A DNA stretch of 37,632 bases from an uncultured bacterium (lineage in GTDB: Bacteria > Bacillota_I > Bacilli_A > RFN20 > CAG-826). Position numbers and translations under genes: made by a program. The notes beneath the pieces were generated by a model. That model searched no databases and was not told the DNA's origin. It saw only the letters and a list, made by a program, of their open reading frames with translations. Positions within the stretch are counted from its first letter, which is position 1. Each line of letters begins with the position of its first letter. This document shows positions 1 through 37,632 of the stretch, in pieces. The stretch spans positions 1 through 37,632 of the forward strand of contig CASFSS010000002.1 of NCBI GenBank assembly GCA_949297445.1, written 5' to 3'.

Positions 1-1
1 A

Positions 2-45
2 CAGGAAAAGGGTGCTGACATTTCATATCAGCACCCTTTGTCCTG
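2..45. terminator. Strong hairpin at left edge (terminator-like)
   Basis: Bases 7-18 pair perfectly with 28-39 (AAAGGGTGCTGA with TCAGCACCCTTT) around a 9-base loop. After a single bulged base, 2-6 pair with 41-45 (CAGGA with TCCTG). No T-tract directly follows on the plus strand; the 3' side on the minus strand runs into CTTTTCCTGT. It may end a gene lying left of the window or be part of a mobile-element end. The sequence alone does not decide. Confidence 0.5.
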
Positions 46-317
46 CCAGTATTAAATTTTTGACTTCACATCGTGTTCCTTGCCTCTGAAAACATTGATT
101 TTACTGGACTTGCTCATGTTTTCTTATTAGGAGGCGGGGAAAACCGTGTCTTTTTTGTTTGTCGCCACGCATAATATTAAAAAACTTTTCAATTATATTT
201 AGCTTTCGTTTAGTTACTTTAAAAATTTTGTTATTCTTAGTTAGGCTATGAAAAACATGGCTTTTTATCATTGTTTTCTATCGAATCTGATTACTTTAAA
301 AATGGGGGAAGGTTGAA
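46..317. other. Non-coding region upstream of the sugar operon
   Basis: No convincing gene is present, apart from a 21-codon minus-strand ORF (117-52) without a Shine-Dalgarno sequence. A 13-bp direct repeat, TTACTTTAAAAAT, occurs at 214-226 and 291-303. A possible sigma-A promoter is TTGTTT (271-276), an 18-bp spacer and TTTAAA (295-300). The second copy of the direct repeat overlaps that -10, so these copies could be regulator-binding half-sites, but they are not palindromic like classical LacI operators. Confidence 0.4.
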
Positions 318-368
318 ATGATATTACATCTAATAAAAAATAAGGCCGAAAGGGCTTTCAACATATGA
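318..368 (+). CDS. 16-aa leader ORF coupled to the LacI-type regulator gene
   Basis: ATG at 318 has a strong purine-rich Shine-Dalgarno sequence (GGGGGAAGG, 304-312) with 5-base spacing, and the ORF encodes MILHLIKNKAERAFNI. Its TGA stop (366-368) overlaps the regulator's ATG (365-367) as ATGA, the arrangement used for translational coupling elsewhere in this genome. The regulator's own upstream purines (AAAGGG, 349-354) are weaker and sit 10 bases away. The ORF may therefore deliver ribosomes to the regulator start. It is too short for homology, so its expression is an inference from the ribosome-binding site and the overlap. Confidence 0.45.
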   Translation: MILHLIKNKAERAFNI

Positions 369-1306
369 AATGTGAATATGGTTTAAAGCATATTGCCGTT
401 GAACTTCATCTTTCTTTGACGGCAGTTTCACGAGCTCTTTTAGATTGTAACGATATAAGTGATGAAACTAAATTAAAAGTTTGGAAGAAAGCTTTGCAAA
501 TAGGTTATGTCTCTCCGACGATTGTCAAAAAAAGAAGTAAAGAGACAAAGACGATTGCTCTTTTTGTCGATTCGTTAAGATCACCATATTTCGGAATGAT
601 TATCGAAAAGATGATTGTAGAGTTTAAAAAATATGGTTATAAGGTATTAATCATTCCAACAAATAATGGTACAGTCAGCAAGGATAATGTTGTCGAGGCA
701 ATAAACGCGAACGCGGATGCAATTCTAACTTTCTTATTGATGAAAGAAGAGGCATATGTTTTTGCATCTTTATACATGATTCCGATGCTCCTTTTTGGTA
801 GATATTTTGATGCATCTAGATTAGATGTATTTTATATGGATGATGAAGATGGCGCACATAAAGCCGTCGACTATTTATTGAATGTCTGCGGTTCAAAAAA
901 ACTTTGCTACATCTCGGTCGAAGGGTTTGAAGTGAACGAACGACGAAAAGCTGGTTTTGTTTCGGCCTCTACTAAAGCCGATGTTCCTTTTAAAGTCATC
1001 GACGAAAAACTCCTTGATAATGAAATAAATTCCTTAATAAAAGATGGTTACGATGGATATTTTTGTTTTGATGATCAGTTAGCCAACTATTTATTGTCCG
1101 TCATCAAAGATGAACAAAAGATACACGTCGTTGGTTTTAATGGCGCGTCACGATTTTATGAATATCCTTACGATATAACTTCAATTGAAGCTGATTATGA
1201 TCAAATGGTTGCAAACGCAGTCGTGTTTATAATTGAAAAAATTAAAAAAGGAGGACCTCGCCTAGTAAAAAAATTCCCAGTAACTCTTTATATAGGAAAA
1301 TCATAA
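365..1306 (+). CDS. LacI/GalR-family transcriptional regulator
   Basis: This is a 313-residue protein with an N-terminal LacI-type helix-turn-helix at about residues 5-50 (GLKHIAVELHLSLTAVSRAL, then the hinge-type segment ending QIGYVSP). A periplasmic-binding-protein-like effector domain follows from about residue 63 (TIALFVDSLRSPYFGMIIEK). The family binds palindromic operators and releases or tightens on a sugar ligand. It is the first full gene of an eight-gene same-strand operon of sugar transport and hydrolysis genes, so local control of that operon and autoregulation are likely. The effector domain is slightly shorter than the usual 330-340 residue total. The start at 365 places the helix-turn-helix at the very N-terminus, as in the family. 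The ligand cannot be assigned. Confidence 0.85.
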   Translation: MKCEYGLKHIAVELHLSLTAVSRALLDCNDISDETKLKVWKKALQIGYVSPTIVKKRSKETKTIALFVDSLRSPYFGMIIEKMIVEFKKYGYKVLIIPTNNGTVSKDNVVEAINANADAILTFLLMKEEAYVFASLYMIPMLLFGRYFDASRLDVFYMDDEDGAHKAVDYLLNVCGSKKLCYISVEGFEVNERRKAGFVSASTKADVPFKVIDEKLLDNEINSLIKDGYDGYFCFDDQLANYLLSVIKDEQKIHVVGFNGASRFYEYPYDITSIEADYDQMVANAVVFIIEKIKKGGPRLVKKFPVTLYIGKS

Positions 1307-1324
1307 AAAAGAAAGGATATTAAC

Positions 1325-2644
1325 ATGCAGAAGAAATTTATTTTATTAGCAACCTTGTCGCTTGTTTTGGCTTCCTGTGTTGAAAATCCATCAACGAGCG
1401 ATTCTTCATCTTATCCGTTTGACGAATTAGATGCTGTCACCAATATTGTCTATCAAGATGGTGTTTTATCATTTGATCCGGTTACAAACGCTGAAGGATA
1501 TAAAATTAGCTTCATTCATTTAGAAGAAGTTGAATACGAAGATAACATCACGGCGACAGAAATCGATGTCGAAAGTCTTGGTCTAGCGGGCAATATAACT
1601 TTTACCGTTCGCGCTTATGCCGGCGAAATTTATAGCGAGCCCACCTCATATGATTTTACTGTCTTAAGCACCTTCGATGATGTTTTATTTGAAGCAGAAA
1701 ATTATTTAGCAAATTTTGGTACTGGCAAAGAGCAATCTAATTTTCGCAATAATCCGTTAGCGCACGGTGGCGCTTATGTTGGTGGAATAGATGATGCCGG
1801 TCAGGGCGTTTATATTAATTATCTATGCCCAATTGCGGGAACATATGTTTTTGAGGCCTATTATACGACCGCTATGCCACCAGCCTATAATGATGTTTGG
1901 GTTAATGGTGTCTATCAAAGTCGTTTTGTATTTGAAGAAAATACTGGCTGGGGTGGCGATACCTATGACGCTGAAATGACTAGTGTAACAATAACTTTGA
2001 ACGCTGGTTGGAACACAATTTCAGTGATGAAAAATGGCGATGAAAGCGACAATTGGGGCAGTTATGTTGAATTAGATTACTTCGTCTTAAAAGGAACAGG
2101 AGCGACCTACAATGTCGATGATCTAATTCAATATGGCGAGCGACCAACATATCGTTTAGAAGCTGAAATGGGTTCCCCTCGTAAAAAAGATACTAGCAAT
2201 AATACCTATACATGTAAGAATCCAGCAATCAAAGAAGACGCAACAAATAAATATTCTAATGGATTCTTATTAGGTGGTATTGAAAATAATTATGATGGTG
2301 TTGAATGGCATTTTAATTCACCGGTTAAAGCAAAATATTCAATCAAAGCTGCTTATGCTGCCGGAGAATTTTCTGGCTCCAAATTGCCACAAATTTCATT
2401 CCTTGTCACCCAATCAGAAGTTGGTTTAGCAAAAAATGCTGACTTCAACGATTATGAAAAAGTAACGCTAAAAGATTTACCTTATACTGGTTGGAACCAA
2501 GTGCATGTCACCGATGATAGCGTCGAGATAACGCTCGAGCAAGGCAAGAACTTTATATATTGCTTGCTTCTAGATGAAGTTAATAGTGGTTTCTTCCAAC
2601 TCGACTATGTCGATATGACATTTGTTTCAGCATATTCCGAATAA
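1325..2644 (+). CDS. Carbohydrate-binding lipoprotein (FN3-like + two CBM6/35-like modules)
   Basis: The 439-residue protein begins with a lipoprotein signal peptide and lipobox LASC, giving lipidated Cys18, then a Ser/Thr-rich linker. A fibronectin-III-like beta domain spans about residues 33-117. Two jelly-roll modules of CBM6/CBM35 type follow at about 120-260 (starts FEAENYLANFG, ends YVELDYFVLKGT) and 275-435 (starts YRLEAEMGS, ends FQLDYVDMTFV). The pattern of an EAE/EAEN start and a V-x-LDY end is characteristic of these modules. No catalytic domain is visible. It probably sits on the outer face of the membrane and captures substrate for the ABC transporter encoded downstream. The ribosome binding site AAAGGA lies about 7 bases before the ATG. 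Family assignment is by pattern only. Confidence 0.7.
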   Translation: MQKKFILLATLSLVLASCVENPSTSDSSSYPFDELDAVTNIVYQDGVLSFDPVTNAEGYKISFIHLEEVEYEDNITATEIDVESLGLAGNITFTVRAYAGEIYSEPTSYDFTVLSTFDDVLFEAENYLANFGTGKEQSNFRNNPLAHGGAYVGGIDDAGQGVYINYLCPIAGTYVFEAYYTTAMPPAYNDVWVNGVYQSRFVFEENTGWGGDTYDAEMTSVTITLNAGWNTISVMKNGDESDNWGSYVELDYFVLKGTGATYNVDDLIQYGERPTYRLEAEMGSPRKKDTSNNTYTCKNPAIKEDATNKYSNGFLLGGIENNYDGVEWHFNSPVKAKYSIKAAYAAGEFSGSKLPQISFLVTQSEVGLAKNADFNDYEKVTLKDLPYTGWNQVHVTDDSVEITLEQGKNFIYCLLLDEVNSGFFQLDYVDMTFVSAYSE

Positions 2645-2651
2645 TCTAACT

Positions 2652-4271
2652 ATGCAAATTCAAGATTTAAGTTATCAATTGATTAATGACAGCATAAAAA
2701 TAAAAAATTATTCTGTCTCTTTAGAGGTGTTCTCTTTTGATAATGTCTATACTGTCCCAATTGGCGGACTAAAGAAAATAGCTAATAATTCATATATTGC
2801 TAAATCGCTAATGTGGGGCAATAGTCAAGTTGTGCAAGGGGGAGCCGAATTAAAGATTGATTCTGAGGCTAATGCCGATTATTTCGATATTTCAGCTAAC
2901 TTAAATCGACCAGTTAGATGTGTTAAATTACGTTTTGATAATTTGCCACTCGGAAAATTAATTTCTTTAATCAGCGAAGACAAAAACGTCGATGAAAGAG
3001 GATTATTACTACATTATCCGGAGGGGTGGAGGTCTTTATCCACCCCTTTATTAGTGTTTGAAATAGAAAAAGACAAATACTTATATATCCGCATTGATAT
3101 GCAAAGTGTGTATAAATGCTATTTTTATATGAAAAAGCAAAACGAAGGTATGCGCGTCGATGTTGTTATTGAAAATATCGGTACAAAAATTGCGAATAAT
3201 TTCGTTTTGCCTAGGATAGAGTGTGGTTACGTTAAAACAAAAGAACAAATATATGCTTATCACGCGAAATGTGTCGAAGATAATTTTCAATTATGGCCTT
3301 TAAAAAAATCTCCAATTGTGCCGTCTTGGCTAGCGGATATTGATTTAGTTATAACAATGCACATGCAATCGTTTACCGGCTATATTTTTCATACTTACGA
3401 AGATGCTTATCGCGACGTAGAAAAAATAGCGCAGATTATTGATCCTAAAAGAATATTAGTGTATTTAGCGGGCTGGGAAGGTCGCTATTATTATAAATAT
3501 GGCGATTATACTCCAGATGAACGTCTCGGTGGGGATAACAAATTAAAAGAAATTGTCGCTAAAATTCATTCATTAGGCGCGAAAGTAATCGCGATGTATG
3601 GAATGAATATGGCCAATAAAAATATTCCGGCCGTTAAAAGAATATATAAAAGAGCAGAATTCGAATCGGTTTCGGGCGCTAAATATCATTCAGGTTCCGT
3701 CGATTGGGATGGCTCTCATCACTATGATTTTGGTGAACTTGTTCAATTAAATATCGCCAACCCTCTTTGGCAAAATTATCTTTTCAAACAAATAAGCGAC
3801 GCAACAAAAAAATATGATTTTGATGGTGCTTTTTTAGATATTGCCGCTTGTTTTACAAACGATAAAAACTATTATCTTTATGATGGAGTAGTTGACTTTT
3901 GCAATCGATTGAGAACCATTAAAGATGATTTTTTGGTGGCTGGTGAAGGGTGTTACGACGCACTTATTAAAGCGATGCCTCTATTTCAAAGTGGCCATAC
4001 CGATGGAGCCATGCACTATCATGATCGCTTATCACCTACAATTTTTGCTAGATACGCTCGCGAATTTGCTCATCTTTGTTTAGGCGACCCTTCGCGCGAT
4101 TCTACTGGCGTGCATGAGCAAGGTAACAATGTTGAAACTAGGACGCCATTAAGAAAGGGAATCATTCCCACGTTATCATTGGTTGATGGCACAATCGAAA
4201 AAGCTTTTGATAAAGTAGAAAGCATTGTTAAAATGGCCGATGAATATAAGGAGATAAAAAACGATGAATAA
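2652..4271 (+). CDS. Cytoplasmic TIM-barrel glycoside hydrolase-like protein
   Basis: From ATG 2652 the product has 539 residues and no signal peptide. The same frame is open from a TTG at 2622, overlapping the previous gene, but neither start has a good Shine-Dalgarno. An N-terminal beta-rich domain (about 1-220) precedes a barrel-like region with TIM-barrel strand motifs: RILVYLAGWEGRYY, AKVIAMYGMNMAN, FDGAFLDIAACF and FLVAGEGCYDAL. Asp396 (in FLDIA) and Glu432 (in AGEG) sit at strand ends where retaining glycosidases carry nucleophile and acid/base; this is an inference. The architecture resembles DUF6259-type putative glycosidases related to GH36-like barrels. The position before the permeases suggests intracellular hydrolysis of the imported sugar. 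Substrate unknown. Confidence 0.6.
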   Translation: MQIQDLSYQLINDSIKIKNYSVSLEVFSFDNVYTVPIGGLKKIANNSYIAKSLMWGNSQVVQGGAELKIDSEANADYFDISANLNRPVRCVKLRFDNLPLGKLISLISEDKNVDERGLLLHYPEGWRSLSTPLLVFEIEKDKYLYIRIDMQSVYKCYFYMKKQNEGMRVDVVIENIGTKIANNFVLPRIECGYVKTKEQIYAYHAKCVEDNFQLWPLKKSPIVPSWLADIDLVITMHMQSFTGYIFHTYEDAYRDVEKIAQIIDPKRILVYLAGWEGRYYYKYGDYTPDERLGGDNKLKEIVAKIHSLGAKVIAMYGMNMANKNIPAVKRIYKRAEFESVSGAKYHSGSVDWDGSHHYDFGELVQLNIANPLWQNYLFKQISDATKKYDFDGAFLDIAACFTNDKNYYLYDGVVDFCNRLRTIKDDFLVAGEGCYDALIKAMPLFQSGHTDGAMHYHDRLSPTIFARYAREFAHLCLGDPSRDSTGVHEQGNNVETRTPLRKGIIPTLSLVDGTIEKAFDKVESIVKMADEYKEIKNDE

Positions 4272-5145
4272 GCGTCAACGCCGAAAAGAAACATTGTTCG
4301 CTTATATTTTTATTGGCCCGCAGCTCTTTGGCTTTTTAGCTTTTGTCGCCTTTCCGCTATTCTTTTCCATTTATTTATGCTTTGCCGAATGGAATTTAAT
4401 CGACATGCCAACATTTGTTGGCTTTAGTAATTTTACAGCTCTTTTTAATGATGATGTCTTTTATAAATCGCTCTTAAATACTTTTATATATATCGCCATT
4501 ACAGTTCCTTGCACTTTGATTACTTCTTTGGTGCTGGCCTTACTTACTAATCGCAAATTACCGTTCAAGCGTTTTTATCGTGCCGCCTTCTTTTTGCCAA
4601 TGGTTACTTCTACGGTAGCTATTTCGATGGTTTGGCTTTTTATTTATCAACCTTATGGTGGTATCTTAAATACATTTTTAGGTTTTTTAGGTGTTAGCAA
4701 TCCGCCAGCGTGGCTACAAGATTCTAACCTCGCTAGAGTTGCGGTGGCCATTGTTAGCATTTGGTTAAAAGTTGGCTATTATTACATAATTTTTGACGCT
4801 GGATTAAAAAATATTCCGGCCGATTTATATGAAGCCGCGGAAATCGATGGCGCCAGTCTTTTTACCAGGATTCGTCGCATTACTTTGCCAATGTTATCAC
4901 CGGTGATGTTTTTTGTGTGCGTCATGCTCTTTATCGATGTTTTTAACATGTTTAATGAAGTATATATTATGACGCAGGGTGGGCCCGATTATGCGACGTA
5001 CACTTTGTCCATGTATATATATTTTTATGCTTTCCAACAATTTGATATGGGTAGAGCGGCGGTGGCTAGCTGGGTGTTATTTGCATTAGTAAGCGTCGTT
5101 ACCATTATTCAATTTGCTTTAAAAAGAAAGTTGGTGTACGAATAA
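4264..5145 (+). CDS. Sugar ABC transporter permease, MalF/UgpA type
   Basis: The 293-residue protein has about six transmembrane helices, starting at about residues 13-35 (AYIFIGPQLFGFLAFVAFPL). The cytoplasmic EAA coupling loop is clear at about 190-215 (YEAAEIDGASLFTRIRRITL), the docking site for the ATPase. The short N-terminus, without MalF's large insert, is typical of Gram-positive CUT1 transporters. The ATG overlaps the end of the glycosidase gene by 8 bases, with AAGGAG located inside that gene. It pairs with the next gene to form the membrane channel. Confidence 0.92.
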   Translation: MNKRQRRKETLFAYIFIGPQLFGFLAFVAFPLFFSIYLCFAEWNLIDMPTFVGFSNFTALFNDDVFYKSLLNTFIYIAITVPCTLITSLVLALLTNRKLPFKRFYRAAFFLPMVTSTVAISMVWLFIYQPYGGILNTFLGFLGVSNPPAWLQDSNLARVAVAIVSIWLKVGYYYIIFDAGLKNIPADLYEAAEIDGASLFTRIRRITLPMLSPVMFFVCVMLFIDVFNMFNEVYIMTQGGPDYATYTLSMYIYFYAFQQFDMGRAAVASWVLFALVSVVTIIQFALKRKLVYE

Positions 5146-6002
5146 TGACATTGCATAGAAGAAAAAACCCTGCTGATATTATTCGTGTAATTTTAATTAC
5201 CATCGTTTTGATGTTTGCCGCTTTATGCTGCATTTTTCCTTTTTATTGGATGATATTAAACTCATTTAAGCAACCGATGGATATTTTTAAAGTTCCAGTC
5301 GACATTATTACATTCAATTTAACTGTCGATAGTTATATTGAAGTTTTTAATTATGGTAATGGCCTTTTGTGGCGGGCTTATTTGAATTCACTTTTAATTG
5401 CGTTTTTATCTACTATTGGTACGCTTTTTACTTCTTCGCTCGCCGCTTTTGCCTTTGCAAAAATGCGCTTTAAAGGCTCTAAGCCACTATACACATTGTT
5501 CATTGCTACTTTATTAATTCCTGGTCAGGTGACTATGTTGCCTTTGTTTATTGTATTTGCGTCTATCGGTTGGATTGACACATTTTTACCGTTAATTATT
5601 CCCGGTGTAATGATAAATACTTACGGTGTATTTATGTTGCGACAATTTATCGTATCCATCCCGAATGAGTTGCTTGAAGCGGCAGAAATTGATGGCTGTG
5701 GTTATTTTCGCAAATATTTCAAAATAGTCTTGCCTTTATGTAAACCGGCTTTAATAACTCTCGGTTTATTTTCGTTTATTGGCAGTTGGAATAATTATTT
5801 TGGCCAATTGATATATTTGAGCAGCGAAAGTTTAACAACTATTCCGCTATTTATTGCCGGGTTAAAAGAAACGCATATGACGGGGGTAGAGTGGGGCCGA
5901 ATAATGGCCGCTACAACATTAAGCGTAGTGCCTATCGCCATCATTTATTTAAAATGTCAAAAATATTTCGTTCAAGGTATCGCTACGACTGGTCTTAAAT
6001 AA
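5145..6002 (+). CDS. Sugar ABC transporter permease, MalG/UgpE type
   Basis: The 285-residue protein has six predicted membrane helices and the EAA loop LLEAAEIDGCGYFRKYFKIV at about residues 178-197. The N-terminal signature FPFYWMILNSFK is typical of MalG-type permeases. The start ATG overlaps the previous stop by one base (TAATG), so translation is coupled. It forms the second half of the CUT1 channel. The C-terminus (QKYFVQGIATTGLK) matches the conserved family ending, which indicates the gene is complete. Confidence 0.92.
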   Translation: MTLHRRKNPADIIRVILITIVLMFAALCCIFPFYWMILNSFKQPMDIFKVPVDIITFNLTVDSYIEVFNYGNGLLWRAYLNSLLIAFLSTIGTLFTSSLAAFAFAKMRFKGSKPLYTLFIATLLIPGQVTMLPLFIVFASIGWIDTFLPLIIPGVMINTYGVFMLRQFIVSIPNELLEAAEIDGCGYFRKYFKIVLPLCKPALITLGLFSFIGSWNNYFGQLIYLSSESLTTIPLFIAGLKETHMTGVEWGRIMAATTLSVVPIAIIYLKCQKYFVQGIATTGLK

Positions 6003-6024
6003 AAATTTAAAGGGGGGATTTTTT

Positions 6025-7383
6025 ATGAAAAACAAAATGTCGAAAAAAATATTAGCGACGCTACCATTATTTTTCTTGATGGTTGCGCTTGCTGGTTGTG
6101 ACAACACTTCGGGAAGTACCGATTCAGAAGGAAACGTTATTGTCACAATGTCACTCATGAATTCAACAAACGAAAATCCGGGCTGGTTAGCCATGATCGA
6201 TGCTGCCAATGAAGTGCTAGAAGCAAATGGCGAAAAAGTACGAATTGAGCCGGAAATTATTAAAACATCAAGTTGGGACGAATATTATACAAAAATTACT
6301 TCCAATATGTTAGGAAGAACAGGAGGCACCATTGGCCGAATCGCTGAATCGCATATACCGATGATGATTGAAAAAAATCAAATTCAAGATTTAACAGCAA
6401 TCGTCAATGGGCTAAAAGAGACAGGCGAATATAACAATGCTGCCTTTGAAGGTGTCGCAAAAGTGGATGATAAATATTATGGTTTACCAACCGGCACGCA
6501 GCATATGGTGTTATACTATAACAAAACACTTTTCGATACCTATAACGCCAATAATCCAAACGATAAAATCAATTATCCTAGCGGTGATTGGTCCAATCCG
6601 TCTACTTTTGATGAGATTAAGGAGGCAGCTAGAAAATTGTCCTCTGGCGATGGCGCATCGCGACGCTTTGGCCTATCGGCTGGACCTTATTTAGCTTACG
6701 CTGGCATGTACGCTAAAAATAGCGGTGGAGAAAATATTTTTAATGCCGCCGGTGAATGTGTAATTAAATCGCAGCCGTTTTATGATGTGTATGCGTGGTT
6801 TGACGATATGTTAAAAGTTGATCGTTCTATGCCTTCAACTAGCGATACGGCTACCAGCAGTGCAATCGATCGGTTTTTAACCGGCAATATTGCCATGATG
6901 ATTGATGGTGTTTGGCAGTTGCATGACATAATTAAATATACCGAAGGATATGATATTGGCGTTGCTGCCATTCCGGTAAAAAGTGCGGGCTATGATTGTT
7001 TTACTACGACATTTACCGATCGCTTTTTTGCCGCGCGAACATCTTCGCATCCTGAAGCCGACCAAATTGCTTTAAAGGCATTGATGTCGGAAGAAGCCAT
7101 CGCGGCGGTCAGCGAAGAACAAGTTGGTGGTTTCCCGGTTATAAATAGCCAAATAGAAACATATGTTTCTTCATTAAGAGATTCCAAACTATCCGATAGT
7201 GTTGATACCATAGAAGAAGGTATCAATCACGCCGTCAATGTCCCTTATTCCACTTACTATAATGTTGTTGATCAAAGAATTAACCAAAAAATGTCCGTTT
7301 GGATTAATGGAGAAATGACTTCGGTAGAATTTGTTGATTTTATGGATCAAACCATGAAGGATGGGATGGCTGGTCGCTTATGA
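6025..7383 (+). CDS. Family 1 extracellular solute-binding lipoprotein
   Basis: The 452-residue protein has a signal peptide and lipobox ALAGC, giving lipidated Cys25. The mature part has the family-1 sugar-binding layout: an early beta strand (VIVTMSLMNSTNENPGW), the central YGLPTGTQHMVLYYNKTLFD segment typical of CUT1 binding proteins, and a late FLTGNIAMMIDGVW motif. It would deliver sugar to the two permeases encoded just upstream. A strong AAAGGGGGG ribosome binding site precedes the ATG, stronger than those of its neighbours, which fits the excess of binding protein these transporters need. Ligand unknown; the operon context suggests an oligosaccharide or glycoside. Confidence 0.9.
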   Translation: MKNKMSKKILATLPLFFLMVALAGCDNTSGSTDSEGNVIVTMSLMNSTNENPGWLAMIDAANEVLEANGEKVRIEPEIIKTSSWDEYYTKITSNMLGRTGGTIGRIAESHIPMMIEKNQIQDLTAIVNGLKETGEYNNAAFEGVAKVDDKYYGLPTGTQHMVLYYNKTLFDTYNANNPNDKINYPSGDWSNPSTFDEIKEAARKLSSGDGASRRFGLSAGPYLAYAGMYAKNSGGENIFNAAGECVIKSQPFYDVYAWFDDMLKVDRSMPSTSDTATSSAIDRFLTGNIAMMIDGVWQLHDIIKYTEGYDIGVAAIPVKSAGYDCFTTTFTDRFFAARTSSHPEADQIALKALMSEEAIAAVSEEQVGGFPVINSQIETYVSSLRDSKLSDSVDTIEEGINHAVNVPYSTYYNVVDQRINQKMSVWINGEMTSVEFVDFMDQTMKDGMAGRL

Positions 7384-9485
7384 AAAAAGGAGCATGTTCT
7401 TTTATAATAGTTGCTTTATCGCTCGTTTTTTCTTCTTGCGATGGTAACACCATTACTTCGACTACCAGCAAAGATTTTACCGATGTAGAAACGGTTGAAC
7501 AATCATTATCAAAGGAAGAATATTTTAACAAGACACTTGGCGGTCTACTCGGGCAATTTGCCGGCTTTTTGAGCGGCTATGAATTTGTTTGGAGTGGACC
7601 AGACCCTTATTTGGCGATGCCCGAGGATTGGTTTGAATTTTTAAATGGTCCTTATGCCGGCAATTATGAACATTATTTTCCCGGCGATTATGCGACCGGC
7701 GACAATATTTATGACCGACATAAATATAACGAAGAAACAAAAATGTACGAAGTGGCTAGCGACGATGACTATCATATAGATATTTTCAACCAAACTATTA
7801 TTGATGAATTTGGTACATCAAGTTATGCAATCAAAGAAGCGTGGAAAAAATATCGAGTTAGCGATTGGGGTGGCGGCAGTGACGCCATGATGTTAATAGG
7901 CAGTTATGATACGCTCGCTCCATTTAGCGGTACCATTGAGGGCGGCAATCGTTATGGCTGGTGCACCGAGGCATATATTGAAAACGAAACGCTAGGAATG
8001 AATGCTCCCGGAATGCCCAACGTGGCCACAAGATTAATTGATAAATTTGCATCCAATGTCGGATATTTCGATTCGGTTATATGGGCTAAATTTTATGGTG
8101 CTATTTATTCGCTATGTTATTTTAGCGACAGCATAAAAGACATTATGATAGAAGCCTCAAAAGTGCTTCCCAAATACTCGCGACCTTATGATATTTATTG
8201 CGAGTGTTTAAGACTATATCAAGAGTATCCAGATGATTTTGCTATGGCGGTCAAAACGCTTGGCAATCAAAGGACTCCTTTATACCGCATCGATAACATT
8301 CAAACAGATCCAAATATTAATGGTGGTTTCGCCATTTTAAGTTGGTTATATGGAAATAACGATTACATGGATTCATGTATGTATTCTTCAATCGCTGGTT
8401 ATGACGGCGATTGTACGGCGGCCATTGTCACCGGGGCAATGGGCATAATCAATGGTTTTAAAGAAGGTAACGAAGAATATCAAAAGTTGAATGATTTAAT
8501 CTATTATGATGGCGAAGGGGTCTATTTCAATGACCGGGATTCAGGTTTCCCACCTTTTATAAGAAGCGATGAATATTTCACGCGAATTAAAATCGATGAC
8601 ATAATAGCCTTGTATCAAAAGAATTTTGAGAAAATATTGTTAGAAAACGGCGGAAGAATAGAGGGGGATACTTATTATATTCCTACGACTGATGTATATG
8701 ATGATCACTCCTTATTATTTGAAAATTATGATGCCGAAAAGCGCACGGTAGAAGGCTTTGTTTCTAACAATGCTAATTTTTTAGCTTTGAGCGAAGGCGA
8801 GAATGTAAATTCACATAGTGGTTGGGGATATTTTTCCCTTGAGAACCAAAATCAAGGTGAAGTTTATCATTTATATGATAATTTAGTAGTTGGTAATTAC
8901 TACCGTATCTCCACATATGTCAAGACAGAAGGAGACTTCGTCGGCTTTTTATATGCGAGTGACGATAATGTTGAGTCGAGCGTTTCATTCGCAAATGTCA
9001 CTTCAATCATCAACAAAGAATTTATTTTTCAAGCAACTTCTTCTACGATGAAAGTTGGCTTTAAGTTTGCTGAAAATGCTCCTAGTGGCGCTAAAATATA
9101 TTTTGATGATTTTTTTGTAGAAACAATCGACTGGCAAATATTAATTAATAATAAAAGCGACGAGTACAAATTTTATTCTGATCGTTTTAATAAATCTTTA
9201 ACTAAACCGATTGACATAAAAGAAGATGAGGAAATAATTGTGGCGATTGATTATCGTCAATATGGTGGCTCTTCAATTAGAGCGACAATCAATCGCAATA
9301 GTAACTTATTTGGTAGCGTGATGCTTTCAAACACCAGCAACAACTCGACACTTGGTTCAGATACTTTATACATTCCGTATGTTTTTGAAAGCGATAGCGA
9401 CATGTTGCAATTACAATTTGAAGGCGTGCGTCTATCGATTGGTAATATAAAATTAATAAAAAACACGCAATTTATGTTTAGGTGA
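7380..9485 (+). CDS. Lipoprotein with ADP-ribosylglycohydrolase-like fold and C-terminal CBM-like domain
   Basis: The 701-residue protein carries lipobox VFSSC (Cys20). Residues about 48-365 follow the ADP-ribosylglycohydrolase (ARH) pattern: an early small-residue helix (LGGLLGQFAGFLSG), a SDWGGGSDAMMLIG segment (D162-D168) where the DDT metal motif normally lies, and GYDGDCTAAIVTGAMG (D342, D344, T346) matching the second DxDT-type motif. The canonical Thr after the second Asp is Cys345 here, and the first motif is also altered, so metal binding and activity are uncertain. A beta-sandwich resembling CBM4/9 modules follows at about 455-585, and another beta-rich tail ends the protein. ATGA overlap couples it to the binding-protein gene. 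An N- or O-glycoside of an ADP-ribose-like or other ribosyl compound is possible, but the substrate is unknown. Confidence 0.6.
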   Translation: MKKGACSFIIVALSLVFSSCDGNTITSTTSKDFTDVETVEQSLSKEEYFNKTLGGLLGQFAGFLSGYEFVWSGPDPYLAMPEDWFEFLNGPYAGNYEHYFPGDYATGDNIYDRHKYNEETKMYEVASDDDYHIDIFNQTIIDEFGTSSYAIKEAWKKYRVSDWGGGSDAMMLIGSYDTLAPFSGTIEGGNRYGWCTEAYIENETLGMNAPGMPNVATRLIDKFASNVGYFDSVIWAKFYGAIYSLCYFSDSIKDIMIEASKVLPKYSRPYDIYCECLRLYQEYPDDFAMAVKTLGNQRTPLYRIDNIQTDPNINGGFAILSWLYGNNDYMDSCMYSSIAGYDGDCTAAIVTGAMGIINGFKEGNEEYQKLNDLIYYDGEGVYFNDRDSGFPPFIRSDEYFTRIKIDDIIALYQKNFEKILLENGGRIEGDTYYIPTTDVYDDHSLLFENYDAEKRTVEGFVSNNANFLALSEGENVNSHSGWGYFSLENQNQGEVYHLYDNLVVGNYYRISTYVKTEGDFVGFLYASDDNVESSVSFANVTSIINKEFIFQATSSTMKVGFKFAENAPSGAKIYFDDFFVETIDWQILINNKSDEYKFYSDRFNKSLTKPIDIKEDEEIIVAIDYRQYGGSSIRATINRNSNLFGSVMLSNTSNNSTLGSDTLYIPYVFESDSDMLQLQFEGVRLSIGNIKLIKNTQFMFR

Positions 9486-9490
9486 AAAAT

Positions 9491-10930
9491 ATGGTAAAAA
9501 ACAAGGAAAAGAAATTACTAAAAGAGCGCTATAAGCAAGAGATGACGCGCATCAAAGAATCATATAAAAAAATGATTCAAGAGGAAGAGAAGCGACACAA
9601 AGAAAAAATAGAGCCACCGTCGAATGCTTTTATTTCGCTAAGAGGCGTCAATAAAGTTTATGACAACTATGTCTACGCGGTGCATGACTTTTCCTTGGAC
9701 ATTGAAAAAGACGAGTTGGTCGTTTTTGTTGGGCCGTCTGGTTGTGGCAAATCGACGACATTAAGGATGATTGCCGGATTAGAAGAAATTACGACCGGTG
9801 ACCTTTTTATTGATGGAAAATTGGCTAATGAACTGAGTGCGAAAGAACGCGATGTTAGTATGGTGTTTCAAAACTATGCTTTATATCCTCATATGTCTAT
9901 TTTTGACAACATCGCTTTTAGTCTTCAAGTGCGACATTATCCAAAAGAAGAAATTGAAAAGCGGGTAAAAGAAACTGCTAAAACCTTGCAAATTGAAGAT
10001 TATTTATATCGTTTTCCCAAAGAACTTAGCGGTGGACAAAGGCAAAGAGTCGCTTTAGGCCGGGCAATTGCTAGACAGGCGAAAGTCTTTTTGATGGATG
10101 AGCCTTTATCTAATTTGGACGCAAAATTGCGAGTGTCAATGCGTAGTGAGATTATTCGTCTTCATAACGAATTTAAAACTACAACAATCTATGTCACCCA
10201 TGACCAAGCGGAAGCGATGACGATGGCTGATAAGATTGTCATTATGAAGGATGGAATTATTCAACAAGTCGGTGCTCCGGAAATAATTTACAACCATCCA
10301 AAAAATACCTTCGTTGCAAACTTCATTGGTTCGCCGGCGATGAATTTAGTTAACGCTAGCTACTCGCATAAGGGCGAAATTGTCTTTTTAGATGGAACTT
10401 CCATACCTTTATCATCCAGCGAAATTAAGGCCCACAATGACTTTTATTTGAGCGAGATTGCTAGAGTTGAAAAATTAATTGCTGATAAAGCGTATGAAGA
10501 GCCTGATCGAAACATTGTTTTGACTTATCATAAAGAGCCACTTAGTTGGAAAACCATTTTTAAGAAAAAAGAATATCCTCATATAAAAAGCAGCGAGGAA
10601 AAATTAGCAGAGTTAAATGATGAGCGCAAATATTATCAAGATTGCCTAGAAAAAGACCATGATATTATTTTCGGCATTCGTCCAGAAGATATTCATTTAA
10701 AAGATGAAATATCAAAGAAAATGCGTCTGACTAGTCCAATTGAAACAAAGGTCGATTTGTTTGAATTATTAGGTAGTGAGTACCATTTACATCTCATTTT
10801 TAATGAAGAGTCATTGATTGCTAAGTGCGAAAACGACAAAGAGATAAAAGGCAAGAAAACGCTTGAAGTATATTTTGATTTACGAAAAATGCATATTTTC
10901 GATAAGAAAAATGAAAGAGCGATTTTTTAA
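9491..10930 (+). CDS. Sugar ABC transporter ATPase, MsmX/UgpC type, enlarged
   Basis: ATG 9491 is preferred because AGGTGA (9480-9485) lies 5 bases upstream; a GTG at 9482 is in frame. The 479-residue product has Walker A GPSGCGKST at about 81-89, signature LSGGQRQ at 179-185, Walker B VFLMDEPLSNLD at about 200 and the switch motif YVTHDQ. The ATPase is very typical of CUT1 energisers such as MsmX. It is about 110 residues longer than usual. A lysine/glutamate-rich, probably coiled-coil extension occupies about residues 1-45. A second, charged helical insertion (about 315-392) splits the C-terminal regulatory TOBE region before the conserved IIFGIRPEDIHL. It is the last gene of the operon and presumably energises the two permeases upstream. 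Confidence 0.88.
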   Translation: MVKNKEKKLLKERYKQEMTRIKESYKKMIQEEEKRHKEKIEPPSNAFISLRGVNKVYDNYVYAVHDFSLDIEKDELVVFVGPSGCGKSTTLRMIAGLEEITTGDLFIDGKLANELSAKERDVSMVFQNYALYPHMSIFDNIAFSLQVRHYPKEEIEKRVKETAKTLQIEDYLYRFPKELSGGQRQRVALGRAIARQAKVFLMDEPLSNLDAKLRVSMRSEIIRLHNEFKTTTIYVTHDQAEAMTMADKIVIMKDGIIQQVGAPEIIYNHPKNTFVANFIGSPAMNLVNASYSHKGEIVFLDGTSIPLSSSEIKAHNDFYLSEIARVEKLIADKAYEEPDRNIVLTYHKEPLSWKTIFKKKEYPHIKSSEEKLAELNDERKYYQDCLEKDHDIIFGIRPEDIHLKDEISKKMRLTSPIETKVDLFELLGSEYHLHLIFNEESLIAKCENDKEIKGKKTLEVYFDLRKMHIFDKKNERAIF

Positions 10931-10938
10931 ATGCTCTT
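10915..10938 (+). terminator. Weak hairpin over the operon's last stop codon
   Basis: AAGAGC (10915-10920) can pair with GCTCTT (10933-10938) around a 12-base loop that contains the ATPase stop codon. The following GTTTATATT is T-rich but not a proper T-tract. This is a candidate terminator only, although one would be expected here before the CRISPR locus. Confidence 0.3.
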
Positions 10939-10971
10939 GTTTATATTAATTGATTGTGCGAAAATGAATTT

Positions 10972-11082
10972 GCGGATAATTTGAGGATAACACCGCATGT
11001 CCAAATAAGCATTTAGCTACAAGACCCATTTGGGTAACCTATTATTGGTTCAAAAATTCTCTCGCTGTTCGAGAGATTTTTT
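10972..11082 (+). ncRNA. tracrRNA of the type II-A CRISPR system
   Basis: TTGAGGATAACACCGC (10981-10996) is the exact complement of repeat positions 9-24. CCAAAT (11001-11006) pairs with repeat positions 1-6, with one G-U pair. The unpaired bases between them (GA in the repeat, ATGT in the tracrRNA) reproduce the bulge seen between lower and upper stems in S. pyogenes. Downstream come a short nexus-like hairpin (11008-11018), ACCC-ATTT-GGGT (11024-11035), AACC-loop-GGTT (11036-11050) and a terminator hairpin. The 5' end is inferred: a possible promoter is TTGTTT (10937-10942), 17 bp, GAAAAT (10960-10965), while TTGATT/GATAAT (10950-10955 / 10975-10980) would start inside the anti-repeat. Location between the sugar operon and cas9, on the same strand, fits type II-A. 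Confidence 0.88.
11058..11082 (+). terminator. Rho-independent terminator of the tracrRNA
   Basis: CTCTCG (11059-11064) and CGAGAG (11070-11075) form a perfect 6-bp stem with loop CTGTT, extended by a T-A pair, followed by a run of six T at 11077-11082. It forms the last hairpin of the tracrRNA and separates it from cas9, although some readthrough could feed the cas operon. Confidence 0.85.
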
Positions 11083-11117
11083 GTTTTAATTAAAGTAAGA
11101 GAAAAGGATTTTAAATT

Positions 11118-14100
11118 ATGGATGGAAAATATTATGTCGGTCTTGATATCGGCAGCGATTCAGTTGGTTGGGCAACAACCGATGAAAATTTTAATTTATT
11201 AAAATTACGTGGCAAAACAGCCTGGGGAGTCCGCCTTTTTGATGAAGCAAAAAGCGCTAAAGAAAGACGAACATTTCGGACTCAAAAACGTCGTTTGCGA
11301 AGAAGAAAATACCGCATTTATTTGTTGAATGAGTTTGTTTTTAAAGATGAAATAAACAAAATTGATCAATCTTTTTTCTTAAGAATGAGCGAATCAAATT
11401 ATGTAGTAGATGATAAAAGCGGAAAAGAAGAACATCGTTATCCGCTTTTTCTATCTAAAAAAGTGGAGCAAGAGTTTTATAAAAAGTATCCAACAATTTA
11501 TCATTTAAGAAAAGCACAACTAAATAACGACCCTGAAGCGTTTAAAGATTTAAGATATGTATATTTAACAATTCATCACATTATAAAAAAACGTGGCAAT
11601 TTTTTGCAAGAAGGCACCATCGATTTTAAAAGGATTGATAAAGATCTTGTCTTTCAATTGAATGATTCGTTTAGAAATATTGAAAATGCCGAGGACGTAT
11701 GTGACATTTTCACTTATACTATTTTAGAAAAAATTGTTGAGATTTTATTGTGTGACGAAACTAAAAACGCTAAAAAGAAGCTTATTAAAGAATTGCTCAA
11801 TAATGATGTTATAAATGATGATGCGATAAAAAATTATATCGAGATGTTTATAACTATCATCGTCGGCGGAACATACGATTTAAATAAATTATCGGAAGAA
11901 AAAAATGACGATTTAAAGAAATTAACATTTGACTCAAATTATGATGACAACTATTCGATGTTTGAAGCCGCTTTAGGAGACAATATTCTTATTGTTGATT
12001 TAGCAAAAACAATTTTTGATTTTGCTTCAATCAAGAAAATACTTGGCGACGATATTTATCTTTCGGATGCAATGGTAAAGGTTTACGAAAAACATCGCGA
12101 CGAATTAAAAACATTAAAACGTTTATTAAATAGTGTAGATGAAGCAAATAATGATAAAAATAGAACCATTTATAAAAGCGTTTTTCAAATCATCAAACAA
12201 GATATTCCTTCCGATGATGATGGTGATGGAAAAGAAGAAAAAACTATTTCAAATTACGCTTGGTTCATCGCTAAACCTAGCAAAAATTCAAACGCCGATT
12301 TCAACAAATACATTCGTGCTACTTTACAAAAAATTAGCGACGAAAATATTAAAAATAGTGCCGATTTCAAAACAATCGAAAAATTAGTGGCGAACAATGA
12401 ATTGTTAAGAAGAATATCCGATGTAAAAGATAGTAAATTTCCTCATCAATTACATGAAAAAGAATTAGAACTTATTATAGATAATGCGAGCCAGTATTAT
12501 CCGTTCTTAAAGGATAAAAAAGATAAAATATTGTCTATATTTAAATTTAGGATTAATTATTACGAAGGTCCGTTAGATGACCGATCGTCTTATTCTAATG
12601 TTTGTCGCTTATCAAACGACAAAATATATCCATGGAATAAAGACCATATTATAGATAGCGATAGAACAAAACAAAATTTCATTCGTAAATTGACTAATTA
12701 TTGTACTTATTTGGTAGGTGAGCATGTTTTGCCTCAGGATTCCATAATATTTACTGATTTTGTTAATCTTAATCGTCTTAACACAATGATTATTAATGGT
12801 TCGCAGATATCTCAAGATATAAAACTTGATTTATTCGATAACTTAATCAATAAAAGAGCTAAAGTAACGCTTAAACAGATAGAAAAGTATCTAAAAAAAT
12901 ATGAAGTTTATAAGCAGGATGGTGTTAATATTTCGGGGATTAATTCCGAAGATACATTTGGCAACCCGGCGCGTTCAATTTTAGGATCGGTTTTCGATTT
13001 GAATGATAGCGAAATTATTAAAAAGTTAGATGAAGATGTAATTTCAATTTTGGCAATTTATGGAAGCGATGGCAAAAAAGACGCAATTGATTATATTTGG
13101 AAACACAATAAACAGTTTAGTGAAGAACAAATTAAAGCAATCAAGAAGTTGAATTGTAAGAAATGGGGGACTTTATCCATGCGCCTTCTTACAGGAATTA
13201 GATGTGTTGATTCTATGGGTGTTGTTTCAAATTCCATCATCGAACTATTGCACGATACAACTAAAAATTTCCAACAAATTTTGAATGATAGTGAATATAA
13301 TTTTTTAAATCTAATTCGAAAAGAAAATAAAAATGCGCAAGGCAATCTAACCAATAAACAGCGAATTGAAGAAATTATTGAAAACGCCCCACCGATGATG
13401 CGGCGACCAACCATTCAAGCGTATCGAATAGTTAAAGAGATACAAAAAGTGGCTAAATCTTCCCCGGACAAAATATGCATAGAAGTAACAAGAACCAATA
13501 AAGACAAAAATAAGGGCAAAATGTCAAATTCAAGGCGAAAAGAACTAGAGAATTTTCTTGCTCCAATTCAAAAAGATGCAAAAGACTTATTTAGTAAAGA
13601 TGCCAAAGAATTGTTAGGGGAACTTAACAATGTTACGGATGATTTAAAATTAAAGGGGCGACATCTTTATTTGTATTTTAAACAACTCGGTTATGATTTA
13701 TATACTGGCAAAAAAATCGATATAAATGATGTTTTGAATTCTAACAAATATGATACCGATCATATTATTCCTCAAAGTAAAATAAAAGACGATTCTTTAG
13801 ATAATCTTGTTCTTGTTAATAAACATGATAATCAAGTGCTTAAAGGTGATAGATACCCACTTCCTGAAACAATACAAAATAATGAAGAAGTTCAAAAACT
13901 TTGGAAATATTTGAAAATTAAAAATCAAATTTCTGATAAAAAGTATAATAACTTAATTAGAAAAACACCTTTAAGTGATGATGAATTAAATGAATTTGTT
14001 CATCGTCAAATAAATGTGGTTAACCACGCAAACAAAGTATTAAAAGATATTTTAGAAATTGCATTTCCAAAGGCTGACATAATATTTTCAAAGGCTGAAA

Positions 14101-15152
14101 ATGCAACATATTTAAGAAAATATTTAGATATTATTAAATTGCGCGAACTGAATGACGCTCACCACGCGGTTGACGCATATTTAAATGTAGTTGCCGGAAC
14201 AATTTTAGAGTCGCATTTTAATGCAAGAAGTAAAATGCCTCTTGAAAAGCAAAAATATACATACAATCCAGAAAGAGCTCTTGAATATCATATCGAAAAA
14301 GCCGATATTGCTAAAAAAATACAAAAAATATGTGATGGCCAAGATATGTTATTTACGCAACGGGAACAATATCCCGATGATGCTTTCTATGGACAAACTG
14401 TTTTACCTAAAAAGGACTTCCCGAATGAATTAGTGCCGCTTCATACATCTGGCGTCTTGTCAGATGTGACTAAATATGGTGGTTATAATAACTTAGCTAG
14501 GTCATATTTTATGGTTGGAATCAACAGGAAAAAAGAAAAAGTTTTGATTGATGTTCCAATTTTGTATACAAAACTTTATAAAGACAAAGAACAATTAAAA
14601 GAAAAAACATTGGAATATTTTGGTGAAAGAATAGAATTGATTCCAAATGTTATCATTAATCCAAAAACCATTGTGTCGATTGACGATGTTTGCTATTTGA
14701 TAACGCCAAGCAATAGAAAGCAAATCTCTTTAACTCTATTTGATCAACTTTTTTTGAATAAAGAGCTAGTTGGGAAAATAAAAGTAATTATAAAAAAGCA
14801 AACCGACAAAGACAATTTTATCGCTACTAAATTATGTGATGAAGACATAAAGAAGAGGTCTGAAGAAAATTTAAATATCTATAAGACACTTCTAGAATGC
14901 GCGGCTAGTAGGAAATATGCTTCTTATAATTTATTTAAAAATTATCGGACAAATATTGATTCATTGTTAGAAAGTTTTGGAAAAATGTCAATTAACGAGC
15001 AAGAAATTCAAATTATTAAATTATTAAAATTATTTAATCGCTCCTCTGGATTAGCACATTTTCTTTTGTCAAAAAATAAAGTTTTTGAAAATAACACTGC
15101 CATCATCAAAACTTCTATCACTGGTTTATTTGAAAAAAAGATTAAACTATAA
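11118..15152 (+). CDS. cas9: CRISPR-associated endonuclease Cas9 (type II-A)
   Basis: The 1344-residue effector cleaves DNA guided by crRNA:tracrRNA. RuvC-I is YYVGLDIGSDSVGWA with Asp10. The arginine-rich bridge helix is at about 55-75 (RTFRTQKRRLRRRKYRIYLL). RuvC-II is ICIEVTR with Glu789. The HNH nickase motif is YDTDHIIPQS with His882, followed by Asn896 and Asn905, corresponding to N854 and N863 of S. pyogenes. RuvC-III is HHAVDAYLN with His1016 and Asp1019. All nuclease residues are therefore intact. Length matches canonical II-A enzymes (about 1350-1400). The recognition lobe and C-terminal PAM-interacting domain are divergent, so the PAM cannot be predicted. Ribosome binding site AAAGGA (11103-11108) supports the start. 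The stop is followed immediately by the cas1 ATG, giving a tight cas9-cas1-cas2-csn2 operon. Confidence 0.97.
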   Translation: MDGKYYVGLDIGSDSVGWATTDENFNLLKLRGKTAWGVRLFDEAKSAKERRTFRTQKRRLRRRKYRIYLLNEFVFKDEINKIDQSFFLRMSESNYVVDDKSGKEEHRYPLFLSKKVEQEFYKKYPTIYHLRKAQLNNDPEAFKDLRYVYLTIHHIIKKRGNFLQEGTIDFKRIDKDLVFQLNDSFRNIENAEDVCDIFTYTILEKIVEILLCDETKNAKKKLIKELLNNDVINDDAIKNYIEMFITIIVGGTYDLNKLSEEKNDDLKKLTFDSNYDDNYSMFEAALGDNILIVDLAKTIFDFASIKKILGDDIYLSDAMVKVYEKHRDELKTLKRLLNSVDEANNDKNRTIYKSVFQIIKQDIPSDDDGDGKEEKTISNYAWFIAKPSKNSNADFNKYIRATLQKISDENIKNSADFKTIEKLVANNELLRRISDVKDSKFPHQLHEKELELIIDNASQYYPFLKDKKDKILSIFKFRINYYEGPLDDRSSYSNVCRLSNDKIYPWNKDHIIDSDRTKQNFIRKLTNYCTYLVGEHVLPQDSIIFTDFVNLNRLNTMIINGSQISQDIKLDLFDNLINKRAKVTLKQIEKYLKKYEVYKQDGVNISGINSEDTFGNPARSILGSVFDLNDSEIIKKLDEDVISILAIYGSDGKKDAIDYIWKHNKQFSEEQIKAIKKLNCKKWGTLSMRLLTGIRCVDSMGVVSNSIIELLHDTTKNFQQILNDSEYNFLNLIRKENKNAQGNLTNKQRIEEIIENAPPMMRRPTIQAYRIVKEIQKVAKSSPDKICIEVTRTNKDKNKGKMSNSRRKELENFLAPIQKDAKDLFSKDAKELLGELNNVTDDLKLKGRHLYLYFKQLGYDLYTGKKIDINDVLNSNKYDTDHIIPQSKIKDDSLDNLVLVNKHDNQVLKGDRYPLPETIQNNEEVQKLWKYLKIKNQISDKKYNNLIRKTPLSDDELNEFVHRQINVVNHANKVLKDILEIAFPKADIIFSKAENATYLRKYLDIIKLRELNDAHHAVDAYLNVVAGTILESHFNARSKMPLEKQKYTYNPERALEYHIEKADIAKKIQKICDGQDMLFTQREQYPDDAFYGQTVLPKKDFPNELVPLHTSGVLSDVTKYGGYNNLARSYFMVGINRKKEKVLIDVPILYTKLYKDKEQLKEKTLEYFGERIELIPNVIINPKTIVSIDDVCYLITPSNRKQISLTLFDQLFLNKELVGKIKVIIKKQTDKDNFIATKLCDEDIKKRSEENLNIYKTLLECAASRKYASYNLFKNYRTNIDSLLESFGKMSINEQEIQIIKLLKLFNRSSGLAHFLLSKNKVFENNTAIIKTSITGLFEKKIKL

Positions 15153-16028
15153 ATGGCATTTAGGACTCTTGTAATCTCATCGCATTCTAAAATAGAGTAT
15201 TCATTAAATTATTTTGTTTTTAGAAATGCGGAAGGCGTCAAAAGAGTTCACTTAGATGAAGTATCGACTGTAATATTTGAAAGCACCAATATTTCTATAA
15301 CATCTAGCATACTTGTTGAAATGCTAAAAAGGAAAATTAATATTATTTTTTGCGATGAAAAGCATAATCCTTTAGGGCAACTGTCTTTGCTCAGCGGTGC
15401 GCATAATAATTACAAACGGATAGTGGAACAGTTGAATTGGTCTAATAAAACCAAGGAGCTTCTGTGGCAAGAGATAATTAAGCACAAAATTATTTCCGAA
15501 GCAGAAACATTAAAAAAATATAATTTAAGCGAAAAATCTAATTTATTACTTTCGTATGCAGCTGAGGTGCAAGAAAACGATTGTACAAATAGAGAAGGAC
15601 ATGCTGCGAAGGTATATTTCAACTGCATTTTTTATGAAGGATTTTCAAGAGGCGATGATTCCAAAATAAATATATTTTTGAATTATGGTTATTCAATTTT
15701 ACTTTCGCTATTTAATCGAGCAGTTGTTGCTGGTGGTTATTTGACACAATTAGGCATTCATCATAAAAACGAATATAACCAATTTAATTTTTCATGCGAC
15801 TGTATGGAACCATTTAGGGTTTTAGTTGATCAATTTGCAAAGCAAATGTATTTAGAAAACGAAGCAAATAAAGATAAAATGCTTGATTTGCTTAAATGTG
15901 AAATATCTATATGTGGCAAAATGCAAACCTTAAACAATGCTATCATTATTTATACAAATTCTATTTTTGATTCATTAAATAATAATGATGTGGGAAAGAT
16001 TAAATTTCCAGATTCGTATGCTTTATAG
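15153..16028 (+). CDS. cas1: CRISPR integrase Cas1 (type II)
   Basis: The 291-residue protein catalyses spacer integration as part of the Cas1-Cas2 complex. The metal-binding triad typical of the family is visible: Glu148 (in NREGHAAKVYF), His204 (in GIHHKNEYN) and Glu219 (in DCMEPFRVLVD). These line up with E149, H205 and E220 of S. pyogenes Cas1. The N-terminal beta domain and C-terminal helical domain have the expected length. The ATG follows the cas9 stop with no gap, and the end overlaps cas2, so translation is coupled. Confidence 0.96.
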   Translation: MAFRTLVISSHSKIEYSLNYFVFRNAEGVKRVHLDEVSTVIFESTNISITSSILVEMLKRKINIIFCDEKHNPLGQLSLLSGAHNNYKRIVEQLNWSNKTKELLWQEIIKHKIISEAETLKKYNLSEKSNLLLSYAAEVQENDCTNREGHAAKVYFNCIFYEGFSRGDDSKINIFLNYGYSILLSLFNRAVVAGGYLTQLGIHHKNEYNQFNFSCDCMEPFRVLVDQFAKQMYLENEANKDKMLDLLKCEISICGKMQTLNNAIIIYTNSIFDSLNNNDVGKIKFPDSYAL

Positions 16029-16338
16029 ATTTATGCGCATTATTTTATTTTTTGATCTCCCATCAGTATCTAGAAAAGAAAAAAGAGAATATCAAAAATT
16101 TGTGAAATATATAAAAGAAGAAGGATTTTCAATGTTTCAAGAAAGTGTATACACAAAGTTGTGTTTGAATGAAACTGTCGTGGAATCAACAATGAAAAAT
16201 ATTAAATCTAACATTCCGAAAGACGGTTTTATTTCTTGCTTGTCTTTAACAGAAAAGCAATTTTCTTCAATTGAATGTTTACTTGGCGACTTCAAGTCAG
16301 ATGTTATTATATCCGATGAAAGAATAATTAAATTATGA
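16018..16338 (+). CDS. cas2: CRISPR adaptation protein Cas2
   Basis: ATG 16018 overlaps the cas1 stop by 11 bases and gives a 106-residue protein starting MLYRFMRIILFFDLPSVSRK. Type II-A Cas2 proteins commonly begin with a similar RYRFMRMILMFDMP segment, so this start is preferred over the frame's earlier start at 15985 or the ATG at 16033. The ferredoxin-like fold with the FFDLP strand (Asp14) and the QESVYTKLCLN segment match the family. It dimerises as the scaffold for Cas1. Confidence 0.94.
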   Translation: MLYRFMRIILFFDLPSVSRKEKREYQKFVKYIKEEGFSMFQESVYTKLCLNETVVESTMKNIKSNIPKDGFISCLSLTEKQFSSIECLLGDFKSDVIISDERIIKL

Positions 16339-17012
16339 AACAATTGCAAATTGATTATTTTCAAGAACCAATAAATTTGGAAGTCGGCTATTTTTATAAT
16401 TTTGTCGTTGAAAACATCGATTTATTTAGAAAAATATATTGGTCCCTTTTTACAGAATTTGAATTTGACGACATACCAATTAAAATTTTAGATGACAATA
16501 ATTTTCAAGCACATTTTGATGAATTATGTTGCCCTATTACAAATATATTAAATACCGATTTAAATTCTAAAAAGAATCTTAACATCTTAAATAAAATATT
16601 TAAGAAAACATATTACGGAAGTTTAGATGATGATATTGTGTCATTAAAAAATAAGGCAAAAGAAATAGTAAATAATATATCACTAGATTTAGATATTCCG
16701 ATTGCTGTCAATAACGATATATCCACAGATGATTTATTTAAGTTATTTAATGTTCGTTTTATTGATGAAAAAGAGAATTTATTAGAATCTTTTATAAATT
16801 TTGTAAAGGTCATTTCCGAGTTGCAACAAAAAAATATATTTATCGTTGTGCATTTAAAAGAGTTTTTTACAAAAAACGAATTAGAAACATTGATAAAAGA
16901 AACATCTTATAGACAAATAATTTTCATAAATATCGAGACTAATAATTTGGGTGAAAAAATTACCGATGAAAAAACAATTATTATCGATAAAGACTATTGC
17001 GTATTGAATTGA
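16335..17012 (+). CDS. csn2: Csn2-family adaptation protein (divergent)
   Basis: The 225-residue protein has the length of canonical Csn2 (about 220). It shares the family's overall pattern: a start like QIDYFQEPINLEVGYFYNFV, a central helical region rich in D/E and K, the FVKVISELQQKNIFIVVHLKEFF strand-helix segment, and the ending IIIDKDYCVLN, similar to the LDEDYFLI-type end in S. pyogenes. Csn2 forms tetrameric rings that bind DNA ends during spacer acquisition. The ATG overlaps the cas2 stop (ATGA). Position as the fourth gene between cas2 and the leader defines subtype II-A. Sequence similarity is weak, so the call relies on position, length and pattern. Confidence 0.85.
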   Translation: MKQLQIDYFQEPINLEVGYFYNFVVENIDLFRKIYWSLFTEFEFDDIPIKILDDNNFQAHFDELCCPITNILNTDLNSKKNLNILNKIFKKTYYGSLDDDIVSLKNKAKEIVNNISLDLDIPIAVNNDISTDDLFKLFNVRFIDEKENLLESFINFVKVISELQQKNIFIVVHLKEFFTKNELETLIKETSYRQIIFINIETNNLGEKITDEKTIIIDKDYCVLN

Positions 17013-17062
17013 AAAATATAAAATGTAAGTAGGATTACACCAAAAACAAACCTTTATTTGAG
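16997..17062 (+). promoter_or_regulatory. CRISPR leader with candidate promoter and ATTTGAG anchor
   Basis: Only 50 bp (17013-17062) separate csn2 from the first repeat. The leader ends in ATTTGAG (17056-17062), the leader-anchoring sequence known from many type II-A loci such as S. thermophilus, and it directs Cas1-Cas2 integration at the first repeat. A candidate promoter is TTGCGT (16997-17002), 16 bp, TAAAAT (17019-17024), partly inside csn2. The degenerate repeat at the far end of the array confirms that this is the leader side. Confidence 0.75.
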
Positions 17063-18675
17063 GTTTGGGAGCGGTGTTATCCTCAATAGCTCTCCAACTT
17101 AGTCGCGCCAAGACGTAGAATAGTACTAGTTTGGGAGCGGTGTTATCCTCAATAGCTCTCCAACTACCGGCGCTCCATTCTCTTTGGCTTGTCAGTTTGG
17201 GAGCGGTGTTATCCTCAATAGCTCTCCAACTTCGATTGAGGTATAGTCAACTTTATAGTTGTTTGGGAGCGGTGTTATCCTCAATAGCTCTCCAACTTGA
17301 TGTGTCTTTATATTGTTTGAATCCTGGTTTGGGAGCGGTGTTATCCTCAATAGCTCTCCAACGCGAAGAAATAAAAAATTCTGGTTCAACAAGTTTGGGA
17401 GCGGTGTTATCCTCAATAGCTCTCCAACTCGAGCACGAAATTAATGTTGAGGATGTCGGTTTGGGAGCGGTGTTATCCTCAATAGCTCTCCAACATCTCC
17501 TCCAACCATTTGATAGCCTTGGTGGTTTGGGAGCGGTGTTATCCTCAATAGCTCTCCAACCTTGGCTTTAAATAGTGTCGATAAGTCATTGTTTGGGAGC
17601 GGTGTTATCCTCAATAGCTCTCCAACTGGGCGATCGTTAGTTTTACAGTTTGGGAGGGTTTGGGAGCGGTGTTATCCTCAATAGCTCTCCAACGTTAGAA
17701 CCTGTGAAAAGCGAGGTATTGGAGTTTGGGAGCGGTGTTATCCTCAATAGCTCTCCAACTATTTTATAAAATCCGAAAAAACACTATTAGTTTGGGAGCG
17801 GTGTTATCCTCAATAGCTCTCCAACTTATCTTCTTTAACTGCTTTATTTTCTATAGTTTGGGAGCGGTGTTATCCTCAATAGCTCTCCAACAAAAGCAAA
17901 GAAAGTTCGCAAAACTCTACGGTTTGGGAGCGGTGTTATCCTCAATAGCTCTCCAACTTTTCCTTTACTTGCATATAGAGATGTCGGGTTTGGGAGCGGT
18001 GTTATCCTCAATAGCTCTCCAACCTTCTTGAACAAAACTAGGAGCAAGATTCGGTTTGGGAGCGGTGTTATCCTCAATAGCTCTCCAACTGATTCGTAAC
18101 AGTTAAATGCTTTTCCATAGTTTGGGAGCGGTGTTATCCTCAATAGCTCTCCAACCTCGGCATCTAACTAACTCGAACATTCATGGTTTGGGAGCGGTGT
18201 TATCCTCAATAGCTCTCCAACTGAACACGAGCAGCGATAGAAGCTTTGCCAGTTTGGGAGCGGTGTTATCCTCAATAGCTCTCCAACGGCAAAACTTTTT
18301 AAGTGCATCAACTTATAGTTTGGGAGCGGTGTTATCCTCAATAGCTCTCCAACAAAGGTTGTAAGTAAGTATATATAAAAGTAGTTTGGGAGCGGTGTTA
18401 TCCTCAATAGCTCTCCAACACCCTCTTTTATAGACAACTTAACTTTAGAGTTTGGGAGCGGTGTTATCCTCAATAGCTCTCCAACGATCAACTCATAAAC
18501 CAAAAGAGAACTCGAGTTTGGGAGCGGTGTTATCCTCAATAGCTCTCCAACATAATACTTTTGATAATGTCCCTTCTCTTTGTTTGGGAGCGGTGTTATC
18601 CTCAATAGCTCTCCAACATATATTACCTCAGAGTTATTAATCGACCAGTTTGGGAGCGGTGTTATCCTCAATAGC
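17063..18675 (+). CRISPR. CRISPR array, 25 repeats (last truncated), 24 spacers
   Basis: The 36-bp repeat begins GTTTGGGAGCGGTGTTATCC and ends TCAATAGCTCTCCAAC. Its ends are partly palindromic (8 of 10 bases). The first copy is 17063-17098, and starts recur every 66 bp to 17591, then 17658, then every 66 bp from 17724 to 18582. All 24 full copies look identical. Spacers are 30 bp, except the ninth (17627-17657), which is 31 bp. The last repeat (18648-18675) keeps only its first 28 bases. Transcription is to the right from the leader at 17013-17062. All spacers differ from each other. No credible protospacer lies in this window. Confidence 0.99.
18648..18675 (+). repeat. Truncated terminal CRISPR repeat
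   Basis: This copy matches repeat positions 1-28 exactly, then runs into ATAAATTTTT in place of TCTCCAAC. Loss at the leader-distal end is the normal sign of the oldest repeat and sets the array orientation. Confidence 0.95.
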
Positions 18676-18914
18676 ATAAATTTTTGTGCATCGGTGTTTG
18701 TTCTTAAAAGTTTGAAACACATGCAATCTTTCTTCTTACAAAAACAAGAAGTGAAGTTTTTTAACGACATAATTTCAACAAGTGTTGATTATTTAACAAT
18801 TTTGATTTGCACTCTGTCGAAAAAAGATTTAATAACTTTTTATATCTTGTGAATATATGTTTTATATCATATATAATAGTTTTCATGCAGGGTTTGTTTG
18901 AGGTGTAACTAACT
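18676..18914. other. Non-coding spacer between CRISPR array and ABC operon
   Basis: There is no convincing gene. CTTCTT (18732-18737) and AAGAAG (18746-18751) can form a weak stem followed by TTTTTT five bases later, a possible array terminator. TCAACA-AG-TGTTGA (18775-18788) is a perfect inverted repeat of operator size. A likely -10 TATAAT lies at 18872-18877, with TTGTGA at 18847-18852 as a poorly spaced -35 (19 bp). GAGGTG (18900-18905) is the ribosome binding site of the following gene. Confidence 0.5.
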
Positions 18915-19622
18915 ATGAGTAAAGAAATCGTCATATTCGATAATGTCAATAAAATATATGAACTAGGCGGAGTAAAAATATACGCTAATAGGAATCTTTC
19001 TTTTAAGATTAGAGAAGGTGAATTTTGTGTTATTGTTGGTCCATCGGGCAGTGGAAAGACAACCACTTTAAACTTGCTAGGTGGCATGGACCGATTAACC
19101 TCAGGCCACATCATTGTTGATAATGAAGATATCTCGACTTATAACGATAAAAAGTTAACATTATTTCGACGCGATTCAGTTGGTTTTGTTTTTCAATTTT
19201 ATAACCTGATGCCAAATTTAACCGCTTTAGATAATGTGGAAGTCTCTAGTGAAATTTGTTCCGACGCTTTAGATAGCAAACAAGTTTTAAAACAAGTTGG
19301 CTTAGAAGACAGAATGCACAATTTCCCATCCCAACTTTCTGGTGGTGAACAGCAAAGAGTATCAATTGCTAGGGCGATTGCTAAAAATCCTAAATTGCTT
19401 CTTTGTGATGAGCCAACCGGCGCTTTAGATTATCAAACAGGCAAAATGATTTTAGGGTTATTATTCGATGTTTGTAAGAATAATAACAAAACTGTAATTA
19501 TTATTACTCATAACAGCGCTATAACAGCGATGGCTGACCATGTAATACATCTTAGAAACGGAGAAGTAATTGCTGAGGAATATAACGAATTCCCCAAGCC
19601 AATTTCAGAAATTGATTGGTAA
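18915..19622 (+). CDS. ABC transporter ATPase, LolD/MacB/FtsE type
   Basis: The 235-residue ATPase has Walker [10 protein letters not shown] at about 42-50, signature [16 protein letters not shown], Walker [13 protein letters not shown] and the ITHN switch. The DEPTGALD and GGEQQR forms are characteristic of the MacB/LolD/FtsE group that works with FtsX-type permeases, and such a permease follows directly. Systems of this group act in mechanotransmission, peptide-antibiotic resistance or lipoprotein handling rather than classical import. No two-component system is adjacent, so a BceAB-type role is not supported. GAGGTG lies 9 bases before ATG. Confidence 0.92.
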
Positions 19623-22231
19623 TGAAAAAAACGTACTTTCGTTATTTATTAGCATCAATTAAAAATGATTTGGTGCGTCTATCCACAATCACGGCGATTG
19701 TTGCTTTAGGCATGAGCTTTTTGGTTGGATTATTATCGACGACACCTGATTTGTATGCTTCGATGGATGCCTATTACGATGAGACCAATTTTAACGACAT
19801 CTTCATAAAAAGTACTATTGGTTTTTCTAATGACACCCCGGACTACATTATGGAAAACATAAGTGATGTATCTAACGCTACTTTAGCCACTGAATCCGAT
19901 CAATTCATCACGATGAATAATCGACGGGTTTATGCGCATATTGTCTATGAAGATTTGACCGCCAATGACATGAATACATTGGAAGTTTTAATTGGAAGAC
20001 TACCCACGAACGCCAGCGAATGTGTTTTGTTAGAAACAAATGACTCATTAGTGGATTATAATCTTGGCGATAAAATCATCGTCGACGATAACGAGGTGAC
20101 CATTGTAGGAACGGTAACCGATCCAACCTTCATTACCTACCAAATTGAAACATCGTTGGTTACCGGTAATGCTTTAGAGGCTATCGTATATTTTAATAGC
20201 AAACATTTTGACGATTTGATATACACAACTTTGTATATCAATTTTGCTAATACAGCCAAAATGAATTCTTTTGGTGATGAGTACGCAGAGTTTATCGAAG
20301 AGAAAAAAGGAGAAATTGAGAATATTTCTCAATTGTTGATTGATTTAAGAATAGCTGAAATTCGTTCTTCTTATTATGACCAAGTGTATCAAACGGTATA
20401 TCAAGCAGCGTATGATGCAACATTAATCGAGGTGCAAGAATACCTTGCAAATTTAGGATTATCAGCTGACATGGCTCCTATCATTATGGAAATTGTCATT
20501 AATTCGGACTCATTTTTAGAAGAAGTAAATAATGCTACTAACGAGGCGCTTGATAGCGTCATAGAGGAGCTATCTCCATCATGGTATATTCTTGATCGTG
20601 ATAGCGTGTCTAGCGCTTATGTTTTTAAAACCGATGCTAGCAAAGTAAATACGATTGCTCTTATTTTCCCGCCCTTCTTTTTTGCCATTGCCATGCTAGT
20701 CACTTTGTCTTCGATGAGCCGAATTATTTCTAAAGATAGACAAGTAATTGGAACATTTAAGGCTCTTGGTTATTCAAAGCGTTCCATATCAACAAAATAT
20801 ATTGTTTATGGATTAATGTCTTCGCTTTTTGGCACGATTGCCGGCGTTGTGATTGGACTATTTTTGTTCCCTTATATCTTTATGACTATTTATCAAACAA
20901 TTTATCACATAACTATTTTTACTTATGTCTTTACAAGCACTTATGTGTTTGGCTTTGGTTTATTGATGATTGGTTTAATTTCATTAGTCATTTTGTTAAC
21001 AATTTTAGGAACGCTTAGAGAGTCGAGCGTTTCCTTGATGAGTGGGCAAAAAGCTCCTAAACCTGGTAAGAAGATTCTTTTAGAAAGAATCAAGCCACTA
21101 TGGAAACATATGTCTTTTAAATATAAATCAACCTTTAGAAATATTTTTCGCTTCAAGAAAAATTTATTGATGATGATCATTGGCATCGGTGGATGCTCGG
21201 GCATGCTTTTGGCGGGCTTTGGTATTCAAGATGCTTTTGACACATTGGTGGATGTTCAATTTGGCGAAATTATGAAATATGATGGCATTGTGACATTGAC
21301 TGAAAACGGTCTTGACCCGACTCTTATTTTTGAAGAAAATGACCCGATTGCTTATAAAGCAATTATCAACGACCGTGGGACGATGAGCAAAAATGAATCT
21401 TATAGTGTGCAAATTATAGCTAGCGATAGCGGCATTTCCGAGTTTATTGGCATATATGATGTCAATAATCATCAAGAAATAACATTGAATGATTATACTG
21501 TTGTCATTACCGAACAATTAGCGACCGATTTTGGGATTGATGTAAATGAAACAATCACATTAAATACGGACTATGGCACGACCTCAATTAAGGTCACTAA
21601 TATCGCCGAGAATTATGTGAATAACTATGTTTATATGGGCGCTGGAGCATATTACTCCTACTTTGGCAAAAATGTTGCCGATGCTTATAATGCATTTATT
21701 ATAAAAGCGACGTCGACTGATGAGGTTTTAGTTGAAACGGCTTTTGACAAATTGATTTCAAGCGAGTATGTAGCTTCCTTTTTGACATCAACTTCGACAA
21801 AGGACGCTTATAACGCTATTGTTAGTAACTTATCATCGATAGTTTTAGTGGTAATCGTTTTATCGGGTGCTTTAGCGGCCATCGTCATTTATAATTTGAC
21901 TGACATTAATATCAATGAGCGAATTAGAGAAATAGCCACTTTGCGCGTGCTTGGTTACCGGCGCAGCGAAGTATTGATGTACATTTTGCGTGAAATATTC
22001 ATTATGGCAATCATCGGTGTATTGGTCGGCATTTGTGTTGGTCTATTTTTGAACTGGTTCATTTTGATTAATATTAATAGTATCGGTTTAATTTTCTCTT
22101 CGTCGATTGATTGGACCAGTTATATTTATACAATCTTGCTTTCGATTGCTTTTGTCGTTTTAGTCAGCTTATGTTTTTATCCAAAAATTCGCCGTATCAA
22201 TATGGCTGAATCGCTAAAATCAGTTGAATAA
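19622..22231 (+). CDS. FtsX-like ABC permease with two FtsX domains
   Basis: ATG 19622 overlaps the ATPase stop by one base (TAATG) and gives 869 residues; a TTG at 19616 is in frame but has no better signal. One N-terminal membrane helix (about 18-38) is followed by a large extracellular domain (to about 345) that includes a helical, probably coiled-coil stretch. Three helices of the first FtsX domain follow at about 345-470, then a second unit: one helix near 515, another extracellular domain, and three C-terminal helices from about 735. The GTFKALGYSKRSI and ATLRVLGYRRSEV motifs are the conserved cytoplasmic FtsX loops. It forms a MacB-like exporter or signal transmitter with the upstream ATPase. 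Substrate unknown. Confidence 0.88.
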   Translation: MKKTYFRYLLASIKNDLVRLSTITAIVALGMSFLVGLLSTTPDLYASMDAYYDETNFNDIFIKSTIGFSNDTPDYIMENISDVSNATLATESDQFITMNNRRVYAHIVYEDLTANDMNTLEVLIGRLPTNASECVLLETNDSLVDYNLGDKIIVDDNEVTIVGTVTDPTFITYQIETSLVTGNALEAIVYFNSKHFDDLIYTTLYINFANTAKMNSFGDEYAEFIEEKKGEIENISQLLIDLRIAEIRSSYYDQVYQTVYQAAYDATLIEVQEYLANLGLSADMAPIIMEIVINSDSFLEEVNNATNEALDSVIEELSPSWYILDRDSVSSAYVFKTDASKVNTIALIFPPFFFAIAMLVTLSSMSRIISKDRQVIGTFKALGYSKRSISTKYIVYGLMSSLFGTIAGVVIGLFLFPYIFMTIYQTIYHITIFTYVFTSTYVFGFGLLMIGLISLVILLTILGTLRESSVSLMSGQKAPKPGKKILLERIKPLWKHMSFKYKSTFRNIFRFKKNLLMMIIGIGGCSGMLLAGFGIQDAFDTLVDVQFGEIMKYDGIVTLTENGLDPTLIFEENDPIAYKAIINDRGTMSKNESYSVQIIASDSGISEFIGIYDVNNHQEITLNDYTVVITEQLATDFGIDVNETITLNTDYGTTSIKVTNIAENYVNNYVYMGAGAYYSYFGKNVADAYNAFIIKATSTDEVLVETAFDKLISSEYVASFLTSTSTKDAYNAIVSNLSSIVLVVIVLSGALAAIVIYNLTDININERIREIATLRVLGYRRSEVLMYILREIFIMAIIGVLVGICVGLFLNWFILININSIGLIFSSSIDWTSYIYTILLSIAFVVLVSLCFYPKIRRINMAESLKSVE

Positions 22232-22240
22232 ATTGTCCTA

Positions 22241-22269
22241 TTGTATCTTGAATTGAACTCTTTTAATAT
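22241..22269 (+). promoter_or_regulatory. Promoter giving a probably leaderless cation-exporter mRNA
   Basis: TTGTAT (22241-22246), 17 bp and TAATAT (22264-22269) make a plausible sigma-A promoter. The -10 ends just 6 bases before the ATG at 22276, so the predicted transcription start coincides with the start codon. No Shine-Dalgarno sequence is present. Confidence 0.5.
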
Positions 22270-22275
22270 ATTCTT

Positions 22276-23454
22276 ATGTTCATTTTGTTAAGAAAACTTT
22301 TTATAAAAAATTATAAAAACGTTGAAGATGAAAATGTTCGGATCGCTCATGGTAAACTAGCTTCAATTGTCGGCATCATCGTCAATGTCATTTTGGTTAG
22401 TTTAAAAATTACTTTTGGCATTATTGCTTCTTCAATCGCTATCATTGCCGATGCTTTGAATAACTTATCAGACGTTTCTTCTTCATTGGTCACTTTGATT
22501 GGTTTTAAGATGTCTAGTAAGCCGGCCGACAAGGAACATCCCTTTGGTCATCAACGCATCGAATATATTGCCGGACTAATTGTTTCTATCATTATTATTG
22601 TTATTGCCGTATTGCTATTAAGTCAATCTATTGAACGAATTATTTCGCAAGAAACTAGCAATTATGATTTGTGGACTTTTATTATTCTAGGAGTGTCGAT
22701 TTTATTAAAATTATTGCAATTCGCCATTTATTTTTCTTTTTCTAAGACTATTTCTTCGGTGGCTTTAAAGGCAACTGCCTACGATTCACTTGGCGATATT
22801 CTTGCAACGACCTTATTGCTGGCCGGTGCGTTAGTGAGCTATTATACCGGGCTCAATTTAGACGGATATTTAGGAATTGTTATTGCTATTTTTGTTTTGG
22901 TAGCGGGCATTAGACTTGTCAAAGAAACATCCTCACCTTTGATTGGTGAGTCCATTAAAAAAGATTTAGTTAATAAAATTATTTTAGATATTAGTGCTTA
23001 TGATGGCGTGCTCGGTGTGCACGATGTTTTATGTCACACCTATGGTCCGCGAAAAATATTCATGTCTATCCATGTAGAGGTGGATGGAAATGTGAATGTC
23101 TTTATTAGTCATGATTTGATTGATAAAATCGAAAAAGATATAAAGAAAAAGTACGACATTGATTTGTTGATTCACCTCGATCCTATTGATTTGAATGATG
23201 TAGAAACAAATGTACTAGAAAATGATGTCAAAACGATATTAAAAGAACTAGACGACTCATTAAAGGTACACGAGTTTCGCATAGTCAAAATGGACGAGGC
23301 ACAAAAAATTGTTTTTGAATTGCTTTACCCCTATGATAGCAAATGTAGTGAAAATCAAATAAAAGAAGTCCTAGCAAATAAGATGTTAGAACTTCATTCT
23401 GGAAATAATTTTATATACGATATTTCTTTTGAAAGACCTTATTACGAAGAATAA
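22276..23454 (+). CDS. Cation diffusion facilitator (probably Mn2+ type)
   Basis: The 392-residue protein has a family core of six membrane helices: two early helices, a histidine-containing loop (KEHPFGHQRIEYIAG) and later helices up to about residue 215, followed by a cytoplasmic metal-binding domain and a longer than usual tail. Transport-site residues form N-x-x-x-D in helix 2 (LNNLSD) and D-x-x-x-D in helix 5 (YDSLGD). This combination is associated with manganese exporters such as MntE/MneP rather than zinc carriers with HxxxD. It likely protects against excess metal. No Shine-Dalgarno is visible. The 3' end nearly abuts a convergent gene. Confidence 0.85.
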   Translation: MFILLRKLFIKNYKNVEDENVRIAHGKLASIVGIIVNVILVSLKITFGIIASSIAIIADALNNLSDVSSSLVTLIGFKMSSKPADKEHPFGHQRIEYIAGLIVSIIIIVIAVLLLSQSIERIISQETSNYDLWTFIILGVSILLKLLQFAIYFSFSKTISSVALKATAYDSLGDILATTLLLAGALVSYYTGLNLDGYLGIVIAIFVLVAGIRLVKETSSPLIGESIKKDLVNKIILDISAYDGVLGVHDVLCHTYGPRKIFMSIHVEVDGNVNVFISHDLIDKIEKDIKKKYDIDLLIHLDPIDLNDVETNVLENDVKTILKELDDSLKVHEFRIVKMDEAQKIVFELLYPYDSKCSENQIKEVLANKMLELHSGNNFIYDISFERPYYEE

Positions 23455-23459
23455 ATCGT

Positions 23460-23867
23460 TTATTTTGAATTATTTGTTTCTTTTGTCTCGTGGAGGATAA
23501 GAATTCCTGCAAAGAGCAAGAAGACAAAAGGAATGACATAAAACGGCATGTAAAGCAAAATCGCTTGCATATCGTTACTTAGGCCATCAAAGATGCTGTT
23601 ACAAATTATTAAACCAAGCATTAAACCACAACTAACTATTTGGAATATTCCAGATATTTTAGGCATATGGCGAACAAAACAAGTTGCCACCAAAGCAATT
23701 AACATGCCAACGATGCCGCATATTAAAATAATGATTGATTCTGGAATATAGAATGCATTAAAGTTTGGGCCATTAGCGATTACGACTATATAGTGAATCA
23801 TCGCTGTTACTAGACCGATTATTGAGCCAATTAGTCCAAATACAAATGAATAAGTTTTTAATTTCAT
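23460..23867 (-). CDS. Small four-helix membrane protein, function unknown
   Basis: The 135-residue protein has four hydrophobic segments at about residues 8-30, 43-65, 72-92 and 105-126, and no recognised catalytic motif. It ends in a polar KETNNSK tail. AAGGAG lies 8 bases upstream of the ATG on the minus strand, supporting real expression. It is convergent with the cation exporter (5 bp between stops) and divergent from smpB. It may resemble DUF4064-type small membrane proteins, but I cannot assign it with confidence. Confidence 0.7.
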   Translation of the reverse strand: MKLKTYSFVFGLIGSIIGLVTAMIHYIVVIANGPNFNAFYIPESIIILICGIVGMLIALVATCFVRHMPKISGIFQIVSCGLMLGLIICNSIFDGLSNDMQAILLYMPFYVIPFVFLLFAGILILHETKETNNSK

Positions 23868-23965
23868 TGTTTCTCTCCTTCTTTATTAATATAGCAAAAT
23901 AGGAATTTTTCGACAAACTTAATAAATTATTTATAAAATAATGTGGTGCTTTTTTAAATTTATCT

Positions 23966-23985
23966 TATAATCATTAAAGCGGTGA
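23966..23985 (+). promoter_or_regulatory. smpB -10 element and ribosome binding site
   Basis: TATAAT at 23966-23971 is a perfect -10; no good -35 is seen 17 bp upstream. GGTGA at 23981-23985 lies 5 bases before the ATG at 23991 and selects that start over the in-frame GTG at 23982. Confidence 0.55.
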
Positions 23986-23990
23986 AATAT

Positions 23991-24452
23991 ATGGGAGAAA
24001 AAATAATTTCAACAAACAAACGCGCGCGTTATGACTACCACATTTTAGATACCTATGATTGTGGTATTGTTTTAACTGGTACAGAAATTAAGTCGTTACG
24101 CATCGATGGCATCTCGATTAACGAAGCCTACGTCATCGTTAAAAACGATGAAGTATTTTTGTTGAACGCTCATATTGCTCCTTTTAAAGAAGGCAATATT
24201 TTTAATCACGATCCGCGACGAACAAGAAAATTGCTTTTGCATAAATCTGAAATATTCAAATTGAAGCGTGCTGTTAATGAAAAGTCATTAACGATTGTAC
24301 CTTTAAAAGTTTATTTAAAAAAGGGCATTGCTAAAATTGAAATTGCTCTCGCTAGAGGCAAAAAGAACTACGACAAGCGCGAAACTATCAAAGCGCGCGA
24401 TGATAAGCGCGAAATGGAACGCTTACGAAAGGATTTTAATAAACGATCATGA
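23991..24452 (+). CDS. smpB: SsrA-binding protein SmpB
   Basis: The 153-residue protein binds tmRNA and brings it to stalled ribosomes for trans-translation. It shows the family hallmarks: the N-terminal NKRARYDYHILDTYDCGIVL, the central GTEIKSLR and LLNAHIAPF segments, DPRRTRKLLLHKSEI, and the C-terminal GKKNYDKRETIKARDDKRE helix that enters the decoding centre. Length is normal (about 150-160). The tmRNA gene itself is not in the window. Its stop overlaps the folC start (ATGA), so it leads the folate operon. Confidence 0.97.
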   Translation: MGEKIISTNKRARYDYHILDTYDCGIVLTGTEIKSLRIDGISINEAYVIVKNDEVFLLNAHIAPFKEGNIFNHDPRRTRKLLLHKSEIFKLKRAVNEKSLTIVPLKVYLKKGIAKIEIALARGKKNYDKRETIKARDDKREMERLRKDFNKRS

Positions 24453-25672
24453 TTGGAACAATCGAAGAATTAGAATTATTTTTTCTTGAGCACGATTTGC
24501 CCGTTTATTCGCGGGAAAATTTTGATAATTTCGTCGATAAAAAACACATTGGTTTAAATGTGCCATCCATTCATATAACAGGTACGAACGGAAAAGGTTC
24601 GACCGCAAATTTTATCTATAACATATATCGTAGTGCCGGCTATCGAGTTGGCATGTATTTATCGCCCTATTTTGGCTCTTGCTTAAAATCCATTTATTTA
24701 GCCGGTGAAAATATTAAAATCGAAGACTATTTACGCATCTTTAATTTTTATTACGACGATTTTATCAAATTCAATTTAACCTCTTTCGAGATGCAAACAA
24801 TTGTTGCTTATAGCTTTTTTAACGAACAAAAAGTTGATTTAGCAATTATTGAGGTAGGCATGGGTGGTGATATCGATGCGACAAACATTATTACTCCTCT
24901 TTTATCCATCATTACATCGGTCAGCCTCGAACATACTTCCTATTTAGGAAGAAGTGTTTCCGAAATCGCTCATACAAAAGCGGGCATAATTAAAGAAAGA
25001 CGACCTTGTCTAGTGGGGAAGTTAGATGAAAGTGCTTTGTTTGCCGTCAAAGAAGTAGCCAATTATTTTGACGCAAAAGTATATATTGTCGATGACTTTC
25101 ATCATGAGCAAATTGATGGGGAAACAATCAAATTCGATTATTATCCTTACCACGATTTAAAAATAAGAACCCATTCTTTTTATCAGTTGAAGAATGCTTC
25201 TATCGCCGTCGAAGCGATTAAGATTTTGATGGATAAATTTGTCGTTGAGGAAAAGGCAATTAAGGCCGGCTTAAGCGAGCCTCTTTTAGAGTATAGATAT
25301 GAATTTTTAAATAGTAATACTATCATCGACGGCGCTCATAATCCAGAAGCCGTCAGCAATTTGGTAGAAACGCTTGAAAAAGATATAAAGCGGCCAATTC
25401 ACGTCCTTTTTGCCTCTTTTCGTGACAAAAATATTGATTTGATTTTGCCGATGCTCCAAAAGGCTTCTTCTAGCGTGACCATTACGACTTTTCCTCATAA
25501 AAGAAGTCGCACCAAAGAAGAGTACTTTTTGTATTTAGATGATTACCAATTTGTCGACGATTATTTAAAGGCTTATCTTTCGTTAACGGAACAATATCCA
25601 GATGATGTCATTTTAATAACGGGCTCGCTATATTTTGTCTCCTTATTTAAGGAGGAATTTAAAAAATTATGA
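24449..25672 (+). CDS. folC: Folylpolyglutamate synthase / dihydrofolate synthase
   Basis: The 407-residue Mur-ligase-family enzyme adds glutamate to folates using ATP. The P-loop HITGTNGKGSTANF is at about residues 42-55. The Mg-binding IEVGMGGDIDATNII, the SLEHTSYLG region and the KAGIIK lysine motif follow, and the C-terminal domain begins near NTIIDGAHNPEA. Order and spacing are complete. Overlaps of 4 bp with smpB and with the folate S-component gene imply one transcript. No other folate-biosynthesis gene is present, which suits a cell that salvages folate with the transporter encoded next and traps it by polyglutamylation. Confidence 0.95.
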   Translation: MIGTIEELELFFLEHDLPVYSRENFDNFVDKKHIGLNVPSIHITGTNGKGSTANFIYNIYRSAGYRVGMYLSPYFGSCLKSIYLAGENIKIEDYLRIFNFYYDDFIKFNLTSFEMQTIVAYSFFNEQKVDLAIIEVGMGGDIDATNIITPLLSIITSVSLEHTSYLGRSVSEIAHTKAGIIKERRPCLVGKLDESALFAVKEVANYFDAKVYIVDDFHHEQIDGETIKFDYYPYHDLKIRTHSFYQLKNASIAVEAIKILMDKFVVEEKAIKAGLSEPLLEYRYEFLNSNTIIDGAHNPEAVSNLVETLEKDIKRPIHVLFASFRDKNIDLILPMLQKASSSVTITTFPHKRSRTKEEYFLYLDDYQFVDDYLKAYLSLTEQYPDDVILITGSLYFVSLFKEEFKKL

Positions 25673-26502
25673 TTATTAAATTAGATCAAATTCATAAAAT
25701 TACTATTGGCGCGATACTTTTGGTATTGATAATTATTTTTACAAGAGTATTGGCCATCGGCAATATTGAGCCCATCCCCTTTTTAAGAATTTCGATTGGC
25801 CCTTCTTTAATTATTTTGTCTTCGCTACTATTGGGTCCAATTTATGGTTGCGCCATCGGAGCCTTAAGCGACATTCTGGGCATTGTTATGTTTCCAAATA
25901 ACTACTCAATCAATCCTTTATTCACCTTGGTATACGGTTTATTTGGCCTTTGCCCATGGCTTCTTTATTACGCGATTAAGCGCATTAAAAATGAGAAAAT
26001 TTTATTTGGTATAAGCGCCGCTATTTTATTGTCTTTATGCTTGTTTGTTACCTTTTTCCTTGCTTTTGTTAGCGATTTTAATTTATTTGGTACCGACTAT
26101 CATTTAGATTTATGGGCGCGAATTCTGGTGATTGTATTGAGTTATGTTTTAAGCGCCATCACCATGCTTTCTATTTTCTTTATTGGACGATATTTTAAAA
26201 AGAAAGACGGCAACCATCCCGAAGTAAATAAGATTGCGTTTGTAGCTATTATTAATAATGTTTTATGGATGTTAATCTTAAATTCCATCATTAAAACATT
26301 TTTCTTCGATGTGTCTTTTTTAATAATATTTTTCTCGCAAGCCATTATGTTTTTCTTCGATGTGGTGGTCGCGACATTTGTTGTGACATATTTATTGTTG
26401 CTACTTTTTAAAATTTACCCCGACAAAGTTAATAAAGATAATTTAAAACCGGCAGAACTTAAATTAGGAGAGACCCCTAACGATGAAAACGAAAAAGAAT
26501 AA
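25669..26502 (+). CDS. folT: ECF transporter substrate-binding (S) component, FolT-like
   Basis: The 277-residue membrane protein has about six helices. The segment IPFLRISIGPSLIILSSLLL followed by GPIYGCAIGALSDILG closely follows the FolT/ECF-S pattern, in which small residues in helix 1 contact EcfT. Adjacency to folC, with a 4-bp overlap, supports folate as ligand. It is longer than usual FolT (about 170-200 residues), with extra hydrophobic helices and a charged C-terminal tail after residue 245. It would use the EcfA1/A2/T module encoded at 29422-32013. The ligand is an inference from context. Confidence 0.78.
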   Translation: MIIKLDQIHKITIGAILLVLIIIFTRVLAIGNIEPIPFLRISIGPSLIILSSLLLGPIYGCAIGALSDILGIVMFPNNYSINPLFTLVYGLFGLCPWLLYYAIKRIKNEKILFGISAAILLSLCLFVTFFLAFVSDFNLFGTDYHLDLWARILVIVLSYVLSAITMLSIFFIGRYFKKKDGNHPEVNKIAFVAIINNVLWMLILNSIIKTFFFDVSFLIIFFSQAIMFFFDVVVATFVVTYLLLLLFKIYPDKVNKDNLKPAELKLGETPNDENEKE

Positions 26503-26719
26503 AGAAGAAGAAAATAAATTTTCTGATAGTGAAAAAGAATTATATGACCGTAAACTGGCTCAATATTATGGCGAAGATACCGCTAATAATAATGAGGTAG
26601 TTGAAGAAGAGGCGCCTAAACGAAATAGGCCGGTTCTTTATTATATTTTGCTCGCCTTAATTATCTTGCTTTTTGTGGCGCTAATTGTCATCGTAATTAT
26701 TCTTCTTACCTGTTTTTAA
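26483..26719 (+). CDS. Small tail-anchored membrane protein
   Basis: The 78-residue protein is charged for its first 50 residues (Lys/Glu-rich, with a DSEKELYDRKLAQYYGED helix) and ends with one hydrophobic helix (about 53-76) and CF. It overlaps the end of the FolT-like gene by 20 bases, with GGAG about 12 bases upstream of ATG. The function is unknown. The charged-head plus C-terminal anchor layout is common in uncharacterised small proteins of this lineage. Confidence 0.6.
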   Translation: MKTKKNKEEENKFSDSEKELYDRKLAQYYGEDTANNNEVVEEEAPKRNRPVLYYILLALIILLFVALIVIVIILLTCF

Positions 26720-26720
26720 T

Positions 26721-26731
26721 TGTTATACAAT
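26721..26731 (+). promoter_or_regulatory. Extended -10 of a probably leaderless GH13 mRNA
   Basis: TGTTATACAAT at 26721-26731 can be read as an extended -10 (TGT + TATACA) or as -10 TACAAT at 26726-26731. Either puts the transcription start within a base or two of the ATG at 26738. No Shine-Dalgarno is present and the -35 (TTCTTA, 26703-26708) is poor, as expected for an extended -10 promoter. Confidence 0.45.
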
Positions 26732-26737
26732 AAAAAT

Positions 26738-28369
26738 ATGGAAAAAAAATTTTATTTAGAAAATGTAGTTTATCAAATTTATCCGCGTTCTTTTTGTGAC
26801 TCTAATGGCGATGGGATTGGTGACATTAACGGAATAATTTCTAAACTCGATTACTTGCAAGATTTAGGTGTTGGCATTCTTTGGCTCTCGCCTATTTATA
26901 AATCCCCTTTAGATGATATTGGCTATGACGTTTCCGATTATATGGATATCCATCCAGATTATGGAACATTAGCGGATATGGATAATCTCATTAGCGAGGC
27001 TAAAAAGCGTGGCATGCGAATTGTGATGGATTTGGTTGTCAACCATACATCTGACGAACATGCTTGGTTTATTGCTAGCAAAGATATTAACTCCCCTTAC
27101 CACAAGTTTTATTATTGGCGAAAGGGGCGCGCTAACAATAAAAAACCTCCTAATAATTGGGATTCAATGTTTTCTGGTTCGGCGTGGAAATACGATAAAG
27201 ATGTCGATATGTGGTACTTACATCTATATGGCGAAAAGCAAGTTGATTTAGATTACCACAATGAGGAAGTTATTCAAGAAGTTGAAAAAATATTGAAATT
27301 TTGGCTCGATCGAGGAGTATATGGTTTCCGTTGTGATGTCATAAATCAAATTTATAAAACAAGTTTAGCAAATGGTCGTAAACGTCTTTATATGACCGGC
27401 AAGGAACACTATTTAAATCAGCCTGGTAATCACCTTATTTTGAAACGATTTTATGACGATGTCTTTTCTAAATATGATTGTTTTACGGTGGGAGAAACAT
27501 ATAACATCGATATAAACGAAACGAAGAAGTTTGTCGATCATGAATTGACAATGTGTTTCAATTTTGAACATTTAAATCTTGAACGTGCGAAGATACCTGT
27601 TTTTAAGAAAAAATATCGTCCAGCTACCCTTAAAAAAGTTATTAAAAAATGGCAAGAAAATCTCGATTGGAATACAAATGTTTTTGAAAATCACGACCAA
27701 CATCGTTCAATAGAGCGATTTGGCAGTTTGGATTACTATGAAGAAAGTGGCAAAATGTTAGCGATGCTACTTTTGACTTTGCGAGGTACACCTTATATTT
27801 ATCAAGGTGAGGAAATCGGCATGGCGGATAATTCTTATGCCTCTTTAGATGAAATTAATGATATTAGTGCACATAAAGTATATGCTCAAATAAAGAAAAT
27901 ATTCCCATTTTTTAGCGAAAAGAAAATTATGGAAATGGTCGATTTGAATAATCGTGACCATAGTCGTACACCAATGCAATGGGATGACTCCATGTACGGT
28001 GGCTTTTCCACTTCTAAACCTTGGATTAAAGATAATCCGGTCGATTGTCAAAGAACCAATGTAAAAAAGGCCCTCGCTGACCCGACAAGTCTTTTCCATT
28101 TTTATAAAGAACTAATTAGAATTCGCAAAGATAATCCCGTATTAAGTTATGGAAAAATACGCTTTTTGCCAGCGAATAAAAATGTGCTTGCCTATTATCG
28201 ATACGATAATAATGATTCTTTTTTAGTAGTCGTTAATTTAGCGAAGAAAAAAATCAAAAACGCCTTTTATGAAGATGGCGAAATTGTCTTATCTTCCTAT
28301 CAGCGTAAAGATTTATTATCTTTGGATTACTTAATGCCTTACGAGTGCTATTTAGTGAAATGTAAATAA
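26738..28369 (+). CDS. GH13 oligo-alpha-1,6-glucosidase family enzyme
   Basis: ATG 26738 gives 543 residues starting MEKKFYLENVVYQIYPRSF; the in-frame TTG at 26720 lies upstream of the likely -10 and is rejected. The GH13 barrel is complete: nucleophile Asp200 (GFRCDVIN), acid/base Glu253 (TVGETYN) and transition-state Asp320 (ENHDQHR). The VVNHTSDEHAWF motif is typical of the oligo-1,6-glucosidase / dextran glucosidase / trehalose-6-phosphate hydrolase group. A valine after the nucleophile (CDV) is the form linked to alpha-1,6 specificity. No signal peptide, so it acts on imported isomaltose-type sugars or limit-dextrin fragments. The trehalose-6-phosphate alternative cannot be excluded. Confidence 0.9.
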   Translation: MEKKFYLENVVYQIYPRSFCDSNGDGIGDINGIISKLDYLQDLGVGILWLSPIYKSPLDDIGYDVSDYMDIHPDYGTLADMDNLISEAKKRGMRIVMDLVVNHTSDEHAWFIASKDINSPYHKFYYWRKGRANNKKPPNNWDSMFSGSAWKYDKDVDMWYLHLYGEKQVDLDYHNEEVIQEVEKILKFWLDRGVYGFRCDVINQIYKTSLANGRKRLYMTGKEHYLNQPGNHLILKRFYDDVFSKYDCFTVGETYNIDINETKKFVDHELTMCFNFEHLNLERAKIPVFKKKYRPATLKKVIKKWQENLDWNTNVFENHDQHRSIERFGSLDYYEESGKMLAMLLLTLRGTPYIYQGEEIGMADNSYASLDEINDISAHKVYAQIKKIFPFFSEKKIMEMVDLNNRDHSRTPMQWDDSMYGGFSTSKPWIKDNPVDCQRTNVKKALADPTSLFHFYKELIRIRKDNPVLSYGKIRFLPANKNVLAYYRYDNNDSFLVVVNLAKKKIKNAFYEDGEIVLSSYQRKDLLSLDYLMPYECYLVKCK

Positions 28370-28372
28370 TTT

Positions 28373-28798
28373 TTATTTAATATTGGATATTTTCTCATGG
28401 TTTATTAAATATTCAATGATTGTTTTTCGCGTGATAATGCCGATAAATGATCCATAATCATCGACGACGGGCACAAAATTTTGTTGGTAAATTAAATAGA
28501 CTAAATCGTCAATGTTTTTATCAATTTTAATCGATGAAACATCGCGGTGGCGCGGAATAGATAAAATATTTATAGTATGCAATTTTTCAAATGCGGCGGG
28601 ATTGTGTTTAATATACATTAAGATGTCGCCTTCAGAAATCGTTCCAATATATTTGCCATCCTTTGACAAAATGGGAATGGCTGAGTAACGATGAAAATCC
28701 ATTTTTTCTAGCACTTGACGAGCAGAAAAATTTTCATAAACGAATTCAACTTCATTCTTAGGCAAAAGAAAGAAAAGGATATTTGGGCTTTTATTCAT
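28373..28798 (-). CDS. Tandem CBS-domain protein
   Basis: The 141-residue protein consists almost entirely of two CBS motifs: about residues 20-65 (SARQVLEKMDFHRYSAIPIL, GKYIGTISEGDIL) and 90-135 (NIDDLVYLIYQQNFVPVVDD, GSFIGIITRKTIIEYL). CBS pairs bind adenine nucleotides such as AMP, ATP or c-di-AMP and act as energy or second-messenger sensors; the sequence does not show which ligand. It is convergent with the GH13 gene (3 bp between stops) and divergent from the dCMP deaminase operon, with operator-like palindromes between. The Shine-Dalgarno (GAAAG) is weak. It could be a c-di-AMP-sensing CbpB-type protein. Confidence 0.8.
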   Translation of the reverse strand: MNKSPNILFFLLPKNEVEFVYENFSARQVLEKMDFHRYSAIPILSKDGKYIGTISEGDILMYIKHNPAAFEKLHTINILSIPRHRDVSSIKIDKNIDDLVYLIYQQNFVPVVDDYGSFIGIITRKTIIEYLINHEKISNIK

Positions 28799-28835
28799 AC
28801 TTTCATTTAAAACATAAATGGTAAAAACTTCAAGA

Positions 28836-28879
28836 AAAAATAGTCACTATTTTTACGTTGACTGCTTTATCTAGATAAA
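28836..28879. promoter_or_regulatory. Two palindromes in the divergent CBS / dCMP deaminase promoter region
   Basis: AAAAATAGT-C-ACTATTTTT (28836-28854) is a perfect 9-bp inverted repeat, and TTTATCTAGATAAA (28866-28879) is a perfect 14-bp palindrome, 11 bp apart. A -35-like TTGACT (28858-28863) lies between them, facing the deaminase gene, with TATATA at 28883-28888. A second -10, TATAAT, lies at 28910-28915. On the minus strand TTGAAG, 16 bp and TTTAAA next to the first palindrome could drive the CBS gene. The arrangement looks like operators controlling divergent genes. Confidence 0.5.
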
Positions 28880-28943
28880 TTCTATATATAAATTTTAACT
28901 CATTTATTTTATAATAAACGGGCTTAATCTTGAGGTGATAATT

Positions 28944-29420
28944 ATGAGTAAATACAACAATATTTCTTGGGATGAATACTTTATGGGTATCGCCGTCCTT
29001 TCTTCATTAAGAAGCAAAGATCCTAACACAAAAGTTGGCGCGGCAATTGTCGATGATGATCATAAAGTAGTTTCAATCGGCTATAATGGAATGCCAACCG
29101 GCATTGACGAAGAGAAAATTTCATGGAATCGTGGTGAAGGCTTAGATTCTAAATATCTATATGTCTGTCACGCAGAATTTAATGCCATCTTGAATACGCG
29201 CAATGGCAGTGCGTTAAAAGGTTGTACCTTATATGTGACGTTATTTCCTTGTAACGAATGCACGAAAGCAATCATTCAAACAGGTATTAAAGAAATTGTT
29301 TATTTAGATAATAAATACGCTGATGTTATAACGACAGTCGCTTCACGAAAGATGCTTGAATTAGCCGGCGTAAAAATTCGTAAATATGAAGGGAAGACAC
29401 CTAATATAAATTTTGCTTAA
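28944..29420 (+). CDS. dCMP/cytidine deaminase-family protein (ComEB-like)
   Basis: ATG 28944 is chosen because GAGGTGA (28932-28938) lies 5 bases upstream; the in-frame GTG at 28935 falls within that site. The 158-residue product carries the zinc and catalytic motifs CHAEFNAI (zinc-binding His, catalytic Glu) and PCNEC (two zinc-binding Cys). The opening WDEYFMGIAVLSSLRSKDPNTKVGAAIV is typical of deoxycytidylate deaminases, as is the TGI substrate region. It makes dUMP for dTMP synthesis. It leads the ecf-truA transcript. Confidence 0.9.
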   Translation: MSKYNNISWDEYFMGIAVLSSLRSKDPNTKVGAAIVDDDHKVVSIGYNGMPTGIDEEKISWNRGEGLDSKYLYVCHAEFNAILNTRNGSALKGCTLYVTLFPCNECTKAIIQTGIKEIVYLDNKYADVITTVASRKMLELAGVKIRKYEGKTPNINFA

Positions 29421-29421
29421 A

Positions 29422-30228
29422 ATGAAAGCCGTCGAAGTTAAAAATCTTTCTTATGCCTATATTGAAAATCAAGATGTTTTAAAGAACGTCTCTTTTTCGC
29501 TTGAAAAAGGAGCCTCGTTATCAATTGTTGGCGAGAACGGTTCAGGCAAATCAACCTTAGTGAAATTATTGGTTGGCTTGCTTCACTCTAGTCGAGGAGA
29601 GATTCTCATTAACGATAATCCGCTCAAACTAGGCAAAAATAGCATTTCGATTGTCTTTCAAAATCCCGACAATCAATTTATTGCAACGACCGTAGAAGAC
29701 GATATAGCTTTTGGCTTAGAAAATTATTGTGTGCCACCAAATGAAATGAAAGACATCATTATCAAATACGCCACGATGGTCGGGATGGATAAATATTTGA
29801 GTCGCGCGCCCGAAACATTGAGCGGTGGACAAAAGCAGCGCGTGGCGATTGCGGGCGTTTTAGCGCTCAATTCCGACATCATTATTTTTGATGAGGCGAC
29901 GAGCATGCTCGATCCGGAAGGAAAGAAAGATTTTTATAAAACGCTAACTAAATTGCGCAAAGAAAAGCCAGAGTTAACGACCATTTTTATTACGCACGAT
30001 GAAGAAGAGGTCTTTATGTCCGATTACATTATGGTCTTAAATCAAGGTGAGATTAAAATGTTTGGCAGCAATTTAGACATCTATAATCAAAGGGAAGAAT
30101 ATCAAAAATATGGTTTAAAATTACCCTTTTTGTTTCGTTTGGAAGATGCTTTAAAAAAAGTCGGCCTCGATGTCGGACATAATAGTTCGTTAAAAGAAAT
30201 TAAGGAGAAATTGCATGATATCCTTTGA
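29422..30228 (+). CDS. ecfA1: ECF transporter ATPase EcfA1
   Basis: ATG 29422 gives 268 residues; an in-frame TTG at 29413 overlaps the deaminase gene. Walker A GENGSGKST, signature LSGGQKQRVAIAG, Walker B IIIFDEATSMLD and ITHDEEE are all present, together with the VFQNPDNQF Q-loop typical of EcfA1. With EcfA2 it forms the ATPase heterodimer that powers vitamin uptake by exchangeable S components. It lies one base after the deaminase stop without its own Shine-Dalgarno, so coupling is likely. Confidence 0.93.
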   Translation: MKAVEVKNLSYAYIENQDVLKNVSFSLEKGASLSIVGENGSGKSTLVKLLVGLLHSSRGEILINDNPLKLGKNSISIVFQNPDNQFIATTVEDDIAFGLENYCVPPNEMKDIIIKYATMVGMDKYLSRAPETLSGGQKQRVAIAGVLALNSDIIIFDEATSMLDPEGKKDFYKTLTKLRKEKPELTTIFITHDEEEVFMSDYIMVLNQGEIKMFGSNLDIYNQREEYQKYGLKLPFLFRLEDALKKVGLDVGHNSSLKEIKEKLHDIL

Positions 30229-31066
30229 AAATGTGTTTTACACTTATGCAATTAAGACGCCTTATGAATGTTTAGCGATTAAAAACATTAATTTCACCAT
30301 TAAAGATGGTGAACTAGTTTTCATTGTTGGGAAAACCGGCTCTGGTAAGTCCACGCTCATTCAACATTTGAACGGATTATTAATTCCTAGCGAAGGAAAA
30401 GTTAAAGTAGATAATTTTGTGCTTTCTAGGAAAAGGAAAGAAGCGACGAAAAAAATAGCGCCATTAAGAAAAAAAGTCGGTGTCGTATTCCAATTTAGCG
30501 AAAATCAATTATTTGAAGATACGCTTGAAAAAGATGTCGCTTTTGGTCCGATGAATTTTAAGGTAAAAAAAGACGATGCCTTAAAGATTGCTCATGAAGC
30601 CTTAAAACAAGTGGGACTAGGCGAAGAATATTTCAAGCGTTCACCTTTTGAACTATCTGGTGGCGAAAAGCGAAAAGCAGCTATCGCGGGCATCTTAGCT
30701 TTAAATCCGGATGTGCTAGTGCTCGACGAGCCCACTTCTGGTTTAGACATGAAATCTAAAAAAGAAGTGATGAAGCTCTTTTTAGAATTAAATCAGCAAG
30801 GAAAAACAGTGATTATTGTGACGCACGATATGAATTTGCTTTTAGAATATGGCAAACGTGTCATCGTCATGAAAGATGGTGAACTCATCGATGATTTAAC
30901 GGTTGGTGATTTCTTCTACCGCGACCATAAATTTGATTTTTTAGAGGTGCCAGAAATAGTGAAGATGCTTCGCCTTCTTTTTGAAGATGGTCATAAACTT
31001 CCATACCGTGAGATTAAAGATGTTGATAGTTTAGCAAGCGAGTTAAAAAAGGAGAGCGAGAAATGA
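30215..31066 (+). CDS. ecfA2: ECF transporter ATPase EcfA2
   Basis: The 283-residue ATPase has Walker A GKTGSGKST, Q-loop VVFQFSENQLFEDT, signature LSGGEKRKAAIAG, Walker B LVLDEPTSGLD and VTHDMN. The FSENQLFEDT form distinguishes EcfA2 from EcfA1. AAGGAG lies 7 bases before ATG and the gene overlaps ecfA1 by 14 bases. The conserved order ecfA1-ecfA2-ecfT-truA supports the assignment. Confidence 0.94.
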   Translation: MISFENVFYTYAIKTPYECLAIKNINFTIKDGELVFIVGKTGSGKSTLIQHLNGLLIPSEGKVKVDNFVLSRKRKEATKKIAPLRKKVGVVFQFSENQLFEDTLEKDVAFGPMNFKVKKDDALKIAHEALKQVGLGEEYFKRSPFELSGGEKRKAAIAGILALNPDVLVLDEPTSGLDMKSKKEVMKLFLELNQQGKTVIIVTHDMNLLLEYGKRVIVMKDGELIDDLTVGDFFYRDHKFDFLEVPEIVKMLRLLFEDGHKLPYREIKDVDSLASELKKESEK

Positions 31067-32013
31067 AAAATTTTGCTCTCGGTCGTTATGTTCCCTACAA
31101 TTCGTTTTTGCATCGATTAGATCCTCGCAACAAACTTTTTTGTTTGGTGGCGTTGATGATTGCTGTTTTTTATGGCTATTCCAGTTGGGAAATTACTTTT
31201 ATTGTCGCCGGTTGTCTCTTTGCCTTTATCTTTGTCTTGATGATGATTGCTCATGTCAGTTTTCGCCAACTTTTTGGCAGTTTAAAGGCGATGTGGTTTT
31301 TAATTTTATTTTTGCTTATCGTCAATTGTGTCGTTCCTTCTTCGCAATACGTTTCGGTCGCCTTTTATATCGGCAATTTTCCCATCTACTGGGATTCCAT
31401 TTTGCAATCATTAAAAATTATTATTCGTTTAGTGTTAATGCTTTCTTTAACGATGATTTTAACTGCAACCACCAAACCTTTAGATTTAACTAACGCGCTT
31501 GAATGGTATATGGCTCCATTAAAGATTATTCGCTTTCCAGTTCATGAGATTGCGATGACAATTTCTTTGGCTTTACGCTTAATTTCTACTTTGTTAGAAG
31601 AAACTGAACAAATTATGAAGGCGCAATCATCGCGCGGTGTCGATTTTAAACATGGCGGCTTAAAGACTAAAATTAGAGCGGTTGTTTCTTTGATTGTGCC
31701 GCTATTTGTCTCTTCCTTTAAGCGTTCGGATGAGTTGGCGGACGCCATGACGGCCAGAGGCTATAATCCGCGTGCCAAACGCACAAGATATCATAAGCTG
31801 ACATGGTCTTTTGCCGACACTTCCACTTTTATTTTATCGGCCGCCATTATGTCTGGTGTCATCGTTATTTCTTCCTTGGCCTTTACCATTGAAACGCCAA
31901 CCTTTATTCCATGGTTTATCATCGCTATCTTTGCAATCATTTTTTGGATGATACTTACCGGCATTATTGACCGCTATCTTTTAGAAAGAAGAAACAAAAA
32001 ACATGCGTTATAA
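31063..32013 (+). CDS. ecfT: ECF transporter transmembrane component EcfT
   Basis: The 316-residue protein starts with the family motif FLHRLDPRNKLF and has about five to six membrane helices. The two coupling helices carry the signature Ala/Ser-Arg-Gly motifs: QSSRGVDFKHGG and MTARGYNPRAKRTRY, which dock into the two ATPases. ATGA overlap with ecfA2 and an 11-base overlap with truA keep it in one translation unit. It is the shared scaffold for all S components in the cell, including the two encoded in this window. Confidence 0.94.
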   Translation: MKNFALGRYVPYNSFLHRLDPRNKLFCLVALMIAVFYGYSSWEITFIVAGCLFAFIFVLMMIAHVSFRQLFGSLKAMWFLILFLLIVNCVVPSSQYVSVAFYIGNFPIYWDSILQSLKIIIRLVLMLSLTMILTATTKPLDLTNALEWYMAPLKIIRFPVHEIAMTISLALRLISTLLEETEQIMKAQSSRGVDFKHGGLKTKIRAVVSLIVPLFVSSFKRSDELADAMTARGYNPRAKRTRYHKLTWSFADTSTFILSAAIMSGVIVISSLAFTIETPTFIPWFIIAIFAIIFWMILTGIIDRYLLERRNKKHAL

Positions 32014-32737
32014 AGTTTTGCTAAGCTATGATGGCACACAATATGCCGGCTATCAAATTCAACCTAATGCCCTCACCATTCAAGGAACGGTTGAAAAGAT
32101 TTTATCGACATTATTGAACGCGTCAATTAAGACATATGCTTCCGGAAGAACCGATGCTGGAGTGCATGCTATAGGGCAATGTCTACACTTTGATTATGAA
32201 AAAGAAATTTTAGATAAGGATAGATTGTTATATTCACTAAACGCGGTTGCACCTAAAGATATTCATTTTCTTTCTTTCGAAGCGGTGGATGAAAATTTTC
32301 ACGCTCGCTTTTCTTGTCAAAGTAAAGTTTATAAATATTTTGTCAATTATGGTCGTTATGATTTGTTCTATCGTAACTATAGTTATTTTTATCATTACCA
32401 ACTTGATTTTGCAAAATTAGAGAAGACGATGAAACTATTGCTAGGTACCCATTGTTTTAAAAATTTTACTAGCAAAGAGGAAGACGAAGATAACTTTGTA
32501 CGAACTATTTTTGACGTCAAAATAGAGCACATCGACGATCATCTTTTTGCCCTTGTTTTTGAGGGCGATGGCTTTATGCGATATATGGTTAGAATGTTAG
32601 TTATGAACTTATTAGAGGTGGCGTCAAATAGACTAAGCGAAGCGGAATTTAAGCAAACGCTCGAGAATGTTACCCGTCATATCACGGCAAATAAGGCACC
32701 GGCACACGGATTATTTTTGTATTCTGTCAAATATTAA
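32003..32737 (+). CDS. truA: tRNA pseudouridine synthase A (38-40)
   Basis: The 244-residue enzyme converts U38-U40 of tRNA anticodon arms to pseudouridine. The catalytic motif SGRTDAGVHA contains Asp51. The N-terminal YDGTQYAGYQIQP and the later FEGDGFMRYMVRMLV helix are family signatures. Length is normal (about 245). It follows ecfT with an 11-base overlap, the usual Bacillota order. In many relatives rplM follows directly, whereas here three other genes intervene. Confidence 0.96.
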   Translation: MRYKVLLSYDGTQYAGYQIQPNALTIQGTVEKILSTLLNASIKTYASGRTDAGVHAIGQCLHFDYEKEILDKDRLLYSLNAVAPKDIHFLSFEAVDENFHARFSCQSKVYKYFVNYGRYDLFYRNYSYFYHYQLDFAKLEKTMKLLLGTHCFKNFTSKEEDEDNFVRTIFDVKIEHIDDHLFALVFEGDGFMRYMVRMLVMNLLEVASNRLSEAEFKQTLENVTRHITANKAPAHGLFLYSVKY

Positions 32738-32827
32738 TATTGTTCAAAAGAAGTGGTTTTTGCAGGGATTTTTTATTAAACAAGGCGTATTTTATTATTT
32801 TTTTGCGCAAATGTGCGCGTTAAAAGG

Positions 32828-32855
32828 TTACATTTATTCGTTTTGGTGCTAAAAT
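32828..32855 (+). promoter_or_regulatory. Promoter of the YebC-family gene
   Basis: TTACAT (32828-32833), 16 bp and TAAAAT (32850-32855), the latter preceded by TGC as an extended -10, form a plausible sigma-A promoter 29 bases before the ATG. TTAGGAGA is the ribosome binding site. Confidence 0.5.
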
Positions 32856-32884
32856 ATGAGCGTTAATTTTAGGAGACTTTTATT

Positions 32885-33595
32885 ATGGGTAGACATCATG
32901 AAGTAAGAGCGGCGGCAATGGCTAAAACCGGCGCCAGAAAATCAGCGCTTTATGCTCGAGCGAGCCGCGAAGTATATATGGCCGCTAAAAGTGGCGGTAG
33001 TACTGATCCAAATTCAAACTTGGCATTAAGAGCAGCCATGGAAAAATATCGCGGTCAAAGCGTTCCGCGCGATGTTTTTGAGCGTGCACTTAAAAAGGCG
33101 GCTGGCGGCGATGCCGAAGTATATTTGCCGGGCCGTTATGAAGCCTTTGGACCAGGTAATTCCCTTTTTATCATCGATACTTTAACCGATAATGCCAATC
33201 GTGCTTTAGTTGAAGTGCGAACAATCATTGTGCGTAAAGGCGGTCATATGGGAAACGTCGCTTACAATTTTACAGAAACCGGTGTATTTGTTTTTAAAGG
33301 CAATAACCGCGATGAGGTCGAAGAAGCTCTCATTTTAGGCGACGTGGATGTTCAGGAGGTTGACCAAGACGGAGAAAATATTATCGTCTATGTTAATCCA
33401 ACTTCTTTCTCTTCGGCGCGCGATGTGCTTGATGGACTTGGTGTCAAGGAATTCGTCGAGTCTGAGATTGAAATGATTCCTAACGAAACGGTCACCATTA
33501 CCGATGAAGAAACAAGACAAAAAATTCAAGATATTATCGACAATTTAGATGAGTTAGAAGATGTTCAAAACGTCTTCCACAACGTTGAACTATAA
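32885..33595 (+). CDS. YebC/PmpR-family translation or regulatory factor
   Basis: The 236-residue protein matches the family throughout: an N-terminal MGRHHEV...SALYARASREVYMAAKSGG segment, DPNSNLALRAAMEKYRGQSVPRDVFERALKKAAGG, then YEAFGPGNSLFIIDTLTDN and the GGHMGNVAYNF motif. The opening resembles the YeeN branch more than classical YebC. Family members were first described as DNA-binding regulators and more recently as helping ribosomes through proline-rich stretches. The ATG has a clear AGGAG site. It starts the block inserted between truA and rplM. Confidence 0.9.
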   Translation: MGRHHEVRAAAMAKTGARKSALYARASREVYMAAKSGGSTDPNSNLALRAAMEKYRGQSVPRDVFERALKKAAGGDAEVYLPGRYEAFGPGNSLFIIDTLTDNANRALVEVRTIIVRKGGHMGNVAYNFTETGVFVFKGNNRDEVEEALILGDVDVQEVDQDGENIIVYVNPTSFSSARDVLDGLGVKEFVESEIEMIPNETVTITDEETRQKIQDIIDNLDELEDVQNVFHNVEL

Positions 33596-33610
33596 CAAAA
33601 TAATTTAATT

Positions 33611-34264
33611 ATGGATTCTAATGTCAATTCGACAACTCTTTTAATACGGAAAATGGCTGGCATAGCCATCTTGCTTGCTAGCTCCATTATTTTAACTTTC
33701 ATTTCTAATACAATTTCAATTGCTGGCTTAGAGATTAATCTTTCTTTATTGCCGATTGGTCTAGCTGCCATTTTATACGGACCATTTGCCGGTTTATTTA
33801 TCGGTGTCATGAATGGTTTAATTGTTTTATTGGCTCCCGGTACAAGCGTCTTTTTATCGATGAATCCAGTTTTGACAGTTTTTTTATGCTTAGGTAAGAC
33901 GGGTCTAGCTGGTTTAATTAGCGGCTATTTATTCCGCTGGCTCAGAAAAGTTAATTTTAATTTAGCAATCGTAGTGGCTAGCTTGATTATTCCTATATTA
34001 AATACTGGTTTATTTGTTTTAGGCTGTCTATCTGGTTTTAATAGTTTATTTGGTGCGGTTGTCACACTTGCTCTGTTAATTAATTTTTCGATTGAAATTG
34101 CTATCAATATTGTCCTTTCGCCTTCGATTGTCTTTTTAATCAAAAAATATATGCGTGATCACGGTGAATATTTCAATTTGGAGACGAAGAGAAATAGTTT
34201 AAAAACGCAAAATAAAAAGAAAGATATTGACGCCAATAAAGTATATAATGAGGACAAAAAATGA
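33611..34264 (+). CDS. ECF transporter S component, ligand unknown
   Basis: The 217-residue membrane protein has about five to six helices. The early segment ISIAGLEINLSLLPIGLAAI followed by LYGPFAGLFIGVMNGLI shows the ECF S-component pattern, including the small-residue helix that contacts EcfT. The C-terminal 45 residues are polar and lysine-rich. There is no clear Shine-Dalgarno, and it lies 15 bases after the YebC gene. It overlaps the secreted RNase gene by 4 bases (ATGA). The context could suggest uptake of a nucleobase, nucleoside or vitamin released outside the cell, but this is an inference. Confidence 0.75.
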   Translation: MDSNVNSTTLLIRKMAGIAILLASSIILTFISNTISIAGLEINLSLLPIGLAAILYGPFAGLFIGVMNGLIVLLAPGTSVFLSMNPVLTVFLCLGKTGLAGLISGYLFRWLRKVNFNLAIVVASLIIPILNTGLFVLGCLSGFNSLFGAVVTLALLINFSIEIAINIVLSPSIVFLIKKYMRDHGEYFNLETKRNSLKTQNKKKDIDANKVYNEDKK

Positions 34265-36474
34265 AAAATTCAGCCACTAAAAAAGTAAAATTATCAACCA
34301 TTATCTTTTCTAGCATATTATTATCATCGGTCTTGATGTTTACTTTGGGTTCAACTTTTGATGAACCAACCATGCAATTGGGCGAAGCTTATGATTCGGA
34401 AATTGTCGATTGTAATAGATATTTTAATGATAACGAATATACCTCTTTATACGAAATTACCTCTTCTCTTGGAAATAACGATTCAAAGATTATAAAAACT
34501 TGGGGAACAGTGAGTGATATTCATCTTTTACGAGATGGCACGAAACGCGCCTATATTCAAAGCACCGACCGCAATGGCAATAAAGGAGCGGTAGCCCTAA
34601 TAAACTTTGGCGATGATTTATCATTAGGAAACGTTATAACCGTTAATGGCACCGTTACTCGTAATTACGGAATGCCGACATTAAATATTTCGAACTATAC
34701 AATCGATTACTTGGAAAATAGTTCACCGATTGTACCTTATGAATTGGGCAGTGTGGATTTTGGCGATGGTTTAGCAAATAATGAGCCAGCATTTACCAAG
34801 TTTTATGAACAAGGAACCATTTATTCGACGATAAAAAATGTCAAATTAATTTATGATGCCAGTGCATCTATAAATAAAAATAGCGAGCACACTGTTAAGT
34901 TTGCTAACGGCGATACTTTGACATTATATGTCAATAGTTCAAGCGCGGCGACCATTTTAAATAAATTGGCTAATTTAAATGGGAAACAAGTGGATATCTA
35001 TGGCCCAATTCAATCTTTTGTCAATGGTAGTGGTCAAAACCAATTTTTAGAAATTCTTATTGGTGAAGATTCACAAATCGTTGAAACAACTTTAGCCGAT
35101 TATCCAATAACCGCCATTCGCGCATCGAAGACTTCGGTTAATTTAGCTCAAGGCGGCACTTCGATTATTGAGATAAATTTATTTCCACAAAATAGTTTAT
35201 TGTCATCTTATAGTTTTGAAGTAGCCGACGAAAGTATTGTTACTTGCAGCAAAAATAGTGACGGTTCCTTACTTTTGACCGCTTTATCTATTGGCGAAAC
35301 TAGCGTAAATGTTTTTGCTAGTGCTGACGCCAATATTTCTCTATCATTGTTGATAGAAGTAGGTGAGGGCGTGCCAGCATCGCTTACTTTTTCTAGTAAT
35401 GATACACCTTATGGCGAACTAGGCTATGATACGGGTAATTATTTTACCTATTCCTATGACGGCAATAGTTTTGGCTTCTATCGCGCGGTGAGTAAGAGCG
35501 GCGATTTTATCTCTTTGCTTGGCGAAAACCAGATTAACAATTTGCTTGAATATTCCTTAGCTGGCGCTTTTTATAACGAAGCGGCGTTTGGAAAAATTTT
35601 ATCGATTGAAATAGAATATTTCAGCGAGAGTTCTGGCGATTGGCCAACTGTTTCTTTTGGCGTTAACCACGAGATGACTTATGTGCATCAATTGCCGTAT
35701 GTTTCATCTTATAGCGAAGAAACTATCGATGTGAGCGATTACGCTTTCAATTATTTCATAATTGAAACCGGCGGTAGTGATTTGTCTATCAAAAGCTTGA
35801 CAATTAATTATCTTCTAAATTCTGGCGCGTCGGCTGATTTTGCGACTTTGGATGGCTTATCCTATCGATTAGAGCCAGTTGTTTATACGGGCAACTTGAT
35901 TCCTGGACAGTCTTCGGTAGATGTGCCAATTGATGTCACCTATTATAGCGATGGAACATATACCGTGAATGAATATGTTACTTTAACATATGATACATAC
36001 GATGCAGCCATCGCTAATTCGCGAATAGAAAACTTATATGTCGATATTGCTTTGGTCAGCGCTTATTTTACTGCTTTTAAGACTTACCCAGCTAATTACG
36101 TTAGCAAGGATGATTATTATGAGGCCTATCAATATTTTGGCGACTTAACTCGCTCTGTTTCTGCCTATACGCGCACCGACGGATATGCCTTAAGTGTTCC
36201 TTGGAATCCATATGAAAATGGTCAGCCGTTATATTACGAATTAGATGTGGCAATTAGTGATAGTTATAGCGGTAGTAATCGGGGAGTTGGTCGATTAGTC
36301 GCGTGGGTAGCCGGATTTGAGGGTTATGGAGATTCTTACCCAGTAGTTACTTACACAGACGATCATTACGCCACCTTTAAAGAGTATTATAACGATGGCT
36401 GCTTTTCGGCCAATTTCAATGCTGAGATGACAAGAAGCGCCTATAATTATGGTTATCCGCTTATAGTTCATTAG
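34261..36474 (+). CDS. Secreted multidomain protein with C-terminal RNase Sa/barnase-type ribonuclease domain
   Basis: The 737-residue protein has an N-terminal hydrophobic export signal (about 11-31) without a lipobox. Two OB-fold-like regions follow (about 75-150 starting KTWGTVSDI, and about 180-270), as in extracellular nucleases of the YhcR kind. A Big_2-type Ig-like domain (about 285-370), an unassigned beta domain (about 370-520) and a C-terminal nuclease domain complete it. In the last, Glu660 (YYELDV), Arg674 and Arg678 (NRGVGR) and His702 (DDHYATF) reproduce the order and local motifs of RNase Sa E54, R65, R69 and H85, including exact R-x-x-x-R spacing. It should cleave RNA after guanosine outside the cell. 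No barstar-like inhibitor is nearby; a secretion-only route would make one unnecessary. Confidence 0.72.
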   Translation: MKNSATKKVKLSTIIFSSILLSSVLMFTLGSTFDEPTMQLGEAYDSEIVDCNRYFNDNEYTSLYEITSSLGNNDSKIIKTWGTVSDIHLLRDGTKRAYIQSTDRNGNKGAVALINFGDDLSLGNVITVNGTVTRNYGMPTLNISNYTIDYLENSSPIVPYELGSVDFGDGLANNEPAFTKFYEQGTIYSTIKNVKLIYDASASINKNSEHTVKFANGDTLTLYVNSSSAATILNKLANLNGKQVDIYGPIQSFVNGSGQNQFLEILIGEDSQIVETTLADYPITAIRASKTSVNLAQGGTSIIEINLFPQNSLLSSYSFEVADESIVTCSKNSDGSLLLTALSIGETSVNVFASADANISLSLLIEVGEGVPASLTFSSNDTPYGELGYDTGNYFTYSYDGNSFGFYRAVSKSGDFISLLGENQINNLLEYSLAGAFYNEAAFGKILSIEIEYFSESSGDWPTVSFGVNHEMTYVHQLPYVSSYSEETIDVSDYAFNYFIIETGGSDLSIKSLTINYLLNSGASADFATLDGLSYRLEPVVYTGNLIPGQSSVDVPIDVTYYSDGTYTVNEYVTLTYDTYDAAIANSRIENLYVDIALVSAYFTAFKTYPANYVSKDDYYEAYQYFGDLTRSVSAYTRTDGYALSVPWNPYENGQPLYYELDVAISDSYSGSNRGVGRLVAWVAGFEGYGDSYPVVTYTDDHYATFKEYYNDGCFSANFNAEMTRSAYNYGYPLIVH

Positions 36475-36509
36475 GCAGCTTTTTTATCGCGCGATTATAT
36501 AAATTCTAA

Positions 36510-36538
36510 TTGACATTAACACTTTATATTAATATAAT
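36510..36538 (+). promoter_or_regulatory. Consensus sigma-A promoter of rplM-rpsI
   Basis: TTGACA (36510-36515), a 17-bp spacer and TATAAT (36533-36538) match the consensus exactly. The predicted transcription start is near 36545, about 55 bases before the rplM ATG. It makes the ribosomal genes independent of the truA-side transcript. Confidence 0.85.
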
Positions 36539-36544
36539 CTTAAA

Positions 36545-36598
36545 CGCACATAGATAGTGATAGTCCCGGTAAGATTAAAATTATCTAAGGAGGAACGT
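36545..36598 (+). promoter_or_regulatory. rplM 5' leader, possible L13 autoregulatory structure
   Basis: TAGATA (36551-36556) is complementary to TATCTA (36582-36587), which directly abuts the AAGGAGG ribosome binding site (36587-36593). Folding would place the binding site at the base of a stem. Leaders upstream of rplM that bind L13 are known in Bacillota (Rfam L13_leader). I cannot confirm from memory that this sequence matches that consensus. Confidence 0.35.
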
Positions 36599-37033
36599 AT
36601 GCAACGTCAAACAACGAACGCTAAAGCCAACGAAATCAAACGAACTTGGTATGTCATCGATGCTAGTGATAAACCACTTGGACGTTTAGCAAGCAAGGTT
36701 GCCGTCGTCTTGATGGGGAAAAATAAGCCAATTTATACCCCCAATGTCGATTGCGGTGATTATGTAATTATCATTAATGCTAAAAAAGTTGCGCTTAATG
36801 GCACAAACAAAAAAGAAAATAAAAAATATTATAATGTTTCAGGTTATGCTGGTGGTCTACGTGTTAGAACAGCTGGTGAAATGCTTGAAAATTATCCGTG
36901 TGAAATGGTGGAAAGAGCCGTTTGGGGAATGTTACCAAAAGGCCGTTTAGGAAGACAAATTTATAAGAAATTATTTGTCTATGAAGGTGATAGTCACCCA
37001 CACGCCGCTCAACAACCTGTTGAGTTAAAATAA
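36599..37033 (+). CDS. rplM: 50S ribosomal protein L13
   Basis: ATG 36599 is set by AAGGAGG (36587-36593), and the earlier in-frame start at 36557 is only 12 bases downstream of the predicted transcription start. The 144-residue protein has the expected length. Family motifs [31 protein letters not shown] and [20 protein letters not shown] are all present. L13 is an early assembly protein of the large subunit. It is always followed by rpsI, as here (16 bases downstream). Confidence 0.98.
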
Positions 37034-37049
37034 GTGGTAGGAGTAAATT

Positions 37050-37448
37050 ATGGCGAAAAAAGAAGTTAAAACCTATTATGGTACCGGCCGTAGAAAAAGT
37101 TCTATTGCCCGCGTTTATTTAAAAGAAGGTAAGGGCAAAATTGTCGTTAACGATCGTGATGTTAATGAATATATGCCTCACCAAACATTAGTCATGGATT
37201 TATCGCAGCCACTTGTGATTACCGGTAACGAAAATAACTTTGATGTTATAGCTACCGTCAAAGGTGGTGGCTTTACAGGACAAGCCGGCGCTATCCGCTT
37301 AGGCATCGCCCGTGCTTTGCTTGAAGCCGGCGCCGATCGTCACGCCTTAAAGGTTGCCGGATTAATAACACGCGATAGTCGCGCTAAAGAACGTAAAAAA
37401 TACGGTCTTAAAGCTGCTAGACGTGCTCCACAATTCTCGAAGCGTTAA
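37050..37448 (+). CDS. rpsI: 30S ribosomal protein S9
   Basis: The 132-residue protein has the S9 features: [20 protein letters not shown] near the start, the [22 protein letters not shown] core, and the C-terminal [17 protein letters not shown] tail that reaches the P-site tRNA. TAGGAG precedes the ATG by about 8 bases. Co-transcribed with rplM and ended by the terminator just downstream. Confidence 0.98.
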
Positions 37449-37469
37449 TTCGACATTAATAATCTTAAC

Positions 37470-37497
37470 GAGAGAACCATTAGGTTCTCTTTTTTTT
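37470..37497 (+). terminator. Rho-independent terminator of rplM-rpsI
   Basis: AGAGAACC (37471-37478) and GGTTCTCT (37483-37490) form a perfect 8-bp stem around ATTA, followed by seven T (37491-37497). This is an intrinsic terminator 22 bases after the rpsI stop. Confidence 0.95.
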
Positions 37498-37499
37498 GT

Positions 37500-37632
37500 C
37501 TGAGCCAGTCCTGCAAAGGCTGAGCGAGTTAAAACCCCCAGATAGTCTGGGGAGGAGGTAAAACTTATAGTTTTGCCCAAAATAAAATCTCCTTACAATA
37601 TTAATGCGGACCAACGCGTTAATATGAAAGGA
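37500..37632 (+). other. Hairpin-rich segment at the right edge
   Basis: AGCC/GGCT can pair near 37503-37520. CCCCAGA-TAG-TCTGGGG (37536-37552) is a perfect 7-bp stem, and AAAACT-TAT-AGTTTT (37560-37574) is a perfect 6-bp stem. The CCCC-stem-GGGGAGGAGG layout resembles right ends of IS200/IS605-type elements, but no transposase or TnpB gene is visible. A frame starting at TTG 37575 stays open to the window end (PKIKSPYNINADQRVNMKG), too short to identify; AGGAGG at 37553-37558 is 16 bases away, far for a start signal. Confidence 0.35.

What the first reader, a model, noticed from the sequence alone, without database searches (positions are those of the whole stretch)
17627..17657. Aberrant ninth spacer ending in a copy of the repeat start
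This is the only 31-bp spacer. Its last ten bases are GTTTGGGAGG, and the true repeat then begins GTTTGGGAGC, so nine bases of the repeat start are duplicated in tandem. Only 21 bases are unique. It could record imprecise integration, slippage during repeat duplication, or a spacer captured from a CRISPR repeat end. The crRNA would carry a repeat-like tail next to the real repeat and may be poorly functional.
Basis: seen in the sequence. Interest (0 to 1): 0.5.

Follow-up and report, generated by a model that had tools for sequence, protein, structure and literature searches.

The report
CRISPR spacer ending in repeat copy
One of 24 stored memory pieces in a bacterial CRISPR array ends in a nine-letter copy of the array's own repeat, most likely because the machinery captured a scrap of its own array, or else by coincidence; it is a curiosity of an otherwise ordinary Cas9 system.

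Summary
Spacer 9 (17627-17657) is the only 31-bp spacer of 24: 21 unique bases, then GTTTGGGAG (nine bases of the repeat start), then G; intact repeats lie on both sides. The array belongs to a type II-A cas9-cas1-cas2-csn2 locus. A tracrRNA candidate on the + strand (10977-11081) indicates that crRNAs read left to right, so the repeat copy would be the seed end of the guide.

The length is not aberrant: 35 of 296 spacers in 14 family arrays are 31 bp, and 105 of 399 in S. mutans (PMC8265633). As the copy fits inside a normal length, slippage adding to a normal spacer is unlikely; it was probably in the prespacer when captured.

Best reading (0.45): a 30-bp prespacer from a spacer-repeat junction of this or a sibling array, or from an unfinished integration, plus one extra G. 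Main rival (0.35): a foreign protospacer matching by chance. No source was found: no exact match in IMG/VR or GTDB contigs, chance-level hits in phages and plasmids, only four 3-mismatch relatives in 278 other genomes of the order. Predicted crRNA:tracrRNA pairing is normal, so "poorly functional" is not supported on that ground.

The parts
17627..17647 (+). spacer 9, unique 21 bases (TGGGCGATCGTTAGTTTTACA)
   Evidence: only one copy in the own genome with up to 3 mismatches
17648..17656 (+). spacer 9, nine-base copy of the repeat start (GTTTGGGAG)
17657..17657 (+). 31st base G; could be a copy of the leader's last base or of the repeat's first base (inferred)
   Evidence: (31-mers end in G more often); precedent for extra bases at the opposite spacer end in PMC8265633
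17591..17626 (+). repeat 9 (upstream of spacer 9), intact
17658..17693 (+). repeat 10 (downstream of spacer 9), intact
17063..18683 (+). CRISPR array: 24 intact repeats, 24 spacers, degenerate last repeat from 18648
17013..17062 (+). leader (inferred); ends ATTTGAG directly before repeat 1. 10 of the 14 arrays surveyed (window included) have TTTGAG at this edge
10977..11081 (+). predicted tracrRNA: anti-repeat 10981-10996 (16 of 16 to repeat bases 9-24) plus TCCAAAT 11000-11006, hairpins, terminator-like hairpin about 11059-11075 followed by T
   Evidence: the only Rfam match here was MicX, 21.5 bits against a gathering score of 75, E=0.3, taken as chance
11118..15152 (+). cas9 (1344 aa)
   Evidence: TIGR01865 E=3.5e-204
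15153..16028 (+). cas1
   Evidence: TIGR03639 (type II) E=3.5e-82
15985..16338 (+). cas2 (start as listed mechanically; the domain match begins at residue 17, so the true start may be later)
   Evidence: TIGR01573 E=6.1e-19
16335..17012 (+). csn2, marks subtype II-A
   Evidence: TIGR01866 E=1.1e-32

Best explanation
Spacer 9 is a normally sized type II-A spacer whose prespacer already contained the repeat start. Most likely the adaptation machinery (Cas1-Cas2 with Csn2 and Cas9) captured a 30-bp piece spanning a spacer-repeat junction: the last 21 bases of some spacer plus the first nine bases of the next repeat. The source could be this array before a spacer was lost, a sibling cell's array, or an unfinished integration in which a new spacer was joined to the repeat on one side only. 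It was inserted at the leader with one extra G, by attack one base early or by copying one base. Shown: the sequence, the II-A genes, the normal total length, and that the assembly holds no other copy of the 21 bases. Predicted: the tracrRNA and hence the reading direction. Inferred: the source, the intermediate and the extra-base step. The crRNA should load normally; it probably recognises no invader.
For: The nine bases start exactly where a repeat would start after 21 bases of spacer, and both neighbouring repeats are intact. The total length falls in the normal classes (254 of 296 at 30, 35 at 31), which points to presence in the prespacer rather than later insertion. None of the other 295 spacers surveyed has more than a 5-nt overlap with its repeat start, and none of 29,600 shuffles reached 9. 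31-mers end in G more often than 30-mers in family arrays: 8 of 20 against 35 of 241, Fisher p=0.0078, with one array of uncertain repeat edge (L062) left out and two spacers before degenerate last repeats put back; 13 of 36 against 38 of 255, p=0.0040, with L062 (exploratory; one search gives it without the two spacers). This fits one extra G at the leader side in some of them. Extra bases at the other spacer end are documented: 27 spacers of 31 bp in S. mutans had a 30-bp perfect match plus a C at the first position, which the authors relate to copying of the repeat; 2 of 399 spacers there matched the host genome, without a proper PAM (PMC8265633). [quoted passage not shown] coli (PMC10011333, passage), self-derived spacers from break-prone loci in a II-A model (PMC8034620, figure legend), breaks expected when replication meets an unfinished integration (PMC8390005, passage).
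Against: No spacer ending in the 21 bases was found: own genome up to 3 mismatches, the order, IMG/VR exact, GTDB contigs exact. 31-mers end in A at least as often as in G (16 against 13 of 36), so an extra G cannot explain most of them. The PAM is unknown: the array model predicts CGGTGTTA after the protospacer, while the only credited protospacer of this array (spacer 18, 28 of 30) is followed by TGAATTTT; n=1, no test. Self capture of array DNA must be rare a priori, so chance similarity is not much less likely. A spacer of an unrelated array also carries this motif.
Confidence: 0.45

Rival explanations
1. Ordinary foreign spacer: a phage or plasmid protospacer happened to end in GTTTGGGAGG.
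For: Normal length class. The other spacers mostly have no known source either (one credited candidate among 24), so absence of a hit says little. A first-stage scan of many windows will meet such coincidences. An unrelated array with 66-base spacing in a Hyphomicrobiales record carries a spacer beginning GTTTGGGAGGGTTTGGGAG (L072), so the motif occurs in ordinary spacers.
Against: About 1e-4 for this array. The match sits exactly at the junction. No protospacer: 0 IMG/VR contigs for the 21-mer or for a 21-mer spanning the join, only chance-level hits of the 31-mer in phages and plasmids.
Confidence: 0.35
2. Integration or gap-repair error: part of the repeat start was copied again when the repeat was duplicated, replacing or adding to the spacer end.
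For: One- and two-base additions related to the repeat are proposed in S. mutans (PMC8265633). In S. thermophilus the second integration site is set by a ruler-like element of the repeat (PMC6895254, passages), so misplacement is conceivable.
Against: Additions lengthen the spacer; here the unique part is 21 and the total 31, which needs a short prespacer plus a compensating copy. No spacer longer than 32 among 296.
Confidence: 0.12
3. Assembly or sequencing artefact in a repetitive array.
For: Reads were not available; the genome is in 18 contigs.
Against: All 24 repeats are intact, every other repeat-spacer unit is exactly 66 bases, and both flanking repeats are perfect.
Confidence: 0.05

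Closest known systems
31-bp spacers with an extra repeat-related base in Streptococcus mutans P42S type II-A (PMC8265633, passages)
   Same: Type II-A, 30-bp norm with 31 bp as the second class, extra base that copies the repeat edge
   Different: There 1-2 extra bases at the spacer's first positions on top of a perfect 30-bp protospacer; here nine repeat bases lie inside the 30 at the other end, plus one G
Self-derived spacers (E. coli review PMC10011333; S. pyogenes II-A model PMC8034620; passages)
   Same: Spacer DNA taken from the cell's own chromosome, including near break-prone places and upstream of an array
   Different: Those map to identified chromosomal places; no source is found here
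FrCas9 type II-A locus of Faecalibaculum rodentium (PMC8931148, passages)
   Same: cas9, cas1, cas2 and csn2 beside the array, tracrRNA upstream of cas9, crRNAs in the direction of the cas genes
   Different: FrCas9's tracrRNA runs opposite to the cas genes, here it runs with them; relatedness to FrCas9 and a shared PAM were not tested

Membership tests
Type II-A CRISPR-Cas | cas9, cas1, cas2 and csn2 in one locus | tested here: met
   (all four above NCBIfam cut-offs)
Type II-A CRISPR-Cas | tracrRNA with anti-repeat to the array's repeat | tested here: met
   16 of 16 anti-repeat at 10981-10996 and predicted duplex, hairpins and terminator; transcription not tested
Type II-A CRISPR-Cas | leader-end motif at the cas-proximal side of the array | tested here: met
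   ATTTGAG before repeat 1; TTTGAG at this edge in 10 of 14 arrays surveyed; two of the other four are cut by a contig end. That the motif is a II-A leader signal is recalled
Self (array)-derived spacer | identified source at a spacer-repeat junction in the same or a sibling array | tested here: not met
   no second copy of the 21 bases in the own genome; in the order only four 3-mismatch relatives, with 6-9 mismatches in the next ten bases; sibling strains not available
Self (array)-derived spacer | repeat bases begin exactly at the spacer-repeat boundary | tested here: met
   nine bases GTTTGGGAG from repeat base 1
Self (array)-derived spacer | PAM beside the source | tested here: inconclusive
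   predicted flank CGGTGTTA; PAM unknown, one protospacer flank TGAATTTT
Foreign (phage or plasmid) spacer | matching protospacer in a mobile element | tested here: not met
   none above chance in these collections
Integration slippage product | repeat bases added on top of a full 30-bp spacer | tested here: not met
   unique part is 21 bp, total 31

The most novel reading that the evidence does not exclude
The spacer is a fossil of Cas1-Cas2 recapturing its own half-finished integration product (new spacer already joined to the repeat on one side), showing that abandoned intermediates feed back into adaptation; the extra G moves the guide by one base relative to the junction and would have spared the array from Cas9.
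Probability: 0.12. Interest if true: 0.5.

Novelty: new member of a known kind. Interest (0 to 1): 0.2.

Why it matters
If the array-junction origin is right, such spacers record that the integration site itself supplies prespacers in type II-A systems, and they would be an easy sequence signature to count across public arrays. If it is chance, it is one more ordinary spacer. The locus otherwise looks like a normal type II-A system.

Tried and rejected
Minus-strand transcription of the array was considered (the reverse complement of the repeat also resembles a II-A repeat, from recall); rejected because the 16-base anti-repeat, a TCCAAAT lower stem, hairpins and a terminator-like hairpin all read on + upstream of cas9, and the ATTTGAG edge is at the left.

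That 31 bp is an anomaly: rejected by the family survey and papers.

A slipped crRNA:tracrRNA register through the first GTTTGGG copy: -31.8 against -34.7 kcal/mol for the normal register, and -31.4 for one control spacer (number 10) with the lower stem blocked, so no advantage.

Protospacer and PAM search: the whole array was searched in phages, plasmids, the family and the order. I credited 1 of 24 spacers (number 18), in a prophage-like stretch of one family genome (E 2.3e-5 for one genome, 224 searched, so about 0.005 by chance). Other hits near spacers 12 and 13 were not credited: four were looked at or listed by sequence (L031-L033 read; G063 and similar not), they do not sit on the spacer edges or are AT-rich; the order hits in G257 and G269 were not read. 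All 8 IMG/VR scans found 0 contigs: the 21-mer (14), repeat start (15), spacer 18 with two ambiguous bases (47), spacer 10 (48), the 21-mer over the join (49), spacers 1 (58), 2 (59) and 7 (60); so only 6 of 24 spacers were tried there, as exact cores. The arrays of two relatives against phages gave four weak records (best E 0.1) and none. The PAM-interacting part of Cas9 against solved structures gave two unrelated weak hits, so no PAM was inferred from homology.

The four 3-mismatch relatives of the 21-mer in the order have 6-9 mismatches in the following ten bases: three read, the fourth (L196, lying on the other strand, misread).

One is a spacer of an unrelated array (L072); the other matches with repeated sequence around them sit mostly in short tandem repeats of 7-12-base units. 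It says nothing about this repeat family.

Paper searches touching on aberrant or array-derived spacers listed no paper that I recognised, from titles and starts of abstracts, as describing such a spacer; this is no claim that none is in print. No paper was read whole; passages were seen in PMC6895254, PMC8931148, PMC10011333, PMC8034620, PMC8390005 and PMC8265633.

Full report
What is there. The array at 17063-18683 has 24 intact, identical 36-bp repeats, a degenerate last repeat and 24 spacers, of which 23 are 30 bp; only spacer 9 (17627-17657) is 31 bp. It reads TGGGCGATCGTTAGTTTTACA, then GTTTGGGAG, then G, and the next repeat starts GTTTGGGAGC.

The locus. Upstream on the same strand are cas9, cas1, cas2 and csn2 (searches agree), so this is type II-A. 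A tracrRNA candidate lies before cas9 on the + strand: anti-repeat 10981-10996 matches 16 of 16 repeat bases, a TCCAAAT stretch can pair with the repeat's first seven bases, and hairpins and a terminator-like hairpin follow. crRNAs are therefore expected to read left to right, with the last 20 or so bases of each spacer as the guide (20 nt recalled from other Cas9 systems). For spacer 9 the repeat copy is the seed end. ATTTGAG precedes repeat 1; TTTGAG stands at this edge in 10 of the 14 arrays surveyed, window included; of the other four, two are cut by a contig end, one has CTTGAG and one has neither. New spacers thus probably enter at the left.

Is it more than chance? With the base composition of the window's own spacers the 9-mer has probability 2.2e-6 in one register and about 1e-4 over 24 spacers and two registers. 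I surveyed 21 stretches (the window and 20 loci from family genomes); arrays were found in 14, from 13 genomes, giving 296 spacers, 23 of them from the window. Lengths: 254 of 30, 35 of 31, 3 of 32, 3 of 29, 1 of 27. The survey left out spacers before degenerate last repeats: the window's spacer 24 (30 bp) and one 31-mer of L020; they are put back. One array (L062) had a 35-base repeat with an uncertain edge; another (L054) was read with a repeat typed by hand; orientations were set by the leader-like edge, or by likeness of the repeat where that was missing. The longest overlap of a spacer end (0-3 trailing bases ignored) with its own repeat start was 9 in spacer 9 and 5 or less in the other 295. 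Under the same rule 29,600 shuffles gave 8 three times and never 9. Because the finding was picked out by a reader, and the number of windows read is unknown, coincidence stays open.

Length argument. The unique part plus the copy add up to a normal length. In a S. pyogenes system most new spacers are 30-31 bp (PMC8034620, passage), in S. thermophilus 27-33 bp covers 99.9% (PMC6895254, passage), in S. mutans 279 of 399 are 30 bp and 105 are 31 bp (PMC8265633, passage). A later duplication of nine bases on a normal spacer would give 39-40 bp, and no surveyed spacer exceeds 32. The repeat-like end was thus most likely in the prespacer when it was measured and cut.

The 31st base. In the family arrays 31-mers end in G in 8 of 20 against 35 of 241 for 30-mers (Fisher p=0.0078, L062 left out; 13 of 36 against 38 of 255, p=0.0040, with it). 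One search gave p=0.0056 and 0.0033 before the two dropped spacers were put back, and 7 of 18 against 28 of 218, p=0.008, without L062 and the window. The edge before repeat 1 ends in G and the repeat begins with G, so some 31-mers may carry one extra G from the leader side. At least as many 31-mers end in A (9 of 20, or 16 of 36 with L062), so this is not the only cause. It was an exploratory test. In S. mutans 27 spacers of 31 bp had a perfect 30-bp match plus a C at the first position; the authors suggest an error in copying the repeat. If the G here is such an extra base, the remaining 30 bases fit a junction of an unknown 21-base spacer end and nine repeat bases with no mismatch.

Source. 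The 21 bases occur once in the own genome (up to 3 mismatches), and ACAGTTTGGGAGG once (up to 1 mismatch). There was no exact match of the 21-mer in IMG/VR or GTDB contigs, and none of a 21-mer spanning the join in IMG/VR. Phages and plasmids gave chance-level hits to the 31-mer. In 279 genomes of the order, the own included, four others have 3-mismatch relatives, all with 6-9 mismatches in the next ten bases. The source is thus unknown under every model.

PAM. Spacer 18 matches a stretch of genome G201 at 28 of 30 (E 2.3e-5 for one genome among 224 searched), among genes resembling phage ParB-like/methyltransferase, HNH endonuclease and helicase families; both differences are synonymous in the frame that reads AKLLSLLVF, and the 3' flank is TGAATTTT. 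The array model predicts CGGTGTTA for spacer 9. One diverged protospacer cannot define a PAM, so this neither supports nor refutes.

Function. Predicted pairing of the spacer 9 crRNA with the anti-repeat is -34.7 kcal/mol, as for the other spacers when the guide is kept free (-34.5 to -34.7); a slipped register is worse (-31.8) and about equal to a control with the lower stem blocked (-31.4). Loading should be normal; whether any invader carries the target is unknown. With the extra G the guide would meet the source junction one base out of register, which would have lowered self-cutting if a source existed; this is inference.

Literature on self capture. The review PMC10011333 (passages) places protospacer hotspots in E. 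[quoted passage not shown] PMC8034620 (legend) says self-derived spacers come most often from loci with frequent double-strand breaks. PMC8390005 (passage) says replication through the unfinished integration would produce breaks. In S. mutans 2 of 399 new spacers matched the host, without a proper PAM. None of these describes a spacer-repeat chimera in the passages I saw.

Verdict. A real oddity in an otherwise ordinary-looking type II-A array. Capture from an array junction or unfinished integration is favoured (0.45) over a chance foreign match (0.35); copying errors (0.12) and artefact (0.05) are less likely.

Noticed in passing
window 18222-18251 (spacer 18); L029 1501-1530: Spacer 18 matches 28 of 30 bases in a prophage-like stretch of another genome of the family; both differences are synonymous in the likely reading frame, 3' flank TGAATTTT.
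   Followed up: partly
window 10977-11081: tracrRNA candidate upstream of cas9, same strand as the cas genes; the only Rfam match there was MicX, far below its gathering score.
   Followed up: partly
window 18648-18683: The last repeat keeps its first 28 bases and then differs, as is usual at the trailer end (recalled).
   Followed up: no
L021 spacers 22 and 27: The same spacer (CAAACAAGATGACTATTTCTTCGCTATTTA) stands twice in the array of a relative.
   Followed up: no
L055 and L062: Two family arrays have more 31-bp spacers than the others: 7 of 33 in L055; 16 of 33 in L062, where the repeat edge may be misplaced.
   Followed up: no
L072 2496-2514 (minus strand): An unrelated array with about 66-base spacing in a Hyphomicrobiales record holds a spacer starting GTTTGGGAGGGTTTGGGAG, the same 19 bases as the spacer 9-repeat 10 join; probably coincidence.
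   Followed up: partly
G001 (same genus), L054: A genome of the same genus has a different, longer array with repeat GTTTAGGAGTGATGTTATCCTCAAGTGCTCTTAAAC; neither it nor the third genome of the genus has the window's repeat start at up to 1 mismatch.
   Followed up: no

Follow-up and report, generated by a model that had tools for sequence, protein, structure and literature searches.

Textbooks present barnase as a small secreted enzyme that stands alone. The protein described here has in common with barnase, binase and the other bacterial guanyl-specific RNases of the N1/T1 type (PF00545) the N-terminal helices, a four-residue catalytic set, the DHYxTF motif and, by prediction, export. Unlike barnase and binase, it measures 737 amino acids instead of about 110, with OB, Ig-like and jelly-roll modules fused to the RNase domain; furthermore, it has an extra C-terminal tail, lacks barstar and carries D640 (variable in its relatives) in place of E60. 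In design, it resembles the extracellular nucleases YhcR (Bacillus subtilis) and ExeM (Shewanella), which are large exported proteins with tandem nucleic-acid-binding parts of the OB type (PMC11458576, PMC6085458); our protein, predicted to be exported, appears to be built alike. The catalytic domains of these two are, however, unrelated to barnase (that of ExeM is of the EEP type, while YhcR is Ca2+-dependent and cuts both RNA and DNA), so that the same design is found in a different family. The secreted Endonuclease I (EndA/Dns, PF04231, with Big_2) of the same genome is also a modular exported nuclease, and its 1157-aa copy shares the jelly-roll, but its catalytic domain is a different one. 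Barnase-ended polymorphic toxins likewise carry a C-terminal RNase on a long exported protein; in our case, by contrast, no immunity gene was found, the C-terminus is conserved and a delivery domain is absent. Here, the barnase fold appears as the putative catalyst within a large exoenzyme of modular build, which recurs across many genera of uncultured gut and rumen Bacilli. An open-access literature search returned no paper describing a barnase-type domain in an architecture of this kind.

The gene (34261..36474, plus strand) occurs in a 37,632-nt stretch of DNA from an uncultured bacterium, which was analysed as a whole and is called the window. The ORF call and the homologues define a modular protein of 737 amino acids, predicted to be exported, with a C-terminal barnase-type RNase domain. 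The ORF is intact and genuine; it has a plausible ribosome-binding site of the GAGGA type, and its ATG overlaps by 4 nt the stop codon of the gene for an ECF S component; the first-pass annotation of this DNA had noted that the two overlap. Downstream lies rplM-rpsI, with its own perfect −35/−10 match at 36510-36538. The RNase gene is single-copy in its genome (an assembly of 1.12 Mb in 18 contigs with a completeness rating of 100%), and its base composition resembles that of the neighbouring genes, giving no hint of recent import. Collections of phage, plasmid and viral sequences yielded no matches, and an origin from such elements was rejected on that ground. No riboswitch or tRNA context for the gene was found within the window. 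Elsewhere in the window, a type II-A CRISPR-Cas locus (11118-18289) encodes Cas9 (1344 aa), Cas1, Cas2 and Csn2 and includes an array of at least 17 units with a 66-nt period. The gene for a 701-aa protein (7380-9485), with a match to ADP-ribosylglycohydrolase below threshold, separates a cluster for a sugar-type ABC transporter from the gene for its ATPase.

The RNase domain spans residues 590-710 (36028..36390, plus strand), as delimited by PF00545, hhalign and predicted secondary structure. PF00545 is the only catalytic Pfam match in the protein, and its score straddles the gathering cut-off of 24 bits according to the scope of the search: 20.4 bits (E 7e-4) for the whole 737-aa protein, 23.7 bits (E 7e-5) for the isolated domain and 24.1 bits in the genome search. 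Amongst the family members, 18 out of 20 match PF00545, with a best E of 2.5e-7. The profile match by which the first-pass annotation had proposed to check its RNase assignment was indeed obtained: with hhalign, the family profile and that of 18 short barnase-type enzymes aligned with a probability of 98.8% (E 6e-17), the catalytic residues being in register. The profile of this short set in turn identified barnase (1e-38) and RNase Sa (about 1e-8) in the PDB. A PDB search with the RNase family profile returned barnase (E 0.003), followed by antibody light chains as noise, and a PDB sequence search with the full 737-aa protein gave a chance flagellar match alone. In the fold search with the model of residues 377-737, both match lists were occupied by the jelly-roll, so that the missing barnase row is uninformative. 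We take the PF00545 resemblance as not being due to chance: judged by its sequence, the C-terminus is a barnase-type RNase domain and the putative catalyst.

The order and spacing of the catalytic Glu-Arg-Arg-His set of N1/T1 ribonucleases are matched in the 737-aa protein. E660 (36238..36240), the expected general base, corresponds to E73 in barnase and E54 in RNase Sa; R674 (36280..36282) to R83 and R65; R678 (36292..36294) to R87 and R69; and H702 (36364..36366), the expected general acid, to H102 and H85, respectively (all plus strand). These four residues, which the first-pass annotation had numbered correctly, are invariant in 27 out of 27 aligned sequences and sit on predicted secondary-structure elements where barnase would have them. 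Two predicted helices (596-606 and 616-629) precede the RNase strands, an order of elements that fits barnase. These barnase N-terminal helices (at about 596-629) and the jelly-roll at 377-519 had escaped the first-pass annotation. Its label for the domain, RNase Sa/barnase-type, stands for barnase and falls for RNase Sa as the closest match, since the upstream helices and the profile match both point to barnase; by homology, the predicted catalytic domain groups with barnase within the N1/T1 RNases. The barnase guanine loop N58-R59-E60-G61 reads R-T-D-G in the 737-aa protein. Barnase E60 aligns with D640, which is D in 13 of the 20 members and N, T or S in the others; the base preference may thus differ. 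Residues 711-737 (36391..36471, plus strand) form a family-specific C-terminal tail of the EYxNxGxFxxRFNAE type, missing from short barnases.

Upstream of the RNase domain, the first 31 residues (34261..34353, plus strand) are hydrophobic and, by sequence inspection, are predicted to act as an export signal or to anchor the protein in the membrane; a pattern scan detected no lipobox in them. Residues 59-153 (34435..34719, plus strand) form an OB fold (PF01336, E 0.012), for which structure comparison with the archaeal RPA domain 3dm3 gave a Z of 11.7 (rmsd 2.0 over 84 residues). Both the export signal and the OB fold had been proposed beforehand. Residues about 177-275 (34789..35085, plus strand) are probably a second OB-like barrel, to judge from Foldseek, the conservation and a model of low confidence (pLDDT 64). 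The Foldseek matches of residues 43-275 are the tandem-OB proteins Teb1, POT1 and SSB, and the two barrels are conserved together as one unit in the other OB-bearing family members. For the Big_2-type domain that had been announced, a weak match was found in the form of a Big_2-like (bacterial Ig) domain at residues about 283-366 (35107..35358, plus strand; PF02368 E 0.01, PF13629 E 0.0014, both below cut-off). Residues 377-519 (35389..35817, plus strand) make up a jelly-roll domain resembling carbohydrate-binding modules, with a model pLDDT of 84 and, in the fold search, matches to CBM29, CBM4 and CBM16 (Z about 8-10). This module is common to most members of the RNase family, and it is also present in one Endonuclease I and in a peptidase of the source genome. 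The latter (G000:C4:29815-30156; L136:2615-5089) measures 824 amino acids and matches Big_3 as well as M6-type peptidases. Its occurrence on an M6-type peptidase implies that the jelly-roll is not nuclease-specific and is a general exoenzyme module of the lineage.

Relatives were sought in a sample of 95 genomes, consisting of the source genome and its relatives. In all, 28 genomes had a match to the 737-aa protein, three of them by the Ig-like part alone, leaving 25. The 737-aa protein is thus one of a family of RNases of modular build, predicted to be exported, in uncultured Bacilli; their common unit is the jelly-roll plus the RNase domain, and the N-terminal modules differ between members. 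When the presence of OB folds is mapped on a tree with 26 members, three changes of the label are needed, at least two of which are forced by well-supported branches, which means that modules were gained or lost. The pattern scan detected a lipobox in most OB-less members and in none of the OB-bearing members with a readable N-terminus. In a class-wide search, 57 out of 395 genomes matched the jelly-roll plus RNase unit, many via one domain only. Those relatives that have names are MAGs, with the labels Erysipelotrichaceae, Bacilli or Bacillales, several of them from rumen or other gut samples. One family member (L118:7392-10197; G006:C26) falls into two overlapping ORFs, owing to what looks like a frameshift after the jelly-roll and before the RNase part; this could be a pseudogene or an assembly error.

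Uncultured Bacilli such as those of the order RF39 are described as having reduced genomes and many auxotrophies (PMC6784871). In single-family searches, PurH was absent from 94 of the 95 genomes, including that of the source (control genomes positive: 12 out of 14), and PyrB was absent from the source genome, seven of the 95 scoring above cut-off (controls: 14 out of 14). The source bacterium is apparently unable to make its own nucleotides, auxotrophy being taken here from two marker enzymes, PurH and PyrB. Endonuclease I has eight matches in the source genome of 1.12 Mb and is present in 85 of the 95 genomes, often as long modular proteins. The 1157-aa copy includes Big_2 and Big_3 domains and carries the jelly-roll module of the RNase (E 3e-10). 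Its gene is adjacent to those for a 5′-nucleotidase and an Fe-S protein that resembles dihydroorotate dehydrogenase and may be a dihydropyrimidine dehydrogenase of the PreA type (G000:C18:352000-359500; L112:172-6918), and this cluster is likely a nucleic-acid utilisation operon. A second 5′-nucleotidase and one xanthine/uracil-type permease (Xan_ur_permease) are also encoded in the source genome, in which searches for CNT and BMP nucleoside transport systems gave no matches. Amongst the relatives, Endonuclease I genes adjoin the RNase gene in G085 and G047, and a 5′-nucleotidase-like gene does so in L051. The RNase lies within 5 kb of Endonuclease I in two cases against about 0.7 expected by our estimate, a clustering too weak for us to count as proof.

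The first-pass annotation had suggested an RNA-scavenging system tied to nucleoside or vitamin uptake. The scavenging part of that suggestion is supported: PurH and PyrB are missing and the set of secreted nucleases and nucleotidases is large. We read the 737-aa protein as an enzyme that a nucleotide scavenger exports to degrade RNA, with a probability of roughly 70%. The domain homology, the invariant residues and the layout were computed here, as were the gene absences and the nuclease expansion; from them, we infer that the protein is exported, cleaves RNA, binds it by means of the OB folds and has a nutritional role. The N-terminal signal would take the protein out of the cell, where it would be either tethered or released. 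RNA or a glycan-rich surface may be gripped by the OB folds, possibly aided by the jelly-roll; the barnase-type domain would then cut RNA, E660 serving as the general base and H702 as the general acid, with R674 and R678 positioned at the phosphate. Secreted DNases, 5′-nucleotidases and the nucleobase permease could subsequently convert environmental nucleic acid to usable nucleosides and bases. There is a precedent in YhcR, an OB-fold-bearing secreted nuclease that reclaims extracellular DNA for phosphate (PMC11458576). The auxotrophy is lineage-wide, so the RNase carriers are not singled out by it, and the patchy distribution of the family (roughly one in four of the 95 genomes) implies that it is not essential to the lifestyle.

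At the level of the family, we venture, as a reading slightly less likely than not, that modular barnase-type RNases with OB, Ig-like and CBM-like parts let uncultured, nucleotide-auxotrophic gut and rumen Bacilli live on environmental RNA, the accessory modules serving harvesting by a substrate- or surface-held enzyme rather than by a free small RNase. As these bacteria lack key nucleotide-synthesis genes and have several secreted DNases, the family offers a testable answer to the question of how reduced-genome gut bacteria are supplied with nucleotides, and RNA, nucleosides and bases suggest themselves as cultivation supplements.

The same architecture could serve an antibacterial effector or polymorphic toxin, whose N-terminal modules would carry the barnase-type domain into neighbouring cells to destroy their RNA. 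Polymorphic and contact-dependent toxins can end in barnase-like nucleases (PMC3482391, PMC9086364), and the RNase domain is C-terminal in a long protein predicted to be exported. The effector option had been raised by the first-pass annotation, along with the lack of a barstar-like partner nearby; the latter extends to the entire source genome and to every relative that carries the modular RNase type. The only barstar in the 95 genomes adjoins a short barnase in G061, and its recovery indicates that the barstar search works. Moreover, the genes downstream are housekeeping (rplM here), and no small immunity-like neighbour recurs beside the RNase genes of relatives, though a wholly novel immunity protein may be encoded there. 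In this family, it is the N-terminal modules that vary, on a conserved C-terminal half, the opposite of what polymorphic toxins display, and the 737-aa protein has no known delivery domain; we consider the effector option unlikely. Comparably improbable, in our estimation, is a primary role in colonisation, in which extracellular RNA and DNA would be degraded in mucus, biofilm or host traps and nutrition would be secondary. The OB and CBM-like modules would be fitting for an enzyme held at a surface or in a matrix, and other bacteria have extracellular nucleases that attack biofilm and neutrophil traps (e.g., PMC4118848, PMC3764145). Such traps, however, are DNA, while the barnase family cleaves RNA, not DNA, and nutrition accounts more directly for the genome-wide pattern, i.e., no PurH or PyrB, nucleotidases and a nucleobase permease.

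The tie to uptake, in which the RNase would free a nucleoside or vitamin for import by the S component next door, is the part of the first-pass proposal that did not survive. The two genes overlap, and genes for ECF A, A′ and T are located just upstream, at 29413-32013. Against this, the S component (33611..34264, plus strand), which we place outside the proposed function, matches the thiamine type (PF12822 1e-10, PF09515 2e-8; NCBIfam ThiT match below cut-off). The survey of homologues for a conserved S component or inhibitor gene alongside detected recurrence of neither: the RNase genes of relatives have unrelated neighbours and no recognisable S component, and the full-length orthologues in genus g33 are flanked by a DUF1904 gene and a gene read as rsmB. 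We rejected the link because the pairing does not recur, and we would give a functional unit of the two hardly any credence; given the ThiT-like type and the lack of recurrence, the overlap most likely reflects two unrelated genes that are transcribed together.

Short barnase-type RNases also occur in the material. The one in G061, a relative of the same order, is a lipoprotein of short barnase type encoded next to a barstar (L031 and L081; G061:C64:3154-3706), a classical barnase-barstar pair in contrast to the modular family. Two others (L061 and L075) are encoded on contigs labelled Methanobrevibacter (archaeal MAGs), which would be explained by either horizontal transfer or misbinning.
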